NCBI RefSeq assembly: GCF_028471905.1
Contig: NZ_CP116902.1
Location: forward strand, 1,834,501 to 1,898,500
Direction of reading: 5' to 3'
From: Aneurinibacillus uraniidurans
Lineage (GTDB): Bacteria; Bacillota; Bacilli; Aneurinibacillales; Aneurinibacillaceae
DNA length: 64,000 bases
In this document: positions 1 through 64,000 of the stretch, one piece after another
Layout of the letters: each line of letters begins with the position of its first letter
Position numbering within the stretch: position 1 is the stretch's first letter
Notes under the pieces: model-generated
The model's database searches: none
What the model was told of the DNA's origin: nothing
What the model saw: the letters and a program-made list of their open reading frames with translations, nothing else
Program-made: the position numbers and the translations under genes

Positions 1-93
1 TTTTCTTCTTTTTTCAACACTGCACAGGTAGTAATGGACGATTTATTATATGATGCTGTTTTGCAGTATGTGAAAACAGCTCTTTTCGCATAA
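1..93 (+). CDS. possible C-terminal tail of a gene cut by the window edge
   Basis: Frame 1 is open from the first base and ends at a TAA at 91-93, giving about 30 residues (hydrophobic/acidic, containing VVMDDLLYDAV). No start is visible because the window begins inside it. I do not recognise the family; it could also be chance open frame. No terminator follows before the SelO gene. Confidence 0.25.
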   Translation, partial: FSSFFNTAQVVMDDLLYDAVLQYVKTALFA

Positions 94-239
94 CTATTTG
101 AGGGGCGCTATCTATGTGTAGAAAGAGTATAATAAATTGGCAGAAGTAGACACTAAAAGAGGTTATTTTGTATTGGCTATAGAAAACAGAAAAATATTAT
201 GGAATGCCTCTGATTTTTGTTTTATGTAAAGGAGATACG

Positions 240-1715
240 ATGACAAAGGGAAAAGAAATAATCGAAACAGGATGGAACGTAGACAACAGTTATGCACGTC
301 TGCCGAAATCATTTTTTACCCGCCTCAACCCAACCCCTGTACGCTCACCGAAGTTAATGGTGCTCAATGATTCGCTGGCAGCATCCCTCGGGTTAAATGC
401 CCAGGCACTGCAAAGCGAAGATGGGGTAGAAGTGCTTGCTGGCAATCGGATTCCTGAAGGCGCCCTGCCTCTTGCTCAAGCTTATGCAGGGCATCAATTT
501 GGGCATTTTACGATGCTAGGGGACGGTCGGGCTGTACTGCTTAGCGAACAAATTACCCCTTTAGGCGAACGGTTTGATATTCAGCTTAAAGGTTCGGGCC
601 GAACACCCTATTCCCGCGGGGGAGATGGGCGAGCGGCACTTGGACCGATGCTGCGCGAATACATCATTAGTGAAGCCATGCATGCGCTTGGGATTCCTAC
701 CACCCGTAGTCTAGCGGTGGTGACAACCGGTGAGTCCGTCATCCGTGAAACCGATTTGCCTGGGGCAGTTTTGACCCGCGTGGCTGCGAGTCACCTGCGC
801 GTTGGCACCTTCCAATACGCTGCAAACTGGGGCACAGATGAGGAACTACGGGTCTTGGCTGACTACACACTACAGCGTCATTATCCAGACGTGGAAGTAG
901 ATGAGCATCGCTATCTTTCGTTACTTCAGGAAGTGATTAAGCGTCAGGCTGGGCTGATTGCCAAATGGCAGCTGGTTGGCTTTATCCACGGGGTGATGAA
1001 CACTGATAACATGACCATTAGCGGAGAAACCATCGATTACGGTCCTTGCGCCTTTATGGATGCTTATGATCCGGCAACGGTATTCAGTTCCATTGACCGT
1101 CATGGTCGCTATGCTTATGGCAATCAGCCGCATATTGGTGTTTGGAATCTTGCACGATTTGCGGAAACCTTATTGCCATTGCTGCATGCTGATCAGGATG
1201 AGGCTATCAAACTGGCCGAGGATGCCCTTTCAAATTTTGCTGAGTTGTATCAGCGTAATTGGCTTTCAGGAATGAGAGCAAAGCTGGGGATATTTAATGA
1301 AGAGACGCAGGATGAATCCTTGATTGAAGACCTGCTTAGTATGATGCAGAAGTATCGTGCGGACTATACGAATACCTTCCGTGCTTTAACTTTTGATAAG
1401 CTGGAGGATGCGGTCTTGTTTGGTACTCCGGAATTTGTTCAGTGGCATGAGAAGTGGCAGGCGCGACTAGGCAGGCAGGAGGAATCAAAAGCTTCTTCGC
1501 ATGAGCTGATGCGGAACAGCAATCCGGCACTTATTCCGCGGAACCATCGCGTAGAAGCTGCATTAGAGGCGGCAGTGAAACAAGGGGACTACAGTGTAAT
1601 GGAGCGGCTTCTTGCGGTTCTGTCTAACCCCTACGCGCATTCTCCTGAACAGGCTGAGTACGCTACACTGCCTGAGCCATCAGATCGTCCGTACCGAACC
1701 TTTTGCGGTACCTGA
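240..1715 (+). CDS. selO: SelO/YdiU family protein adenylyltransferase (AMPylator)
   Basis: SelO proteins have a kinase fold with inverted ATP orientation and transfer AMP from ATP to Ser/Thr/Tyr of other proteins, linked to redox stress. The 491-aa length fits the family. Family blocks are visible in order: the N-terminal FTRLNPTPV segment, [10 protein letters not shown] followed by GDGRAVLL, the [23 protein letters not shown]-binding region, a HGVMNTDNM catalytic block and [14 protein letters not shown] metal-binding block. It ends FCGT, with a Cys at the position where animal SelO carries selenocysteine. The start at 240 is preferred over an in-frame ATG at 204 because AAAGGAG lies at 228-234 with proper spacing. 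It stands alone with a hairpin downstream. Confidence 0.93.
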
Positions 1716-1749
1716 TATAGAAGTAGGAGATCAACTACATGGTTACAGA

Positions 1750-1775
1750 AAAGGGCATGCTAATTGGCCCTTTTT
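1750..1775 (+). terminator. probable intrinsic terminator after selO
   Basis: AAAGGGC (1750-1756) and GCCCTTT (1767-1773) form a short stem followed by T residues. The stem is only 7 bp, so this is a moderate call. Confidence 0.5.
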
Positions 1776-1945
1776 CTATTGCGGATATTTTTCAAAGGGT
1801 TATAGTAAAATGTTCAGATGACTGGGTTTCCCTTGGTCTGGATCTCTGTCAATAGATTGGACACATTTAAAGGCTATAGCGAATCGCAAATGTCTCCGCA
1901 AATGAAGGTCGCGGATTACACGAGCTATGGAAAGGAGGTTTCAAA

Positions 1946-4270
1946 ATGAAATTTGCATACAGCTTTCGTGAAGCCACAGAAAATGAACGTACCATTGCCG
2001 GCGGAAAAGGCGCATCCCTATGCCGGATGTATCAGGCGGGAATCAGGGTTCCTGACGGATTTGTAATTTTGGCTACAGCATTTGAGGATGGTAATGTGAA
2101 ACAGGAGGCAAAGGCTGATATCCTTAAATGTCTGGATTCACTGCCTGACGTTTTATTCGCAGTCCGCTCCTCCGCGCTTTCTGAGGACAGTACAAAAACT
2201 TCCTTCGCAGGCGAATTTGAGTCGGTTCTTGACGTAAAAAAGGTCGATGTGTTCAGCGCAGTATCACAGGTTGCCGCCTCAGCAAAGTCTCGGCGTGTGA
2301 GCGAATACAGCAGAGCGCACGGCGTTGACGAAGACCATAAAATCGCAGTTGTGGTACAGATCATGATAAAAGCAAAGATTTCGGGCGTACTATTTTCTGC
2401 CGACCCGATCACTGGCAGTCATGTCAACATGGTGGGCAATCAGGTTTTTGGCGCAGGCGAACAGCTGGTATCAGGCGAAAACAACGCATACCCTTTTACC
2501 ATTTCAAGAGTAGGAGCAAAATATCAAGGCGACAAGAGCTTTGCCGTCTTTGCAAAAGCCATGCATCGTACGGTGGAAAAGCTGGAGAGTATTTTTGGCT
2601 GTATGCTGGACATTGAATGGGTTGTTGATGATAAGCTGTACATTGTTCAGGCGAGACCGATTACTACATTGCAGACCATTGATTACGATACTTACGAAAT
2701 TAATCAAAGCCTTGACACCGATGCGCTTTGGACCAGCAATAATGTTGGTGAGGCGGTGCCGGACGTGATGAGTCCGTTTACATGGAGTATGCTGCACGAA
2801 ATGGACATGGAGTGTCAAAAGGTGCCGGGGTATTATATGTTCGGGAACATTTGTGGGCGGACATATACCAATATCAGCATTGTAATCTCTATGCTTAAAG
2901 CGATAGGCTACAGTTCTGCTAAATCACAAGAACTAATTGCAGATATATTTGGGCATATTCCAAGCGGTCTGGAGGTGCCCATCTACCCCTTTGGGCGGTT
3001 TGAGATTATTATGGAGACTGTAGCGAGGTCAAAAAAGAGTCTAAAACGTATGAGGGACTCAAAAAAGCAAAAAGCGTACTATTTAGAACGCACGCCGGTA
3101 TGGTATGTGGAAACACTTGAATCCATAGAAAAAGCCGCCACAAAAGAGGAGCTTTTTAACTTGTGGGTGTCGGATGTACGTCCATTTCTGTCCGCCCTGT
3201 GGAATATTTGGTTTGGGGGCGCAGGAAGTTTAACCTTGTCAACCTTGCGGAATAGGCTTGTAAAAATGGTCGGCGAGGAACAGGCAAACCTGCTTTGTTC
3301 CAACTTCAGCGGGGGAAATCCGCTGGTAAGTATGCAGCCCCTGCTGGGTATAGAACAAGTAGTTAGCGGAAAGCTTGACCGGGAAAAATATTTGGAACTG
3401 TATGGGCATCGTAGCCCTCATGAGTTTGAAGTCTATTACCCTTATCCTGCCGATGACCCGGATTATGTGGACAAGCAAATAAGAGAGTACAAGAAAACCG
3501 GTATCAATCCGGCGGAGCTTTTGAAAAAACAAACTGAAGTGTTCGAGAAGGCTAAGAAGGAATTTATTAGAGAATATCCCGCCAAACAAAAATGGCTGGA
3601 GAAAAAGCTTGCAAAGGTCTCACAGGACGCAAACACCCGTGAGTCGCTGAGAAATGAATTTGTTAAGGTGTTCAGGGTAATGCGGCATCTGCTTCTGAAA
3701 ATCGGCGCGGTTACAGGAGTAGGCGACGATATCTTTATGATGTACTGCTTTGAAGTGCCGAAATTTTTGCAGGGTGATTGCGGCATGCTGGATCAGCTGC
3801 CCGTCAGACGAACCAACTTTGAAAAGTATCAAGAACTGCCGCCATTTCCAATGTTTATCAGGGGCAGGTTTAATCCAGAAGAATGGCTGGCTTCCAATGA
3901 CAGACGGCAGGATTACTATGATAGTAATGCTCAAAAGCTTGTCTCAGGCGAAAACTCAATAAAAGGTTTTGCTGGAGCGCCTGGAACAGTTGAAGGCAAG
4001 GTTCATATCCTGCGTAATTTTGATGAAGCCGATGAGTTCCAAAAGGGAGAAATACTTGTTACTACTGTAACGAATATTGGTTGGACGCCCATGTTCCCAA
4101 AGGCGGCGGCAATAGTCACCGACATCGGAGCACCTTTATCACACGCAGCAATCGTTGCCCGCGAGCTTGGTATTCCGGCTGTTGTTGGCTGTGGAAATGC
4201 CACAACTGTGCTGGAAAACGGTGATTTGGTTTTGGTAAATGGAAGTCTGGGTACAGTTACTAAGAAATGA
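1946..4270 (+). CDS. PEP synthase / rifampin phosphotransferase-like dikinase
   Basis: 774 aa with the dikinase layout: an N-terminal ATP-grasp pyruvate/phosphate dikinase domain (AGGKGASL near residue 20; AVRSSALSEDS; SFAGEFES), a long middle region, and a C-terminal swivelling phosphohistidine domain with PLSHAAIVARELGIPAVVG, catalytic His about residue 733. Enzymes of this type move a phosphate from ATP through His to pyruvate, or in Rph to rifampicin. The ATP and His domain order matches rifampin phosphotransferases, but the protein is shorter than typical Rph (roughly 820-870 aa) and the middle region is not one I can assign to a substrate. Start at 1946 has AAAGGAGG at 1931-1938. Function could be antibiotic inactivation or a specialised PEP synthase. 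Confidence 0.8.
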   Translation: MKFAYSFREATENERTIAGGKGASLCRMYQAGIRVPDGFVILATAFEDGNVKQEAKADILKCLDSLPDVLFAVRSSALSEDSTKTSFAGEFESVLDVKKVDVFSAVSQVAASAKSRRVSEYSRAHGVDEDHKIAVVVQIMIKAKISGVLFSADPITGSHVNMVGNQVFGAGEQLVSGENNAYPFTISRVGAKYQGDKSFAVFAKAMHRTVEKLESIFGCMLDIEWVVDDKLYIVQARPITTLQTIDYDTYEINQSLDTDALWTSNNVGEAVPDVMSPFTWSMLHEMDMECQKVPGYYMFGNICGRTYTNISIVISMLKAIGYSSAKSQELIADIFGHIPSGLEVPIYPFGRFEIIMETVARSKKSLKRMRDSKKQKAYYLERTPVWYVETLESIEKAATKEELFNLWVSDVRPFLSALWNIWFGGAGSLTLSTLRNRLVKMVGEEQANLLCSNFSGGNPLVSMQPLLGIEQVVSGKLDREKYLELYGHRSPHEFEVYYPYPADDPDYVDKQIREYKKTGINPAELLKKQTEVFEKAKKEFIREYPAKQKWLEKKLAKVSQDANTRESLRNEFVKVFRVMRHLLLKIGAVTGVGDDIFMMYCFEVPKFLQGDCGMLDQLPVRRTNFEKYQELPPFPMFIRGRFNPEEWLASNDRRQDYYDSNAQKLVSGENSIKGFAGAPGTVEGKVHILRNFDEADEFQKGEILVTTVTNIGWTPMFPKAAAIVTDIGAPLSHAAIVARELGIPAVVGCGNATTVLENGDLVLVNGSLGTVTKK

Positions 4271-4291
4271 ACAAGGAGGAAAACTTATCCT

Positions 4292-4504
4292 ATGAATGGT
4301 GGAGCTGGAATGAATCGTAACAACCCACATAGCCATGCTAACAATCGTAAACCAGAGGAAACGAAAGAGAAAATACATAGACCCGCCCCTGTTCTTACGG
4401 ATAAGGTCGTTCAGGATGGGCAAGCAACAGCTTACATCTGTGAGAATTTTGCGTGCCAGGCGCCTGTGACAAATTGTGAAGAATTTGGACGGCAGTTGAA
4501 ATAG
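4292..4504 (+). pseudogene. relic of the C-terminus of a YyaL-type thioredoxin-domain (DUF255) gene
   Basis: A 70-codon frame whose last third ([15 protein letters not shown]) matches the conserved C-terminal end of YyaL/spermatogenesis-associated-20-like proteins, which normally run to about 650-690 aa. The N-terminal 35 residues are Asn/His-rich and unlike that family. AAGGAGG at 4272-4278 is 13 nt from the ATG, too far to be a good ribosome site. The simplest reading is a deletion relic fused to unrelated sequence, followed by its original terminator. It could still be a translated small protein with a Cys motif. Confidence 0.6.
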
Positions 4505-4522
4505 TCGGGTCATTCAATAATG

Positions 4523-4563
4523 AAAAGCGGAGAACATTCACCAGGGAACGGTTCTCCGCTTTT
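4523..4563 (+). terminator. intrinsic terminator
   Basis: AAAAGCGGAGAAC (4523-4535) pairs with GTTCTCCGCTTT (4551-4563), a long GC-rich stem ending in T residues. It closes the transcription unit containing the yyaL relic. Confidence 0.8.
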
Positions 4564-4607
4564 GATGAAGGGGAAGGAATGATCAAATAAACGTCAGGAT
4601 GATAAGA

Positions 4608-5456
4608 ATGAAAAATCGGTTTTCCATCGGGCAGATGTCGCAGCTACATAACATTCCGATTAAAACGCTTCGTTACTACGATGAGATCGGATTATTTACA
4701 CCGGCAGAAATTGATCCAAACAGTCGATACCGCTACTATTCCACAGAGCAGTTCGAGCAATTAAACACGATAAACTATTTAAAAACGCTCGGAGTTTCAT
4801 TAAAAGAAATCAAAACCCTACTAGATCGACGAGAAATCGATCACTTCCTTCAGCTATTAAAACAGCAGAAGGAAATAACAGAAAACAAAATCAGAGAATT
4901 GGAACGCGTACGAGATCGATTTGAAAATAGAATTGCAGAAATAGAGAAAGCAAGAACGATCAGTGAGCGAGGAATTGTCCAGATACGAGAGCTTCCGGAA
5001 AGAAAGATTGTACGTTTGCAGGAAAAAATCTGCTCGGAACATCAGCTCGAGTTATCGCTGCGGAAGCTAGAGAACATGACCGGGCAGAATTCCTCGATAT
5101 TCATAGGAAAAGTAGGGCTTACCGTATCCAGTCATCATCTCAAAAAAGGAGAGTTTACGAAATACAATTCGATCTTTCTTGTAGTAGAAGAAGAAGGAAC
5201 GCATGATGAATTCGTAAGCACGCTGCCAGAAGGGGAATACGCCTGTGTATATTATAACGGGGATCACAGTGCTTCTCCTGCGTATTATGCGAGGATGCTT
5301 GATTATATCGGGGAACAGGGGTATGACATAAGCGGAGACTCTGTGGAAAGAACGATTATTGATCAGTTTATCTCCCGACATAAAGAGGACTATCTCACAG
5401 AGATACAAATTCCGGTAAAGAAGTTGACTCTCCAGCAACTGGAGGGTTCAAGATAA
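4608..5456 (+). CDS. MerR family regulator with GyrI-like effector domain (BmrR/TipA type)
   Basis: The N-terminus carries a MerR winged helix (FSIGQMSQLHNIPIKTLRYYDEIGLF), followed by a long coiled-coil dimerisation helix (about residues 75-120, rich in E/K/R) and a C-terminal GyrI/Rob-like domain with Tyr-rich segments (GEYACVYYNGDH) typical of multidrug-sensing BmrR relatives. Such proteins bend the promoter DNA of a drug exporter and activate it on ligand binding. The Bcr/CflA exporter follows directly, so it is the probable target. Two in-frame ATGs exist (4599, 4608); 4608 has AGGA 8 nt upstream. Confidence 0.87.
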   Translation: MKNRFSIGQMSQLHNIPIKTLRYYDEIGLFTPAEIDPNSRYRYYSTEQFEQLNTINYLKTLGVSLKEIKTLLDRREIDHFLQLLKQQKEITENKIRELERVRDRFENRIAEIEKARTISERGIVQIRELPERKIVRLQEKICSEHQLELSLRKLENMTGQNSSIFIGKVGLTVSSHHLKKGEFTKYNSIFLVVEEEGTHDEFVSTLPEGEYACVYYNGDHSASPAYYARMLDYIGEQGYDISGDSVERTIIDQFISRHKEDYLTEIQIPVKKLTLQQLEGSR

Positions 5457-5487
5457 GCATAGAAACTGTTTCTATGCTTATTTTTTT
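5455..5487 (+). terminator. intrinsic terminator overlapping the merR stop codon
   Basis: A perfect 11-bp stem AAGCATAGAAA (5455-5465)/TTTCTATGCTT (5469-5479) with a 3-nt loop and seven Ts. It begins inside the stop codon of the MerR gene and lies only 24 bp before the exporter start, so read-through control between regulator and exporter is likely. Confidence 0.85.
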
Positions 5488-5511
5488 ATGGAGAAAAGGA
5501 GAGACATATAT

Positions 5512-6720
5512 ATGAATTATGGAGAATCGACGCTTTCAACCCCTGCCAGGTCACGCAGGCTATGGATGGCGATTATACTTGGGGCGTTATCAGCATTTGG
5601 TCCGCTGTCCCTTGATATGTATTTACCGGCCTTACCTGTATTGGCTGAAGATTTGCACACCAGTGCCTCGCTTACGCAGCTTAGTCTGACATTTTGTTTG
5701 CTCGGTCTGGCACTTGGGCAGCTGCTTGCAGGCCCCATCAGCGATGTACGCGGGCGGCGTGGGCCGCTGCTGATCGGGGTGATGGTCTATGCCGTTTCGT
5801 CGTTGTTGTGCGCCTTTGCCCCTTCCATCTGGGCGCTTATTGCGCTCCGGTTTATTCAGGGATTAGCGGGAGCGGCTGGCATTGTCATATCCCGTGCCAT
5901 GGTACGGGATATGTACTCAGGAACTGAGCTGACGAAATTCTTTTCCCTGTTGATGCTTGTGAACGGAGCAGCCCCTATTCTTGCGCCGATTGTAGGCGGA
6001 CAGCTCTTGCGGATGACCTCATGGACAGGTGTATTTATTGTGCTCAGTATAATCGGCATCGCCCTGCTGCTTGCCGTTTACGTGAGTGTACCGGAAACAT
6101 TGGCCGTTTCACATCGCTCGAGGGGTGGGCTGATGAATACGCTATCTACCTTCCGGAATCTGCTGCGTGACCGTATGTTTATGGGCTACGCATTATCACA
6201 GGGGCTTGTCGTCGCTGCGATGTTTGCCTATATATCCGGCTCACCGTTTGTTTTGCAAAACATTTATGGTGCCTCCCCGCAGCTATTCAGCCTGTTTTTT
6301 GCGATCAATGGTCTTGGGATTATTATCGCTACGCAAATTACCGGAAAGCTTGCAGGCCGTATAAGCGAAACGAAGCTGTTTGTTAGCGGGCTCTGGCTCG
6401 CCTGCCTTGGGGGCACGATTCTGCTAAGTATGATTCTCATTGGAGCAGGGCTGCTCGCGATTTTGCTGCCGTTGTTTGTCGTTGTCTCAAGCGTCGGGAT
6501 TGTAACGACAGTCGGCTTTTCATTGGCTATGCAAAATCAACAGCAGGCAGCAGGCAGCGCCTCGGCATTACTCGGTGTTCTTTCCTTTATCTTCGGTGGG
6601 CTGGTCGCTCCACTTGTCGGGATCGGTGGAAGTCACACCGCGATTCCAATGGGGATGGTCATTGCCATCACTGATATCGGTGCAATTGTATGTTATGCGA
6701 TTCTTATTTGGCGAAGGTAA
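5512..6720 (+). CDS. Bcr/CflA-type MFS multidrug exporter
   Basis: A 402-aa membrane protein with about 12 hydrophobic segments. The first helix carries the Bcr/CflA hallmark GPLSLDMYLPALPVLA, and the loop between helices 2 and 3 has GPISDVRGRRGPLL, the MFS motif A. Members export drugs or metabolites (bicyclomycin, chloramphenicol, dipeptides) by proton antiport. The start at 5512 has AAAGGAGAG at 5495-5503; an upstream in-frame ATG at 5488 lies within the terminator T-run and is unlikely. The preceding MerR/GyrI regulator suggests drug-responsive expression. Confidence 0.9.
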   Translation: MNYGESTLSTPARSRRLWMAIILGALSAFGPLSLDMYLPALPVLAEDLHTSASLTQLSLTFCLLGLALGQLLAGPISDVRGRRGPLLIGVMVYAVSSLLCAFAPSIWALIALRFIQGLAGAAGIVISRAMVRDMYSGTELTKFFSLLMLVNGAAPILAPIVGGQLLRMTSWTGVFIVLSIIGIALLLAVYVSVPETLAVSHRSRGGLMNTLSTFRNLLRDRMFMGYALSQGLVVAAMFAYISGSPFVLQNIYGASPQLFSLFFAINGLGIIIATQITGKLAGRISETKLFVSGLWLACLGGTILLSMILIGAGLLAILLPLFVVVSSVGIVTTVGFSLAMQNQQQAAGSASALLGVLSFIFGGLVAPLVGIGGSHTAIPMGMVIAITDIGAIVCYAILIWRR

Positions 6721-6725
6721 ATACG

Positions 6726-6761
6726 AACCGTTTCTACGTGTATGTAGGAACGGTTTTTTTA
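6726..6761 (+). terminator. intrinsic terminator after the MFS exporter
   Basis: AACCGTTTCTAC (6726-6737) pairs with GTAGGAACGGTT (6744-6755; one mismatch), followed by T residues. Confidence 0.85.
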
Positions 6762-6767
6762 TATATG

Positions 6768-6796
6768 GGTGTAAATCACTGTATTGGTTCATACTA
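6768..6796 (+). promoter_or_regulatory. possible forespore (SigG-type) promoter of the ger operon
   Basis: CATACTA at 6790-6796 matches the SigF/SigG -10 consensus. A weak -35 candidate, GGTGTA, lies at 6768-6773. gerA-type operons are known SigG targets, which is why this was considered; the -35 is poor. Confidence 0.4.
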
Positions 6797-6845
6797 ACAG
6801 CATATATGAATGGATAAATGGAGCGGAATGGCAGGTGAGATACCG

Positions 6846-8312
6846 GTGTTGACAGAGGATTTGCAGACGAATACGCAAACCTTACAAAATATGCTGGGCA
6901 AAAACCCGGACGTTGTGCTGCGTCGGCTGATCATTCATGATGCAGCCAAAGAAGCGGCGATGATCTACATTGAAGGATTAGTGGATAAGCGAGAAATCCA
7001 TGAACAAATTCTCATGCCTCTGATGAAACCAGGTACGGAAAACACGGAAGGAAACATGGAGAATAAGCAGGTCAAACAGTGGCTCATAACCGAGGCCATT
7101 CCGGTATCGACCGTTCAGCCTGTACAGCGGGTAGAAGAGTGTATGCAGGCGATTTTTGTCGGGAATACGGTTTTACTTGTTCAGGGAATTGCAGAAGCCT
7201 TTGTGATAGGAACAAGCAACTGGGAAACCAGGCCGAGTGAAGAGCCGATAACAGAAGCGTTAATACGTGGTCCGAGAGAAGGGTTCGTAGAGTCTATTCA
7301 TAAAAATACGGCCATTATTCGTCGGAAAATTAAAGACCAGAATCTTGTTTTTCTCCCTTATAAAGTGGGACGGCGTTCGCAAAAAGATCTGTATGTTGTC
7401 TACATAAAGGAAATTGCGAATCAAGCATTAGTAGACGATGTGAAAAGTCGAGTCGAACGCATTGATATCGATGCGGTGGAGGAATCAGGGTATGTAGAAC
7501 AATTAATTGAAGAGAATTATTTATCCCCTTTCCCCCAAACACAAAATACGGAGCGGCCGGATCGAGTTGTACAGGCTTTGCTGGAGGGGCGTGTTGCCAT
7601 TTTGCTGGATGGAACACCGTTCGTTCTGCTGGCCCCTGTCACCTTCCCGATGCTGATGAGTTCACCGGAAGATTATTATGAACGGTGGATTCCCGGCTCG
7701 CTCATTCGTCTGTTACGTTATATAGCTGTTTTTATTTCTTTATTTCTGCCTGCTCTGTATATTTCCTTTATCTCATACAATCACGGAATGATTCCAACGA
7801 AGCTGGCGATTTCGATTTCGGCATCGAGAGAGGGTGTTCCGTTCCCTTCGATTGTGGAAGCGTTCATCATGGAAGTGACCGTAGAGATCCTGCGCGAAGC
7901 AGGGATTCGTCTTCCTAAAACGATAGGTCAGGCGGTTGGAATTGTAGGGGCGCTCGTTATCGGACAAGCGGCGGTAGAAGCTGGAATTGTCAGCCCGATC
8001 ACGGTCATCGTTGTATCCTTAACGGCCATTTCCTCCTTTTCGTTTCCACAGTATGGTGCGGCGATTGCCATTCGAATCATGCGATTTAGCATGATGATAG
8101 CCGCTTCATTTTTAGGGTTGTTTGGGGTGATTTTGATGTCGATCTTTCTCATCGCACATCTTGTAAAACTAAAAAGCTTTGGTGTTTCATATCTGGCGCC
8201 GTTTGCCCCTATCTATCTTCGTGATTGGAAAGACGGACTGTTACGGCTACCGTTTTTCACATTACGAAAACGCACCCGGATTACAAAACCAAAAGATTCA
8301 ACCAGACGGTAG
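6846..8312 (+). CDS. spore germination receptor subunit A (GerA/GerKA family)
   Basis: Subunit A of a Ger germinant receptor in the spore inner membrane, senses nutrients with subunits B and C. It has a hydrophilic N-terminal half (to about residue 280) and a C-terminal membrane half with about five helices. Family blocks include the GNTVLLVQG segment, EPITEALIRGPREGF, PFPSIVEAFIMEVTVEILREAGIRLP and GALVIGQAAVEAGIVSP. A frame from ATG 6810 is open, but AGGTGAG at 6833-6839 sits 6 nt before an in-frame GTG at 6846 (and 9 before TTG 6849), so a non-ATG start is favoured. First gene of a three-gene operon. Confidence 0.93.
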   Translation: MLTEDLQTNTQTLQNMLGKNPDVVLRRLIIHDAAKEAAMIYIEGLVDKREIHEQILMPLMKPGTENTEGNMENKQVKQWLITEAIPVSTVQPVQRVEECMQAIFVGNTVLLVQGIAEAFVIGTSNWETRPSEEPITEALIRGPREGFVESIHKNTAIIRRKIKDQNLVFLPYKVGRRSQKDLYVVYIKEIANQALVDDVKSRVERIDIDAVEESGYVEQLIEENYLSPFPQTQNTERPDRVVQALLEGRVAILLDGTPFVLLAPVTFPMLMSSPEDYYERWIPGSLIRLLRYIAVFISLFLPALYISFISYNHGMIPTKLAISISASREGVPFPSIVEAFIMEVTVEILREAGIRLPKTIGQAVGIVGALVIGQAAVEAGIVSPITVIVVSLTAISSFSFPQYGAAIAIRIMRFSMMIAASFLGLFGVILMSIFLIAHLVKLKSFGVSYLAPFAPIYLRDWKDGLLRLPFFTLRKRTRITKPKDSTRR

Positions 8313-8327
8313 AGGTAGGAGATATGT

Positions 8328-9425
8328 ATGAACCCGAGAGAACAAATTACGTCAAAACAGGTAACGCTGAGCATCTTTCAGTATTTAGTTGGTTCCGGGA
8401 TTCTGTCCCTTCCCCGGGCTGCAACGGAAGCGACTCGTAATCATGATGCCTGGATCAGTGTACTTGTTGCGGGGATTTTGATAATGGGAATTGTGTATGT
8501 TGTAACGAAAGTGAGCATGATGTTCCCGGAACGAACGTTCTTTCAGTACAGCCAGGAGATATTCGGAAAGTGGATCGGCAGACTGTTGAGTCTGGTGTTG
8601 TCAGGCTATTTTTTAGTTCAGGCCGCATACCAGTCACGAATTATGGCAGAGGTAATTCATATGCATTTGCTGACCAGGACACCCAAGATTGTGCTTATGA
8701 TTTTATTTATGGCGGTTGGCACGTATCTCGTAGTCGGGGGAGTCAATGCTCTTGCCCGTTTTTGTGAGTTTGTATCTCCGATTACACTTTTGCTTGTTTT
8801 GGTCATACTTCTGCTTGCTTTAAGTAACGTCGAGATCGACAATTTACGTCCTGTGCTAGTCGATGGAGTGATGCCAGTTGTCAAAGGGATAATGTCTGTA
8901 GCTTTGCCATATACAGGTGCAGAAAGCGTGTTCATTTTATATGCATTTATGAAGAAATCGGATCATGCGGTTCGATCGACGGTATCAGGGATTGGGATTG
9001 CAACCGTGATGTATACACTAGTTACCATGGTTACCATAAGTACACTTACGGCGGCAGAAACGCAGACACTGCTTCTTCCTGTAATGGATATGGCAAAAGA
9101 GATTTCATTTCCGGGCGGTTTTTTCGAGAGATTTGAACTGTTTCTGCTCGTATTCTGGGTTTTGTTTATGTACACCACGTACACATATAGTCAATATTTT
9201 GCCAGCCTTGGGTTGAGTCAATTGTTCAATAAGAAGCTTACGCCGTTTGTTTATGCAGTGCTTCCCTTGATTTATGGAATAGCCGTGTACCCACCAGATA
9301 TAAATGCAGCATATGAGATGGGGCGGGGAATGGCTTTGTTCGGCATAGGACTTGCTATACTATTGCCACTCCTTGTATGGATATGTGCAAAAATAAGGAA
9401 GGTAAAATATGCGCCACAGACATGA
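8328..9425 (+). CDS. spore germination receptor subunit B (GerB family permease)
   Basis: 365 aa, about 10 transmembrane helices, APC-superfamily fold. The N-terminus (ITSKQVTLSIFQYLVGSGIL) and a SLPRAATEATRNHDAW segment are typical of GerAB/GerKB. In the receptor this subunit binds the germinant and helps gate ion release. A ribosome site (GGTAGGAG) precedes the ATG. It begins 15 bp after subunit A and its end overlaps subunit C by 17 bp, indicating translational coupling. Confidence 0.93.
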   Translation: MNPREQITSKQVTLSIFQYLVGSGILSLPRAATEATRNHDAWISVLVAGILIMGIVYVVTKVSMMFPERTFFQYSQEIFGKWIGRLLSLVLSGYFLVQAAYQSRIMAEVIHMHLLTRTPKIVLMILFMAVGTYLVVGGVNALARFCEFVSPITLLLVLVILLLALSNVEIDNLRPVLVDGVMPVVKGIMSVALPYTGAESVFILYAFMKKSDHAVRSTVSGIGIATVMYTLVTMVTISTLTAAETQTLLLPVMDMAKEISFPGGFFERFELFLLVFWVLFMYTTYTYSQYFASLGLSQLFNKKLTPFVYAVLPLIYGIAVYPPDINAAYEMGRGMALFGIGLAILLPLLVWICAKIRKVKYAPQT

Positions 9426-10581
9426 AAAACGTTGGGCTTTTCTTTTTGTATGGGTACTCGTGATTACAGGGTGCTGGGATCGGACTGAAATTGAAGACAT
9501 CGGAATTGTAACCGGAATTGCCATTGACCAGCCGGAGAAAAAGGATAAACAGGGGAAGGACAGTAAAAAATTTGATCTTACCCATAACATTGTCATTCCG
9601 CAGGCGTCCGCAGGAAAATCCGCCGGTTCGAAAAAGGCGTATGCAAACGTTACAACGAAAACAGAAAGTGTATTCGAGGGCATCAGGCACGTATCTACCA
9701 TTACAGGGAATTCTCCATCGTATGAATACTTGAAGGTGCTGGCAATTAGTGAGGAAATAGCTCGTACCTATAACTTGCAGGAACTGTTGAATTTCTTTTT
9801 GCGCAATACAGAAGCGCGCCGGACGGTTAAGGTAGTCATTGTACAAGGAAAAGCAAAAAATGTATTAAACAAGCGCCCCATTATTGAAAATAATCCTGCC
9901 GTGAATTTATCCGATATTGTGGAAAATAGTAAAAAAGTGATACAGATTACACCTGAAGTAACTCTGGGAGACGTTTCTAAGCAATTAACAAGCAAGAGAA
10001 ACCTGGTCATTCCAAGAGTAATGGTCGTAAAAGACAAAGCACAAATGAGCGGCGCTGCTGTTATAAAGGGAAAAAATGCCAAAATGATCGGGACATTGAC
10101 CCCGGAAGAGGTAGGGGGATTAAATTTGTTGCGAGGAGAAGTGAAAAATGGAGTCGTTAAGGGCAAAATGGCAAAGGGGAAGTTCATTGTATTTGAAGTC
10201 GATCGTATTCAACATCAAATAAAATCAGAAGTAAAGAAAGAAAAGGTTGGCTTTACGTTACAGATTAACGTAAAGGGAAAGCTGCGTGAAGATAATGTGA
10301 TGGCAGAGGATGACTTTGACGAAAAGTTTTTGCACGAGGCAGAACGAGTCATACAGAATCAACTAGAAAAGCTGACGCAACGAACATTACGTAAAACTCA
10401 GAAGGAATTAAAAGTGGATGTAATCGGATGTGGAAAAAAGCTTGGGATCCAGGACCATCAAGTATGGAAAGAATATGAGCAAAACTGGGACGAAGCATTC
10501 AGCCGTATGCCTGTAAAAGTCAACATTCAAGTAACCATTACCGAATTCGGCACAAAAGGCAGAGAACGAATCAAAAAGTAA
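9409..10581 (+). CDS. spore germination receptor lipoprotein subunit C (GerC family)
   Basis: 390 aa. A basic N-terminus and hydrophobic stretch lead to the lipobox VITGC (lipidated Cys22), then the hallmark WDRTEIEDIGIV. GerC lipoproteins sit on the outer face of the spore inner membrane and complete the receptor. The C-terminal domain (AERVIQNQLEKLTQRTLRKT) matches family. Overlaps the 3' end of gerB by 17 bp. The germinant cannot be deduced from sequence. Confidence 0.93.
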   Translation: MRHRHEKRWAFLFVWVLVITGCWDRTEIEDIGIVTGIAIDQPEKKDKQGKDSKKFDLTHNIVIPQASAGKSAGSKKAYANVTTKTESVFEGIRHVSTITGNSPSYEYLKVLAISEEIARTYNLQELLNFFLRNTEARRTVKVVIVQGKAKNVLNKRPIIENNPAVNLSDIVENSKKVIQITPEVTLGDVSKQLTSKRNLVIPRVMVVKDKAQMSGAAVIKGKNAKMIGTLTPEEVGGLNLLRGEVKNGVVKGKMAKGKFIVFEVDRIQHQIKSEVKKEKVGFTLQINVKGKLREDNVMAEDDFDEKFLHEAERVIQNQLEKLTQRTLRKTQKELKVDVIGCGKKLGIQDHQVWKEYEQNWDEAFSRMPVKVNIQVTITEFGTKGRERIKK

Positions 10582-10685
10582 ACGGAAAATATATTTCACG
10601 TATTATCAGAAAAATGGTATAACTATAAATGAAAAACAATTCGTACATTTGATGTTGAAATCGAATAGCAGAGGAGAATGGTAGC

Positions 10686-11753
10686 ATGAGTAGTCAGTTT
10701 ACGGTTGAAAAAACACAACATCCAAAAACAAAGCCTGACCAGCAACATTTAGGCTTCGGAAAATATTTTACCGATCATATGTTTTTGCTGAACTATACAG
10801 CAGGTAAGGGCTGGCATGATGCTCGCATTGTTCCCTATGCGCCGCTATGTCTTGATCCGGCTGCCATGGTATTTCATTATGGACAGGCTGTATTCGAAGG
10901 TCTTAAAGCATATAAAACAGAAGACGGTCGGGTGCTGTTATTTAGACCGGATCAAAATCTGGAGCGTTTAAATATCTCGAATGAGCGGTTGAGCATTCCG
11001 CAAATCGATGAAGCGCTTGTACTCGAAGGAATTAAGGAGTTAGTCCGAACAGACGCGGATTGGATTCCAACAGCGGAAGGCACATCTCTTTACATCCGTC
11101 CATTTATTATTGCAACGGATGCTGCATTAGGTGTACATCCTTCCCCGCAGTATTTGCTGGCTGTAATTTTATCTCCAGTTGGAGCGTACTATCCGGAAGG
11201 GCTTAAGCCGGTCAAAATTAACGTCGAAAGTGAATATGTTCGTGCGGTACGTGGGGGAACAGGTGTGGCTAAAACAGCTGGAAACTATGCGGCAAGTCTG
11301 CGTGCGCAGGAAGAAGCAGAAAAACAGGGCTATGCGCAAGTATTATGGCTCGATGGTGTCGAGAAAAAGTATGTCGAAGAAGTCGGCAGTATGAACGTAT
11401 TCTTCAAAATCAATGGGGAAGTTGTAACACCTGCGTTGAACGGAAGTATTTTGAGCGGGGTTACAAGACGATCTATTATCCAGATTTTACAGGACAAAAA
11501 CATTCCAATCGTGGAACGAAGAGTTTCGATCGAAGAACTGTATGAGGCATCTATGAATGGAACCCTGGAAGAAGCATTCGGAACGGGGACGGCAGCGGTT
11601 ATTTCGCCAGTCGGAGAATTAAACTGGGAAGATAAAAAGATCATCATTAACAAAGGTGAGATTGGTCCGGTGTCCCAGGAATTGTATGATACATTAACAG
11701 GGATTCAGAACGGAAAAGTAAAGGATACATTCGGCTGGACATTTGAAGTATAA
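10686..11753 (+). CDS. ilvE: branched-chain amino acid aminotransferase
   Basis: 355 aa, class IV PLP aminotransferase of the longer (type II) BCAT group. Visible blocks: [16 protein letters not shown] near residue 61, SLYIRPF, and [16 protein letters not shown] with the PLP-binding Lys196; EVGSMNVFF follows. It transfers the amino group of Leu, Ile and Val to 2-oxoglutarate, cytoplasmic. GAGGAG precedes the ATG. It is a single gene with its own terminator; no T-box or other leader is apparent in the 100 bp upstream. Confidence 0.95.
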
Positions 11754-11778
11754 AAAGTAAATAGGTTTGATTGTGACA

Positions 11779-11826
11779 GGAGTGTATGAGGCGTCAGAGA
11801 GACGACTTCATGCACTCTTTTCTTTT
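11779..11826 (+). terminator. intrinsic terminator after ilvE
   Basis: GAGTGTATGAGGCGTC from 11780 pairs, with one bulge and a wobble, with GACGACTTCATGCACTC ending at 11817; a T-rich run follows. Confidence 0.75.
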
Positions 11827-12018
11827 TGGTGAACTTCAACACATGTTTCGGAACTAGCCGGATTTTCTCGAAAACTGGAAGGGCAGGTTCAAAATTTTAC
11901 GGTGTAACGAAACTCTGCCATAAGACGAACGTAAAATTAATCATCCCGTCTGAAATGCCTGTGGTATAATCAGGTGGGAAAACCAATCTATATTTGACAT
12001 GGGGAGGAGTGGATAGAA

Positions 12019-12885
12019 GTGCGAAAGTTGGCTTTAACAGTGCTTTTCTTTCTTCTATCAACCGCAACCGCCTTTGCGGATGCCGCACCAGGCGACACAA
12101 TTGTAACATACGGACAGAACTTGTCGTCAGCGCAAAAACAACAGATCAAAGGACGCTTCAATCCACCGAAGGAAGCGCAAGAAATTACCGTTACGAATGC
12201 TGAAGAGCATAAATATCTCGATGGACTATTGCCGAAGAACGTAATTGGCACCCGGGCCATTTCGTCTACGATGATTCAACTGGCAGAACCGGGTCAGGGG
12301 ATTAAAGTTGAGACGAATAACATTACGGGCATCAGCAAAGCGATGTATGAGAATGCACTGGCAACAGCGGGTGTGAAAGATGCCAATGTAAAAGTCGATG
12401 CACCGTTCCCGGTATCAGGTACAGCAGGCTTAACCGGCGTCATGAAGGCGTATGAACAAGTAACGGGTACAAAAATCGACGAAAATCAGAAAAAAGTTGC
12501 CAGTGAAGAAATGGTAACGACATCGAAAATTGCCGAGCAGATTGGTGATAAGGAAAAAGCAGCCGAGCTTCTGACGCGTCTGAAAGCAGAGTTAGCCAAA
12601 CAGACCGGCAAAATGAGCGACGATCAGCTGCGCCAGATGATCAACAATGTGGCACAGCAGATGGGGCTTACACTAAGTGATCAGGAAATTGATTCGCTTG
12701 TGAGTATTTTGCGCAAAATCCAGAATTTAAACATCGACTGGAGCAAGACGCTTGACCAGATCTCAAGCTATAAAGGACAAGTGCAGGATTTTCTGAATAG
12801 CAATCCGGAAGCGAAGTCGTTTGTTCAGGAGATTTTGCAGTTCCTTAAGCACTTAATTGATAAGATGCTGAGCTGGTTTGCATAA
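12019..12885 (+). CDS. secreted DUF1002 protein (YpuA-like)
   Basis: 288 aa starting at GTG 12019 with GGGGAGGAG at 12001-12009. The signal peptide is clear: short basic start, hydrophobic LALTVLFFLLSTATA and an AFADAA cleavage region. The mature part (GDTIVTYGQNLSSAQKQQI, GISKAMYENALATAGV, ITGISK) matches the DUF1002 family, which includes Bacillus YpuA. Biochemical role is not established; extracytoplasmic. A TATAAT at 11965-11970 could be its -10, but the -35 is weak. No operon partner. Confidence 0.82.
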   Translation: MRKLALTVLFFLLSTATAFADAAPGDTIVTYGQNLSSAQKQQIKGRFNPPKEAQEITVTNAEEHKYLDGLLPKNVIGTRAISSTMIQLAEPGQGIKVETNNITGISKAMYENALATAGVKDANVKVDAPFPVSGTAGLTGVMKAYEQVTGTKIDENQKKVASEEMVTTSKIAEQIGDKEKAAELLTRLKAELAKQTGKMSDDQLRQMINNVAQQMGLTLSDQEIDSLVSILRKIQNLNIDWSKTLDQISSYKGQVQDFLNSNPEAKSFVQEILQFLKHLIDKMLSWFA

Positions 12886-12892
12886 TTACAGG

Positions 12893-12921
12893 TTGACAGG
12901 GGAGAAATATCCAAGTAAGAT
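12893..12921 (+). promoter_or_regulatory. SigA-type promoter of the S-box/hom transcript
   Basis: A perfect TTGACA at 12893-12898, a 17-bp spacer and TAAGAT at 12916-12921. Transcription would start about 30 nt before the riboswitch P1 stem. Confidence 0.75.
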
Positions 12922-12958
12922 ATGTGATAATTAAATGAATAGTACAAAAGAACAACAA

Positions 12959-13120
12959 CTCTTATCGAGAGAGACGGAGGGACATGGCCCGATGAAGTCT
13001 CAGCAACCACAGGTTTTCCTGTACGGTGCTAATTCCATCAAAGCTTTGTACATAAGCTTTGGAAGATGAGAGGAGGATATTCGGATACCCGACCCTCTTC
13101 TTAGGAAGAGGGTCTTTTTT
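12959..13120 (+). ncRNA. SAM-I (S-box) riboswitch with terminator
   Basis: P1 stem CTCTTATC (12959-12966)/GATGAGAG (13065-13072) closes an aptamer containing the S-box core: GGAGGGACATGGCCCGATGA, then AGCAACC, and GGTGCTAATTCC. A terminator stem GACCCTCTTC (13091-13100)/GAAGAGGGTC (13105-13114) with a T6 tail follows 18 nt later, and the P1 3' strand/linker (GAGAGGAGG) could form the competing antiterminator. High SAM should therefore switch off the hom gene 22 bp downstream. Confidence 0.95.
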
Positions 13121-13141
13121 ATAGAAACTGGAGGGGGAAAT

Positions 13142-14425
13142 ATGAAAAACATACGCATTGCTTTACTTGGACTTGGAACAGTAGGATCGGGAGTGGTGAC
13201 GATTTTACAAACGCACGCCGAGCGGCTTCGCAAGCAGACCGGTGTAGCATTTGAGATAGCAAGCATTTTGGTGCGTGATACTGCGCGCCCGCGTAAGGTG
13301 GAAGTGGAACGCAGTTTGCTTACAGATAATATCGCTCGCGTTTGGGCGAGTGAGCCGGATGTTGTCGTTGATGCGATGGGGGGCCTTGTGCCAACGCTTA
13401 GTTACATGGAAGAGGCAATTGCACGTGGCTGTCATGTCATATCTGCAAATAAAGAACTGCTGGCGATACACGGGGCCTGGCTGCATACGCTGGCACAAGA
13501 GCAAGGGGTCGGCTTGTTATACGAAGCAAGTGTAGGTGGAGGGATTCCGATTCTGAATACATTAGCCCAGCTATTGAATGTAAATCGGATTACGCGTGTG
13601 GCGGGTATTTTGAACGGTACGACGAATTATATTCTGACGCGTATGGAAGAAGAAGGATTGCCATATGAAGCGGTGCTTGCTGAGGCACAGGAGCTTGGTT
13701 TTGCAGAAGCGGACCCGACCGCCGATGTAGAAGGATATGATGCATTTCATAAAATCCGGATTGTAGCTCGTCTCTGTTTTGGTGAAGAGATAGACGAGAA
13801 AGCAAGTTTGCGGGATGGGATCACTAGTGTTACAGCGGAAGAGATTGAGTTATTTGGTCATCTGGGCTTACGGGTAAAGCTGCTCGCCACAGCCGAGCGG
13901 GTCGGTGCGAGCTTGCGTGTACAGGTAGCACCAACGCTTGTGCCGCATTCGCATGCATTAGCGCAAGTGAAAAATGAATACAACGGTGTGTTTGTTACAG
14001 GGGATGTGGTAGGAGATTTATTCTTTACAGGTAAAGGAGCAGGCATGCTGCCGACAGGAAGTGCGATTGTGGAAGATATTGTACATGCGGTGCGCGGTAC
14101 GACATTTATTCCAGAAACAGCGGCTGTTGCGCTTGCAGCGGAAGAAATCGTAGAAAAAACAGGGGTGGAAGCAGCCTTTTTTACTTTGAAGCCGAAAGAT
14201 GAGCGGGGGGAATTTAGCCTGCTGTCGTTTTTGTCGGGTGAGGCCGGTGTGCTGCATCGGGTAGAGACGGTGAAACGAAATGGACAGACACATGTAGCAG
14301 CGCTTCTTAGCTCGCATGATCGAGCTGTAATTAACGCATTTGCATACCACATAGGGGCAGTCGTTCGCTTTCGGGAACTGCTAGCAGAGCCAGAAGTCGT
14401 GCTGAGTCCAGTGACCATTAATTAG
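13142..14425 (+). CDS. hom: homoserine dehydrogenase
   Basis: 427 aa. N-terminal Rossmann NAD(P)-binding motif GLGTVGSGVV, central catalytic region with SANKELL, YEASVGGGIPI, GILNGTTNYIL and EADPTADVEGYDAFHK, and a C-terminal ACT domain (about residues 345-420) for feedback by amino acids. It reduces aspartate semialdehyde to homoserine, the branch to methionine, threonine and isoleucine. GGAGGGGG precedes the ATG. It is directly under an S-box riboswitch, so this copy is expected to respond to SAM. thrC/thrB do not follow, unusual for Bacillus-type hom operons. Confidence 0.95.
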   Translation: MKNIRIALLGLGTVGSGVVTILQTHAERLRKQTGVAFEIASILVRDTARPRKVEVERSLLTDNIARVWASEPDVVVDAMGGLVPTLSYMEEAIARGCHVISANKELLAIHGAWLHTLAQEQGVGLLYEASVGGGIPILNTLAQLLNVNRITRVAGILNGTTNYILTRMEEEGLPYEAVLAEAQELGFAEADPTADVEGYDAFHKIRIVARLCFGEEIDEKASLRDGITSVTAEEIELFGHLGLRVKLLATAERVGASLRVQVAPTLVPHSHALAQVKNEYNGVFVTGDVVGDLFFTGKGAGMLPTGSAIVEDIVHAVRGTTFIPETAAVALAAEEIVEKTGVEAAFFTLKPKDERGEFSLLSFLSGEAGVLHRVETVKRNGQTHVAALLSSHDRAVINAFAYHIGAVVRFRELLAEPEVVLSPVTIN

Positions 14426-14620
14426 AAGCAAATTGGACAAGAAAAATGTAATTTTTCATCATATAATGGATGGAGGTAGGAATCAACAGCGTTTTAATGA
14501 GATTAAATAAGGTTCTCTCTCAAATCCTCCTTTTTTCTATATCATAGACGATTGGAGAATAGATCTAACATTTCGTTATAATAATAAAAAGGCAGGAAAA
14601 AACGAATGGGAGAGATTTGT

Positions 14621-15211
14621 ATGGCTCAACGTGTAGCCACTGAATACAAGAAGCTTGTTCTCGAACTGAGTGCACTGCAATTACAATTGTTTATCGAAAT
14701 GTTTGACCGCGCGGAGTTCAGTACGCAAGTTCGCGTCTTCGATAATGGAGAAACGGAAGTTGTGCTACTGGATAAAGGGATGGAGCTTCCGCTGTCGTTT
14801 AAGCGGATGGGGCATGATACGTATACATGCGAAGGTCAGTGTAAAATTTACGATGCGAAGCTGGCCAATCAGATGCGAATGGCAGTACGCAAGTTTAAAG
14901 GATGCGGGATTGTTCACCGGCTGTATCCGACATATACGATGGTATATGAATATGCGGGCGGCCATGTGATGAAAATTGTGGAACAAAAGGATGGACAGGA
15001 AAGGCTTGTTTTTGAATATAAAGATACGCTTGGTGACATGCAGCGTTTATTTGAAGCGTGCGGCGTAGAGGATGCGATTGACTGGACTAAGCTGCACATT
15101 GACCAGTTGCTAGATTTGCGTAATCAGCGTATTACGCAGGGGCTTTCAACAAAAGGTGTTGACCGCCAGCTGGCAGAGCTGTCCAAACAGTTGTTTATGA
15201 TGGAAGCATAG
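14621..15211 (+). CDS. hypothetical cytoplasmic protein
   Basis: About 196 aa from ATG 14621 (GGGAGAG at 14608-14614, 6 nt away); an ATG at 14606 is also in frame. No signal peptide or membrane segment. The first half is beta-rich (FDNGETEVVLLDKGMELPLSF; TYTCEGQCKIYDA), the second has amphipathic helices and ends LSKQLFMMEA. I do not recognise a family. It lies between hom and speH with its own weak TATAAT at 14577-14582; no terminator hairpin with a clear T-run is seen on either side. Confidence 0.7.
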   Translation: MAQRVATEYKKLVLELSALQLQLFIEMFDRAEFSTQVRVFDNGETEVVLLDKGMELPLSFKRMGHDTYTCEGQCKIYDAKLANQMRMAVRKFKGCGIVHRLYPTYTMVYEYAGGHVMKIVEQKDGQERLVFEYKDTLGDMQRLFEACGVEDAIDWTKLHIDQLLDLRNQRITQGLSTKGVDRQLAELSKQLFMMEA

Positions 15212-15233
15212 GCGGTTTTTTCCGAGAAAATAG

Positions 15234-15262
15234 TTGCAAAATAGAGGGAATCGTGGTATCTT
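15234..15262 (+). promoter_or_regulatory. candidate SigA promoter of the speH leader
   Basis: TTGCAA (15234-15239), 17-bp spacer, TATCTT (15257-15262). It would give a leader of about 120 nt before the speH start, containing both alternative hairpins. Confidence 0.5.
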
Positions 15263-15280
15263 CATCTTTGTGATTACATT

Positions 15281-15378
15281 AGGAACCAGGATTCACTCAA
15301 GGAAGTTTCTCCTCGATATATAGTGAATGACGTAGGTCCTAGCGAGAATGTATACAAATATATTTGCTAGGAGGGGGG
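15281..15378 (+). promoter_or_regulatory. speH leader with two mutually exclusive folds; one hides the ribosome site
   Basis: Fold 1: AGGAACC (15281-15287) pairs with GGTCCT (15335-15340; one bulged A), enclosing ATTCACT (15291-15297)/AGTGAAT (15322-15328). Fold 2: TCCTAGC (15337-15343) pairs with GCTAGGA (15366-15372), extended inside by AATGTAT/ATATATT around an ACAA loop. The 3' arm of fold 2 covers the start of AGGAGGGGGG (15369-15378), the speH ribosome site. The segment TCCT (15337-15340) is shared by both folds, so they compete. It is not an S-box. Ligand, if any, unknown. Confidence 0.6.
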
Positions 15379-15386
15379 ACCGGAAG

Positions 15387-15788
15387 ATGGAATATTCTAC
15401 TTTCGGAAGACATGTAGCGATTGATACTTGGGGTGTCGATTTTGAGAAATTAAACAGTGCTGAATTTCTGCAGCGTCATATGGTAGAGGCGGCAGAAGCA
15501 TGCGGTGCAACAGTGCTGTCCGTTCAGGCTCAGCAGTTTGAACCGCAGGGAGCAACTGTACTGGTTATGTTATCAGAGAGTCACATCTCGATTCATACAT
15601 ACCCGGAGAAAGGGTTTGCTGCACTTGACTGCTATACATGTGGTGAGACAGTTGATCCGGAACTTGCAATTGAGTACATGGTGAACATTCTCCAGCCGGA
15701 GAAGATGTATGCTCGTAAGCTCATTCGCGGTATGGGTGAGATGGACGTTGTACAATCTGACGTGATGAAAGTAAAACAAAACGCGTAA
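15387..15788 (+). CDS. speH: S-adenosylmethionine decarboxylase proenzyme
   Basis: 133 aa, the short bacterial class 1B AdoMetDC. It self-cleaves at a Glu-Ser bond to form a pyruvoyl group; the site is visible as SES-HISIHTYPE (Ser65), followed by the catalytic LDCYTCG (Cys near residue 81). It makes decarboxylated SAM for spermidine synthesis. Start at 15387 with AGGAGGGGGG 8 nt upstream; an in-frame ATG at 15348 lies in the leader hairpin loop and is unlikely. No speE follows, so the aminopropyltransferase must be elsewhere. Confidence 0.95.
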   Translation: MEYSTFGRHVAIDTWGVDFEKLNSAEFLQRHMVEAAEACGATVLSVQAQQFEPQGATVLVMLSESHISIHTYPEKGFAALDCYTCGETVDPELAIEYMVNILQPEKMYARKLIRGMGEMDVVQSDVMKVKQNA

Positions 15789-15813
15789 CTGCGCATAGAA
15801 ACAAAGTAGGATC

Positions 15814-15846
15814 ATCCACCCTTTTACAAATAAAGGGTGGATTTTT
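15814..15846 (+). terminator. intrinsic terminator after speH
   Basis: Perfect 11-bp stem ATCCACCCTTT (15814-15824)/AAAGGGTGGAT (15832-15842) followed by Ts. Confidence 0.88.
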
Positions 15847-15959
15847 CATTTATTTTTAACGGAATAACCCTTGCTCAACGACTGATACACATATATGATG
15901 AGATGGAGATATTACATTAGCTTCATATAAATGGAAAGACACATGCTTGGAGGGTTAGG

Positions 15960-17246
15960 ATGAGTATCCAGATGGAAACAAAATGTAAGGTACCAGAGGA
16001 TGTATTGGGCTACATTCACGATGGGGATGATGTGATTGTACCGCTTGCCAATGGTGAACCAGTTGTTCTGCTTGACACATTAGAGAAATACGCAGACCGT
16101 TTTCAAGGCGTTCGTATTCACCAAATGCATGCGTTAAAAGAGCGAGACTATATTTATGGTAAGTATCGCCCGCATTTGAGTCATGTCGCTTATTTTTTGA
16201 GCGGAGCATCGCGCAAGGCGTTTTTAGCAGGTGGATGTGATCTCGTACCGAACCATTTCCACGAAGTACCGCGTTTGCTGCGTGAGACGACGAAAACATC
16301 GATCGTGCTCGCTGCCGCTTCTCCGATGGATGAACACGGTTATTTCTCACTTGGTACAGGTGCTGATTATGCTGCTTCTTTCATCGGAAAGGTGCCATTT
16401 TTTCTCGAAGTAAATCCAAACATGCCGCGGACATTTGGGGAGAATCAAGTACATATTAGCCAGATTCTTGGTTATATCGAGGTTGACTATCCGTTAGCGG
16501 AAGCGCGTGAGCCAGAGATTACCGAGACGGACCGCAAGATCGCTTCTTATGTCGCAGAACGTATTCCGAATGGCGCAACGCTGCAAGCTGGAATTGGCGC
16601 GATGCCGAATGCGATTATTAATTTCCTTGGCGATCATAAAGACATGGGCATTCATACTGAACTTCTTACAGACGGTGTTGTCGAGCTTGTACATAAAGGG
16701 GTTGTAACAGGCACGAAGAAAAAAACACGTCCTGGAAAAATTGTCGGTACGTTTGCTCTCGGTTCAAAAAAATTGTATGACTTTATGAATAATAATACAG
16801 CAGTCGAGATGCTGCCGGTTGAATACGTAAATGACCCACGCATCATCGCCCGTGAAGATAATATGATTTCGATTAACGCAACAACAGAAGTTGATTTTCT
16901 CGGTCAATGCGCATCGGAGACGATAGCCGGACGCTATTACAGTTCGAGCGGTGGGCAAGCAGATTTCGCTCGCGGGGCACTGTTCGCAAAAAATGGTCAA
17001 GGTTTCATTTGCTTACATTCGACCACAAAGAACGGTGCAATCTCCCGCATTCGCCCGCAATTGACGATCGGATCGGCTGTTACAACATCGAAGAACGATG
17101 TCGATCACATCGTAACAGAGTATGGGGTAGCGAGTCTGCGCGGCAAAAGCATTGCGGAGCGAACGAAAGCATTGCTGGCGATTTCGCATCCGAAATTCCG
17201 GGAACAGTTGGAGTTCGAAGCGAAGAAATTCGGCTTGCTTTACTAG
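15960..17246 (+). CDS. acetyl-CoA hydrolase/transferase family CoA-transferase
   Basis: 428 aa, family I CoA-transferase of the 4-hydroxybutyrate/succinate CoA-transferase type. Blocks: IHDGDDVIVPLANGEP at the N-terminus, ATLQAGIGAMPNAI, LLTDGVVELVHKGVVTG, INATTEVDFLGQCASE containing the likely catalytic Glu of the family's xxEVDxxGQ motif, and TEYGVASLRGKS near the end. It moves CoA between a thioester and a carboxylate; substrate cannot be fixed from sequence. TTGGAGGGT precedes the ATG. Single gene with a strong terminator. Confidence 0.88.
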   Translation: MSIQMETKCKVPEDVLGYIHDGDDVIVPLANGEPVVLLDTLEKYADRFQGVRIHQMHALKERDYIYGKYRPHLSHVAYFLSGASRKAFLAGGCDLVPNHFHEVPRLLRETTKTSIVLAAASPMDEHGYFSLGTGADYAASFIGKVPFFLEVNPNMPRTFGENQVHISQILGYIEVDYPLAEAREPEITETDRKIASYVAERIPNGATLQAGIGAMPNAIINFLGDHKDMGIHTELLTDGVVELVHKGVVTGTKKKTRPGKIVGTFALGSKKLYDFMNNNTAVEMLPVEYVNDPRIIAREDNMISINATTEVDFLGQCASETIAGRYYSSSGGQADFARGALFAKNGQGFICLHSTTKNGAISRIRPQLTIGSAVTTSKNDVDHIVTEYGVASLRGKSIAERTKALLAISHPKFREQLEFEAKKFGLLY

Positions 17247-17252
17247 CGTACA

Positions 17253-17290
17253 AACGCAGCTGCTCCTTAGAGAGCAGCTGCGTTTTTTAT
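17253..17290 (+). terminator. intrinsic terminator after the CoA-transferase
   Basis: Perfect 13-bp stem AACGCAGCTGCTC (17253-17265)/GAGCAGCTGCGTT (17272-17284) with T6. Confidence 0.92.
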
Positions 17291-17310
17291 TTTGTGGATA
17301 TACTAGAAAT

Positions 17311-17338
17311 AAAAAATCGCCCGGCATAGCGCCGGGCG
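17311..17338 (-). terminator. intrinsic terminator of the minus-strand small gene
   Basis: CGCCCGGC (17318-17325)/GCCGGGCG (17331-17338); read on the minus strand it is followed by A then six Ts (17311-17316). It faces the previous terminator, as expected for convergent genes. Confidence 0.88.
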
Positions 17339-17348
17339 GGAGTTTGAA

Positions 17349-17597
17349 TTAGACAGGTGCTGGGGTAGCGATATGAGCCGTGTAGTAGCCATTGTTGAGC
17401 GGGGCGATAATAAGACGAGTCTCATCTGTCGGTAGCATGCGAAGCACGACAGGTAATTCTTCTGCGCCTAGTACAACGTCCGCTTTATCACGAAGACGGT
17501 GTATCAATTCATTGTAATGTGTTGTTTGATTTTCAGGAACGCATTCGCAGTGATAAGTATACATTCCGCATTTGCAAAGATAGTTGTTGGTTTCCAT
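17349..17597 (-). CDS. small Cys-rich hypothetical protein
   Basis: 82 aa. The N-terminus has a Cys cluster, CKCGMYTYHCEC (four Cys within 12 residues), that could bind zinc, followed by an alpha/beta segment (ADVVLGAEELPVVLRML). No signal peptide or membrane helix. Not recognised. A ribosome-site-like AAAGGGGCAA lies just upstream on the minus strand, and it has its own terminator, so a real single-gene unit is likely. Confidence 0.65.
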   Translation of the reverse strand: METNNYLCKCGMYTYHCECVPENQTTHYNELIHRLRDKADVVLGAEELPVVLRMLPTDETRLIIAPLNNGYYTAHIATPAPV

Positions 17598-17753
17598 GAT
17601 AGATTGCCCCTTTCCTATGTGTCATAGTTTGTGGCATCTTCTGGTGTTGGTTTCATTATATCATGTTATACGCCAATATGGGCCATTCACATGAAATTTT
17701 TGTAATTTAAATTCTGTATGTGTATCATTACACCTATCTGAAAGGAGACTTGT

Positions 17754-18290
17754 ATGAAAAAAGCCTTTTTTCTAGATCGGGATGGGGTCATTAATGACAA
17801 TCCGCATCCGATTAATCGTGTGGAACAGTTCCGCTTTTTGCCGGGGGCGCTTGAAGCGATTCGCATGATTCATGAGGCCGGATATGAGGTATTTGTTGTG
17901 ACCAATCAGGGTGGCGTGGGGCTTGGATTTATGAAGCAGGCTGAACTTGATGAAATTCATGTATATATGACAGAACAAATCGAGGCAGCGGGCGGCCGAA
18001 TTCGAGAAGTCCGTGCCTGCACGCATAAGCCAAAGGCAGGCTGTGTATGCCGCAAGCCAGGTCCTGGCATGATGGTCGAGCTGATCAAACGCTACCATAT
18101 TGATCCAGGTGCAAGTTATATGGTGGGGGATTTTTACACAGATATTCAGGCAGGAGAGGCGGCTGGCTTACAAACGGTGTACATTGGCAAAGAGAATCTG
18201 GAAGGGAAGTCACCGCATCCGGACTATGTGTATTCCTCGCTTCATGAAGCATGCATGGCACTTGTCCAGGTCAGTGGTGAACGTCACTAA
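17754..18290 (+). CDS. HAD-IIIA phosphatase, GmhB-like (heptose bisphosphate phosphatase family)
   Basis: 178 aa. HAD motif I FLDRDGVIN at residues 6-14, motif II VVTNQGGVG, motif III CRKPGPGMM and motif IV GDFYTDIQAG. The zinc-binding set of GmhB is present (CTH then CVC), which separates it from other HAD phosphatases. GmhB removes the C7 phosphate of heptose 1,7-bisphosphate; in Gram-positives the sugar may serve surface-layer glycan synthesis. No other heptose genes are nearby. GAAAGGAGA precedes the ATG. Confidence 0.87.
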   Translation: MKKAFFLDRDGVINDNPHPINRVEQFRFLPGALEAIRMIHEAGYEVFVVTNQGGVGLGFMKQAELDEIHVYMTEQIEAAGGRIREVRACTHKPKAGCVCRKPGPGMMVELIKRYHIDPGASYMVGDFYTDIQAGEAAGLQTVYIGKENLEGKSPHPDYVYSSLHEACMALVQVSGERH

Positions 18291-18356
18291 TTGTGTGTGA
18301 ATAAGATAAATAAAGGAAAATAATCATAACAATGAGGAGAAAGGGAGGAACGAAAC

Positions 18357-18548
18357 GTGAGTGATTTGACTGCTTTATACGAACGCTACCGCGGACTGCC
18401 GACAAATGAGCTAGAAGATACTTTATACGACATTGAAATGTCGGCTTCATTGACACTCGGAATGAATACCGCTACCGAGCGCGATCATAAGGAAGTATTG
18501 CGCCGTATTTTGCGCGAGCGTGGGGTAGATCTAAACAGTTTATTTTAA
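18357..18548 (+). CDS. small hypothetical protein
   Basis: 63 aa from GTG 18357, with GGGAGGA a suitable distance upstream. It is highly charged and helical ([43 protein letters not shown]), no Cys, no membrane segment. Not recognised. It sits between the GmhB-like gene and ispG in the same direction. Confidence 0.6.
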
Positions 18549-18658
18549 CGGGAGGCCAAGCTGCATTTGCGAGAAGGCGTATGTACTCGTGTTATGCGAT
18601 TTGTGATAAGATAGAAGCGAAGATCACAAATCCGTTCGGTAAAGGAGAACGAAAAACG

Positions 18659-19765
18659 ATGTATCATCGCACACAGACAAGACCGGTACGCGTGGGGAAT
18701 CTGACGATTGGTGGTAATGACCAGGTTATCGTCCAGAGCATGACAACGACGAAGACAGCGGATGTCAAAGCGACGGTCGAACAAATTCACCGTCTTGAAG
18801 AGGCGGGCTGCCAGATCGTCCGCGTGACGGTTAACAACATGGAAGCGGCGGAAGCCATTAAGGAGATTAAGCAGAATATCTCCATTCCGCTCGTATCCGA
18901 CATTCATTTTGATTATAAGCTGGCACTCAAGGCGATTGAGAACGGCATTGATAAAGTTCGGATCAACCCGGGCAACATCGGCAAGCGGGAGAAAGTGGAG
19001 GAAGTTGTCCGCGCCTGCAAAGCAAACGGAGTTCCGATTCGTATCGGTGTAAACGCAGGTTCACTGGAGAAGCATCTGCTTGATAAATACGGATATCCAA
19101 CCGCAGAGGCGATGGTCGAAAGTGCGCTGCATCATATCGGCATCTTAGAAGAGCTTGACTTCCACGATATTATCGTGTCGCTGAAAGCATCCAATGCACC
19201 GCTTGCGATTGAAGCGTACCAGAAGGCTGCGGCCGCGTTCAATTATCCGCTTCACCTGGGGATCACAGAAGCGGGCACCTTGTTTGCAGGTACAGTAAAA
19301 AGTGCTGCTGGACTCGGTACACTTCTTGCGCAGGGCATCGGCTCCACTATGCGCGTGTCATTAAGTGCCGATCCGGTTGAGGAAATTAAGGTAGCACGGG
19401 AGCTGTTAAAATCATTCGGACTATTGTCCGATGCAGCTACGCTCATTTCCTGCCCGACATGTGGACGCATTGAGATTGATCTTTTCTCCATCGCTAATGA
19501 GATTGAAGACTATATCGCAAAAATTAAAGCGCCGATTAAAGTAGCTGTATTAGGCTGCGCTGTTAATGGGCCGGGGGAAGCACGGGAAGCAGACATCGGC
19601 ATTGCAGGCGCACGTGGCGAAGGCCTGCTGTTTAAACACGGCGAGATGGTGCGCAAGATTCCAGAAGAAAGTATGGTTGACGAGCTAAAACAAGAAATCG
19701 ACAAGCTCGCCGACATTTATTATCGCACAGGTGAGCTACCGCGTCCCGGTCATCAAACCGTGTAG
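18659..19765 (+). CDS. ispG: 4-hydroxy-3-methylbut-2-en-1-yl diphosphate synthase
   Basis: 368 aa, the penultimate enzyme of the MEP isoprenoid pathway, a [4Fe-4S] protein. Visible: [25 protein letters not shown] at the N-terminus (TIM barrel), VRINPGNIG, and C-terminal cluster ligands in ISCPTCGR and [12 protein letters not shown]. The frame is open from 18581, but AAAGGAGAA at 18641-18649 and family alignment place the start at ATG 18659. Alone in its transcription unit. Confidence 0.96.
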
Positions 19766-19800
19766 TAAGGTAGAAATTCCATACGTATAGTATGAAGCAA

Positions 19801-19847
19801 GAGGCTGTCTCAAAGCCGTAACATGGCGACTGAGACAGTCTCTTTTT
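19801..19847 (+). terminator. intrinsic terminator after ispG
   Basis: GAGGCTGTCTCA (19801-19812) pairs with TGAGACAGTCTC (19831-19842), then TTTTT. Very similar AGGCTGTC-type hairpins occur at 31132, 31815 (as AGGCTGCC) and 42904, suggesting a repeated terminator module. Confidence 0.85.
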
Positions 19848-19904
19848 CTTATTGTAGTTTATTTTCCCGGCGTGTTGTGGAGAAGCGAGATTGGACAGAC
19901 ATAC

Positions 19905-20236
19905 GATTAAGCATAATCAAGATGCATGTAGGTAAAAAATAAGGAAGCGATCTTTTGTAAAGCCAGTGACTACCTGAGCAAATCCGTTCTGGTGTCGAGC
20001 ATTTTTTGTAAACCAAAACGTTGTGCGGGGAGTGGGAGAAGGGCGGAGTAAGAGAGCGCTTGTACGCGCCTACTCAGCGGAGGGAGAACGGCGGACGAGT
20101 TTTTGCCCGCAATCCTTCGGTGAATTAACCTCGCAGGTTTTTCTTTGCGGGCACGTTCGCCGGGCTCCCGGAGCGGACAGTTGCTGCTTTCCTGCAAGCG
20201 TACCGAAGCGAACGGCTCCGCCCTTCTCCCACTCCC
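19905..20236 (+). repeat. structured repeat copy A with conserved 5' flank
   Basis: The core 20028-20236 is bounded by a perfect 21-bp inverted repeat (arms 20028-20048 and 20216-20236). Inside are nested stems: GGGAG/CTCCC (20082-20086/20165-20169), CGGCG/CGCCG (20089-20093/20158-20162), TGCCCGCAA/TTGCGGGCA (20104-20112/20145-20153) and apical AACCT/AGGTT (20127-20131/20135-20139). Unpaired blocks GTACGCGCCTACT and GCAAGCGTACCGAAG are conserved in copies B and C. The upstream flank (about 19905-20027) is shared with copy B only. An open frame crosses it but is not kept in copy C. Probably an RNA or a mobile element, not a gene for protein. Confidence 0.8.
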
Positions 20237-20399
20237 TTTCACTATGTTCCGGCTTTCAACAGTCTTTTTTGAATTTTATTTTAAATTTTTATGAAGATTT
20301 ATGTAGAATTTTGTCGGACGATTTTACAATAAAAACATCAGAACAACGCCTGAGCTTACATATAAGGTGTTGCAAACTACGAATGAAAGCGGTGACAAT

Positions 20400-21674
20400 A
20401 TGAAGAAATTAGGGTTAGTCTGGCAAATCCTGATCGGTCTTGTCCTAGGTATTGCTGTCGGCGCCATCTTCTATGGCAACCCGAAAGTGGCAGATATCCT
20501 AAAGCCAATCGGAGACATCTTTATTCATCTGATTAAAATGATCGTTGTACCGATCGTGCTCTCAACGCTTATTGTCGGGGTAGCCGGAGTCGGCGATATG
20601 AAAAAGCTCGGGAAACTGGGCGGGAAAACGCTTCTATATTTTGAGGCTGTTACGACAATTGCGATCATCATCGGTCTGCTTGTAGCAAACATTGTGAAGC
20701 CGGGTGTTGGTGTCGATATGTCACACCTGTCACAAACCGATATTAGTAAATACGTAGCAACTACACATGAAACACAATCACATGGTTTTGCTGATACACT
20801 TGTTAACATCGTTCCGACGAATATCGTGCAATCAATGGCAAAAGGCGACATGCTTGCGATCATTTTCTTCGCGGTTATGTTTGGTCTCGGTCTGGCGAAA
20901 CTTGGTGAGCGTGGTAAACCGCTCCTTAATTTCTTTGAACTTGTTGCAGAGACAATGTTTAATTTAACAAACTCGATTATGCGTTTTGCTCCATTCGGTG
21001 TATTTGCACTTATCGGTGTAACTGTTTCAAAGTTCGGCGTAAGCTCGCTTATTCCGCTGGGTAAATTAATGGTTACAGTTTATGGAGCAATGGCTTTCTT
21101 CATTATTGTTATACTCGGTCTGCTGTCCAAATGGGCAGGAGTTAGCATCTTCAAACTGATGGGCGTATTGAAAGAAGAGCTGCTGTTGGCGTATTCAACA
21201 GCAAGTAGTGAAACGGTTCTGCCGCGCATCATGGAAAAGCTTGAAAAAATGGGCTGTCCGAAATCAATCACATCGTTTGTTATTCCAACAGGATATTCCT
21301 TTAACCTGGACGGAAGTACGCTGTATCAGGCACTGGCTGCGATCTTTATTGCACAAATGTACGGCATCCATCTTTCCATTAGTCAACAGATTACTCTGAT
21401 GCTCGTATTGATGCTTACGTCAAAAGGGATTGCTGGTGTACCGGGTGTATCGTTTGTTGTATTGCTGGCGACACTTGGCTCTGTTGGAATCCCAGTTGAA
21501 GGTCTTGCGTTTATCGCTGGTATTGACCGTCTGCTCGACATGGCGCGTACTGTCGTAAACGTAGTAGGTAACAGTGTGGCGACGATCGTAGTGTCCAAGT
21601 GGGAAGGACAGTTTAACAAAGAAGAAGCGGATGACTACATTCGCAACCACAATCTTGACACACAGGTTTCATAA
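20400..21674 (+). CDS. dicarboxylate/amino acid:cation symporter (GltP/DctA family)
   Basis: 424 aa, eight transmembrane helices plus two re-entrant hairpins. Diagnostic motifs: the serine-rich ASSETVLPRIME (hairpin 1), FVIPTGYSFNLDGSTLYQA (helix 7, equivalent of NMDGT), GIAGVPGVSFVV (hairpin 2) and DRLLDMARTVVNVVGN (helix 8). It imports glutamate/aspartate or C4-dicarboxylates with protons or sodium. The start at ATG 20400 is family-consistent; the ribosome site (GGTGA) is weak. Copy A of the structured repeat lies immediately upstream and may form part of its leader or simply precede its promoter. Confidence 0.92.
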   Translation: MKKLGLVWQILIGLVLGIAVGAIFYGNPKVADILKPIGDIFIHLIKMIVVPIVLSTLIVGVAGVGDMKKLGKLGGKTLLYFEAVTTIAIIIGLLVANIVKPGVGVDMSHLSQTDISKYVATTHETQSHGFADTLVNIVPTNIVQSMAKGDMLAIIFFAVMFGLGLAKLGERGKPLLNFFELVAETMFNLTNSIMRFAPFGVFALIGVTVSKFGVSSLIPLGKLMVTVYGAMAFFIIVILGLLSKWAGVSIFKLMGVLKEELLLAYSTASSETVLPRIMEKLEKMGCPKSITSFVIPTGYSFNLDGSTLYQALAAIFIAQMYGIHLSISQQITLMLVLMLTSKGIAGVPGVSFVVLLATLGSVGIPVEGLAFIAGIDRLLDMARTVVNVVGNSVATIVVSKWEGQFNKEEADDYIRNHNLDTQVS

Positions 21675-21694
21675 CGATAGCACAATACAAGAAG

Positions 21695-21725
21695 GCAGTT
21701 GCTCAAATGGGCAGCTGCTTTTTTT
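21695..21725 (+). terminator. intrinsic terminator after the symporter
   Basis: GCAGTTGCTC (21695-21704) with GGGCAGCTGC (21709-21718), ten pairs including wobbles, followed by seven Ts. Confidence 0.85.
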
Positions 21726-21813
21726 ATGTGTTGATTTGGATTTTCACTTGCATGCTCGCCGGTTTCTTCTTTAATATTAGGGTACACTAGAAAAATCAGT
21801 AGGGGGTTCGGGG

Positions 21814-22503
21814 TTGAACGTTGTTTTTTTTGCCCTATATATTATTTTAATCATCCTGATCATCGAAATCTCAACAATGCTTTTGCAGATGACTGGACTT
21901 AGACGGGAAGTGGCACGTTTTCAGGCGATTTCACTCCTAACGAATACGGGTTACACTACATCGGAGTCCGAGATGATCATTGGTCATCCAGCGCGCCGCC
22001 GGATTGCCTCATTTTTGATCATATTTGGTACGATTTCGTTAACCATTATCATATCTTTTATGATTAGCTTCCTCGTGAGCAGCGCGGTGCATTTAAGCGA
22101 CCTTGGAATCGGACTCGCCATTCTGGTTGGGGCGCTTTTCTTACTGCGGAGCAGCTTCTTCCATGGTTTGCTGCATCGGCATGTAGGAGGGCGATTTGAT
22201 CGTTATTATGTACACCATAAGTCAATTGAAGAAGTGTTTCATGTAGACAGCGAGTATGTGATGCGTCAGTTCGACATTACAGAAGGGCACGATCATATGA
22301 CGAATGTTCCGCTTAAGGAGTTGAACCTTGCTCAACAGGATGTCAAAATTATGAACATTAAACGGAATCATCATATCATTAAAAATCCGACAGGCAGCAC
22401 AGTGCTGCTGCCAGGGGATAAAGTTTTGGTGTATGGTTCAGCAGACACGATCCGAAAGTTTTTCATATTGAGCTCAGCACGATTACCTGAAGACGAACGA
22501 TGA
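21814..22503 (+). CDS. membrane protein with C-terminal TrkA-C (RCK-C) domain
   Basis: 229 aa from TTG 21814 (AGGGGG at 21801-21806). Three hydrophobic helices occupy the N-terminal half (residues 3-25, 65-90, 93-112), then a cytoplasmic RCK-C/TrkA-C fold ending VLLPGDKVLVYGSADTIRKFF, the ligand-binding lid found in K+ channels and transporters. There is no K+ selectivity filter or NAD-binding TrkA-N domain, so it is a sensor or accessory subunit, not a channel. The C-terminal segment includes DHMTNVPLKELNL. The pseudokinase gene starts 26 bp later, probably co-transcribed. Confidence 0.8.
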   Translation: MNVVFFALYIILIILIIEISTMLLQMTGLRREVARFQAISLLTNTGYTTSESEMIIGHPARRRIASFLIIFGTISLTIIISFMISFLVSSAVHLSDLGIGLAILVGALFLLRSSFFHGLLHRHVGGRFDRYYVHHKSIEEVFHVDSEYVMRQFDITEGHDHMTNVPLKELNLAQQDVKIMNIKRNHHIIKNPTGSTVLLPGDKVLVYGSADTIRKFFILSSARLPEDER

Positions 22504-22528
22504 ATGGTACTGGAGGACAAACGGAAAG

Positions 22529-23680
22529 ATGAATCACGACTTACATGATCGATACGTGCCGGATACAAAGTTGTATGAAGGGGTAGGCGGACAGCTATAT
22601 CGAGGACATGATAGTTTGCTAAAGCGGGATGTGCTCATTTATTTGGTACCGGAAAAAGCAGCCCCGTCTGAATGGGTTATGCATGGAGAGGCTGCCCTTG
22701 AAATTCTCAGTCGTGGTGAAACGACAGACGGGATTTTTTATGTGTTAGAATACATTCCAGGGCTTTTACTCAGCCAGGCAGGGGCGAAGCTTTCTCTCAA
22801 AGAGGCGTTGGGAATGAGTCGACAATTTGTCAGTATTCTTTTAGAAGCATGTGCGGTTCGCGGTCGTGGCTTGCGACTTACGGCTGATAATCTGTGGCTT
22901 ACGGAAACAGGAGAAGTCAAAGTGATCGACAGCTGGTCGGCGGACGAAGCTGCCATTGGACACGAGGTTGAACAAGTGTTTCGCTTGATCCATTATATAA
23001 TGTTTGGTGATGTGAAGCTTATACTTCCACCCGCCCAGATCATTGAGGAGTTGGCCCTTTCGTATGCGGGTGATCCGTTCATCGTCCGCAAGTCGCTGCG
23101 CGGTATGGCACGACAGGCAGAGAAAAAATCTGCCGATCGATATGAAGAGATGCTGGCGCAAACATTTGAAGATATAACCGCGTTGTATCAGTACATTAAA
23201 AATACACAGCTTGCAACGGGGAGAAAAGCAGTAGATACCTCGGTAAAAAAAGAGCGGATTGTCGAATCGGCAGAACCGAATCAAACTCGCCTGCGGGATA
23301 CAAGACGTGCACGTGCAGCAATGCGTGCGCAGACTAAACGCTTGAACTGGTCCATGCCGCGTATTCCAGCCCGCGCGATTACAATAGTCGCGATTGGACT
23401 TGTTCTATTGCTCGGAGGTGTCGCTGTATTTTCTGGAAGTGGTACTGACAGCAAGGCACAAACACCAGCTGCGGATAAGCAGGCTGCTGGTGTGGAAGTT
23501 CCGGATGTGGGAGGTATGACGCTCGCAGAAGCCGGACAGAAGCTTGATGCAGCAGGTATTCGCTATAAATACTATTTGGAATCCTCCTTCTCGAAAACAG
23601 GAACGGTGTTCAAGCAGAAGCCGCAGGCAGGCGAGCGCATTAGCAGGGTTGATTCGATGGAGCTGTGGGTTAGTCAGTAA
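22529..23680 (+). CDS. membrane pseudokinase of the PknB type with one PASTA domain
   Basis: 383 aa. Residues 1-230 fit a Ser/Thr kinase fold: a glycine loop (YEGVGGQLYRGHD) and NLWL/KVID blocks are recognisable. Key residues are gone: the VAIK Lys is Tyr in RDVLIYLVP, the HRD Asp is replaced (GLRLTADN), and DFG is DSW, so catalysis is unlikely. A basic linker, one transmembrane helix (ITIVAIGLVLLLGGVAVF) and one extracellular PASTA repeat (VEVPDVGGMTLAEAGQKL; ends MELWVSQ) follow. PASTA domains bind peptidoglycan fragments. A sensor or scaffold role with the upstream RCK-C protein is inference. Confidence 0.82.
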   Translation: MNHDLHDRYVPDTKLYEGVGGQLYRGHDSLLKRDVLIYLVPEKAAPSEWVMHGEAALEILSRGETTDGIFYVLEYIPGLLLSQAGAKLSLKEALGMSRQFVSILLEACAVRGRGLRLTADNLWLTETGEVKVIDSWSADEAAIGHEVEQVFRLIHYIMFGDVKLILPPAQIIEELALSYAGDPFIVRKSLRGMARQAEKKSADRYEEMLAQTFEDITALYQYIKNTQLATGRKAVDTSVKKERIVESAEPNQTRLRDTRRARAAMRAQTKRLNWSMPRIPARAITIVAIGLVLLLGGVAVFSGSGTDSKAQTPAADKQAAGVEVPDVGGMTLAEAGQKLDAAGIRYKYYLESSFSKTGTVFKQKPQAGERISRVDSMELWVSQ

Positions 23681-23702
23681 AATTTTGATTTATGTATGTT
23701 CA

Positions 23703-23730
23703 GGTAGCACAGAAATGTGCTGCCTTTTTT
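23703..23730 (+). terminator. intrinsic terminator after the pseudokinase
   Basis: GGTAGCACA (23703-23711)/TGTGCTGCC (23716-23724) with a GAAA tetraloop and six Ts. Confidence 0.9.
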
Positions 23731-23875
23731 AGTTATGAATTTATGACTAAGTCATACAGTGATATAGGAATAAAGAATCTTACGAATACAGGCTTATCAG
23801 TATACGATTAACAGGCTATATGATTCATTTATATGAGTAAAGTATCAAATACTTTTTAGTCAGGGGGAGATGAGA

Positions 23876-25981
23876 TTGAATAAGAAAAAAATTTTGAAGG
23901 TTCTGGCTACTGGTGCGTTACTCAGCTCTTGCGCATTTCCTGTATACGCGGTCCCTTCTCTCCAGGATATTGGTAATTCTTATGCAAAGGAAGCTATTCA
24001 GAAGCTAGTAAGCGAAGGGATTATAAATGGAAAAGGCGACGGAACATTCGATCCTACCGGGAAAATTTCAAGACAAGATTTTGCAATTATATTGGCGAGA
24101 GCTTTAGCGTTAGATACGTCTAAACCTCCTGCTACACCAACATTTTCAGATGTTCCGGCTGACCATTATTCTTACGCTTATATTGAGGCTGCTGTAAAAG
24201 CGGGTTTAGTAGCAGGGGTAGGCGATGGAAAATTTGGTAATGGACAGAGTTTATCACGACAAGATATGGCAGTTATTTTTGTGCGGGCGTTAGGGGTAGA
24301 TGCAACTGGGAAGGCAGCTAGCCTTTCATTTAAAGACGCAGGCTCCATTGCTGATTATGCAAAAGATGCGGTCGCAGCAGCACTGGAATTAGGGTTGATT
24401 AAAGGTAACCAGGATGGAACCTTTAATCCTCAGGGCAATGCAGAGCGGCAGGCCGTTGCTTTAGTAGCGAGTAAGTTCCTCCAGGTAGCTGAAAAGCAAA
24501 AAAATCAAACTCCAGCTCCTACCACTCCAACTCAACCAACACAACCGAAAACACCGATACCTACGCCCGTTACGAATAGCAATACAGGCGGAAGCGGTGG
24601 AGGAGGGGGTGGTGGGAGTAGTAGAGATGTGACCGCACCTACAGTTACCCTCGTATCATCTTCCTCCATTGATATAGGAAATCCAATTTTGATTAGAAGT
24701 AATGAAGTGGGAACGGTATACCTTGTTCTAGCTTCCGTAAATACAAGGAATAAGGCAGATTTAGAAAGAGAAGTTTCAGAAAATCGGGCGAAAAAAGCAC
24801 CTGTCGTAGCTGTAAATGCAGATACAAGGATGAACACGGAGGGACTAGAGGGAGCAGACTACCATATTTATGCGGTAGATAATGAAGGGAATGTATCCGC
24901 TCCGACAGGTGTAGTTAAATTGAGAGCTCCTTTGCCTGGTAATCAGATTCCTGTAGTCACAAATAAAATCCAGAATCAAGTAGCGACTATGGGGGACCCT
25001 GGGGTACAAATAAATCTAAGGGAACACTTTGCAGATCCGGATGGAGACCCATTGGATTTTACTGCTGTATCGGATAACGCAGGGATAGCTTCTGTATATG
25101 TGACTGGTGATACAGTAGTGATCAGTCCGGTGGCGGTTGGAAAAGCATCGATTACTGGGACAGCGAGTGATAGAAAAGGTGATACGGTAAGCGAAACATT
25201 CAACGTAACCGTGAGAGCGCTCAAGATTTTTCCGCAACCAAGGGCTATATTGTATGTTCATTCAGGAAAGAAAGACAGTAGTAATAATATTACGTTAGTG
25301 GATGATAGCACCAATCTTCCAAGTGGATATCAGTACAATAAGCATAATCTGAAAAATTATGTGCAGGTTGGTAATGGTCAGGGCATTATGTCTCTACAAT
25401 ATAACGCTGACCTTCTTGGATTTAAGGTTATCGACAATTATAGTCAGCAACAGGGGACGTTGACACTTAAATCGAGTGATCCTTCACTACTTACAGTCGC
25501 CCCAGGAGAAGTTAATGATGTAAAAGGCGTAAAGTTAGAGCCTCAAGATAACTTGTCCGAATCATCTCAAGTTACCCTTACTGCCTATCTTTGGGATCAA
25601 GACGGAAAAGAGATCGATGCACATAATATCCCTCTGGTGTTTGACCAGACAGCTCCAACTTTTGGGACACCATCTTATAACAGTCAATGCATTACGATTC
25701 CATTTAGCGAACCGGTAGTGGCTAACCCGCTGTCTACCCCTCTCGTCGAATATTCTCCGTCGGGAACACTTAGTACTGCTGATACCATAACATTGGCTAT
25801 GCCGTTAAATAGCTATGAGTGGTCGGGGAATCGTCTAGAGATCAACATACAGGACTACATCGCAGCGAACCAGATCGTAATATCGGGTGGTAAATTCCGC
25901 ATCACCATCAAAGATGGCGCGTTCGATTATGCAAATAACCCGCTGCAGGGCTCTGTGGAGTGTGAGGTCAATGCCCCCTAA
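23876..25981 (+). CDS. S-layer homology (SLH) domain surface protein
   Basis: About 701 aa. AGGGGGAG at 23862-23869 favours TTG 23876 over the adjacent ATG 23870. A signal peptide (KKILKVLATGALLSSCAFPVYA) is followed by three SLH repeats (each with a GDGTFDP/GDGKFGN/QDGTFNP turn), which anchor to pyruvylated cell-wall polymer. Then a Pro/Thr linker, a Gly run (GGSGGGGGGGS) and Ig/cadherin-like beta domains (a dystroglycan-type segment with HFADPDGDPLDF). No catalytic motif seen. The 3' end overlaps the GNAT gene by 11 bp. Ligand unknown. Confidence 0.87.
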   Translation: MNKKKILKVLATGALLSSCAFPVYAVPSLQDIGNSYAKEAIQKLVSEGIINGKGDGTFDPTGKISRQDFAIILARALALDTSKPPATPTFSDVPADHYSYAYIEAAVKAGLVAGVGDGKFGNGQSLSRQDMAVIFVRALGVDATGKAASLSFKDAGSIADYAKDAVAAALELGLIKGNQDGTFNPQGNAERQAVALVASKFLQVAEKQKNQTPAPTTPTQPTQPKTPIPTPVTNSNTGGSGGGGGGGSSRDVTAPTVTLVSSSSIDIGNPILIRSNEVGTVYLVLASVNTRNKADLEREVSENRAKKAPVVAVNADTRMNTEGLEGADYHIYAVDNEGNVSAPTGVVKLRAPLPGNQIPVVTNKIQNQVATMGDPGVQINLREHFADPDGDPLDFTAVSDNAGIASVYVTGDTVVISPVAVGKASITGTASDRKGDTVSETFNVTVRALKIFPQPRAILYVHSGKKDSSNNITLVDDSTNLPSGYQYNKHNLKNYVQVGNGQGIMSLQYNADLLGFKVIDNYSQQQGTLTLKSSDPSLLTVAPGEVNDVKGVKLEPQDNLSESSQVTLTAYLWDQDGKEIDAHNIPLVFDQTAPTFGTPSYNSQCITIPFSEPVVANPLSTPLVEYSPSGTLSTADTITLAMPLNSYEWSGNRLEINIQDYIAANQIVISGGKFRITIKDGAFDYANNPLQGSVECEVNAP

Positions 25982-26864
25982 TCTGATGTTGCTGCGTGTT
26001 ACGCAAGAGAACGCCGCGGCCTTTCTGTCGCTGACACCGCCTGACTTTCAGCCTCGTCTGCGTCAGGCGTCAGCGGAGCTGATTGCCATCGGAGCTGTAC
26101 AGAACAATCGTCCGATCGGAGTAGTGATCGCGGAACGAAGGATATCTACACAGTTGGCTAATCTGCTCTCTATCTTTGTCACTCCTGCATGTCGCCGCGA
26201 TCATATAGGATCTCACTTGATGAGAGCGTTAGAGGGAGAACTGGTGAAACATGGTTGTGAGCGGTTGTACGTCGAATTCATGGCGGCGGCCAAAGAGACG
26301 TCACCGTTCGAAATGTTTTTCCAGTCGTGCGGCTATGCTCCGTCACACCCAGGCATCCATTTATTCCGTGGCACGCCACAACACCTGCTGAAAAGTAGTT
26401 GGTACGTACGCTGTCGGCAGCTCCCACCACGATTTTCTATCACGACCTGGTTGTCAACTGACACTCTGGAACGGGCTGTAATCCGCCAGGGGGAAGGTGT
26501 CTGGTATCCATCGTTGCTCTCACCGTTTGTGGAGGAGAGCGCGATCGACCCAGAGCTTTCCCTTATCTTGCGTGATCAGAACGAGTTGGTCGGCTGGCTT
26601 ATCACAGAGCGGATGGGGGAGAGCGCTCTCTTGTACAAAACGATGTTTGTGAAAAAGCAGTACCAGCGCATGGGCCGGGGCCTGGCATTGTTCGCCGAGG
26701 GAATTCACCGCATGATGCAAATACCTGACCTGACCGAGGCGCTCTGTTTTGTGGAGGGAGCGAACAAACCGATGCTTCAAGCCATGCGTCGTCGCATTAT
26801 GGGTCCCGATTCGCAAGAACACATCCTGCGTCGAACATACAAGAATATAGATTCGAAGAGCTAA
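25971..26864 (+). CDS. tandem GNAT-domain acetyltransferase
   Basis: About 298 aa from ATG 25971. Two GNAT folds: N-terminal with acetyl-CoA loop FVTPACRRDHIGSHLMRALE, and C-terminal with FVKKQYQRMGRGLALFAEG. Substrate unknown. The frame is open further upstream, but only starts at 25971 or 25986 preserve family-like N-termini. Its GC content looks higher than the preceding SLH gene, and the 11-bp overlap suggests coupling to that gene. It might modify a surface component, but this is speculation. Confidence 0.77.
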   Translation: MPPNLMLLRVTQENAAAFLSLTPPDFQPRLRQASAELIAIGAVQNNRPIGVVIAERRISTQLANLLSIFVTPACRRDHIGSHLMRALEGELVKHGCERLYVEFMAAAKETSPFEMFFQSCGYAPSHPGIHLFRGTPQHLLKSSWYVRCRQLPPRFSITTWLSTDTLERAVIRQGEGVWYPSLLSPFVEESAIDPELSLILRDQNELVGWLITERMGESALLYKTMFVKKQYQRMGRGLALFAEGIHRMMQIPDLTEALCFVEGANKPMLQAMRRRIMGPDSQEHILRRTYKNIDSKS

Positions 26865-26890
26865 TCTTATTGTGAGATTGGCTCTTTTTT
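26856..26890 (+). terminator. intrinsic terminator overlapping the GNAT stop codon
   Basis: AAGAGCTAATCT (26856-26867) pairs with AGATTGGCTCTT (26875-26886), one wobble, with a T-run. The stop codon at 26862-26864 lies in the 5' arm. Confidence 0.85.
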
Positions 26891-27028
26891 TCTACCATGA
26901 AAAAAGATTAACAAGAAGAACAAGTTAATATATGATAAAGTTAAAAAATACTGAATATTAACATTAAAAAAACAAAACGGGGAGGTGAACCTGCTTCGAA
27001 TGGGAATACTTTTTCGGAGTAGGTGCAG

Positions 27029-28198
27029 ATGAGAGAAGCGCTCAAAGGAATTCGTGTACTTGATTTTACTAGACTTTTGCCAGGGCCGCTTTGTTCGATG
27101 TATCTAGCGGATTATGGCGCTGATGTCGTGAAGGTAGAAGATCCACAGATGGGAGATTATGCGCGGGATATGGAGCCGATGCTGTCTGGTGTCGGGGCAT
27201 TATACCAGCTATTAAACCGGGACAAGCGCAGCATGACATTAAACCTTGGACACGAAGAAGCACGTGCAGCAGCACGCAAATTGATTGCAGACGCAGATGT
27301 TGTGCTTGAGAGCTTCCGTCCAGGTGTTATGCGCAAATTCGGTCTTGATTATGAAACAATGCGGGAGTTGAATCCTCGTCTAATCTATGTTTCGTTGACT
27401 GGTTACGGACAAACAGGGCCGTACGCGAAAAAAGCGGGGCATGATTTGAATTTTATCGGATTTACCGGATTGCTGCATGAGACGATTCATGCCAGAGGGA
27501 AGGCCCATGCAGCACTTCCAGCTGTACAAATTGCTGATATCGGCGGTGGAGCGCTGCATGCGGTGAACGCGGTGCTGCTTGCACTTGTGAAGCGAGGAGT
27601 CAGCGGCGAGGGAGCGTATCTTGATGTCGCGATGACAGATGGTGTGCTGCCGTTCATGATTCCGCCGCTTGGTTATCATCTAGCTGGACAGGAAAGTGGT
27701 GTTGCGACATTCAATCCGCTGACCGGATCCCTTGCTTGCTATGACGTATATGAGACGAGAGATGGGCAATGGATGGCGCTTGGTGCATTAGAGGAGAAGT
27801 TTTGGAAGCGCTTTTGTGAAGTGGCAGAGATTGTACCACGTTTACCTGACCACTGGGCAGCAGACAAGCAGGCGGCGATTCGGGAGGATGTCAGCGCGTA
27901 TTTTCAGGCGCATACACGCGCTGAGCTGGTGGATCGATTCGCGGCAGAAGACGTCTGTCTGACTCCTGTTCTTTCGATAGCGGAAGCGATGGCTGATCCG
28001 CATATGACAGAACGTGCTGCATTCTGGACGCGGCCAGACGCAGATGCTGTGACCGAAATTAAAAATCCGCTGCTCGACCGCGCAGCGGCAGACGCATCAT
28101 TCCCACCTGCGCGTGGTCTGCATACGGATGAAGTATTGCGTGCATACGGGTATGAGGATGACGTACTGCGTGACTTTCGGGAGCGCGGCATTATATAG
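27029..28198 (+). CDS. family III CoA-transferase (CaiB/BaiF type)
   Basis: 389 aa. N-terminal GIRVLDFTRLLPGPLCSMYLADYGADVVKVE is the family signature; DRDKRS-like NRDKRSMTLNL, NPRLIYVSLTGYGQTGPY and the catalytic Asp170 in QIADIGGGAL are present. It moves CoA between acyl groups through an aspartyl-CoA thioester. The frame opens at GTG 27023, but ATG 27029 with GGAG about 9 nt upstream is preferred. No acyl-CoA dehydrogenase or other degradation gene is nearby, so substrate is open. Confidence 0.9.
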   Translation: MREALKGIRVLDFTRLLPGPLCSMYLADYGADVVKVEDPQMGDYARDMEPMLSGVGALYQLLNRDKRSMTLNLGHEEARAAARKLIADADVVLESFRPGVMRKFGLDYETMRELNPRLIYVSLTGYGQTGPYAKKAGHDLNFIGFTGLLHETIHARGKAHAALPAVQIADIGGGALHAVNAVLLALVKRGVSGEGAYLDVAMTDGVLPFMIPPLGYHLAGQESGVATFNPLTGSLACYDVYETRDGQWMALGALEEKFWKRFCEVAEIVPRLPDHWAADKQAAIREDVSAYFQAHTRAELVDRFAAEDVCLTPVLSIAEAMADPHMTERAAFWTRPDADAVTEIKNPLLDRAAADASFPPARGLHTDEVLRAYGYEDDVLRDFRERGII

Positions 28199-28205
28199 AA
28201 ATGCC

Positions 28206-29015
28206 TTACAAAGTAGGAAAGCTAGGCTGCATGTCAGAGACATGCTTGCTGAATCCGTCTAGCACATCACGAAAATATTCTGCTTCCCTCAGCATATGAT
28301 CGGCAAGCAGAAATGGCAGCGCGTGACGCACCTGGCTATCTTCGATCATGCTGCACACACTTTGCTTGAATTCACATAGTGAGGTGATGGGTGTCTGGTT
28401 GCGGGAGAGAAAGGACTCTAGCAGTGCTTTATTTTGTGAGGCCGGGCGCATGGATTCCATATCGATTGCCTGAAACAGCAGCTGGTCGAACTGATAGCTA
28501 AAATCGGCTGTTTCCGCTAGCAGGTCACGCTCGCTCGGATCAATCCGTATGCTGAGCAGACGAGTATGATCGCTCATTACGCGAAGATAAAAAATTGTTT
28601 CGTTTATAATGGCATCACCAGGTGGCTCGATCGTTCCTTTGTTTAAATATTCGAGTCGTCGCATGAAATAAGCCGCTTCCCGGGCGAGATGATCAAAAAA
28701 TAGTGGGGGATGGTGGCAGACCATTTGGCCAGTAAGTACATATTCCAGCATGCGCCGTTTAAACGTCCACAGGTGCGCAGTTGCATGATATACTTCCATA
28801 TTAAACCGGGCCATTTTTTCAGGCTCGGTTTTTTCATCGAAGGCCATGCTTTTTTGTTCAATCTCCTCAAACAGTTGACGAAAGCGGTCCGCTTCCTCGG
28901 CGTACTGCGTTTGATCAATGGTAAAGCCGAAGCGTAAAAAGATCGTGTGTTCTTTCATCATCCGGCTCCAGAACCGGATGTCGGCAAGTGAACGGCTGAC
29001 AAACAGACTGGACAT
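28206..29015 (-). CDS. DUF2935 family protein (double four-helix bundle)
   Basis: 269 aa, almost entirely helical with two similar halves. Conserved His/Glu sites occur in MMKEHTIFLRFGF and LADHMLREAEYF, matching DUF2935, a Bacillus/Clostridium family thought to bind metal through ferritin-like helices. No membrane segment. Function is not established. It converges on the CoA-transferase gene with only 7 bp between and is divergent from the thioredoxin-like gene. Confidence 0.82.
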   Translation of the reverse strand: MSSLFVSRSLADIRFWSRMMKEHTIFLRFGFTIDQTQYAEEADRFRQLFEEIEQKSMAFDEKTEPEKMARFNMEVYHATAHLWTFKRRMLEYVLTGQMVCHHPPLFFDHLAREAAYFMRRLEYLNKGTIEPPGDAIINETIFYLRVMSDHTRLLSIRIDPSERDLLAETADFSYQFDQLLFQAIDMESMRPASQNKALLESFLSRNQTPITSLCEFKQSVCSMIEDSQVRHALPFLLADHMLREAEYFRDVLDGFSKHVSDMQPSFPTL

Positions 29016-29181
29016 GTTTTCCCCTCCGTCATCTCATAATGGTATAAGCGTATGACAGGGAAGGCCGGAAAAGTCGTCGCCCGCGAACATTTTGCATACA
29101 GATGCGACATGTTCGCCAATTGTGTTCAGCAGCAGAAAGCCGTAAAATGAGGAACGTATCCGATTTGAGGAGGGAATTACG

Positions 29182-29526
29182 ATGAAAGAAATTCAAACAG
29201 AAGCACAGTTCAATGAAAAGATTCAGTCTGGTCGTCTTATTGTGGCGAAGTTTTATACAGACTGGTGTCCAGATTGCCATAGGATCGATCCGTTCATGCC
29301 AGAGCTTGAAGATACATATCGTGAGCAGATGACGATGATTAGTGTGAATCGGGATCGTCTGCCGCAGCTTTCAGAGCAGCTGAACATTTTTGGGATTCCG
29401 AGCTTTGTCGTGTTTTATAAGGGAGAAGAGCTTATCCGGTTTGTTAGCCGCGCTGGAAAAACGCGGACGGAGATTGAACATTTTCTAGACCGTGCTGTAC
29501 AGGTAGCAGGTGCGCTTGGCCAGTAG
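29182..29526 (+). CDS. thioredoxin-family protein with CPDC active site
   Basis: 114 aa, cytoplasmic (no signal). Active site WCPDC at Cys29/Cys32 and the cis-Pro in FGIPSFVVF. The CPDC centre differs from the CGPC of housekeeping thioredoxin and is common in Bacillus YdbP/YtpP-like proteins. Probably a disulfide reductase with a narrow partner range. GAGGAGGG precedes the ATG. Confidence 0.88.
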
Positions 29527-29529
29527 AGA

Positions 29530-30528
29530 TTACGGACCAAGCGGGTACATGTCCAGCTCCTGCGCCCGGCATTCAAGCCAGGACGCGATGATAAGCATTT
29601 CGTCTACTTCTTCGACAGATGGTGCGGCTAGTGTTCCAACTGTCTTTTTGTATAATTCGTTTGCTTCCTGCTGCATCGTGCGCAGAATATCAACTGTCCG
29701 CTCAGAGGCATGTAGTGTATGAAGCAGGCGACCGTGGACGATAATGAGTCCGGTGCAGCCGACATCCGCATCATACGAGACGACGAGTGCGTGATGGTGG
29801 GCGATAGAGCGGGTAATTCGACTGTTATAGGTAGCGAGATTGAGAAGGGTTTGGATACGTGCGGCTTCCTCGAAGCGTAGATCAGCCGCCGCTTCGTCAC
29901 GCAGCACTTCCAGCCGCTGCTGCATGTTTGGATTACCATCAAGAATTGCGCGAGCTTGTTTGACTTGGTCGTCATATATGTCGTTCTTGTCTGCTGTGAT
30001 GCACGGGGCGAGACATTGACCAAGATCGGCATACAGGCAGGATGAGGACGGGAGTGGACCCGGACAGCGTCTGAGTTTCAGCCAGCTATGTAGCGCATCC
30101 ACTGCATTGTCCAACCAGCCTGTCTTGTGATAGGGACCGAAATACATAGCACCTTCATGCACCATATCACGTGACACTTCGACATATGGAGCCGGAAGAT
30201 CGGTGCGAAGCACGAGGAACGGGTAGGCCTTGTAATTGCGCAGCGCCCGATTATAAAGAGGAAGATGACGGCGAATCAGCCGTGCTTCAAGCAGGAGTGC
30301 TTCAAGTTCAGAGCCGGTATAGCGTACTTCTACTGTATGTGCTGCATGCACCATTCGCTTTGTTTTGGCTGTGTGCTGTTTATTTTGATAGAAGTAGGTG
30401 GAGATTCGTTTTTTTAGATTTTTTGCTTTTCCGATATAAATGATGTTTTCATCTTTGTCGCGATAGATGTACACGCCGCATTTTTCGGGCAATGTGAGAT
30501 GAAAACCGGGGGTAATGGTATAGAGCAT
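29530..30528 (-). CDS. short UvrC-like GIY-YIG nuclease-domain protein
   Basis: 332 aa. The N-terminus is a GIY-YIG domain (CGVYIYRDKDENIIYIGKAKNLKKRI), followed by the UvrC Cys region (CLYADLGQCLAPC) and a UVR-like helix (EAAADLRFEEAARIQTL). It lacks the C-terminal RNase-H endonuclease and helix-hairpin-helix domains of full UvrC (about 600 aa), so it resembles E. coli Cho, which makes an alternative 3' incision. Last residues fill only a few bases from the thioredoxin gene end. Role in repair is inference. Confidence 0.82.
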   Translation of the reverse strand: MLYTITPGFHLTLPEKCGVYIYRDKDENIIYIGKAKNLKKRISTYFYQNKQHTAKTKRMVHAAHTVEVRYTGSELEALLLEARLIRRHLPLYNRALRNYKAYPFLVLRTDLPAPYVEVSRDMVHEGAMYFGPYHKTGWLDNAVDALHSWLKLRRCPGPLPSSSCLYADLGQCLAPCITADKNDIYDDQVKQARAILDGNPNMQQRLEVLRDEAAADLRFEEAARIQTLLNLATYNSRITRSIAHHHALVVSYDADVGCTGLIIVHGRLLHTLHASERTVDILRTMQQEANELYKKTVGTLAAPSVEEVDEMLIIASWLECRAQELDMYPLGP

Positions 30529-30615
30529 ACAAGCTTCCTCGTTCTGTAAATGTACACAAATATTTTACCATAGTATTGTTATGTAACGTAGCGGTTTTTA
30601 TAGGAGGATGTAGGG

Positions 30616-31125
30616 ATGTCAGTAACCGAGCATAAAAAAGAAGCGCCGAAATCGATCGGCTGTATGATTATTACCGTAAGCGACACACGGAATAAGGAGA
30701 CGGATAAAAGCGGGCAGCTTATTCGACAGTTCCTTGAAGAAGCAGGGCATGCAGTGACCCGCTATGAGATTGTGAAAGATGAGCGCGCTATGATTCATGA
30801 AGCGATCGAAGCAGGGGTCACAGACGATGCTGTACAGGCAATTCTCTTACATGGTGGGACAGGCATTGCGAAGCGGGATGTGACGGTAGAAGTGGTCGCT
30901 TCGAAGCTGCATAAGGAGCTGCCGGGATTTGGAGAGATTTTTCGGATGTTGAGCTATACAGAGGATATCGGGTCAGCGGCTATTCTTAGCCGAGCGATTG
31001 CCGGAGTGTATGAAGATCGCGCAGTGTTTTCGATGCCAGGTTCATCCGGTGCGGTGCGGCTGGCGATGAGTAAGCTCATCATTCCAGAGCTTGGGCATGT
31101 GATACGAGAGATTTATAAGCAGTGA
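30616..31125 (+). CDS. moaB: molybdenum cofactor biosynthesis protein MoaB
   Basis: 169 aa. MogA/MoaB fold with TVSDTRNKETDKSGQLI, LHGGTGIAKRDVT (MPT-binding loop) and FSMPGSSGAVRLAMSKLI. It adenylylates molybdopterin before Mo insertion. GGAGGATG precedes the ATG at 30616. It stands 22 kb from the mobA-moeA-mobB-moaE-moaD operon in this window. Confidence 0.93.
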   Translation: MSVTEHKKEAPKSIGCMIITVSDTRNKETDKSGQLIRQFLEEAGHAVTRYEIVKDERAMIHEAIEAGVTDDAVQAILLHGGTGIAKRDVTVEVVASKLHKELPGFGEIFRMLSYTEDIGSAAILSRAIAGVYEDRAVFSMPGSSGAVRLAMSKLIIPELGHVIREIYKQ

Positions 31126-31131
31126 GTAGAA

Positions 31132-31180
31132 GAGGCTGTCCCAAAAGCCAGAACGTGGCGGACTGGACAGTCTCTTTTTT
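31132..31180 (+). terminator. intrinsic terminator after moaB
   Basis: GAGGCTGTCC (31132-31141... arm ends 31141) pairs with GGACAGTCTC (31165-31174), one wobble, then six Ts. Same module as at 19801. Confidence 0.82.
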
Positions 31181-31206
31181 GTAGAATCGACAACGTGTGG
31201 TGGTGA

Positions 31207-31545
31207 GGGAGTGGGAGAAGGGAAGAGCTGTTCGCTTCGGTACGCTTGCAGGGAAGTGGTGATTGTCCGCTCCGGGAGCCCGACGAACGTGCCCGCAAAG
31301 AAAAGCACAGGATGCTCGTTCGCTGAAGGGTTGCGGGCAAAGGATCGTTCGTCGTTCTCCCTCCGCTGAGTAGGCGCGTACAGGCGCTCGTGCTCCTCCC
31401 TTCTCCCACTCCCCGCACAACGTTTTGGTTTACAAAAAGACTCTCGCCGCCAGAATGGATGTGCTCGGTAGCCACTGGCTTTTCGCAAGATCGCTTCCTT
31501 ATTTTTTATCTGCATAGCAAAGCTCAGCATTTTGATTATTCTTGA
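31207..31545 (-). repeat. structured repeat copy B (inverted) with conserved flank
   Basis: Core 31207-31413 on the minus strand, 207 bp, closed by 22-nt arms with one mismatch. All inner stems of copy A are retained; one pair is changed on both sides (CGGCG/CGCCG in A, CGACG/CGTCG in B) and the apical hairpin is different in sequence but still paired (AGCA/TGCT). The flank 31414 to about 31545 closely matches the flank of copy A. Open frames on the minus strand here are artefacts of this element. Confidence 0.8.
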
Positions 31546-31568
31546 TGATTTTCATCCAAAGTATGCTA

Positions 31569-31773
31569 GGAGCGGGATCGGGCGGGGCAGCGGAACGCCT
31601 GTACGCGCCTACTTAGCGGAAGGGGACAGGAGAACGGGTCTTTGCCCACAATGCTTCGATGTGAATTCATCACGGAAATCTTTTGTGGGCGAGTTCACCT
31701 GGCACCTGGAGCGGACAGTCCCTACTTCATAGCAAGCGTACCGAAGTGACGAGGCCCCGCCCGATCCCGCTCC
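31569..31773 (+). repeat. structured repeat copy C (diverged)
   Basis: 205 bp with perfect 19-20-bp terminal arms (31569-31588/31754-31773) whose sequence differs strongly from those of A and B. Inner stem TGCCCACAA/TTGTGGGCG shows a paired change relative to A (CGC/GCG to CAC/GTG). The GTACGCGCCTACT, GGAGCGGACAGT and GCAAGCGTACCGAAG blocks are retained. It lacks the flank shared by A and B and lies back-to-back with copy B. Confidence 0.78.
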
Positions 31774-31814
31774 TCCACCATACATTGGATAAAACCGTCC
31801 CCCAAGAAAAGAAA

Positions 31815-31858
31815 GAGGCTGCCTCAACTGCTATGTTACAGCTTTTGAGACAACCTCT
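31815..31858. terminator. terminator-like hairpin (AGGCTG module)
   Basis: AGAGGCTGCCTCAA pairs with TTGAGACAACCTCT (two G-T wobbles). T-rich sequence follows on the minus strand (TTTCTTTTCTT), so it could end minus-strand transcription coming from 32 kb. Confidence 0.55.
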
Positions 31859-31911
31859 TCTTACATGACTGGGGAGACAAGAACGGAAACGACCATTACC
31901 TTTTCCGTTCT

Positions 31912-32316
31912 TTAGGTTTCATATATAGTACGCACAATATACGCCGCTAGCATACTGAGTACAACAGTCGGTGTCAAAAGACAAATCCAATCTATCCAGA
32001 CGAGAATGGATGCTTCCGGTCCATAGCTGTTTCCGGGTGGAATATGAAGCCAGAATACGAAGACGGGAACGGTCATAGCTGCAAAGCAAAAAAGTGTGCG
32101 TATAGAGGAAATGCGGTACTGCCAACGAATATACGCCCGACAAATGAACAGATACAATAGACTAAGCAGAGCAAGCCACCAGGCAGCAGCAGGGCCTGGT
32201 GGCTCATCAAATCCACAAAGTATCCGCCACAAGAGCTGGAAGGGAAAAAACGAAAAAAGAACAACTATAGGAAATGCCTGTGAGCAAAAGTGCGTACATT
32301 TTTGGACGAATGTCAT
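31912..32316 (-). CDS. small hypothetical membrane protein
   Basis: 134 aa with four predicted transmembrane segments (IVVLFSFFPFQLLWRIL; WWLALLSLLYLFIC; LFCFAAMTVPVFVFWL; ICLLTPTVVLSMLAAYIV). No recognised family. AAGGAG lies just upstream of the ATG on the minus strand. An 11-bp inverted repeat (31879-31889/31902-31912) touches the stop codon and may be its terminator. Confidence 0.6.
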   Translation of the reverse strand: MTFVQKCTHFCSQAFPIVVLFSFFPFQLLWRILCGFDEPPGPAAAWWLALLSLLYLFICRAYIRWQYRISSIRTLFCFAAMTVPVFVFWLHIPPGNSYGPEASILVWIDWICLLTPTVVLSMLAAYIVRTIYET

Positions 32317-32391
32317 CGTTACGAATCGCTCCTTCTTTTCACTCTTTCTCCCTATATATTACCATTTCCCTCCAGTGAAGTGTCTGAAATT

Positions 32392-33393
32392 CTATTTTAC
32401 CAGATCGGCTTTTTGTGAGCTGACCCCATCCCATAAAACGATGTCGGCACCGCTGTGGACAGATTCTCCTACTTTCCAATCATGTCCTTGTTCACCTTTA
32501 AGCAGGATAAGGGGAGATGAGATATCTTTGCTTTTCGTCCATTTTCCTTTGATCACTTTTCCATCTACTGCGCTGTTCCAAATGTAGGTGCCATCGCTTT
32601 TAATCGTAACGCTGCCGTTACGTGCTCCGGCACTTGTTTTGGTAATGTACGAATCATATGTCTCCACTGTAGTGTACGAACTCGGTACGAATATTTTGTA
32701 CGTATGCAGCAAATGGGACACATCATTCGGGTTAATCGTAAATTTTATCGTTCCTGTAGTTGTTGTGCCCGGTATACTCCACGTGCCGCTCAGGTGGTTG
32801 CTATCTGTTACTCGTACGGTAATGATGCTTTTTACGCGATTAGCGTTTATTTGGCTGAATACTAATGTATCGCCTTTGACCTTGCCTTTGATTGTGTCTA
32901 CAATCCCATATTGCTTCCAGTCAATGGTTCCGCCGAATTCACCGGTCTGCCGGTTATAGTCTGTAAATGTGATATAAAAGTAATCGCCTAATACTTTTCC
33001 TGTTTGGATTGATCTTCCATAATTCGTCACTCCAGATTCCAAAACCGTCAATACGGTTACTTTCCCTGTAGATGGAGCAGGTGTTTGTGTAGGTTGAGTT
33101 GGTGTTGTTGGGTTTACCGTTGGTGTAGGAGAAGGTTGAGGTTCAGGGGGGAGTTGCGGTTGGACTGGATCAGCAACCCGAGGTTCGATCGGGTCAGCAA
33201 ATCTCGGTTCTACCGGATCAGCAACCCGAGGTTCGATTGGGTCAGCAAATCTCGGTTCTACCGGATCAGCAAATCTCGGTTGGACTGGATCAGCGAACCT
33301 GGGCTCGATACCCGCATAAACCGAGCTGCTTCCACCGACTAGTACACAGCTAAGTAATAAGAGACGATAAGCAGTACGTTTCAGTTTCATCAC
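32392..33393 (-). CDS. secreted protein with octapeptide repeats
   Basis: 333 aa. Signal peptide with hydrophobic LLLLSCVLVGGSSSVYA, then six tandem 8-residue repeats of the form [VI][EQ]PR[FV]ADP (residues 29-76), a Pro/Thr-rich linker (PEPQPSPTPTVNPTTPTQPT) and a C-terminal beta-rich domain of about 230 residues containing TDYNRQTGEFGGTIDW and SGTWSIPGTTTTGTIKF, which reads like a lipocalin- or avidin-type barrel but is not recognised. It is probably cell-wall associated or released. Either of two adjacent Met codons may be the start. Confidence 0.72.
   Translation of the reverse strand: MMKLKRTAYRLLLLSCVLVGGSSSVYAGIEPRFADPVQPRFADPVEPRFADPIEPRVADPVEPRFADPIEPRVADPVQPQLPPEPQPSPTPTVNPTTPTQPTQTPAPSTGKVTVLTVLESGVTNYGRSIQTGKVLGDYFYITFTDYNRQTGEFGGTIDWKQYGIVDTIKGKVKGDTLVFSQINANRVKSIITVRVTDSNHLSGTWSIPGTTTTGTIKFTINPNDVSHLLHTYKIFVPSSYTTVETYDSYITKTSAGARNGSVTIKSDGTYIWNSAVDGKVIKGKWTKSKDISSPLILLKGEQGHDWKVGESVHSGADIVLWDGVSSQKADLVK
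33166..33309 (-). repeat. six tandem 24-bp coding repeats
   Basis: Encodes the EPRFADP-type octapeptides. Units differ by E/Q, F/V and V/I, in an alternating pattern, which suggests duplication of two-unit blocks. A region prone to length change by slippage or recombination. Confidence 0.88.
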
Positions 33394-33539
33394 TTCCTTT
33401 GATTGTATAGGATTTTATAACCTGTTTCTTTAGCATTATTTTATATCGCTATAAGAAAATGTTCAGGCATAAAATACTATATGATATGTAGTGAAATGTG
33501 GCAAGTGCAATGTTTTCATATTAAATTCCTGATAATTTT

Positions 33540-33608
33540 GTGAAGGAAGGGCTGTTGTACCCGCTTCTGCATGCGCTGGAAGCAGACGGACTGGGGGAGG
33601 GGGGATGA
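33540..33608 (+). pseudogene. fragment of a PadR-type regulator gene
   Basis: The frame starting at 33540 reads VKEGLLYPLLHALEADGLGEGG then stops. LLYPLLHALEADGL matches the winged-helix segment (xxLYPxLHxLExDGL) of PadR regulators. Nothing PadR-like lies on either side, so this is a deletion relic of about 22 codons. Confidence 0.6.
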
Positions 33609-33661
33609 TAGAACATTAGGTGTACGCGGTTTATACAAAACGAGAACGTTACACAGAATTA

Positions 33662-33725
33662 AAAAAGTCCTTTACATTGGATCTGGACAGGCCTACCTGT
33701 GTTTTCCAAATGTAAAGGACTTTTT
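33662..33725. terminator. long inverted repeat, possible bidirectional terminator
   Basis: AAAAAGTCCTTTACATTGGA (33662-33681) is complementary to 33705-33725 with one extra A, leaving a 23-nt loop. A/T runs on both sides let it act as a terminator in either direction, or it could be a small palindromic mobile element. Confidence 0.55.
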
Positions 33726-33830
33726 AATAATGAGCATTGCGATTTGCTTTTTTATTTAACATGCATTATATTTAAACACGTTAAATATTTGGTTATCTAA
33801 ATAGTAGGCGGCAAAGGGTGAATATGTCAT

Positions 33831-34277
33831 ATGAGCAAATTTGAGAAAAGCATCGAAAGATTAGAAAGTGCTTACGTCTCGTTTATGCGTCATTTAGGAC
33901 CGAAACTTTCAGGGGATGCAGAATTAGGGTTAACAGGACCACAATTTTATATTCTCCATCTCCTTTCGAAAAAGGAAAAATTTATGGTCACAGAAATGGC
34001 ATCCAAAATGGGTGTAAAGCCAAGTGCAATCACAGTCATGATTGAACGGTTGTATAAAAACAGGTTAGTGAGTAGAGACCGGGATGAAAATGATCGTAGA
34101 GTTGTTTTTATCCATTTAACGGAGGAAGGAAAAGAGGTTTTACAAAAAGCCAAGCAAAGACGATTCGAAATCATTTCTCAATATTTCAAGCATTTAGAGG
34201 CAGATGAGTTGGAAAGCTTGATTGCTATTTATGAGAAATTGGCCCGGATTGCCGCTACAGAGGAAGATATTCATTAA
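33831..34277 (+). CDS. MarR family transcriptional regulator
   Basis: 148 aa. Winged helix with MVTEMASKMGVKPSAITVMIERLYKNRLVSRDRDENDRR, the MarR recognition helix and wing (DxRxxxxxLT form: DENDRRVVFIHLTEEGKEVL). MarR proteins usually repress a neighbouring efflux or stress gene until a ligand binds. The DHA2 exporter starts 40 bp downstream, the likely partner and target. Confidence 0.92.
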   Translation: MSKFEKSIERLESAYVSFMRHLGPKLSGDAELGLTGPQFYILHLLSKKEKFMVTEMASKMGVKPSAITVMIERLYKNRLVSRDRDENDRRVVFIHLTEEGKEVLQKAKQRRFEIISQYFKHLEADELESLIAIYEKLARIAATEEDIH

Positions 34278-34317
34278 GTGAATGGGGAATCTTACAACAA
34301 GAATGGAGTGATACACC

Positions 34318-35901
34318 ATGATAGAAGAAACACCATCGAAACCGCTTGAACAAGACAATGAAAGTACAAGGCACCGGGGGATTTTAATCGCAGGTCTTTT
34401 AGTCGCGATGCTTTTTGCATCGCTGGACAATACGATTGTCGGAACCGCAATGCCGCGAATCGTCGGTGAACTCGGTGGACTTAGCTTGATGACCTGGCTC
34501 ACAACAGCCTATATGCTTTCATCTACGTCCGTTGTTCCAATCGCCGGTAAATTAGCAGACTTAATTGGTCGGAAATCTGTTTATGTAACCGGGATTATTA
34601 TCTTTATGATCGGCTCCGCGCTTTGCGGCATGGCGAATTCCATGACCCAGCTCATCATTTTCCGTGGTCTGCAAGGAATCGGCGGCGGTGTAATGATGCC
34701 GATGGCAATGGTGATTATTGGGGATATTTTCACAGGTGCCCAGAGAGCGAAATGGCAGGGAGTTTTTGGGGCTGTATTTGGACTTTCATCCATTGTCGGT
34801 CCGCAAATAGGGGGCTGGATTGTCGATGCAGCCAACTGGAGATGGATATTTTATATTAATATGCCTGTAGGAATTCTTGCTGTCATTCTCATTAGTATGG
34901 GATTGAAAAATAAAAAACTTGAAGGACCTGTTACATTCGATATCGCGGGTATGTTCACGATGATTGTCGGTGTCGTCAGTTTGCTTCTTGCCTTGACCTT
35001 TGGGGGAAAAGACTATCCGTGGGCTTCCTGGCAAATCATTTCTTTGTTCGCTCTTGCTGTTGTGTTTCTCATTAGTTTTGGTGTAATTGAATCCAAAACA
35101 AGTGAACCGATTCTTCCGATGCATCTGTTTAAAAACAAAACGTTCTCGGTTTTAAACGGAATCGGGTTCCTCATGTCAGTTGGGATGTTTGGTGCCATTA
35201 TGTTTGTTCCTTTATTTATGCAAGGGATTATCGGGATGAGTGCATCCCAATCGGGAACGATGATGGTACCTATGATGCTGTCAATGATGTTGATGAGTAT
35301 TCTTGGTGGTCGATTGGTTCGAAAAATCGGCGTGAAAACGCAAGTTATGGTTGGGATGGTTGTGATGGCGCTAGGTTTCTGGCTGCTATCCACAATGGGG
35401 ATCGACACAACGAAAGTAGTTGCGATGAGCTTTATGGCTGTTCTAGGTTTAGGAATGGGGCTTGTGATGCCAGTTCTTACGTTGGCTCTTCAAGAAAGTT
35501 TTCCTAAGTCTCAACTAGGCGTCGTGACTTCATCCAGTCAATTTTTCCGTCAAATCGGAGGGACGTTTGGGATGACCATTTTAGGCTCTGTCATGAACCA
35601 TCGTTCGTCCTATTTATTAACGGAGCAGTTAGTTCCTACTTTGGAAAAACTTCCACCGCAAGCTCATGGTATGGTGGAGCAATTTGAAGGTATGATTCAG
35701 CAATCACCACAAGGACTGTATTCGATGCTGCTTAGTCCTGAAACGCTGGCAAAAATTCCACAGGACATCCAGCATATGATGATACCTGTTCTAAAATCTA
35801 CATTAGTTGATGCCCTGCACAGCGTTTTCCAGTATGGATTAATTTTTGTTGTATTAGGGGCTTTGATGACCTTGTTCCTTAAGCCAATCAAACTTAAGTA
35901 A
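34318..35901 (+). CDS. DHA2 family MFS drug exporter (EmrB/QacA type)
   Basis: 527 aa, 14 transmembrane helices. Motif D1 LDNTIVGTAMPRI in helix 1, motif A GKLADLIGRKSVYVTG, and motif C GAVFGLSSIVGPQIGGW in helix 5. DHA2 members export lipophilic drugs and dyes by proton antiport. Immediately downstream of the MarR gene, with a terminator after it, so a two-gene marR-efflux operon. Confidence 0.93.
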   Translation: MIEETPSKPLEQDNESTRHRGILIAGLLVAMLFASLDNTIVGTAMPRIVGELGGLSLMTWLTTAYMLSSTSVVPIAGKLADLIGRKSVYVTGIIIFMIGSALCGMANSMTQLIIFRGLQGIGGGVMMPMAMVIIGDIFTGAQRAKWQGVFGAVFGLSSIVGPQIGGWIVDAANWRWIFYINMPVGILAVILISMGLKNKKLEGPVTFDIAGMFTMIVGVVSLLLALTFGGKDYPWASWQIISLFALAVVFLISFGVIESKTSEPILPMHLFKNKTFSVLNGIGFLMSVGMFGAIMFVPLFMQGIIGMSASQSGTMMVPMMLSMMLMSILGGRLVRKIGVKTQVMVGMVVMALGFWLLSTMGIDTTKVVAMSFMAVLGLGMGLVMPVLTLALQESFPKSQLGVVTSSSQFFRQIGGTFGMTILGSVMNHRSSYLLTEQLVPTLEKLPPQAHGMVEQFEGMIQQSPQGLYSMLLSPETLAKIPQDIQHMMIPVLKSTLVDALHSVFQYGLIFVVLGALMTLFLKPIKLK

Positions 35902-35919
35902 ATCTTCGTTTTAAATTAA

Positions 35920-35956
35920 GAACCTCGTTGGATAGCTAACGAGGTTCTTGTTTTTT
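35920..35956 (+). terminator. intrinsic terminator after the DHA2 exporter
   Basis: GAACCTCGTT (35920-35929)/AACGAGGTTC (35938-35947), then TTG and six Ts. Confidence 0.88.
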
Positions 35957-36069
35957 ATTTGGTTACCGTATGATACGTGGGTTCTGTCAGGAGAATAAGG
36001 TGGATAAGATTACATAATCTACCTCTAACAAAACCATGCTAAAAACAAAATGATACGGGGGTAGCCGTG

Positions 36070-36768
36070 ATGATACATGAGCTTTTGCAGGTGGATTTCT
36101 GGGAGATGATCCTGCGGACAACGCTTACTTTTTTTGTGCTGCTTACATTGGCTCGGATTTTAGGGAATAAACAACTAAGTCAGCTTACCTTTTTCGACTA
36201 TATCACAGGAATTACCATTGGCTCCATTGCTGCAGATATTGCGGGTAGGAGTGAATCCGCGTTTTTAAACGGACTAACTAGCTTAATCTGGTGGTCCTGT
36301 TTAGCGATCTTGATTGCCTATATTGGGCTTACATCACCGTCTGCAAGAGTTTTATTTGATGGTCAACCGATCATTCTGATTAAGGAAGGAAAGATACGAA
36401 AACAATCATTGAAACATGCCAGGTTAAATCTAGATGATTTAAGTATGATGCTTAGAAAGCAAGGGGTTTTTAGCATGCAGGACGTTAACTATGCCATTTT
36501 AGAACCAGACGGTCAGGTAAGTATACTCAAAAAGGAAGAACACCAGCCCGTCACCAAAAAAGATCTGGCGATTCCTACCCCAAAATCGGTCTTTCTTCCA
36601 TCTGAAATCATTTCCGATGGTAAAATCGTAAAAAAAAACCTTCAAGAATTACACGTAACGGAAGCGTGGGTACAGGCTCAACTGAAAAAACATGGAATTC
36701 AGTCTGTAGAAGAGGTGTTTTATGCAGAAATTCAAAAAGATGGCTCTCTTTTTGTTAGTAAGGACTAG
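36070..36768 (+). CDS. DUF421 (YetF/YdfR family) membrane protein
   Basis: 232 aa. Three N-terminal helices (LRTTLTFFVLLTLARILG onward) with the conserved NKQLSQLTFFDYITGITIGSIAAD segment, then two copies of a small cytoplasmic beta domain (LNLDDLSMMLRKQGVFSMQDVNYAILEPDG; second LHVTEAWVQAQLKKHGIQSVEEVFYAEIQKDG). DUF421 proteins such as YetF are widespread in spore formers; roles in sporulation or membrane stress are proposed but not settled. ATG 36070 is preferred to GTG 36067 because GGGGG ends 8 nt before it. Confidence 0.88.
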   Translation: MIHELLQVDFWEMILRTTLTFFVLLTLARILGNKQLSQLTFFDYITGITIGSIAADIAGRSESAFLNGLTSLIWWSCLAILIAYIGLTSPSARVLFDGQPIILIKEGKIRKQSLKHARLNLDDLSMMLRKQGVFSMQDVNYAILEPDGQVSILKKEEHQPVTKKDLAIPTPKSVFLPSEIISDGKIVKKNLQELHVTEAWVQAQLKKHGIQSVEEVFYAEIQKDGSLFVSKD

Positions 36769-36832
36769 TGTGCTGTCAAATGGTGAGGCTGTCCCCATCT
36801 ATTTTCACAAAGAATGAGGTGTATATTGTGCT

Positions 36833-37037
36833 GAACCTCTCATGACTAAAGTCACGAGGTTCTAAGGTACTTTCATTCAGCCTTCGTCTGAATGACCGAA
36901 AACGAGTTTTCGGCTGACATCAGCCACTAAGCTATTTCCCTTAGACTTTCATGGACAAGGCAACGAGTGCTGCCATTATCGTCCTGTGGGCTCGGTTCAA
37001 AACCCTTTTGTATCGAGGTTTTACAAGCCGATACTGC
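36833..37037 (-). ncRNA. probable TnpB omega (reRNA) guide scaffold
   Basis: On the minus strand, downstream of the tnpB stop codon, about 200 nt of non-coding sequence contains several hairpins (TCAGCCGAAAAC/GTTTTCGG, TTCAGACGAAGGCTGAA, and the right-end CCTCGTGAC/GTCATGAGAGG). In characterised TnpB systems such sequence, ending at the right end, is the omega RNA and the bases just outside the element act as guide. Guide here would be the plus-strand sequence just below 36833. Assignment by position only. Confidence 0.6.
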
Positions 37038-38468
37038 TTAGTTGTTTCTTGTCAACTGTTTCATTCGTTCCATTTCTTGTTCGTGCTTACTAAAGAAGTT
37101 GTTCCATGTTTCATTGGCTCGTCCAACATCTACTTCACGTAGATTGTCTTTTGTATTCATGATGAGGAAGGCACTATACAAATCACGTTGCACATCCCCT
37201 TGCTCAAAGTGGTTCCAACGTTTTGAGAGTTTTTTCTTCACGCACGTTTGGGTGAAGTGTTCAAATTGACTGGCTTTCACTTTAGTGGTGTCAATCCGCT
37301 TTAACTGTAAGCCGAAATAGTTTAGTTTGTTGTCGATAATCGAAAGAAGCATAGATGGCGCACGGTTCGCTATTGACTTTCCAAACCGTTTTTTACGTTT
37401 GTATCGTCCTGTCTTTTCGCTACGTTCTGTTTTCTTTGCTTTTGCTTGAAGTCCTTTGAAATTCATGGTTTCAACTCGGACGTCCAACCCTAACGAAAGA
37501 ATATGATTCGCCAGTTGATTGTGTGATTGCTTGCGCTTATCCGCAATTTTTCGACTCATTTCAGCGAACGCTTGCCGTGTTTTCTTGTAGTTTTCACTTT
37601 GAATCCATTTCTCTCGATTTGATTTGGTACTGGTGCCATCGGCATTGTACTTGTTTGGATTATTCGCTCGGCGCCTGCGGTCTAACGTACGTTGTAGCAT
37701 ACGTCTTTGACGTTCATCTACTGCCAAACCTTCCGCTAGCTCAAGTAGCTTCACTTCCTTTTCAGAAGCAATGGCGAGTGTGGATGTGCCAATATCTAAT
37801 CCGACACGAGCATTTTCATCGTTGGAGTAGTTCTGATTGCGTTTTTTTGGTGGAAAACCTTCTAACGCAAATTGAACGAGGTAACGATTTTTCCCACGAA
37901 TCACTTTCTTTACAAGTCGGCAATATTTGATTTTATCTTGAAGCGCACGATGTGCGTATTCATCATGATCGGTAAGAATGACAGGTAGGATAAGTCCAAG
38001 CCATTCCATGCGTTTGTTTTCGGGGAAGTATCGAAAACCGGTCTTGTTTGTCTTTTCTTCTAACGAAAAGAATTGACCGACTGAACAAAAATGTACTTTT
38101 TTACCGTTCCCATACATGACGTTCTCAACGGCTTGAAACGCACGTTCCGCGATATTCTGAGCCATTTGAGAACCGATATTTTGCTTAAACGTACGTCCCA
38201 TTCCTTGAACGTACCGATTTAAGTCGAATTTACGCACACCATATTGTTCTTTGAATTGGTTTAAAAGTTGATTTCGTTCTTTGCTTTTTGACATGCGAAT
38301 CGCTTCCCAATATCTGGGGTTACGTGTCATGTGTTTGTATCTACGCCACGCTTCACCTAGACAGGCATTGTAGATCGTTCGCCCAATGTGTAAGCGTTTT
38401 TCCAAGATGTGTTCTTGCCATGTTTCAACTTGTAAAGGCAACGTAAGCACATAGGTTGGCGTTGCCAT
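37038..38468 (-). CDS. tnpB: TnpB-like RNA-guided nuclease of the IS605 element
   Basis: 476 aa. N-terminal WED/REC-like region, then RuvC motifs: GLDIGTSTLA (Asp225), RVETMNFKGL (Glu333) and QRDLYSAFL (Asp429), so the nuclease triad is complete. The zinc finger normally placed between the second and third RuvC motifs (two CxxC pairs) is missing; this segment (EHFTQTCVKKKLSKRWNHF) holds one Cys only. TnpB proteins cut DNA guided by omega RNA and preserve the element at donor sites. Begins 19 bp after tnpA. Confidence 0.88.
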   Translation of the reverse strand: MATPTYVLTLPLQVETWQEHILEKRLHIGRTIYNACLGEAWRRYKHMTRNPRYWEAIRMSKSKERNQLLNQFKEQYGVRKFDLNRYVQGMGRTFKQNIGSQMAQNIAERAFQAVENVMYGNGKKVHFCSVGQFFSLEEKTNKTGFRYFPENKRMEWLGLILPVILTDHDEYAHRALQDKIKYCRLVKKVIRGKNRYLVQFALEGFPPKKRNQNYSNDENARVGLDIGTSTLAIASEKEVKLLELAEGLAVDERQRRMLQRTLDRRRRANNPNKYNADGTSTKSNREKWIQSENYKKTRQAFAEMSRKIADKRKQSHNQLANHILSLGLDVRVETMNFKGLQAKAKKTERSEKTGRYKRKKRFGKSIANRAPSMLLSIIDNKLNYFGLQLKRIDTTKVKASQFEHFTQTCVKKKLSKRWNHFEQGDVQRDLYSAFLIMNTKDNLREVDVGRANETWNNFFSKHEQEMERMKQLTRNN

Positions 38469-38487
38469 CTAGGTTCAGCTCCTTTCG

Positions 38488-38889
38488 CTATTTCTTTTGT
38501 TGAGTACGAATATATTGTCGTATTTGCGCTTCCGTATGTTCACTTACGGTTGCCACAAAGTAAGAAGGATTCCAAGGATTCCCTCCCCATAACTTCTTTT
38601 TTAGCTGGGGAAACTCTTTAAATAGCAACCTTGCTGAAATGCCTTTTAACGCTTTGATGATATTCAGAATTGAATGTTGGGGATTACAGTCAACCAAGAG
38701 ATGAACATGGTCACAATCACTTTCAATTTCTGAAATCGTGAGACCATTATCTGTAGCAATTCGATTGAGTATTTCCTTTAATCGTATATCTATACCGCCA
38801 AGTAACACGTTGTGGCGATATTTCACGCACCATACAATATGGTATTGGATAGCGTACACATATCCTCTACCATGTTTGACTTCTGCCAT
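38488..38889 (-). CDS. tnpA: IS200/IS605 Y1 transposase
   Basis: 133 aa from the inner ATG (GAGGTGG five bases upstream); GTG at 38898 is also in frame. HUH motif in DHVHLLVD (His64, His66 counted from the longer frame) and catalytic Tyr129 in QIRQYIRTQ. It excises and inserts single-stranded DNA using hairpins at the element ends. All catalytic residues are present, so it may be active. Confidence 0.92.
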   Translation of the reverse strand: MAEVKHGRGYVYAIQYHIVWCVKYRHNVLLGGIDIRLKEILNRIATDNGLTISEIESDCDHVHLLVDCNPQHSILNIIKALKGISARLLFKEFPQLKKKLWGGNPWNPSYFVATVSEHTEAQIRQYIRTQQKK

Positions 38890-39065
38890 GCTATCCACCT
38901 CAATTACAGGATAACATATGGCAAAAGATTTTTTAGGCTGTTACTACTAAATCTCAGTATTTTTATCAGTATGTGAGTTAACATATATCGGACAATTGAC
39001 GTGTCAAAAGACACGCCTTGTCCGAAGCCGAGAACACTCATGACTAAAATCACGAGTGTTCTCGG

Positions 39066-39284
39066 CTAATTCATAAAATTCCTTGCAATGGTAGCGGTTT
39101 GCAGAATAACAGGATAGACCACATGTGGTTGAAGCAGCTTATACCCACGTAATCGTTTTTCCTCATCCTCATAAAGTAAGAGAAGTCTTTTTAACATGCC
39201 ATGTTCCCGCATCAAGTCTTCTGTAGGTGAAATTTCAATTTTAGATTGGGAAGGTTCAGATTGCCTGTCATTTTGAGACATCAT
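39066..39284 (-). pseudogene. hemerythrin-domain gene truncated at the insertion sequence
   Basis: 72 codons from ATG 39284 (GAGGGGAG upstream on the minus strand). The segment SPTEDLMREHGMLKRLLLLYEDEE is the start of HHE-domain hemerythrin-like proteins, which are about 180 aa with further His/Glu ligands. The frame ends at TATIARNFMN, and the TAG stop comes from the edge of the IS left end. The missing remainder is not found on the other side of the IS, so it is truncation, with loss of the distal part. Confidence 0.75.
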
Positions 39285-39387
39285 ATATTCTCCCCTCTTA
39301 CTGTAGTCAATGTTCACCTGATCATTGTTTTTTCGTATCCACTATCAGCCTACTCTAAGTATATGGCACATGTTGTATGAGTACCTT

Positions 39388-39404
39388 CATCGTTTCTACA
39401 TAAG
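39388..39404 (+). promoter_or_regulatory. candidate response-regulator box upstream of the copR-like gene
   Basis: CATCGT-N5-CATAAG (39388-39393 and 39399-39404), inside CTACATAAGTT. The same text with a better first half lies before the multicopper oxidase at 41254. An 11-bp repeat period fits OmpR-type regulators. Confidence 0.45.
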
Positions 39405-39478
39405 TTTGAATTACAGTAAAGATAGGATAGAATTACTTCCAAGGTTTTTTGTCTGGTTGACTCAGGAGGTTGGGGAGC

Positions 39479-40171
39479 ATGAAATCTATACTTATTGTGG
39501 ATGACGAAGAAAAGATTCGTGAAGTAGTTGTTTCTTATTTAGAAAGAGAAGGGTTCCGAACAGTAGAAGCTCAAACGGGGCGCAGTGCTTTGCAAGTGGT
39601 CAAAGAAGAAGCAGTAGATCTTGTCGTCCTTGATTTGATGTTACCCGATATTTCTGGCGAGGAAGTCTGTCAGCAAATCCGGAAAATATCTTCTGTCCCT
39701 GTGCTAATGTTAACCGCAAAAGTCGCGGAGGAAGACCGCGTAATCGGACTTACATTAGGTGCCGATGATTATGTGATTAAACCATTTAGTCCGAGGGAAC
39801 TTGTAGCTCGTATAAAGGCCATTTTGCGTCGTTCCAGCGAACAGAACTTATTGGCTGATCGCATTTCATTTTCTAACGGAGAGTTGGTCATTGATACGGT
39901 TCAACAAATGATCGTTAAACATGGGGATTCGATTAATTTGACACCGAATGAATATAAACTTCTTGTGGTCATGGCCCGCCATCCTCAACGATCTTTTACA
40001 AGAGAAGAATTAATTGAAAAAGTGTTTGGGTATAGTTACGAAGGGGATGCACGAACGATTGACCAACACATTAAGAATTTACGCCAAAAAATTGAGCCTG
40101 ACCCGAAACAACCGAAATATGTTTGTACGGTGTATGGAACAGGTTATAAATTTGTAGGTGATCACGGATGA
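39479..40171 (+). CDS. OmpR-family response regulator (probable metal response)
   Basis: 230 aa. Receiver domain with acidic pocket DDEE near the N-terminus, phospho-Asp in LVVLDLMLPDISG, and Lys in TLGADDYVIKPFSP; C-terminal winged helix (NLTPNEYKLLVVMARHPQRSFTREELIEKVFG; RTIDQHIKNLRQKIE). AGGAGG at 39464-39469 supports ATG 39479 over TTG 39470. Overlaps the kinase gene by 4 bp. With the multicopper oxidase downstream, copper is the likely signal (inference). Confidence 0.9.
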   Translation: MKSILIVDDEEKIREVVVSYLEREGFRTVEAQTGRSALQVVKEEAVDLVVLDLMLPDISGEEVCQQIRKISSVPVLMLTAKVAEEDRVIGLTLGADDYVIKPFSPRELVARIKAILRRSSEQNLLADRISFSNGELVIDTVQQMIVKHGDSINLTPNEYKLLVVMARHPQRSFTREELIEKVFGYSYEGDARTIDQHIKNLRQKIEPDPKQPKYVCTVYGTGYKFVGDHG

Positions 40172-41247
40172 CCAGGGGATTACGAGCTCGACTCGCTTTT
40201 ATCTTTATTGGAATGGTAACAGGAATTCTAGTAATCGCTACGGTCATTCTCATTTTTGTCACGCACTATCACATTACGATGTTTTTGCAGCAAATACCTG
40301 AGGGAGTTCCTTTTCTTTCCCACTTGAATATTCATTTTGAACGAGCTATGATCCAATCCATTACCTTTACAGAAATCGGAGCTGTTTTAGTAGCCATTTT
40401 CGTAAGTCTTTCTGTAACAAAACGCATTATTACTCCTTTAGCAGACATGCGCCAAGCGGCTGAGCAGATGAGACAAGGAGACCTTGCCGCTCGCGTTGTT
40501 ATTCAAGGGCACGATGAATTGGCTGATCTTGGACAATCGTTAAATCATCTAGCAGAGCAATTACAAAAGCAAGAGGAATTGCGTAAAACGATGACCGCTG
40601 ATATTGCTCATGAACTTCGCACTCCGTTAAGCACATTAAAAAGTCATATGGAGGCTTTCGAGGATGGAATTTGGGAACCTACGCCTGAGCGTATTCACTC
40701 CTGTTACGAAGAGATTGAAAGACTCATTCATCTTGTTGGGGATTTAGAAGAACTGACTTATATGGAATCACCAGAATTTAGCCTTCATCTTCAGAGAGAG
40801 GATGTACGCCAGATTCTTCGTCAAGCCATTTCATCGGTGAAGGCCGCCTATCTTCAGAAAGATGTACAATTGAATCTAGGAGATGGAGAGCCCATTTTAG
40901 TAGACGTAGATCGACAGCGTATCGGGCAGATTTTCATTAATTTGTTAACAAATGCGTTAAAGTTCACCTCGCCTGGCGGGAGTGTTCAAGTCGAAGTATA
41001 TGAAGAAAAAGAACAGGTGATAATGTCTGTCGTCGATACAGGAATCGGCATGGCAAAGAATGAAATTCCTTTTGTGTTCGAAAGATTTTATCGGGTAGAT
41101 AAATCGCGAAATCGCAAATATGGCGGAGGAGGCATCGGATTAACCATTGTAAAACGGTTAGTGGAAGCTCATGGTGGACAAGTAGCAATAGAAAGTGAGC
41201 AAGGAAAGGGAACTACAGTTTCTATTCTTCTGCCAAAAAACCAGTAG
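40168..41247 (+). CDS. membrane sensor histidine kinase
   Basis: 359 aa. Two transmembrane helices (residues about 8-32 and 68-87) around a short ~35-residue extracytoplasmic loop, HAMP domain, DHp helix MTADIAHELRTPLSTLKSHME with the phospho-His, and ATPase boxes NALKFTSPGG, DTGIGM and GGGGIGLTIVKRLV. The sensor loop contains His residues (HYHITMF..., HLNIHFERAM), suitable for metal sensing. Starts in the ATGA overlap with the response regulator. Confidence 0.92.
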   Translation: MTRGLRARLAFIFIGMVTGILVIATVILIFVTHYHITMFLQQIPEGVPFLSHLNIHFERAMIQSITFTEIGAVLVAIFVSLSVTKRIITPLADMRQAAEQMRQGDLAARVVIQGHDELADLGQSLNHLAEQLQKQEELRKTMTADIAHELRTPLSTLKSHMEAFEDGIWEPTPERIHSCYEEIERLIHLVGDLEELTYMESPEFSLHLQREDVRQILRQAISSVKAAYLQKDVQLNLGDGEPILVDVDRQRIGQIFINLLTNALKFTSPGGSVQVEVYEEKEQVIMSVVDTGIGMAKNEIPFVFERFYRVDKSRNRKYGGGGIGLTIVKRLVEAHGGQVAIESEQGKGTTVSILLPKNQ

Positions 41248-41253
41248 GATCTT

Positions 41254-41270
41254 CATAAGATCTACATAAG
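41254..41270 (+). promoter_or_regulatory. direct-repeat operator upstream of the multicopper oxidase
   Basis: Two exact CATAAG hexamers (41254-41259, 41265-41270) spaced 11 bp apart, typical for a tandem OmpR-type dimer site, placed about 50 bp before the oxidase start. Related to the site at 39388. Confidence 0.55.
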
Positions 41271-41322
41271 TTCTTGCTATCCTTTACATATGAAATTCTT
41301 GAGGATAGAAAGGACGGTACGA

Positions 41323-42888
41323 ATGAATAAAAAAACGATGACATTCATGGGGATTGTATTATCGACCGCGTTATTGAGTGCTTGCTCATCGATGAATGGA
41401 ATGGATCACTCAAATATGAGCGGCATGAATCAATCTTCAACTAAGAGTCAGGCCATTCCAGCCGCTGTTACTCCTGTTGTAAGCAAAGTAGGCAACCAAA
41501 CGATCAAAGAGTTTTCTTTGGTAGCCAAATCTACGGAACAAGAAATCAAAAATGGCGTGACGGTTCCTGTTTGGACGTACAATGGAACAGTACCTGGTAG
41601 TCAGATTCGTGTTACACAAGGGGATCGTGTAAAAGTTCATTTGAAAAATGAATTATCCGTTCCAATCACCATTCATTGGCATGGCTATCCTGTCCCAAAT
41701 AGCATGGACGGGATTCCCGGAATGACACAAGCTTCTATCAAACCAGGCCAATCTTTTACGTATGATTTCGTGGCCACAACACCAGGTACTTATTGGTATC
41801 ACTCTCATTACAATAGTGCAGCACAAGTGGATAAAGGTTTGTATGGCACATTCATTGTTGATCCAAAAGATGAGACGAACAAGCCAAATCGTGACTATAC
41901 GCTTGTATTGGATGAATGGATGACCGACTCAAACATGAATGGTCATGATATGTCCAATATGAATGGTCAAATGAACATGGGGAATCACGATATGTCTACC
42001 ATGCCCAACATGGATCATGATCAAATGATGAAACAAATGTATAACGTTTATACGGTTAATGGTAAGGCAGGAAATCTTATTGAACCGTTAACCGTGAAAA
42101 AGGGAGAGAAGGTGCGCCTTCGTTTTGTAAACGCAGGATATTTATCTCACACTATTCATCTGCCAAATCAACCATTTCAAGTGGTGGCCATCGACGGTAA
42201 TCCTATTACGTCAACTCCGTTGATTAAAGATCAACTGTTACGTATCGGACCTGGAGAACGATATGATGTCGAGTTTACAGCGGATGGCGCTACGAACTGG
42301 ATCATTGACAGTCACGATGATACGCCTTATGCGGCAGATATCCATATTCCCGTTATGTACGAAGGAAATAATACGACACCAAAATCGGATTCGGACAAAA
42401 ATCTTCCGATCGTAGATATTACTAATTATGGAGATGTAGCAAACCAGACGTTTAACGAGCAAACGAAATTTAATAAAAACTATATGCTTCATTTAAACTC
42501 GAAAGTAGTGAATGGCAATCAGGAATACATGATCAACGATAAGGTCTATCCGAACACGGACCCATTAACGGTATCAAAAGGTGATAAAGTAAAAGTAACT
42601 CTTATCAATGATGGGAAGTCCGATCATCCAATGCACTTGCATGGGCACGTTTTTCAAATCCTGTCCAAGAACGGAAAGCCTGTGAAGGACCCGGTATGGA
42701 AAGATACAATTGTCGTTCGCCCGGGTGAAAGATATGACATCGCTTTTCAAGCAAATAACACAGGGAATTGGATGTTCCACTGTCATGATTTGCACCATGC
42801 AGCAATGGGGATGATGACGGAGGTCGAATATCAAGGCTATCATTCCTCGATTAAACCAGACCCAGAAGATATGAAGGCAAGTGAATAG
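41323..42888 (+). CDS. Met-rich multicopper oxidase lipoprotein
   Basis: 521 aa from ATG 41323 (GAAAGGA upstream). Lipobox LLSAC with lipidated Cys21, then a His/Met linker. Copper sites are complete: HWHGYP and YWYHSHY in domain 1, HPMHLHGH and HCHDLHHAAMGM in domain 3. A Met/His-rich insert (HDMSNMNGQMNMGNHDMSTM) between domains resembles the copper-binding inserts of CueO-type cuprous oxidases. It probably oxidises toxic Cu(I) at the outer face of the membrane. The two-component system just upstream and shared operator suggest copper-induced expression. Confidence 0.9.
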   Translation: MNKKTMTFMGIVLSTALLSACSSMNGMDHSNMSGMNQSSTKSQAIPAAVTPVVSKVGNQTIKEFSLVAKSTEQEIKNGVTVPVWTYNGTVPGSQIRVTQGDRVKVHLKNELSVPITIHWHGYPVPNSMDGIPGMTQASIKPGQSFTYDFVATTPGTYWYHSHYNSAAQVDKGLYGTFIVDPKDETNKPNRDYTLVLDEWMTDSNMNGHDMSNMNGQMNMGNHDMSTMPNMDHDQMMKQMYNVYTVNGKAGNLIEPLTVKKGEKVRLRFVNAGYLSHTIHLPNQPFQVVAIDGNPITSTPLIKDQLLRIGPGERYDVEFTADGATNWIIDSHDDTPYAADIHIPVMYEGNNTTPKSDSDKNLPIVDITNYGDVANQTFNEQTKFNKNYMLHLNSKVVNGNQEYMINDKVYPNTDPLTVSKGDKVKVTLINDGKSDHPMHLHGHVFQILSKNGKPVKDPVWKDTIVVRPGERYDIAFQANNTGNWMFHCHDLHHAAMGMMTEVEYQGYHSSIKPDPEDMKASE

Positions 42889-42903
42889 CTTGAACGTATA
42901 TAA

Positions 42904-42940
42904 GGCTGTCCCGAAAGTAACTTCGGGACAGCCTCTTTTT
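42904..42940 (+). terminator. intrinsic terminator after the multicopper oxidase
   Basis: Perfect 12-bp stem GGCTGTCCCGAA (42904-42915)/TTCGGGACAGCC (42922-42933), then CTCTTTTTT. Confidence 0.9.
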
Positions 42941-43641
42941 TACAAACCCATTGCTACACGTTTTGGCTGCTCAGAAAGCTTGCCGTCCTCGATATAGACA
43001 ACCCGATCACACACATCTAGCATTCGCTTATCATGCGTAACCATAATCGCCGCTTTTCCTCGTGCCTTTACCTCATCCGCTAACATCTGCACGACAGCTC
43101 GACCTCGTTCTGAATCAAGACTTGCCGTCGGTTCATCGGCCAGAATCAGTTCCGGGTCATTCATCAAAGCCCGAGCGATTGCCACACGTTGACGTTCTCC
43201 ACCTGATAAACTTTCCGGATAATGATCTCTGCGATGAGCTAATCCAAGGTGTGTAAGGAGATCATTTGCTCGTTTTTCAGCTTCTTTAGTGGGGTTGCCA
43301 GCTAATTCAGCGATTAGCAGCAGCTGGTCACGGACAGATAAATACGGGATTAGATTGGACGCTTGAAATACGAACCCGATTTTTTCAAGACGAAGTTGGT
43401 TCATTTTCTTTGGTGTCAGTTTGCTCACATCTTTGTCACTCAAAATAATCCGACCACTAGAAGGGGACAGCAATGCCCCGGCAATGGAAAGAAAGGTGCT
43501 TTTACCAGAGCCGGAAGGACCGACAACGGCTACAAACTCACCTGCTTTAACCTGTAATGACACACCATCCAGCACTTTAACAGATGTATCTCCATCACCG
43601 AATACTTTACTAATATTGTCAAGGATAAGTTTGTTACTCAT
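42940..43641 (-). CDS. ABC transporter ATP-binding protein (MacB/LolD type)
   Basis: 233 aa. Walker A GPSGSGKST, Q-loop FVFQASNL, signature LSGGERQRVAIARAL, Walker B LILADEPTASLD and H-loop MVTHDKR. It powers the adjacent FtsX-type permease; the start codon shares one base with the permease stop (TAATG), so the two are translated together. The group exports or senses peptides, lipoproteins or antibiotics. Confidence 0.93.
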   Translation of the reverse strand: MSNKLILDNISKVFGDGDTSVKVLDGVSLQVKAGEFVAVVGPSGSGKSTFLSIAGALLSPSSGRIILSDKDVSKLTPKKMNQLRLEKIGFVFQASNLIPYLSVRDQLLLIAELAGNPTKEAEKRANDLLTHLGLAHRRDHYPESLSGGERQRVAIARALMNDPELILADEPTASLDSERGRAVVQMLADEVKARGKAAIMVTHDKRMLDVCDRVVYIEDGKLSEQPKRVAMGL

Positions 43642-44738
43642 TATGCAGCCCTCCCAATCGCTTCGATCGCATCAATTTTGATCACACGGTATAGTGATAA
43701 CAATGACCCCAGTACGGCAACCGTTAAAAATAGTACGGAACAGCCTACAACCAACTGTGGATTGAGCGCAAACGGCATACTGCCCGGCAAAATCAAGGAC
43801 ATTCCATACGTAAGCGCAATACTAATCGCAAGGCTCACAATAGATAGGGTGAGTACTTGAGAAATGATGTTGCGGGCCAAATAGCTTGATTTTGCACCGA
43901 TTGCTTTTAACACCCCGAATTGATTTATTTTTTGGATCGTAATCACGTAGAAGAATACAGCCAATACAAAAGCAGCAATGACAAACAGAAATACGATCAT
44001 CATCAGTAAGGAGCCTTGTTCTTCTTTATAACCAGGGATGCCTTGTAAAGCCTGGTCTTTACTGATCACTTCAACACCTGATACTTTGTCAGCAAGTTGC
44101 TGAGCGCTGTTTTCATCTACGTGCAAGGCAACGGCGTTAAACGCTTGTTTAAATTGCGCATTTGATTCATGAATCGAAGCCCATTCCTGCTTATTCATAT
44201 GGATGACCGGAGTATGACTAAAAGATTGACCTTCTGTAAATCCAACGATTGTAAACACTTTTCCAGATGCTTGATCTTTTATGTGATCGCCTAGTGCAAA
44301 TCCGTCATCTTTTAACGAACGATCCGCTATGATTTCATCCGTTGTAGAATTCGTAATCCGTTTGCCTTCCACTACAGTAGGAGCTAGCCTATCATTCATG
44401 TCAATCGCGAAAAAGGTTGCATCTGTTTTCTTCGCGGTCTGATTTGGCGTAATTGTGGTCATTTGGACCCCTAGTGGAGTGGCGGCTTGCTTGGCATATT
44501 GTTGAATGTCCTTTACTTTTTCTTCTGATAGCATGGATCGGGTTAAACGGTTTTCTGAATCTGTCTGAAGCACCAGGTAATCTGCCTTCATGTTTTGAAT
44601 CGAGGATGCATTAGCCGAGGATAATCCTTTGGCTAAACCCGACACAAATAGAACGAGCCAGGCAATTAAAACCATAATAAAACCTATTAATAAGTAACGC
44701 ATTTTCGCATGTTTGATTTCGCGTAATGCAAGAAACAT
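43641..44738 (-). CDS. FtsX-like ABC permease (MacB type)
   Basis: 365 aa. One N-terminal helix, a large extracytoplasmic domain (about residues 45-245) and three C-terminal helices, the four-helix mechanotransmission topology of MacB/FtsX permeases, not the ten-helix BceB type. The N-terminal LALREIKHAKMRYLL and helix FLFVIAAFVLAVFFYVITI are typical. Downstream of a two-component pair on the same strand. Its ribosome site lies in a hairpin arm (44744-44807). Confidence 0.88.
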   Translation of the reverse strand: MFLALREIKHAKMRYLLIGFIMVLIAWLVLFVSGLAKGLSSANASSIQNMKADYLVLQTDSENRLTRSMLSEEKVKDIQQYAKQAATPLGVQMTTITPNQTAKKTDATFFAIDMNDRLAPTVVEGKRITNSTTDEIIADRSLKDDGFALGDHIKDQASGKVFTIVGFTEGQSFSHTPVIHMNKQEWASIHESNAQFKQAFNAVALHVDENSAQQLADKVSGVEVISKDQALQGIPGYKEEQGSLLMMIVFLFVIAAFVLAVFFYVITIQKINQFGVLKAIGAKSSYLARNIISQVLTLSIVSLAISIALTYGMSLILPGSMPFALNPQLVVGCSVLFLTVAVLGSLLSLYRVIKIDAIEAIGRAA

Positions 44739-44743
44739 AAGTT

Positions 44744-44807
44744 GTTCATCTCCATTCTTGTTCGTCTTGATGACAGTATAGAGGGGAAATATGAATGGAA
44801 GATGAAC
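44744..44807 (-). promoter_or_regulatory. inverted repeat between kinase and permease genes that includes the permease ribosome site
   Basis: GTTCATCTCCATTC (44744-44757) is complementary to GAATGGAAGATGAAC (44793-44807) with one extra base. In the minus-strand transcript the downstream arm contains GGAGATG, the only ribosome-site-like sequence before the permease ATG. Confidence 0.5.
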
Positions 44808-44813
44808 ACGACA

Positions 44814-46196
44814 TTACAGAAGGGGAAGATAGACGTGGAAAGTTGTTCCTTTCCCTAGCTGGCTTTCTACATGAATTTTTCCATGATGCAGGTCGATAAT
44901 TTTTTTTGTAATCGCAAGCCCTAAACCACTGCTGCCTTCTTTGCGGTTCCGCGATTTATCGGCGCGGTAAAAGCGGTTAAAAATATAGGGCAGATCCTGT
45001 TCGGAAATGCCAATCCCTGTATCTTTGATCTCGATGTGGCATTCTTTATGATCAGTTTGGGTAAGCAGAAGGGAAATCGATCCGCCATGTGGCGTGAATT
45101 TAATGCTGTTAGTAATGAGATTGATCCACACCTGCTGAAGCAATTTTTGGTCTGCAAAAATGAAAGTGGAAGAGAGCTTCATATCAATCGCCAGCTCTTT
45201 TTCCCGCCAGCTCCATTCGGTCATAAACAAGACTTGTTTAAGCTGAGCGGCCACATCAAATGTGCTTTTTTCGATAATATCCTCTTCTTTATCGAGCGAA
45301 GCAAGCATTAATAGCTGCTTACTTAGCAGTGACATCCGCCTGCTTTCGTCCTCAATAATCGATAAGTAATGGCTTCGTTGGCTTGCCGATAACGTGTCGG
45401 ATTGCAACGTTTGGGCAAATCCCTGGATAGAAGCAAGGGGAGATTGAATTTCATGAGACACATTCGACACGAATTCTTGCCGCATCTCTTCCAGCTGTTC
45501 CAAGCTTTTGGCCATCTTAGAGAAGTGATTCGCCAGGTGCCCGATTTCATCCCGCCGATTTACATGCAGTTCAATATTGTACTTTCCTTGTGCCAGTTTT
45601 TTAGTCGCTTCTGTCAGTTTGGTAATGGGGTGGACAATATAACGGGTACTAATGATCACAAAACAAATACTTAGCAGTGTAGTGAGCGCCATAAGAAGAG
45701 CAAAAAAGACCCGCATTTCTCCAAACTGCAGTTCGATATTAGGGCGGATGAAAAGCGCATGAGGAGTTCCATCAATCATGATGGGCACACCAATTGTATT
45801 CGAGAGTACGTTATCAAAAAATCCGGTTATGAAGGCTGTCGAAGGGAACTGGGAAATCCCATGATAAATATGACCATGTAAAACATTTTGGATCACTGTA
45901 GGGTCCAGTTCTTTTTTGCGAAAGGCTCCACCATAAAACGATTGATCGCCTTGTTGATTCACCAAAAAAATCTGATAGCCCAGGTTTCCTGTGTTTTGTA
46001 AATAATCATGTAAATTACTACGAGGATTATTTTCATAAAAAGCGACGATATCTTGTGCCATATGCGTTATTTTTTCATCGTTGTACGGCTTCAACTTGTA
46101 TTGATAGTAAACATTTGTGAAAACAAACCCCAGTAAACTACTGATTAGCATCACGAACAGGGTCGTAACAACGATTCGTAAATAAAGAGTCTTCAC
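44814..46196 (-). CDS. membrane sensor histidine kinase
   Basis: 460 aa. Two transmembrane helices enclose an extracytoplasmic sensor of about 130 residues, then HAMP, DHp motif FVSNVSHEIQSPLASIQGFA with phospho-His, and ATPase boxes NSIKFTPHGG, DTGIGI and GSSGLGLAITKKII. The large sensor is unlike intramembrane BceS kinases, so it may bind an external ligand. Starts inside the end of the response regulator gene (4-bp overlap). Confidence 0.92.
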   Translation of the reverse strand: MKTLYLRIVVTTLFVMLISSLLGFVFTNVYYQYKLKPYNDEKITHMAQDIVAFYENNPRSNLHDYLQNTGNLGYQIFLVNQQGDQSFYGGAFRKKELDPTVIQNVLHGHIYHGISQFPSTAFITGFFDNVLSNTIGVPIMIDGTPHALFIRPNIELQFGEMRVFFALLMALTTLLSICFVIISTRYIVHPITKLTEATKKLAQGKYNIELHVNRRDEIGHLANHFSKMAKSLEQLEEMRQEFVSNVSHEIQSPLASIQGFAQTLQSDTLSASQRSHYLSIIEDESRRMSLLSKQLLMLASLDKEEDIIEKSTFDVAAQLKQVLFMTEWSWREKELAIDMKLSSTFIFADQKLLQQVWINLITNSIKFTPHGGSISLLLTQTDHKECHIEIKDTGIGISEQDLPYIFNRFYRADKSRNRKEGSSGLGLAITKKIIDLHHGKIHVESQLGKGTTFHVYLPLL

Positions 46197-46870
46197 TTCT
46201 TGGCGACCTCCAGTTTATAGCCAACACCGCGCACCGTTTTAATGCTAAAATCGTTCGTGCGCTCAGCAAAGCGGTCACGCAATCGCTTAATATGAACATC
46301 CACCGTTCGATCATCCCCGGCAAAATCTGCTCCCCAAATTAATTGAATCAGTTCTTCCCGTGCAAATGTCCGGTCGGGATAGCTGGCGAGTTGTGATAAC
46401 AGTTCAAATTCTTTCATGGGCAGCATGAGAAGTTGCCCATTACAATCAACCTCATAACTGCTCCGATCAATGATTGTGTCATGCAACTTAATTTTTTCGG
46501 CATTTATCATGTGATAACGTCGAAGCAGTGCTTTCATGCGAAATAATAATTCTTGCGGTTCAAATGGCTTTGTGACATAATCATCCGTTCCGACTGCAAA
46601 CCCTTTTTCTTTATCAACTAATTGATCTTTTGCGGTTAATAAAATAACCGGAATATCGTAATCTTCCCGAATTTCTTGACAGAGTTGAAACCCATCTTTG
46701 TTTGGCATCATCACATCGACAATCGCTAAATGAATGGGATGCTCTGCAAGCAATACAGAAGCTTCTTCGCCATCCGTTGCTTGAAAGACGGTATAGCCTG
46801 CGAATTGCAGGTGATAGGTCACGAGTTCACGAATGTGAGGGTCATCATCAGCAATTAAAATATGAATCAT
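46193..46870 (-). CDS. OmpR-family response regulator
   Basis: About 225 aa. Receiver with IADDDPHIREL, phospho-Asp in LAIVDVMMPNKDG and Lys in GTDDYVTKPFEP; winged helix with LPMKEFELLSQLASYPDRTFAREELIQLIWG and RTVDVHIKRLRDRF. The frame is open to 46933; the family start is ATG 46870, though a GTG 6 nt upstream (46876) has better spacing to AAGGAG. First gene of an RR-HK-permease-ATPase unit. Confidence 0.9.
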   Translation of the reverse strand: MIHILIADDDPHIRELVTYHLQFAGYTVFQATDGEEASVLLAEHPIHLAIVDVMMPNKDGFQLCQEIREDYDIPVILLTAKDQLVDKEKGFAVGTDDYVTKPFEPQELLFRMKALLRRYHMINAEKIKLHDTIIDRSSYEVDCNGQLLMLPMKEFELLSQLASYPDRTFAREELIQLIWGADFAGDDRTVDVHIKRLRDRFAERTNDFSIKTVRGVGYKLEVAKK

Positions 46871-46933
46871 CGTCACGTACAGCTCCTTATAAGTTACAAG
46901 ATAAGTAGGATTGCTTTCATTTGGAGTATACAT

Positions 46934-47208
46934 ACAAATACGAAAATATGCATCGTTTAAATCGGCTGGCTAGGCATAGTATACACAGTTCATATCCGGT
47001 TCACATGCTGTCATCTAAAAGCCTAACGAGACAACGGCGAGCCCGCTCTTTTTTTGCCCGCTTTTTCAAGTACACAGAAGAAATGGATGAGGAGGTATTT
47101 TATAGTAACAAAATACTGCGTATAAAACAATTCACAAATAAACAGTTATATGTAAAATAGAACAGGAACATATTACACAATATACAGAATGCACAGGGGA
47201 CTGAACGT
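46934..47208. other. intergenic region upstream of the D,D-carboxypeptidase
   Basis: About 275 bp without a convincing gene. A 79-codon frame crosses it but lacks a ribosome site and family. It includes AAAATACTGCGTAT at 47110-47123, also found upstream of the recombinase-like gene (49410-49423). Confidence 0.5.
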
Positions 47209-48363
47209 ATGAAAAAATGGATCTGTTCACTTTTGACTATATGCTTTTTAGGAACGGGGACGGCGTCTGCTAGCCCGCTTACAGTAAAACCTCAACCACT
47301 ACCGGCGCTGCAAAGTGAAGCGGCTGTGCTGATGGACGCACGATCCGGTGATGTTTTGTATGAGAAAAACGGAGAGAAAATAATGTTTCCAGCCAGTATC
47401 ACCAAAATTGTTACAAGTGCGCTGGCGATTGAACAAGGGAAGCTGTCGGATGTCGTGACGGTATCAAAAGATGCACATGATGTCACGGGGACACGTGTAT
47501 ATCTAGCAGTCGGTGAACAAAAGCCGTTAGAAGACCTTGTGTATGCAGCGATGCTAAATTCCGGAAATGATGCGGCTGTTGCCATCGCTGAACATATGGC
47601 TGGCAGTAGTGAAGCGTTTAGTAGTCGCATGAACGCATTTGCTAAAGCGGCGGGGGCGACACACACGAACTTTGTGAATCCAGATGGTCTGCCAGACCCG
47701 AAGCATGTAACGACAGCGCTTGATATGGCACGCATTATGCGTGTAGCGATGCAAAACCCGACGTTTCGTACGATTGCTTCTACACAGGAGCGAAAATGGG
47801 ACGGAGCAGAGTGGAAATCGAATCTAGTGAACCATTCTCGCCAGTTCTTACAAAGCTATCCCGGAGCTATTGGGGCTAAGAATGGATTCACACAGCAGGC
47901 GGGATTTACGTTTGTCGCGGCAGCAGAGCGGAATGGACAAGAGTTGATTGCGGTTCTATTGAAAGCACCCACACGTAATGAGATTACGAAGGAAGCAGAG
48001 CAGCTTCTTACGTACGGATTTACTAATTTCCGTACGGTACAGGTAGCGCGAACTAGTCAGCATTTTACGTATAAAGGAGAAACACTCGTGGCGCGCCGGG
48101 ATGTGTATACATCGATTCCGGCAAATGATAAATATACAGTGGATACAGATGAAGGGCGTAGTCTGCTTGTTCGATCTACGTCTGGAGCACAGCATCTATA
48201 TGCTGATACGCTGGATGCACAGCCAGACGACCGTATAGCTGCTCCAGCGTCACAAAGTTTACGTAATGGGTTTATATCTAGAAAAGGTGTAATAGCGGCG
48301 GGAATGATCGCATTGGTTGTAGCGGGTGGAATCATGATCTACCGCCGACGTGTAAATCAATAG
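47209..48363 (+). CDS. D-alanyl-D-alanine carboxypeptidase (DacF/PBP5 type)
   Basis: 384 aa, class S11 penicillin-binding protein. Signal peptide (ICSLLTICFLGTGTASA), catalytic SITK (Ser63, Lys66), SGN (118-120) and KNGFT in place of the usual KTG box, then a C-terminal beta domain and a transmembrane anchor (GMIALVVAGGIMIYRRR). It trims the terminal D-Ala from peptidoglycan stem peptides. The anchor is a true membrane helix, not the amphipathic helix of PBP5. The spacing and sporulation role cannot be told from here. Confidence 0.9.
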   Translation: MKKWICSLLTICFLGTGTASASPLTVKPQPLPALQSEAAVLMDARSGDVLYEKNGEKIMFPASITKIVTSALAIEQGKLSDVVTVSKDAHDVTGTRVYLAVGEQKPLEDLVYAAMLNSGNDAAVAIAEHMAGSSEAFSSRMNAFAKAAGATHTNFVNPDGLPDPKHVTTALDMARIMRVAMQNPTFRTIASTQERKWDGAEWKSNLVNHSRQFLQSYPGAIGAKNGFTQQAGFTFVAAAERNGQELIAVLLKAPTRNEITKEAEQLLTYGFTNFRTVQVARTSQHFTYKGETLVARRDVYTSIPANDKYTVDTDEGRSLLVRSTSGAQHLYADTLDAQPDDRIAAPASQSLRNGFISRKGVIAAGMIALVVAGGIMIYRRRVNQ

Positions 48364-48458
48364 AAAGAGATCGGAATGCACAAGACGGCGAACAGACGGT
48401 ATGTGAACTGCAAGCGGCCGGTTGGGAGTGTGATACAAACGGTAGGAGATAGCACATA

Positions 48459-48502
48459 AAAACGCAGGGAAAGTACTTTTAAAATGACTTTCCCTGCGTT
48501 TT
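48459..48502. terminator. bidirectional terminator between convergent genes
   Basis: Perfect 16-bp stem, AAAACGCAGGGAAAGT (48459-48474)/ACTTTCCCTGCGTTTT (48487-48502), with A/T runs suited to both directions. Confidence 0.9.
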
Positions 48503-48513
48503 ATTTATCAATC

Positions 48514-49104
48514 TTACTGGATATCCGGCACCAGGTTACGGTTTAAATACTGTTCAAGTGTCTCGGCTACGGCAAAAGCAGTGTGGGCCGGAACCTTATT
48601 TGCGAAGGAATGTTCACACTTCTCGCGGTATGCCATTGCTTCCGGGTAATCACGCATATGACGGGCGATTACATCTTCCGCATAACCGCGTTTACGCTGG
48701 CGGGTGCGAATGGTATCTTCATCGGTATGGATGCAAATCCGAATCAAATTGGAACCGTATACATTTTTGAGCAAATCAGCACCCCGATGATTTAAGATTA
48801 AATAAATCGATCCGTTTTGCTGGAGATAGTGTTCAATGTCACGCTCCCTAATTCCGTGTTGAACGTTGTCAAGACGGAGTGTCTCAATGAATTCATTATT
48901 CTCCTGCATATGCTGGAACTCATTTTCCGAGATAAAGTGATAATCCTGTCCGTCTACCTCAGCTGAACGACGCGGTCGGGTCGTATATGGAATTACACGC
49001 TGCAGTCCAAGTGCCTCACCTACCATATCTGCAATCGTCTTTCGCCCTGCACCATACGGTCCTGTAAACACAAAAATGCGGTTATAATCTTGTAACTGAT
49101 ACAT
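48514..49104 (-). CDS. guanylate kinase-like protein with altered P-loop
   Basis: 196 aa. Guanylate-kinase fold: IFVFTGPYGAGRKTI near residue 10, YTTRPRR and YHFISENEFQHM (GMP-binding segment), LILNHRGADLL. True Gmk has GPSGxGKxT; here the Walker Lys position is Arg (GAGRKT). C-terminal EKCEHSFAN fits. It could be an active paralog with shifted Lys, or a binding protein like MAGUK GK domains. GGAGGGG precedes the ATG. Confidence 0.8.
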   Translation of the reverse strand: MYQLQDYNRIFVFTGPYGAGRKTIADMVGEALGLQRVIPYTTRPRRSAEVDGQDYHFISENEFQHMQENNEFIETLRLDNVQHGIRERDIEHYLQQNGSIYLILNHRGADLLKNVYGSNLIRICIHTDEDTIRTRQRKRGYAEDVIARHMRDYPEAMAYREKCEHSFANKVPAHTAFAVAETLEQYLNRNLVPDIQ

Positions 49105-49205
49105 CGTACCCCTCCTTACGTCGATATACCTTTTTGAAAGGTGTTATATTTATAATATTGAAAATATTCTAATCTTGGAATAGGGCAATAGCAACATTTT
49201 TAGAC

Positions 49206-49235
49206 AAAAAAAATATGCCGGAGGATGATCCGGCA
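49206..49235 (-). terminator. terminator-like hairpin in the leader of the Gmk-like gene
   Basis: TGCCGGA (49216-49222)/TCCGGCA (49229-49235). Read on the minus strand it is followed by T-rich TATTTTTTTTG. It lies about 100 bp before the Gmk-like start with no minus-strand gene upstream, so it may be an attenuator. Confidence 0.45.
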
Positions 49236-49463
49236 CCAAATGAAGTGAATATCCAGTGAATAACCAAGTTGTTGCAGTTGCAAGAATTAGTATAGGCTTT
49301 TTTGTACCAAATAACCTACAAAATTCGACAAAACAGAAGAAGAGCCGATAAAACAGAGAATAGCAAGATTAGGAAGAGAGAGGGACTGTTTTTTTCAAAG
49401 CAAGGTATTAAAATACTGCGTATCAATATATAATAAAAAATAACAAAAGGAGGTCACAAACAC

Positions 49464-50330
49464 ATGGAGTTCCGCTTCAGTTACCATACAGATTATGAAA
49501 CCTATCTCATGGAACAAAACCGTGCTGACTTGACGATTGCTTCTTACATGATGGAGATGACGATTTTCTTTGCCTGGTTAGCACGTGTCCATCCCCATCT
49601 TGAATTGCATCAGATCAGCTACAAGATCGTAACCGCGTTCATTGATGAAGAATTGCAAGAAGGACGGCAAGTTTCAACCGTGAATAAAAAAATTTCGGCA
49701 TTGAAATCGTATTTTCATTTCTTATGGCTAAAAGGCTATATCGGTCTTGATCCATGTGCCAAACTTAAACGTAGGCCAGACCTAAAAGAAGAGCAAGCCT
49801 TTGCCTTTACGGATGAAGAAATCGACGTACTGTTTCAAACGATTGAATACGATGCCGTAGCGAGACATAAAGAAGAGGCGTATTTGCGCAATATGGCGCT
49901 TGTAACGTTGTTCGTCTGGGGAGGACTGCGCATTCAGGAAGCAGCCAATCTCTTATGGCGTGAAATCGTCTGGGAGGGTGAAAGTGCGATTATTGGCATT
50001 TCACTTGGAAATATGCGCCGCATCATCATGACACCACAAGAATCCCGATTTTTGCGGCAGTATACCGAACACCCTGGCGTACACGATTCTCCGTTCGTTT
50101 TCACATCGCGTCAGGGCGAAAAAATTAGTCCGCGCAGTATTCAATTTATTTTGAATTCGCTTGGAACAAAAGCAGGGCTTCATGTTCATGCTCAGAAACT
50201 GCGCAATACGTATGTGATCCGCAAGCTACTCGCCGGATATTCACGTGACGATGTCGCGGATATGCTCGGGATTGAGCAGTTAATTCTACCTGATGCTGTA
50301 TGGGATGAAGTACAGGAAATGCGCCGCTGA
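49464..50330 (+). CDS. tyrosine-recombinase-fold protein lacking the catalytic Tyr
   Basis: 288 aa. N-terminal SAM-like core-binding domain (residues 1-105), then the catalytic domain with Arg in WGGLRIQEAANL and an HAQKLRNTYVIRKLL block. The C-terminal LGH...Y segment of XerC/XerD is replaced by LGIEQLILPDAVWDE, with neither the second His nor the nucleophile Tyr, and the beta-hairpin Lys is not evident. It is unlikely to cut DNA and may act as a DNA-binding or architectural protein. AAAGGAGG precedes the ATG. No mobile element borders are visible. Confidence 0.82.
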   Translation: MEFRFSYHTDYETYLMEQNRADLTIASYMMEMTIFFAWLARVHPHLELHQISYKIVTAFIDEELQEGRQVSTVNKKISALKSYFHFLWLKGYIGLDPCAKLKRRPDLKEEQAFAFTDEEIDVLFQTIEYDAVARHKEEAYLRNMALVTLFVWGGLRIQEAANLLWREIVWEGESAIIGISLGNMRRIIMTPQESRFLRQYTEHPGVHDSPFVFTSRQGEKISPRSIQFILNSLGTKAGLHVHAQKLRNTYVIRKLLAGYSRDDVADMLGIEQLILPDAVWDEVQEMRR

Positions 50331-50393
50331 TGGTTGTAAATGGGAGGGAATGGGTATAACTAACCGTATATCCAGTGAAGGAGAGCGATTCAG

Positions 50394-51458
50394 TTGTCTC
50401 ATATTACAGCCGTAGGAACGGCCTTACCTCCATACATCCTGCAGCAGAATGACGTACGTGATTTTGCACGTCGCTTGTTCGCTGACTCTTTCCGTGATAT
50501 CGACCGTTTTATGCCCGTATTTTCGAACGGGCAGGTGGAAACTCGTCATTTTTGCGTACCGCTTGACTGGTTTGGAACAGTGCATACATTTGCCGAGAAA
50601 AACGCATTGTTTCAAGAGTGGGCCGTACGCCTTGGAGCAGACGCCGCACGGAATTGTCTTACACACGCAGGTATAACTCCAACAGATATCGATCACATTT
50701 TTTTCGTGTCTACTACCGGTATTGCCACGCCTAGTATCGATGCGCGGATTATAAATGAACTAGGAATGAACATACACACGAAGCGAACGCCGATCTTCGG
50801 GCTCGGCTGCGCAGGGGGAGCGGTAGGATTATCGCGTGCTCAGGAATACGTCCGGACGTTTCCGAAAGAGCGGGTACTGCTTGTAGCCGTAGAATGCTGT
50901 GGACTTACATTCCAGCAGCAGGATCGCTCTAAAAGTAATCTAGTTGCCACCTCTTTATTCGCAGACGGAGCAGCGGCTGTGCTCATCGAAGGGGATCACG
51001 TCTGTCATTCGCGAGGACTTGAAGTGCTCGATACGATGAGCACGCTTTGGCCGAATACGCACGATGTGATGGGCTGGGATATAAACGAGCATGGCTTACA
51101 AGTCATTTTTTCTCGTGATATTCCGACACTTGTTCATACATTGGTACAGCCAAACGTCGATGAGTTTCTGCAAAAGCACAGCATGAGCAGCTCTGACCTG
51201 AAGCATTTTATCGCGCACCCCGGCGGAATCAAGGTCATTCAAGCATATGCAGATATACTGGGGCAGCCGCTTGCAAACTTCAACCATGCCCTTGACGTAC
51301 TGCGCTGCTATGGCAATATGTCATCTGTAACTGTTCTGTTCGTGTTAGAGAAGTTTCTTGCGCAAGGAATCGCACCAGACGAATATGGACTGATCAGCGC
51401 TCTCGGGCCTGGATTCAGTTCAGAATTATTGCTTGTCAGAGGGGCTGGAATGAGATGA
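50394..51458 (+). CDS. bpsA: type III polyketide synthase
   Basis: 354 aa from TTG 50394 (AAGGAGAG at 50378-50385). Catalytic triad of chalcone-synthase-like enzymes: Cys139 in FGLGCAGGAVGL, His275 in HFIAHPGG and Asn308 in RCYGNMSS. The Bacillus homologue BpsA condenses long acyl-CoA with malonyl-CoA to give alkylpyrones. It overlaps the ICMT-like methyltransferase gene, the same order as bpsA-bpsB in Bacillus subtilis. Confidence 0.93.
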   Translation: MSHITAVGTALPPYILQQNDVRDFARRLFADSFRDIDRFMPVFSNGQVETRHFCVPLDWFGTVHTFAEKNALFQEWAVRLGADAARNCLTHAGITPTDIDHIFFVSTTGIATPSIDARIINELGMNIHTKRTPIFGLGCAGGAVGLSRAQEYVRTFPKERVLLVAVECCGLTFQQQDRSKSNLVATSLFADGAAAVLIEGDHVCHSRGLEVLDTMSTLWPNTHDVMGWDINEHGLQVIFSRDIPTLVHTLVQPNVDEFLQKHSMSSSDLKHFIAHPGGIKVIQAYADILGQPLANFNHALDVLRCYGNMSSVTVLFVLEKFLAQGIAPDEYGLISALGPGFSSELLLVRGAGMR

Positions 51459-52015
51459 TTTTTTTCTACACCGTATTCGTTTCTCTCATAATTCAGCGAC
51501 TAGTCGAACTTTGGATCGCTCGCCGCAATCAACAGTGGATGATGGCACATGGCGGCATTGAGATCGGTGCGGAGCATTACCCATTGCTAGTCCTGATGCA
51601 TATCAGCTTTTTTGCCGGGCTGTGGACCGAAGTCGCGCTCCGAGGGTATGCTATATCTTTTGCCTGGCCAATTTTGTTGGCTGCTCTTATCATCGTACAG
51701 GGAATTCGCTATTGGGCGATCACCTCACTCGGACGTTTCTGGAATACACGGATCATCATTATACCTGGGGCTGATGTTGTACGCCGAGGTCCGTATCAGT
51801 TCTTGCGTCACCCTAATTACACGGTCGTTATCCTTGAGCTAGCTCTCATTCCACTCTTATTTGATGCATATATCACATGCGTGGCGTTTTCGATCCTAAA
51901 TGCCTTGATGCTTTCTTATCGTATTCGCGTTGAAGAAGAAGGCTTAGCTTCTTATACTGCCTATACAACCGTTATGCAAAATCGTCTGCGCTTCTTGCCC
52001 AAAAAGCCAGAGTGA
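51455..52015 (+). CDS. bpsB: ICMT-family methyltransferase (BpsB/YpbQ-like)
   Basis: 186 aa membrane protein with about four or five helices. C-terminal isoprenylcysteine-carboxyl-methyltransferase signature: RRGPYQFLRHPNYTVVILEL and RIRVEEEGLASYTAYTTVM. In Bacillus the partner methylates alkylpyrones made by BpsA to alkylpyrone methyl ethers. Start codon overlaps the bpsA stop (ATGA), so translational coupling. Confidence 0.92.
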   Translation: MIFFYTVFVSLIIQRLVELWIARRNQQWMMAHGGIEIGAEHYPLLVLMHISFFAGLWTEVALRGYAISFAWPILLAALIIVQGIRYWAITSLGRFWNTRIIIIPGADVVRRGPYQFLRHPNYTVVILELALIPLLFDAYITCVAFSILNALMLSYRIRVEEEGLASYTAYTTVMQNRLRFLPKKPE

Positions 52016-52100
52016 AAATACGAAAGGTTGTCAGAATTCGCAAAAAGGTTTAATGTAGTAAGTACTATCCTACAAAAAGAAACAAGGTGGCTAGAGAGAC

Positions 52101-53294
52101 ATGAACTATACTTTTGCACAACGATGCGGCAGCTTCCAACCGTCTGCTGTACGAGACATCCTTAAAGTCATCAGCCAGGGAAATGTTATCTCATTCGCAG
52201 GCGGACTGCCGGATGACAACTTATTTCCACTTGATGCTGTACGAGACGCCTATGAACGCGTATTCGCGAGCGGAAAACATACGTTACAGTATGGATTAAC
52301 GCAGGGATATGGCCCACTACGCGAAAAAATTGCTGAACGCATGACTCGCAAAAATGTACATATGAGCGCTGATCAGATTTTGCTGACGACGGGTTCGCAG
52401 CAAGTTATTGATCTTTTTTCTCGAATTATGCTGGATCCAGGTGATACGGTACTCGTCGAAAATCCAACCTATCTGGCAGCTTTGCAAGTTTTCCAATCAT
52501 ACCAGGGCAAAGGCATTGGAGTTGATTCAGATGCAGACGGCATGCTGCCGGATGATCTTGAAGAAAAACTAAAAACGTACAAGCCAAAATTCATCTATGT
52601 CGTTCCGACATTCTCAAATCCGGCTGGTAAAGCATGGTCGCTTGAACGTCGCAAAGAAGTACTGCGCCTCGCAAAAAAATACAATGTTGTCATTTTAGAA
52701 GATGATCCGTATGGTGAAATTCAATTTAACGAGAACGAGACGTATGCTCCGATCGCATCGCTCGATAATGGAGAAACTGTGCTGTACACAAGTACGTTCT
52801 CTAAAACGGTTGTTCCGGCGCTTCGCACAGGCTGGGTAATGGGACCAAAACCGCTTATCCAAATGATGAACCAGACGAAAGAAGCAGCCGATCTGCATTC
52901 AAGTTCGCTTGACCAGCAGGCGCTGTATCAGCTGATGGCTCACTTCGATCTGGATGCACACATTGCAAACTTGCGCACGGTATACAAAGAACGAATGAAC
53001 GTGATGCTTGACCTCCTTGAGAAAACAAACCTGCCAGGACTGAAATACGTAGCACCGCGGGGCGGGATGTTCTTCTGGGTAGAGCTGCATGAGCAGATCA
53101 ATACAACAGCACTGTTCAGCAAAGCAGTAGAAAACGGCGTCGCGTACGTACCAGGCGCACCATTTTATGTCGGGGAACCGAAGTATAATGCGTTCCGTCT
53201 AAACTATACGTATTCCGTACCAGAGAAAATTAACGAAGGTATGAGCAAGCTCGTACACGTATTAGAAGAAGCGTATAAACCGATCAATCAATAA
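52101..53294 (+). CDS. class I/II PLP aminotransferase (LysN/2-aminoadipate type)
   Basis: 397 aa. PLP fold type I with the N-terminal VISFAGGLPDDNLFP of the LysN/ARO8-like group, TTGSQQVIDLFSRIML, PTFSNPAGKAW, DDPYGEIQF and the PLP Lys in STFSKTVVPALRTGW. Members transaminate 2-aminoadipate, aromatic or branched substrates. No GntR domain, so it is an enzyme, not a MocR regulator. A 5' AAGGTGG site and a terminator mark it as a single-gene unit. Confidence 0.9.
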   Translation: MNYTFAQRCGSFQPSAVRDILKVISQGNVISFAGGLPDDNLFPLDAVRDAYERVFASGKHTLQYGLTQGYGPLREKIAERMTRKNVHMSADQILLTTGSQQVIDLFSRIMLDPGDTVLVENPTYLAALQVFQSYQGKGIGVDSDADGMLPDDLEEKLKTYKPKFIYVVPTFSNPAGKAWSLERRKEVLRLAKKYNVVILEDDPYGEIQFNENETYAPIASLDNGETVLYTSTFSKTVVPALRTGWVMGPKPLIQMMNQTKEAADLHSSSLDQQALYQLMAHFDLDAHIANLRTVYKERMNVMLDLLEKTNLPGLKYVAPRGGMFFWVELHEQINTTALFSKAVENGVAYVPGAPFYVGEPKYNAFRLNYTYSVPEKINEGMSKLVHVLEEAYKPINQ

Positions 53295-53303
53295 CGTAAG
53301 CAA

Positions 53304-53329
53304 AGAGAGCCTGCAATGGCTCTCTTTTT
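53304..53329 (+). terminator. intrinsic terminator after the aminotransferase
   Basis: AGAGAGCC (53304-53311)/GGCTCTCT (53318-53325) followed by Ts. Confidence 0.85.
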
Positions 53330-53375
53330 GTTGTACAATATAAAACGAAATTCATACAGAAGAGGAACGCGAAAA

Positions 53376-53972
53376 ATGATTCAAGGTGTGATTCTCGCCG
53401 GAGGAAAAAGCTCACGCATGGGTGGTCAACCAAAAGAACTACTGTCCGTAAAGGGTGAACCGCTGATTGTTCGTACCTGTCGGCTACTTCAACAAACCGT
53501 ACAATCCTGTCTCGTTATTAGCAATCATGCAGAACGTCTCACCATGCTGCCTCCCTCTATTTCCATTTACCCCGATGACATCAAAGAGCAGGGCCCACTT
53601 GGAGGAATGGCAACCGCGATGCGTGTCAGCGCACACGATCTTCTACTAGTAGTCGGCTGTGATATGCCTGAGCTCAATGAAGACATTCTCTATAAGCTAA
53701 CGATGTACGCACCGCAACTAAAAAGTGGACAACTAGATGCAGTTGTGCCCGAGCAGGCTGACGGACGATTACAGCCACTCTGTGCCTTATACCATCGACG
53801 CATACGTCCTGTGATTCTTGACCAGCTGTCAACAGAAAACAAACGTATGCGAACGATGCTTGACACGATCAACGTGGCATATCTTCCTGTACAGCAGGAT
53901 TCCACCAAGGTATTCTATAATCTCAATACACCAGCTGATTATGAGACACTTAGAAAGGAAGAGACAAAATGA
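53376..53972 (+). CDS. mobA: molybdenum cofactor guanylyltransferase MobA
   Basis: 198 aa. Nucleotidyltransferase N-terminus GVILAGGKSSRMGGQPKELL, IKEQGPLGG and VVGCDMPE. It joins GMP to molybdopterin to make the guanine dinucleotide cofactor. The frame is open from 53316 but the family start and AGAGGAAC site fit ATG 53376. First gene of mobA-moeA-mobB-moaE-moaD; start of moeA overlaps its stop by 4 bp. Confidence 0.93.
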   Translation: MIQGVILAGGKSSRMGGQPKELLSVKGEPLIVRTCRLLQQTVQSCLVISNHAERLTMLPPSISIYPDDIKEQGPLGGMATAMRVSAHDLLLVVGCDMPELNEDILYKLTMYAPQLKSGQLDAVVPEQADGRLQPLCALYHRRIRPVILDQLSTENKRMRTMLDTINVAYLPVQQDSTKVFYNLNTPADYETLRKEETK

Positions 53973-55222
53973 GATTTCACCGTGATCCCATCACTGTGGC
54001 AGAAGCCCAGCAGCGCATTCTGGCACATATAACACCAGGAGATATTGAAAAAATCTCCCTGTTCGAAGGCGAAGGACGCCGTCTAGCAGAAGCGGTTATC
54101 GCGACCAGCGATGTGCCTCATTTTAGTAAATCACCGTATGACGGATTTGCCGTACGCTCCGCTGACACGATCGGAGCAAGCATACATAACCCAATCGAAC
54201 TTGAAGTCATCGGCGCCATCGCGTGTGGAGATGCCCCTGACTTTTGTGTGGAAGCCGGCCAGGCCGCACGCATTATGACTGGAGCTGCCATCCCACAAGG
54301 GGCAGATTGTGTCATTATGTTCGAGATGACAAGTGAGAACGAAGCGCGTGTCGACCGAATTGTCGGGATCAAAAAAGAAATGAAGCCAGGCGAAAACATC
54401 ATTTTTCAGGGAGAGGAAACAAAAGCAGGCACATGCCTGATCGAAGCCGGTACACGTATTGGACCGGGTGAGATGGCGATTCTTGCGACATTCGGTTACG
54501 CGCATGTTCCTGTCTATCGCCTGCCACGCGTCGGCATTCTTGCTACCGGATCAGAGCTTTTGCGTCCGGAAGATGAACTTACATACGGTAAAATTCGGAA
54601 CAGTAACAGTTATATGACCGCAAGCCAGGTCCGTCAGGCAGGAGGGATTCCGATCCTGTATGGTAATCTGGAAGATGATCCTGATCTTGCGGTCGCCAAA
54701 GTGCAGCAGATTTTATCCGAGACAGACTTCCTTATTACATCCGGTGGCGTATCCGTTGGGGATTTTGATGTCATGGTTGACGTATTTACCCGACTTAATG
54801 CCGATCTACTATTCAATAAAATCAAAATGCGCCCAGGCAGTGTGACATCTGCGGCCCGGGTTGGCGAGCAGTTTATTTTTGGTCTATCTGGTAATCCGGG
54901 TGCCTGCTTCGTAGGATTCGAACTATTCGTTCGTCCAGCATTACAGGCTTTACAAGGTAAACCGCAGGCACTACCAAAAGAGATGCAGGCAAAGCTTGGC
55001 ATCGATATGAAAAAACCGTCACCGTTTACCCGTTATGTGCGCAGCTTTTGGACAATCGAGCAGGGCGAGACGGTTGTGCGCCCGGTTGGCATGGATAAGT
55101 CAGGTGTGGTGACGAACATTACAGATGCGAACTGCCTTATGTGCATTCCAGCAGGTGGGGCGGGGGCAGCAGCGGGTGATCTCGTCACTATTCTGCCTCT
55201 TCCGTATCGTGCTGGAGAATAG
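53969..55222 (+). CDS. moeA: molybdopterin molybdenumtransferase MoeA
   Basis: 417 aa. N-terminal SPYDGFAVRSADT, EPGQAARIMTGAAIPQGAD-like VEAGQAARIMTGAAIPQGAD, GSELLRPEDEL, TSGGVSVGDFDVM and FGLSGNPGACFVGFE, all MoeA signatures. It inserts molybdate into adenylylated molybdopterin. C-terminal MoeA domain IV is present, with INKIKMRPGSV before it. Coupled to mobA through ATGA. Confidence 0.95.
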   Translation: MRFHRDPITVAEAQQRILAHITPGDIEKISLFEGEGRRLAEAVIATSDVPHFSKSPYDGFAVRSADTIGASIHNPIELEVIGAIACGDAPDFCVEAGQAARIMTGAAIPQGADCVIMFEMTSENEARVDRIVGIKKEMKPGENIIFQGEETKAGTCLIEAGTRIGPGEMAILATFGYAHVPVYRLPRVGILATGSELLRPEDELTYGKIRNSNSYMTASQVRQAGGIPILYGNLEDDPDLAVAKVQQILSETDFLITSGGVSVGDFDVMVDVFTRLNADLLFNKIKMRPGSVTSAARVGEQFIFGLSGNPGACFVGFELFVRPALQALQGKPQALPKEMQAKLGIDMKKPSPFTRYVRSFWTIEQGETVVRPVGMDKSGVVTNITDANCLMCIPAGGAGAAAGDLVTILPLPYRAGE

Positions 55223-55234
55223 GAGGAATACATC

Positions 55235-55741
55235 ATGAGAATTCCCCCCATCTTGCAAGTTGTCGGCTACTCGAATAGTGGGAAAACAACCTTGCTATGC
55301 AAATTGATTGCTGACCTGTCGAGCCGGGGCATACGTGTTGGCACGATCAAGCATGATGCCCATACATTCGAAGTGGACAAGCCGGGTAAAGATACGTTCC
55401 GCCATCGGGAAGCAGGTGCGCATGTTGTCTCGATCACATCCGCTGATAAAACAGCGATCATGATCCAGGAACACCGCTCAATTGAACAGCTGCTTCCGTA
55501 TTATAGCGAAGTCGACCTGGTGCTGATTGAAGGATATAAATTTGCCACCTATCCTAAATTTGTCGTGTTGCGTGAGTCATCTCACGCAGCACTGCTGGTA
55601 GATGTTACGGATATAGAAGCTGTGGTAGTATGGGATAACGTACGTGTTGAACATGATCCCTGCTACGATATTAATGACGTAGCCGGAATCATCTCACACA
55701 TTATGACCTGGCTCAAACAAAAAGAGGAGGAAGTCCGTTGA
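55235..55741 (+). CDS. mobB: molybdopterin-guanine dinucleotide biosynthesis protein MobB
   Basis: 168 aa. P-loop VVGYSNSGKTTLL and the conserved GTIKHDAHTFEVDKPGKDTFRHREAGA and LVLIEGYK segments. MobB binds GTP and assists MobA. AGGAGGAATACATC precedes the ATG; 12 bp from moeA. Its stop overlaps the TTG start of moaE. Confidence 0.94.
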   Translation: MRIPPILQVVGYSNSGKTTLLCKLIADLSSRGIRVGTIKHDAHTFEVDKPGKDTFRHREAGAHVVSITSADKTAIMIQEHRSIEQLLPYYSEVDLVLIEGYKFATYPKFVVLRESSHAALLVDVTDIEAVVVWDNVRVEHDPCYDINDVAGIISHIMTWLKQKEEEVR

Positions 55742-56205
55742 GTTTATTTGAAATTATAGAAACACCGATTGCAGTAGAGTCGGTGATGAATAAAGTCGTA
55801 CATCCGAACTGTGGCGCTATTAACTTGTTCGTCGGAACAGTTCGTGAGCTGACAAAAGGCAAAAAAACGCTGCATCTTGAATACGCCGCCTATAAGGAAA
55901 TGGCTGAGAAGCAGCTCGCCCGAATCGGGGAGGAGATTAGCGAGCGCTGTCCCGAAGCAATTGTCGCAATCACTCATCGGATTGGCCGCCTTGAGATTAG
56001 TGACATCGCGGTTGTGATCGCTGTCGCGACTCCGCACCGTGCCGACTCATATGAATACTCACGGTATGCGATCGAACGCATTAAAGAAATTGTTCCGATT
56101 TGGAAGAAAGAACACTGGGAAACCGGCGAAGCATGGATTGGAGATCAGAAGGAAATAACCGCCTATCCGACAGGAAAACCGGAATGTGCGAACGGGGGGG
56201 AATAA
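55738..56205 (+). CDS. moaE: molybdopterin synthase catalytic subunit MoaE
   Basis: 155 aa from TTG 55738, overlapping the mobB stop (TTGA), with AGAGGAGG upstream. Family blocks: GAINLFVGTVRELTKGKKTLHLEYAAY, HRIGRLEISDIAVVIAVATPHR and PIWKKEHWETGEAWIG with the catalytic Lys. It transfers sulfur from MoaD thiocarboxylate to precursor Z. Confidence 0.94.
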   Translation: MSLFEIIETPIAVESVMNKVVHPNCGAINLFVGTVRELTKGKKTLHLEYAAYKEMAEKQLARIGEEISERCPEAIVAITHRIGRLEISDIAVVIAVATPHRADSYEYSRYAIERIKEIVPIWKKEHWETGEAWIGDQKEITAYPTGKPECANGGE

Positions 56206-56208
56206 CAA

Positions 56209-56451
56209 TTGATTACCATCAAACTATTTGCCGCAATGGCAGAAGAAGCTGGACTGGAGAATATACAGATTCCTTATCAGGAGGGATTGACAACAGAAGG
56301 TGTAAAACAATGGCTTACAGAAACTTACCCTACGCTGGCTGCTAGGGTTCCGGCTGCAATGGTCGCAGTCAATCAAACGTTTGTCTCAACTGAGCGTATG
56401 CTGATGGACGAAGATGAAGTTGCTTTCATCCCACCGGTAAGTGGAGGCTGA
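56209..56451 (+). CDS. moaD: molybdopterin synthase sulfur carrier subunit MoaD
   Basis: 80 aa from TTG 56209 (GGGGGG upstream, 3 bp after moaE). Ubiquitin-like fold ending in PPVSGG; the C-terminal Gly-Gly is the site of adenylylation and thiocarboxylation. Last gene of the operon. moaA and moaC are not in the window. Confidence 0.94.
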   Translation: MITIKLFAAMAEEAGLENIQIPYQEGLTTEGVKQWLTETYPTLAARVPAAMVAVNQTFVSTERMLMDEDEVAFIPPVSGG

Positions 56452-56501
56452 TATCATTTTCTATTTAGAAAAAATATCGCTGTTTGAGGAAGGAGACTCA
56501 T

Positions 56502-57998
56502 TTGTTACGTGGATTAATCATAAACATTGCTATTTTTACCTCCATTCTTTTTGTGTTTAGTCACCTATTTAAAAATAATATTCCCTCTTTACGTTCTCCT
56601 TTGAACGTAAAGTTACGTGTAGGGATCGGACAGGGACTTTTTGGGACTTCCCTTATGTTTTTTACCATCCCTATTACTTCAACTACTATTGCAGACCTTC
56701 GACATCTTTCTATCGTTACAGCTGCCTATTTTGGAGGGCTTCCGGCTGCTTTATTAACAGGAAGTATAATTAGTATATCTCGCATTTTACTGTTCGGAGG
56801 AATTACCAAGGCTTCTATCGTTGGGTGTGCGAATTCCCTTATTATGGGCCTGCTATGTGGTATCATAGCTCAAAGCGTACAAAACACCAGAAAAAAATGG
56901 ATGCTCATGAACGTGATATGTATATTCGTTATTTTTGCATCCTTTGCTATTCTCATTCCGAATCAGCAACTTTTATATACTACTTTCCTATATTACGGAT
57001 TTTCCTCGATACTAGGAGCTCTTTTTGCAGGGTTTTTACTTCGATATCTTCTACGAACAAACCGCATCGACCAAAAGTTAAAAGAGAGTGAAGAAAGAAT
57101 CCGTCGTCTCATAGAATTACTTCCAGATGCCCTGATTGTTCATACGAATGGAATAATTGTATACGCTAATAAAGTGGCACAACAATTATTAGCAGGTTCA
57201 GAGGCATGTTCAATCATAGACAAAAAAGTTCTCGACTTTGTTCACCCAGATTCGATGGAGACCGTTACACAACGTATAAAAGGGTTACATACTACTGAAC
57301 ATGCATCTGTGGGTCTGATAGAAGAGAAATTAGTCGCACTTGATCAAAAAGTCTTTCATGCTGAAGTTGCTGCTTCCTCTATTTTCCACCAAGGGAGTCC
57401 TTCTGTCTTAACGGTATTCCGGGATATATCCGAGCGTAAACTGGCGGAGCAAAAGTTAAAAGAGGCAAACCAGCGGCTAGTATTTCTTTCATCCAAAGAT
57501 GGTCTTACAGGTATCGCAAATCGACGCATTTTTGATGAGACACTCGAAAGAGAGTGGCGTACATGTCAACGGGAGCAAGTTCCTTTATCTCTTATTATGT
57601 TTGATATTGATCATTTCAAACTATACAATGACACATACGGGCACGGTGGAGGAGATGAATGTTTAAAACAAATAGCGGTAGCAGCCGAGAAAATTGTGCA
57701 ACGTCCCGATGATTTAGTAGCCCGTTATGGAGGAGAAGAATTTGTCATTATTTTACCAAATACTGATGAAACAGGAGCTTTTCTTATAGCAGAACGTGTA
57801 CGCTCCTGTATTGAATCACTGCAAATTCCCCATGCGAGTTCCCCAGTAAGCTCAGTCGTTACTAGTAGTGTAGGAGCAGCAACATGTACGCCTTCAGCTA
57901 CTGAAAGTGCGGAGGCTTTATTGAAACGAGCCGATCAAGCTCTATATGCAGCTAAAAATAATGGACGAAATCAGGTTGTCCAAGGCCAAATTCCTTAG
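56502..57998 (+). CDS. membrane diguanylate cyclase (5TM-LYT + PAS + GGDEF)
   Basis: 498 aa from TTG 56502 (GGAAGGAG 6 nt upstream). Five to six N-terminal helices with a LytS-like 5TMR region (AAYFGGLPAALLTGSIISISRILLFGG), a PAS domain (about residues 200-310, RLIELLPDALIVHTNGIIVYANK) and a C-terminal GGDEF domain. The active motif is ARYGGEEF, and the inhibitory I-site RPDD lies five residues before it, so product inhibition is intact. It makes c-di-GMP from GTP. It ends just before the exporter cluster whose ABC protein carries a cyclic-nucleotide-binding domain. Confidence 0.92.
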   Translation: MLRGLIINIAIFTSILFVFSHLFKNNIPSLRSPLNVKLRVGIGQGLFGTSLMFFTIPITSTTIADLRHLSIVTAAYFGGLPAALLTGSIISISRILLFGGITKASIVGCANSLIMGLLCGIIAQSVQNTRKKWMLMNVICIFVIFASFAILIPNQQLLYTTFLYYGFSSILGALFAGFLLRYLLRTNRIDQKLKESEERIRRLIELLPDALIVHTNGIIVYANKVAQQLLAGSEACSIIDKKVLDFVHPDSMETVTQRIKGLHTTEHASVGLIEEKLVALDQKVFHAEVAASSIFHQGSPSVLTVFRDISERKLAEQKLKEANQRLVFLSSKDGLTGIANRRIFDETLEREWRTCQREQVPLSLIMFDIDHFKLYNDTYGHGGGDECLKQIAVAAEKIVQRPDDLVARYGGEEFVIILPNTDETGAFLIAERVRSCIESLQIPHASSPVSSVVTSSVGAATCTPSATESAEALLKRADQALYAAKNNGRNQVVQGQIP

Positions 57999-58026
57999 AG
58001 CAAAGGAATTTGGCCTGTTTCTTTTT
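57984..58026 (+). terminator. intrinsic terminator after the diguanylate cyclase
   Basis: GGCCAAATTCCTT (57984-57996)/AAGGAATTTGGCC (58003-58015), a perfect 13-bp stem overlapping the stop codon, followed by TGTTTCTTTTTC. Confidence 0.85.
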
Positions 58027-58090
58027 CTGCTACTGCCTAATCGAATTCTCATGGTATAATTACCCTATACCGTTAGGAGGAGTCTTGTAC

Positions 58091-58615
58091 ATGGACTATT
58101 ATTTTCAAATATGTGCGACTGAGCACTATCAGGAGAAGTACATTACTTTTTTGCTCCAACATCATAAGAAATTAAATCTCCCTTATCCATTTCCGGTTTT
58201 ACTCAGTTTTCTGTCCAGTCCAGTTCTGATGCAGGGGGAAGCCATGCTTTGCTTTAATCCTGACTATGAGGTGATCGGGGCACTTAGCTATATATACGGA
58301 ACCGGCGATCACAATTATCAAGATACTCATATCGTACAAATCCAAGCGGTATTTCTCGTAAACGAGCATCGTAAAACTCGTCTGTTTCTTGAAGGTCTAC
58401 AATTTCTTACGCAATACATCGCCCAGCTGGATCGAAAAGTAACAGAATTCCGCTTCTGGGCGCCTGCCAAAAGAGATCTTCAGAGATTGTTTGCCAAGCT
58501 CGCGGAGCGAACAGCTACGAGGGAAACTGATTTTGGTCTGATTGATGAATATCGTGCACCGTTTTCACAATGGCATACGTATGGCATGCGCTTTCGTCAT
58601 GAATCGTATTTCTGA
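58091..58615 (+). CDS. GNAT-like protein, paralog 1 of the ABC-cNMP cluster
   Basis: 174 aa from ATG 58091 (AGGAGGAG at 58075-58082); upstream frame to 58010 lies in the previous terminator. Alpha/beta with an acetyltransferase-like central strand (VIGALSYIYG; IVQIQAVFLV) and a C-terminal helix pair. It aligns with the 60813 gene over its second half: RLFLEGLQFLTQYI with RLFVNGFRHLVNYI, V-EFRFWA with V-TFQFHA, LQRLFAKLAE with LTRLYSKFAD. The acetyl-CoA loop is not clearly conserved. Function unknown. It opens a cluster with the ABC exporter 20 bp downstream. Confidence 0.75.
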   Translation: MDYYFQICATEHYQEKYITFLLQHHKKLNLPYPFPVLLSFLSSPVLMQGEAMLCFNPDYEVIGALSYIYGTGDHNYQDTHIVQIQAVFLVNEHRKTRLFLEGLQFLTQYIAQLDRKVTEFRFWAPAKRDLQRLFAKLAERTATRETDFGLIDEYRAPFSQWHTYGMRFRHESYF

Positions 58616-58635
58616 TCCTAGAGAGGGAACCCGAC

Positions 58636-60795
58636 ATGTTGCGTGTAATTAAAAATCTATTTAGCTATATGCGTCCGTACAAACTACTGGCATTTCTCTT
58701 TTTCGTTAGCTTGTTTCTCGATCTCGCCTTCATTTCTTTAGCTCCTTTAAGTTTTAAATTTATGGTAGACAATGCGATTGTGCCAAAGGACATCGACCGT
58801 TTCTATTTGATTCTCACAGTGCTTTGTGTTGCAGGCTTTATTGGCTGTAGCGCCGGTATTGCAAGTGACTATGCGTTAGCCAAACTGAGTGCACGCGTAC
58901 AGAAGGACTTACGAACCCGCTTATTTACCCATCTCCAGCATGTAAACATTCGTTTCTTCCAGAAAAGCCACTCCGCTGATCTCGTTTCCTATTTTTCTGT
59001 CGACTTGCCGGCCATTGATAGAGCGATGCATGTCATTCTTACAATTGGAATCCAGTCATTGTCCGTCGTTATGATCACAATCGCCGTGTTGTTTTATTTA
59101 CAATGGAGTATGGCCGTATGCATTCTAGTAGGCGCGGTTGTAATTTTTGTCGGACCTTATATGCTCGGTGGGCGAGCGCAAGCGATCAATGCTGATTATA
59201 AAGATCAGTTTTCCTTAATGACTGGCGCTGTGCAGGAAAATAGTAAAGCGCAAAAAGTTATCAAAGGTTTCAATTTACAACAGGCGATGATCGACAAGTT
59301 TACTGCAAGATTGCAATCTTTATTTGTAATTCAGTATAAGCAAAATGTGATCAGTGCTAATCTAGAACGCATCCCGATGATTAGTATGCTTCTGATCAAC
59401 TTTACGATCATTGGGCTTGGTTCCTATTTGGCGCTTTACGGTCATATTACTGTAGGTGCACTCGTTGCTTTTTTTACGATGTATACATCAATGGGGAATT
59501 CAGTGTTCAACTTGACGTTCACCATCCCAACGTTTACAGATGCGTCGGTCAGCATGAATCGTATTCAACAGCTGCTAGACGAACAGCTAGAAGCGAATGG
59601 TAGCGTGCCACTTCGAGTACTGGAAAATCAGCAGCCCGATATTCACTTCGATCACGTTACGTTCAGCTATAACGAGGAGCAAACGGTGTTAAAGCAAATC
59701 GATCTGCACATTCCAAAAGGAACAACAGCAGCTTTCGTTGGTTCTAGCGGTTCCGGCAAAAGCACGATGGTCCAGCTCATTCTCGGTTTCTATGAGCCGA
59801 ACGAGGGGCAGATCCGAATCAACGGTAGTAGCCTGCAAGATATGGACCGTCGTTCTGTACGAGAGCAAATTGGCATCGTGTTTCAAGACAACTTTCTATT
59901 TCGGGGAACGATTCTCGAAAACATTCGCATTAGTAAACCAGAAGCCGGATTGGGTGAAGTGATCGAAGCAGCCAAACGGGCAGAAATTGATGAATTTATC
60001 CAAAGCCTACCGAATGGATATCAAACCGAGGTTCTAGATGACGGGAGCAATTTTTCCGGCGGTCAACGCCAAAGGATCGCCATCGCTCGTGCCATACTGC
60101 GGAATCCTCCAATTTTGTTGCTAGATGAAGCAACCTCTGCGCTCGACCCGATCTCAGAAGCTTCAATTAACCAGACATTCGCTGAATTATCACGTAATCG
60201 GACGGTGGTTACTGTCACGCATCGCCTGTCCTCCATAACCAATGCGGACCAAATCTTCGTGTTCGACCAGGGAAAAGTAGTAGACAGCGGCAGTCACCAA
60301 CAAATGCTGCAAAATGGAGGATTCTATAAAGAACTCTGGGAAAAGCAGAGCGGACTATTCGTATCGCAGGGCGGGCAAGAAGCAAGTATTGATGCGGAAC
60401 GCTTGGCGAAGCTTCCTTTCTTCCGCGATATGGATATAGAAGTATTGCAGGAAATCAAGGATCTGTTCAATACGGAAACATTCGTCGCCGGACAAGCGAT
60501 CATTCATGAAGGAGACATCGGGGAAAAGTTTTATTTGATTGCTCGCGGAAGAGTGGAAGTTACCAAATACTCTCCCGATACAGAAGAGGGGCAGATTCGC
60601 CTCGCTGTTCTGGAAGACGGTGATCACTTCGGAGAAATTGCGCTACTGGATAATGTTCCGCGCACCGCTACTGTAATCGCCTTGACATCTTGTACTGTTC
60701 TAACCCTGCAACGCAAAGTGCTCTATTATGTCTTGTCTCAATATCCCGAGATTGATTTCCGCATAAGGCAGACAGTAAAAGAACGAAAAAGTTAG
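58636..60795 (+). CDS. ABC exporter half-transporter fused to a cyclic-nucleotide-binding domain
   Basis: 719 aa. Six transmembrane helices (residues 1-300, type IV exporter fold), an ATPase domain with Walker A GSSGSGKST, Q-loop FQDNF, signature FSGGQRQRIAIARAI, Walker B ILLLDEATSALD and H-loop VTHRLSS (to about residue 575), then a CRP-like cyclic-nucleotide-binding domain (about 590-715) with FFRDMDIEVLQEIKDLF, IHEGDIGEKFYLIARGRVEV and GDHFGEIALLDNVPRTATV. The phosphate-binding cassette FGEIALLDNVPRTA is nearly canonical. There is no C39 peptidase domain. It exports an unknown substrate, perhaps gated by a nucleotide; the small basic peptide downstream is a candidate. Confidence 0.9.
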   Translation: MLRVIKNLFSYMRPYKLLAFLFFVSLFLDLAFISLAPLSFKFMVDNAIVPKDIDRFYLILTVLCVAGFIGCSAGIASDYALAKLSARVQKDLRTRLFTHLQHVNIRFFQKSHSADLVSYFSVDLPAIDRAMHVILTIGIQSLSVVMITIAVLFYLQWSMAVCILVGAVVIFVGPYMLGGRAQAINADYKDQFSLMTGAVQENSKAQKVIKGFNLQQAMIDKFTARLQSLFVIQYKQNVISANLERIPMISMLLINFTIIGLGSYLALYGHITVGALVAFFTMYTSMGNSVFNLTFTIPTFTDASVSMNRIQQLLDEQLEANGSVPLRVLENQQPDIHFDHVTFSYNEEQTVLKQIDLHIPKGTTAAFVGSSGSGKSTMVQLILGFYEPNEGQIRINGSSLQDMDRRSVREQIGIVFQDNFLFRGTILENIRISKPEAGLGEVIEAAKRAEIDEFIQSLPNGYQTEVLDDGSNFSGGQRQRIAIARAILRNPPILLLDEATSALDPISEASINQTFAELSRNRTVVTVTHRLSSITNADQIFVFDQGKVVDSGSHQQMLQNGGFYKELWEKQSGLFVSQGGQEASIDAERLAKLPFFRDMDIEVLQEIKDLFNTETFVAGQAIIHEGDIGEKFYLIARGRVEVTKYSPDTEEGQIRLAVLEDGDHFGEIALLDNVPRTATVIALTSCTVLTLQRKVLYYVLSQYPEIDFRIRQTVKERKS

Positions 60796-60812
60796 GGGGA
60801 GTTTTGAAACCG

Positions 60813-61328
60813 ATGGGAATCCATTACCGTGTTTGTAAAAATGACGAAGATTTTATCGAGTATGCTCTTTTTTTTATCCATCACCGAAAAGATTTCAGCC
60901 GTTTATTCTCCCTGTCCGACGCATTGATGCATGTGCTAGAAACAATCGGCACCTCTCATATTATTCTTGTGCTCGATCAAATGGACAACACAATTGCCTG
61001 GATGAACTACCGCTATGTAACACATGAGTATGAGTCGCACTCAGAAGGAGAGGTCGCTTTCGTCGATTCGGTCATTATGAAAGAATCACAGCGTAGCAGT
61101 CGCCTGTTTGTTAACGGCTTTCGTCATTTGGTGAATTATATAGACCAGGAAAATCATCATGTTCGAACGTTTCAATTTCATGCCCTGGCGGACAATGTCT
61201 ATTTGACCCGACTCTATTCCAAATTCGCTGATATTATCGGGCAGCGAGAGGGATATCATGGGACGGAGAACATCTTTTCCGCTGACTTTTCCCGTCTGCT
61301 GCAATATTTAAATCGGACACAAAAGTAG
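60813..61328 (+). CDS. GNAT-like protein, paralog 2 of the ABC-cNMP cluster
   Basis: 171 aa from ATG 60813; TTG 60804 is closer to AGGGGGAG and cannot be excluded. Same fold as the 58091 product, with a better acetyltransferase-like core (VAFVDSVIMKESQRSSRLFVNGFRHLV, where QRSSR takes the place of the acetyl-CoA loop). The first part is helical and rich in His/Phe. It starts 17 bp after the ABC gene, so it is co-transcribed. Substrate unknown; partner of the exporter or modifier of its cargo is inference. Confidence 0.75.
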   Translation: MGIHYRVCKNDEDFIEYALFFIHHRKDFSRLFSLSDALMHVLETIGTSHIILVLDQMDNTIAWMNYRYVTHEYESHSEGEVAFVDSVIMKESQRSSRLFVNGFRHLVNYIDQENHHVRTFQFHALADNVYLTRLYSKFADIIGQREGYHGTENIFSADFSRLLQYLNRTQK

Positions 61329-61330
61329 GC

Positions 61331-61359
61331 TTGACGCATTATTTTCCAATTGATATTCT
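61331..61359 (+). promoter_or_regulatory. extended -10 promoter of the small peptide gene
   Basis: TTGACG (61331-61336), 17-bp spacer and TATTCT (61354-61359) preceded by TG at 61351-61352 (TGATATTCT). It starts immediately after the stop codon of the upstream gene and gives the peptide its own transcript of about 40 nt leader. Confidence 0.65.
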
Positions 61360-61403
61360 GGGAATGTAGGAATAAATTATCGATCTAGAGAGGAGGAATT
61401 GAA

Positions 61404-61541
61404 ATGTTTCCAATAAGATCACCCTTTAATGGAAAAGGTGTAGGCGGAAAAGGACCTTTCTCCATCAAAAAAACCCCTTCGCATACATTCGCACAATTAC
61501 TCAAGAACAATGAGCAATTGAGAGTTTCCACCGCGAAATAA
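61404..61541 (+). CDS. small strongly basic peptide, candidate exported peptide
   Basis: 45 codons. Ribosome site AGGAGGAAT 7-8 nt before the ATG is one of the best in the window. The peptide begins MFPIRSPFNGKGVGGKGPF, has six Lys and two Arg against one Glu (net about +7), Gly-rich first third, no Cys and no membrane helix. It has its own promoter and is followed directly by a strong terminator, so it is a real small gene. Its place after the ABC-cNMP exporter suggests an exported antimicrobial or signalling peptide; it could equally be a small spore or DNA-binding protein. Family not recognised. Confidence 0.7.
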   Translation: MFPIRSPFNGKGVGGKGPFSIKKTPSHTFAQLLKNNEQLRVSTAK

Positions 61542-61557
61542 ATCATTTCCCACATGA

Positions 61558-61597
61558 AAAAGACCTGCCTCTATGGTCACTGAGGCAGGTCTTTTTG
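61558..61597. terminator. bidirectional terminator between the peptide gene and DUF3817
   Basis: Perfect 15-bp stem AAAAAGACCTGCCTC (61558-61572)/GAGGCAGGTCTTTTT (61583-61597). Suited to both strands. Confidence 0.92.
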
Positions 61598-61608
61598 TTA
61601 TGCGCTAC

Positions 61609-61890
61609 TTATGGCAAGCGCTTATTCAAAATGATCGGTCCAAACGGTAGTATCCCGGCAACAATTGCGCCAAGCGCACGTCCGATTGACCAATTTTGTG
61701 ATGCTTTTACATTAAGCACGGCAAGAATGTAGAGCATAAACAATACGCCGTGAATCATTCCGATTATGGCCACACCCTGCGGGATATTCATCACGTATTT
61801 CAGTGGCATGGCTACGAAAAGTAAAAGCAAGAACGAAATCCCTTCGATAAGCCCAATCGTGCGCAAACGGGCAATGGGATCATTCATCAC
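61609..61890 (-). CDS. DUF3817 membrane protein
   Basis: 93 aa with three transmembrane helices. The pattern RLRTIGLIEGISFLLLLFVAMPLKY, followed by GMIHGVLFMLYI and GALGAIVAGILPFGPIILNKRL-like C-terminus, defines DUF3817 (YdzA-like). Function unknown. GGAGCTG precedes the ATG on the minus strand. Confidence 0.87.
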   Translation of the reverse strand: MMNDPIARLRTIGLIEGISFLLLLFVAMPLKYVMNIPQGVAIIGMIHGVLFMLYILAVLNVKASQNWSIGRALGAIVAGILPFGPIILNKRLP

Positions 61891-62036
61891 GATAAATCAG
61901 CTCCTTTTGGTTATACACTATGTTTCTTCCCCGATTATAAACTGAAATGAGCATGAATAACATAAAAACATGTACTGTTCATAATACCGACACTTTATAT
62001 CATGTAAAAAAACAGGGGATAAATCTAACGAAATAA
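61891..62036. other. non-coding gap between DUF3817 and the arsR terminator
   Basis: AT-rich; nothing beyond the DUF3817 promoter region is apparent. Confidence 0.4.
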
Positions 62037-62071
62037 AAAACCGAGAGAGCTAACCTGCCCATCTCGGTTTT
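62037..62071 (-). terminator. terminator of the AHSA1-arsR operon
   Basis: AAAACCGAGA (62037-62046)/TCTCGGTTTT (62062-62071); on the minus strand it is followed by TTTTTTATTTC. Confidence 0.82.
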
Positions 62072-62078
62072 ATAACAA

Positions 62079-62417
62079 CTAATCGTTATCAGTCTCTACA
62101 AAATCTTTAAGAGCAGACAGCTTTTCATCCCAATAGTGTTCAAAAAAAGAAAGCCATTGTTTTAGTTCGACAAGAGGTTCTGGCTGAAGCCTATACCGGG
62201 TTTCCCGTCCGACCTTCTGACTGCTGACAAGACCCGCATCAGAAAGAACATGCAGATGCTTGTTGACAGCAGTACGAGTTATGGGGAAGTATTCTGTAAT
62301 TGCAGTAATCGGCATTTCCTTGTCAGCGAGCAATTTTAACAGCTTTCTACGAGTGGGGTCAGCGATTGCTTGAAATACATCGTGCTTGGACGGAGATACA
62401 AGCAATTTAAGCCCCAA
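62079..62417 (-). CDS. ArsR-family winged-helix regulator
   Basis: 112 aa, with TTG at 62417 the longest start and a second TTG at 62405. Conserved HTH: HDVFQAIADPTRRKLLKLLADKEMPITAITEYFPITRTAVNKHLHVLSDAGLV, then the wing GRETRYRLQPEPL. No metal-binding Cys motif, so it belongs to the non-metal ArsR group that accompanies AHSA1 proteins. It follows, and overlaps by 11 bp, the SRPBCC gene and is the probable repressor of the shared palindromic operator. Confidence 0.9.
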   Translation of the reverse strand: MGLKLLVSPSKHDVFQAIADPTRRKLLKLLADKEMPITAITEYFPITRTAVNKHLHVLSDAGLVSSQKVGRETRYRLQPEPLVELKQWLSFFEHYWDEKLSALKDFVETDND

Positions 62418-62832
62418 TATATGCGGGAAGTTTCTCTGTTACGATTTTTCCCCATCCGCCGTCCATAATGCCACGAACGATCGAGTGAGGTTGTCCAAAC
62501 TCTGTGATTTTTTCCGCATCCCAGCCAGAATGGATCAGTGTAAACTCTGTTTTTCCATCTTCTAACTTTTTTAATTCAAAAACAAGATGCCAATCCTTAC
62601 CCCAATCAAAACCGACACGGTTCGGAGGGTCAAGCTCAGTTACTTTACATGGTGAATCACCGAATTGACCTGTTTGGAGTATGAAGTCATGTCCTAAAAT
62701 AGGTTCAAAAGTATTTGGCATCCACCATGCCGAAATCCCTTCTGATGTTGCAACTGCTTTCCAAACTTTTTCAATCGGAGCATTAAGTACAATCGTTTTG
62801 TGGATTTCTGGTAATGTTTCCTGTGTTTGCAT
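62407..62832 (-). CDS. SRPBCC/AHSA1-domain protein
   Basis: 141 aa from ATG 62832 (GGAGG upstream; the frame is open to 62889 but lies in the promoter). START-like fold: IHKTIVLNAPIEKVWKAVATSEGISAWWMPNTFEP and GGWGKIVTEKLPAYI. These proteins bind hydrophobic ligands or act as co-chaperone-like factors; ligand unknown. First gene of the pair with arsR, as in many Bacillus operons. Confidence 0.88.
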   Translation of the reverse strand: MQTQETLPEIHKTIVLNAPIEKVWKAVATSEGISAWWMPNTFEPILGHDFILQTGQFGDSPCKVTELDPPNRVGFDWGKDWHLVFELKKLEDGKTEFTLIHSGWDAEKITEFGQPHSIVRGIMDGGWGKIVTEKLPAYIGA

Positions 62833-62879
62833 AACTGTGCCTCCAAAATTAAATATAACACCAAAATGTGTCGCAAATA

Positions 62880-62907
62880 ATTGTAACACCTTTTGGTGTT
62901 ATATCAA
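62880..62907 (-). promoter_or_regulatory. promoter with palindromic operator for the AHSA1-arsR operon
   Basis: On the minus strand TTGATA (62902-62907) and TACAAT (62880-62885) are 16 bp apart. The spacer is a near-perfect palindrome TAACACC-TTTT-GGTGTTA (plus-strand 62884-62901). A second, half-conserved site (TAACACC-AAAA-TGTGT, 62856-62871) lies downstream. Autorepression by the ArsR protein is the obvious reading. Confidence 0.72.
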
Positions 62908-63030
62908 ATGTTTTTTCCTATTTGATTATTTCCTTAAGTCTTGTTTACAATTCACGGTAGTTTGTTTAGGCGTTATAACTTGATGGCGATGTATCAGGAT
63001 TCCAATTAGTAAAAAATATTTTTCAGTACC

Positions 63031-63059
63031 TTGCAATAAACAGTACTGAGTAGTATATT
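63031..63059 (+). promoter_or_regulatory. promoter of the PadR/HAAS operon
   Basis: TTGCAA (63031-63036), 17-bp spacer, TATATT (63054-63059). Two copies of CAATAAACAGTA (63034-63045, 63095-63106) flank the start region and may be PadR sites. Confidence 0.55.
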
Positions 63060-63133
63060 ATATTTACTAGTACATGACACTGATTGGTACCATACAATAA
63101 ACAGTAGTCATAATGAAGAAAGGTGAGTCAATC

Positions 63134-63457
63134 TTGAATGTACAATTTAAAAAAGGAGTCTTAGAACTATGTGTGCTTGTGTTATTGGATAAGCAAGACC
63201 GATATGGATACGAGTTGGTGCAGAGAATTTCGGATCAAATCGAAATATCCGAAGGTTCGGTATATCCACTGTTACGGCGCTTAACAAAAGAAGAATACTT
63301 CACAACATACTTACAAGAGTCGTCTGAGGGCCCATCTCGTAAATATTATCAATTAACCGACAAAGGAAGAAAATATCTTCACGAGCTTATTGAAGAGTGG
63401 AACGAATTCTCTAGCGGTGTAAATCAATTAATAAAAGAAGGGATGAACAATGAATAA
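63134..63457 (+). CDS. PadR family regulator
   Basis: 107 aa from TTG 63134 (AAGGTGAG 8 nt before); ATG 63113 has no ribosome site. FKKGVLELCVLVLLDKQDRYGYELVQRI, EGSVYPLLRRLTKEEYF and PSRKYYQLTDKGRKYL are the PadR winged helix. It usually represses itself and the adjacent HAAS/DUF1700 membrane gene until cell-envelope stress. The next gene starts 8 bp before this one ends. Confidence 0.92.
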   Translation: MNVQFKKGVLELCVLVLLDKQDRYGYELVQRISDQIEISEGSVYPLLRRLTKEEYFTTYLQESSEGPSRKYYQLTDKGRKYLHELIEEWNEFSSGVNQLIKEGMNNE

Positions 63458-64000
63458 AGTACAGTTTTTAAACCAATTAGACTCATCATTAAAAAGACTT
63501 TCGCCAAATGAACGTAAGGACATTCTACAAGATTATGAAGAGCATTTCGCAGTGGGTTTAGAAGCAGGAAAAACAGAAGAAGAAATTGCTGCATCACTTG
63601 GTTTACCAAATCAAATTGCAAAAGAACTGCTTGCTTTGTATCATCTTGAAAAAGTGGAGACAGCGGCGACTACAGGGAACATTATGCGTGCAGCCTGGGC
63701 CACCATCGGATTAAGCTTTTTCAACTTGGTGATTGTCTTCGGGCCATTTATTGCACTAGTTGGAGTGATCTTTGCTGGCTGGACAGCAGGTATGGCGTTT
63801 GTTGCCTCCCCACTTCTCGTTCTCGTTAACACAGTAATAAATCCGGGAACATTCGAACTTGCTGACTTATTCTTATCAATGGCGCTTTGTGGAATTGGAT
63901 TATTTATTGCCATTGGTATGTTCTTTACGACAAAAACAGTTATACATTTATTTGTACGTTATCTAAAATTCAATGCATCACTTGTGAAAGGCGGATTAAA
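63450..64000 (+). CDS. HAAS/DUF1700 membrane protein (cut by window end)
   Basis: At least 183 codons, open at the window edge. N-terminal HAAS domain (MNKVQFLNQLDSSLKRLSPNERKDILQDYEEHF; EEIAASLGLPNQIAKELL), then at least three hydrophobic helices. Such proteins partner PadR regulators and often a DUF4097 gene in envelope-stress modules. Overlaps padR by 8 bp. Confidence 0.9.
   Translation, partial: MNKVQFLNQLDSSLKRLSPNERKDILQDYEEHFAVGLEAGKTEEEIAASLGLPNQIAKELLALYHLEKVETAATTGNIMRAAWATIGLSFFNLVIVFGPFIALVGVIFAGWTAGMAFVASPLLVLVNTVINPGTFELADLFLSMALCGIGLFIAIGMFFTTKTVIHLFVRYLKFNASLVKGGL

Follow-up and report, generated by a model that had tools for sequence, protein, structure and literature searches.

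Judged from sequence, the structured repeats in the 64,000-nucleotide stretch of Aneurinibacillus uraniidurans DNA analysed here (the window) are very probably MITE-like mobile elements, which contain no protein gene, are built around a folded core and are most likely moved in trans by DDE transposases of the IS1182 family. The original prediction had regarded the repeats as an unknown structured RNA and had set this against insertion sequence ends or a MITE with transposition footprints. What we found belongs to the latter: inverted ends of the IS1182 type, sites that are empty between two species, and, in relatives, target duplications of hairpin length.

The three copies were confirmed exactly as predicted, with lengths of 209 (A), 207 (B) and 205 bp (C), and the fixed blocks are present in them. 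The sequence GTACGCGCCTACTNAGCGGA had exactly three matches across the window, compared with 0.01 expected. The folding of copy A gave z = -8.0, and the opposite strand was nearly equal (z = -7.45). The features of the elements are as follows, with positions counted from the first letter of the window:

19801-19845: left end hairpin belonging to copy A's solo element, downstream of an ispG-like gene, GAGGCTGTCTCAAAGC
20028-20236 (+): copy A, a type-1 unit on its own, preceded on the left by part of the spacer; core at 20073-20205
20237-20270 (+): degenerate right tail of the copy-A element and remnant of its end hairpin, right limit approximate
31132-31857: complete composite element of 726 bp, inverted ends on both sides, site empty in G005 (a second species of the same genus)
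31132-31174: left end hairpin; its GAGGCTGTCCCAAAAG at 31132-31147 matches the terminal repeat of L265, an intact insertion sequence of the IS1182 family, without mismatch
31207-31413 (-): copy B, type-1 structured unit facing outward (left), core at 31238-31370
31414-31568: spacer of about 155 bp between the divergent units, conserved among copies
31569-31773 (+): copy C, type-2 structured unit facing outward (right), core at 31612-31743
31815-31857: right end hairpin, in inverted orientation to the left hairpin, with GAGGTTGTCTCAAAAG on the minus strand at 31842-31857

Because the inverted ends at 31132-31147 and 31842-31857 had 0 and 2 mismatches, respectively, we assigned copies B and C to one element of 726 bp, in the order end hairpin, type-1 unit (B), spacer, type-2 unit (C), end hairpin. 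It had not been recognised before that B and C form the two arms of a single element, nor that the unit reaches past the ends previously given to it. The edges of the spacer pair with the outer tails of the units, so the closing stems are longer. The end of the copy-A element has 3 mismatches to the insertion sequence end, and copy A is also found at the same place in G005 (L002). The arms of copy C had been reported to differ from those of A and B. These differences are real, but they mark a second unit type that recurs throughout the genome, so what separates A from C is the old difference between type 1 and type 2 and not an independent local event. At 42902-42935, after the gene at 41290-42888, a stand-alone hairpin (AAGGCTGTCCCGAAAG...ACTTCGGGACAGCCTC) has the element-end motif as a gene terminator without an element; the end motif is therefore not exclusive to the elements.

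The covariance model R1 matched 95 times in the genome of the window (G000, 3.85 Mb), at least 150 times in G005, and 6 times in G006. Most copies were paired as divergent type-1 and type-2 units; the loci fetched from two genomes contained 35 such pairs, with a gap of 97-159 bp, mostly 151-159 bp. The model R2, a 131-nt core, was built from G007 (Aneurinibacillus tyrosinisolvens LL-002), G008 and G003 only, with G000 and G005 left out. Its matches in the window were exactly A, B and C, with E values of about 1e-10. R2 matched in all 11 genomes of the taxonomic family (5 to 134 matches each) and in 40 of 300 sampled Bacilli genomes, representing 17 of 118 genera; under stricter filters, a phylum-wide sample gave no further genomes with the core. 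The carriers of the core include A. tyrosinisolvens LL-002 and Brevibacillus panacihumi, and some Bacilli have dozens to over a hundred elements per genome. The copies sit at unrelated intergenic sites, many of them are truncated, and no flanking gene shared among copies was found. In such genomes, the elements have extensively remodelled the intergenic terminators. At one locus (L139, G107), the core occurs twice, head-to-tail and about 165 bp apart, which is a tandem duplication of one element. At another (L213, G054:623139), the element has no 3' arm and the core leads directly into the ribosome-binding site of the downstream gene, so capture as a 5' leader is possible.

Across genera, the most conserved part is the central core with its asymmetric unpaired blocks, and the end sequences vary between lineages. 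The blocks common across lineages include CYYAGYG, ACCCAGATGTTT in the apical part, and CGGACAGT-N5-CTTCC. Among the 76 copies of the genus, 97.9% of cells were paired, and two-sided changes occurred in 24 of 46 pairs, compared with 10.5 in shuffles. In the cross-genus core alignment, 93.3% of cells were paired (73.8% in shuffles), two-sided cells numbered 72 (23.5 in shuffles), and 14 of 22 pairs varied on both sides. The compensating stem changes first described in three copies were thus borne out in larger alignments, both in the 76 copies and in the independent cross-genus core. A pseudoknot between the apical loop and the 3' side (ACTGTC/GACAGT) occurs in some lineages and is not universal, and it was not counted as evidence. 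A search of Rfam release 15 with gathering and permissive thresholds, covering the window and 32 loci of other lineages, gave nothing relevant, including HEARO and group I and group II introns. Weak matches to eukaryotic microRNA precursors, below the gathering score, arose only from the long hairpins. Accordingly, the conserved fold, the compensating stems, the fixed unpaired blocks and the absence from Rfam all stand, but the repeats are not a lone RNA gene; they are a repeated mobile element. Likewise, selection on structure agrees with the covarying and conserved fold, and the core may act as RNA or as folded single-stranded DNA; the G.U excess described below favours one strand in the window's genus and is absent within the young copies of two Bacillaceae genomes. 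Covariation by itself must not be read as proving a host RNA gene. Elsewhere in the window, a SAM (S-box) riboswitch (93.7 bits) at 12959-13072 (+) precedes the gene at 13142. The window also contains an IS605-type element at 37038-38898 (-), with a Y1 transposase at 38488-38898 and an OrfB-like gene at 37038-38468 just under the Pfam cut-off.

The site of the B/C element was empty in G005, where the flanks are 91% identical, positions 31136-32375 of the window are missing, and an ordinary terminator lies there instead. In the reverse case, a composite of G005 (L175, 1730-2483) corresponds to an empty site in the window at 48360-48493, and the native terminator immediately downstream of that site is AAAACGCAGGGAAAG...CTTTCCCTGCGTTTT. 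Two further empty sites agree between the species, making four in all. Beside the B/C element, an ORF of 134 aa at 31912-32316 (-) is predicted to be membrane-like and has no Pfam or NCBIfam match; the orthologous locus of G005 lacks this stretch. Around the copies in the window's genus, G007 and G008, the search for direct repeats gave one isolated match, which lies inside the element's own end hairpin, and no hairpin duplication was seen. Judged from the four empty sites, insertion in the window's genus appears to replace the hairpin; foot complementarity was borderline (p = 0.06).

In several Bacillaceae copies, the flanking direct repeats were perfect and consisted of complete terminator hairpins. 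Two Bacillaceae genomes (G054 and G096) have elements with the ends (C)AGACTGAnGACAAA ... TTTGTCTnCAnnCTG. The left end alone had 53 matches in G054 and 45 in G096, compared with 3 and 3 in the controls. We examined 69 complete elements in the two genomes, all with the core, about 200-360 bp long and without a transposase gene. At 51 of the 69, direct repeats of 12-38 bp (median 24), perfect or nearly so, directly flank the element (within 6 nt). Fifty of these 51 repeats are whole hairpins, and the repeat length followed the hairpin span with r = 0.95. The cross-locus control score was at most 13, and the elements' own scores reached 38. Among 25 elements scored, the direction of the terminator relative to the element had no bias. 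This indicates that the elements in G054 and G096 insert exactly at hairpins and copy the whole hairpin.

The ends of the composites are inverted copies of GAGGCTGTCYCAAAAG, and both ends were present in 22 of the 35 composites, compared with a chance of 2.3% per flank. Composites with such ends in G000 and G005 are 667-737 bp in total. The same 16 bases terminate the intact IS1182-family insertion sequence L265 of G007, with which the left end in the window agrees at 16 of 16 positions, and the transposase of L265 matches NF033551 with 443 bits. L265 lies on contig 64 of A. tyrosinisolvens and has the short palindrome TCATGA on both flanks. In G054, the sole IS1182-type transposase locus (L249/L267, G054:1368000-1369830) is a remnant split by an IS21-like istA gene and keeps the end sequence of the small elements: a copy of their terminal sequence, with 1 mismatch to the search pattern, is about 110 bp away, and a hairpin lies just outside. 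From these matches, we infer a link between the elements and IS1182 transposases. The core is absent from the IS1182 loci, so it is not simply the interior of a shrunken insertion sequence. In G000 and G054, the IS1182 transposases found are remnants; G005, G107 and G050 gave none, though G005 and G107 hold many element copies. The features of IS1182-associated MITEs are present, namely short length, no transposase gene, shared terminal inverted repeats, and a hairpin target with a footprint; the footprint comes from G054 and G096, and the window's own copies show empty sites only, without direct repeats.

Other explanations were considered. The repeats could be a host noncoding RNA family that multiplied for its own sake, with promoter-driven units that end at the adjacent terminator hairpin and act in trans. 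The strong covariation and the fixed loops across genera agree with this, as do the terminator-like hairpin that follows many units at a constant distance and, in G007, a closing stem that continues directly into a T-run. The strand preference of the fold also counts here. A first strand test, with G.U:A.C of about 10:1, was discarded because its pairs had been chosen on the tested strand. With strand-neutral pairs, which both strands share in their folds, the ratio in G000 and G005 was 231:123 cells, partly from doubtful apical and end pairs; in the stems, repeated G.U occurred at 44 pair-sites and repeated A.C at 16 (singletons, 29:16). This G.U excess favours one strand in the window's genus. 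However, G.U and A.C were equal in the young copies of G054 and G096 (56:51 and 25:23), as in unconstrained copies. Because young copies thus seem to be without strand-specific constraint, the constraint probably acts on source copies and not on individual young copies. The transposition footprints and empty sites, the unrelated flanking genes, the many truncated copies, and a spacer alignment in which no promoter was clear by eye also argue against a host RNA family, which we regard as unlikely.

It is also conceivable that selection acts on the DNA palindrome only. Long terminal inverted repeats, maintained in perfect form by template switching, would then produce the "RNA" fold as a side effect. 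In DNA, the long closing stems are indeed palindromic, and both strands fold almost equally, but the part most conserved across genera is the asymmetric central core and not the ends, which differ between lineages while the core stays; we consider this quite improbable. Group IIC introns insert beside terminators. The same preference in our elements, together with the fixed 3' ends, the somewhat variable 5' ends and the strand preference in the window's genus, would agree with a SINE-like, group IIC-intron-like or RAYT/REP-like system, in which a reverse transcriptase or HUH enzyme moves the elements as folded single-stranded DNA or via an RNA intermediate. Such movement is highly improbable given the inverted ends in common with DDE-type IS1182 elements, the hairpin-length direct duplications on both sides, and the lack of an intron or ribozyme match in Rfam. 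A group IIC intron or derivative was rejected on the Rfam result and the long target duplications in G054 and G096. A RAYT/REP system was ruled out because the single Y1 transposase of G000, in an ordinary IS605-type element and beside an OrfB-like gene, is unlinked to the repeats, of which there are about 95 copies.

For MITE-like elements mobilised by IS1182-type transposases, we propose that a transcription terminator would extrude a hairpin or cruciform and that the transposase would paste the element in at its foot. DDE strand transfer at both 5' feet would then duplicate the entire hairpin, as in G054 and G096, and in the window's genus the insertion would replace the hairpin instead. 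Since a terminator remains after insertion, landing at terminators would do the host no harm. The core would constrain the single strand of the element (transcript or displaced DNA strand), and is perhaps a platform to which the transposase or a host factor binds. We speculate, tentatively, that the core, as RNA or folded single-stranded DNA, may be active in transposition, where it would capture different IS1182-type transposases or steer them to extruded terminator hairpins. If this is true, the elements are a parasite family that rides on unrelated transposon ends via a shared folded module. The core is absent from Rfam and conserved over many Bacilli genera, and mobile elements whose ends differ carry it; this makes it directly testable what a structured nucleic acid does in DDE transposition. 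The 51 loci are a natural replicated data set for structure-directed integration, in which the whole hairpin is duplicated and its length sets that of the duplication.

Studies have shown that elements of the IS1272/IS1182 family also target inverted repeats or hairpins, and a DDE transposase of this type lies beside the same ends (PMC5678879). In contrast, the present elements have no transposase, are 250-740 bp long and have a conserved folded core. The structure-dependent model proposed for IS1272/IS1182 in 2017 includes a pathway that duplicates the whole stem-loop, and IS1272 insertions replaced the hairpin without duplication (PMC5678879), unlike the elements in G054 and G096. Complete-hairpin duplication had thus been drawn as a model and, as far as we found in the literature, had not been observed. 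Like bacterial MITEs, our elements are short, intergenic and stably folded, with no transposase, inverted ends, and direct repeats in young copies (PMC10969869). Unlike MITEs in general, they have a core conserved with covariation over at least 17 genera, variable duplications of 12-38 bp set by the target hairpin, and, in the window's genus, paired divergent units. Long duplications of variable length are shared with IS1549/IS1634, whose direct repeats of 8-514 bp were reported with no mechanistic model (PMC2266710), whereas here the duplication length is the hairpin length. Among predicted structured RNAs, MRSC also have a covarying structure, dozens of copies per genome and a suspected selfish nature (PMC11109978). 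The published example MRSC-65-2, the one MRSC compared, forms one long stem with a UYCCGG repeat; our elements differ from it in their conserved blocks and precise insertion footprints. Similarly, bcr1 and other repeats of the Bacillus cereus group are interspersed, foldable and mobile-looking intergenic repeats of Bacillota, about 150 bp long, and bcr1 is set apart by its description as specific to the B. cereus group (PMC2267715).
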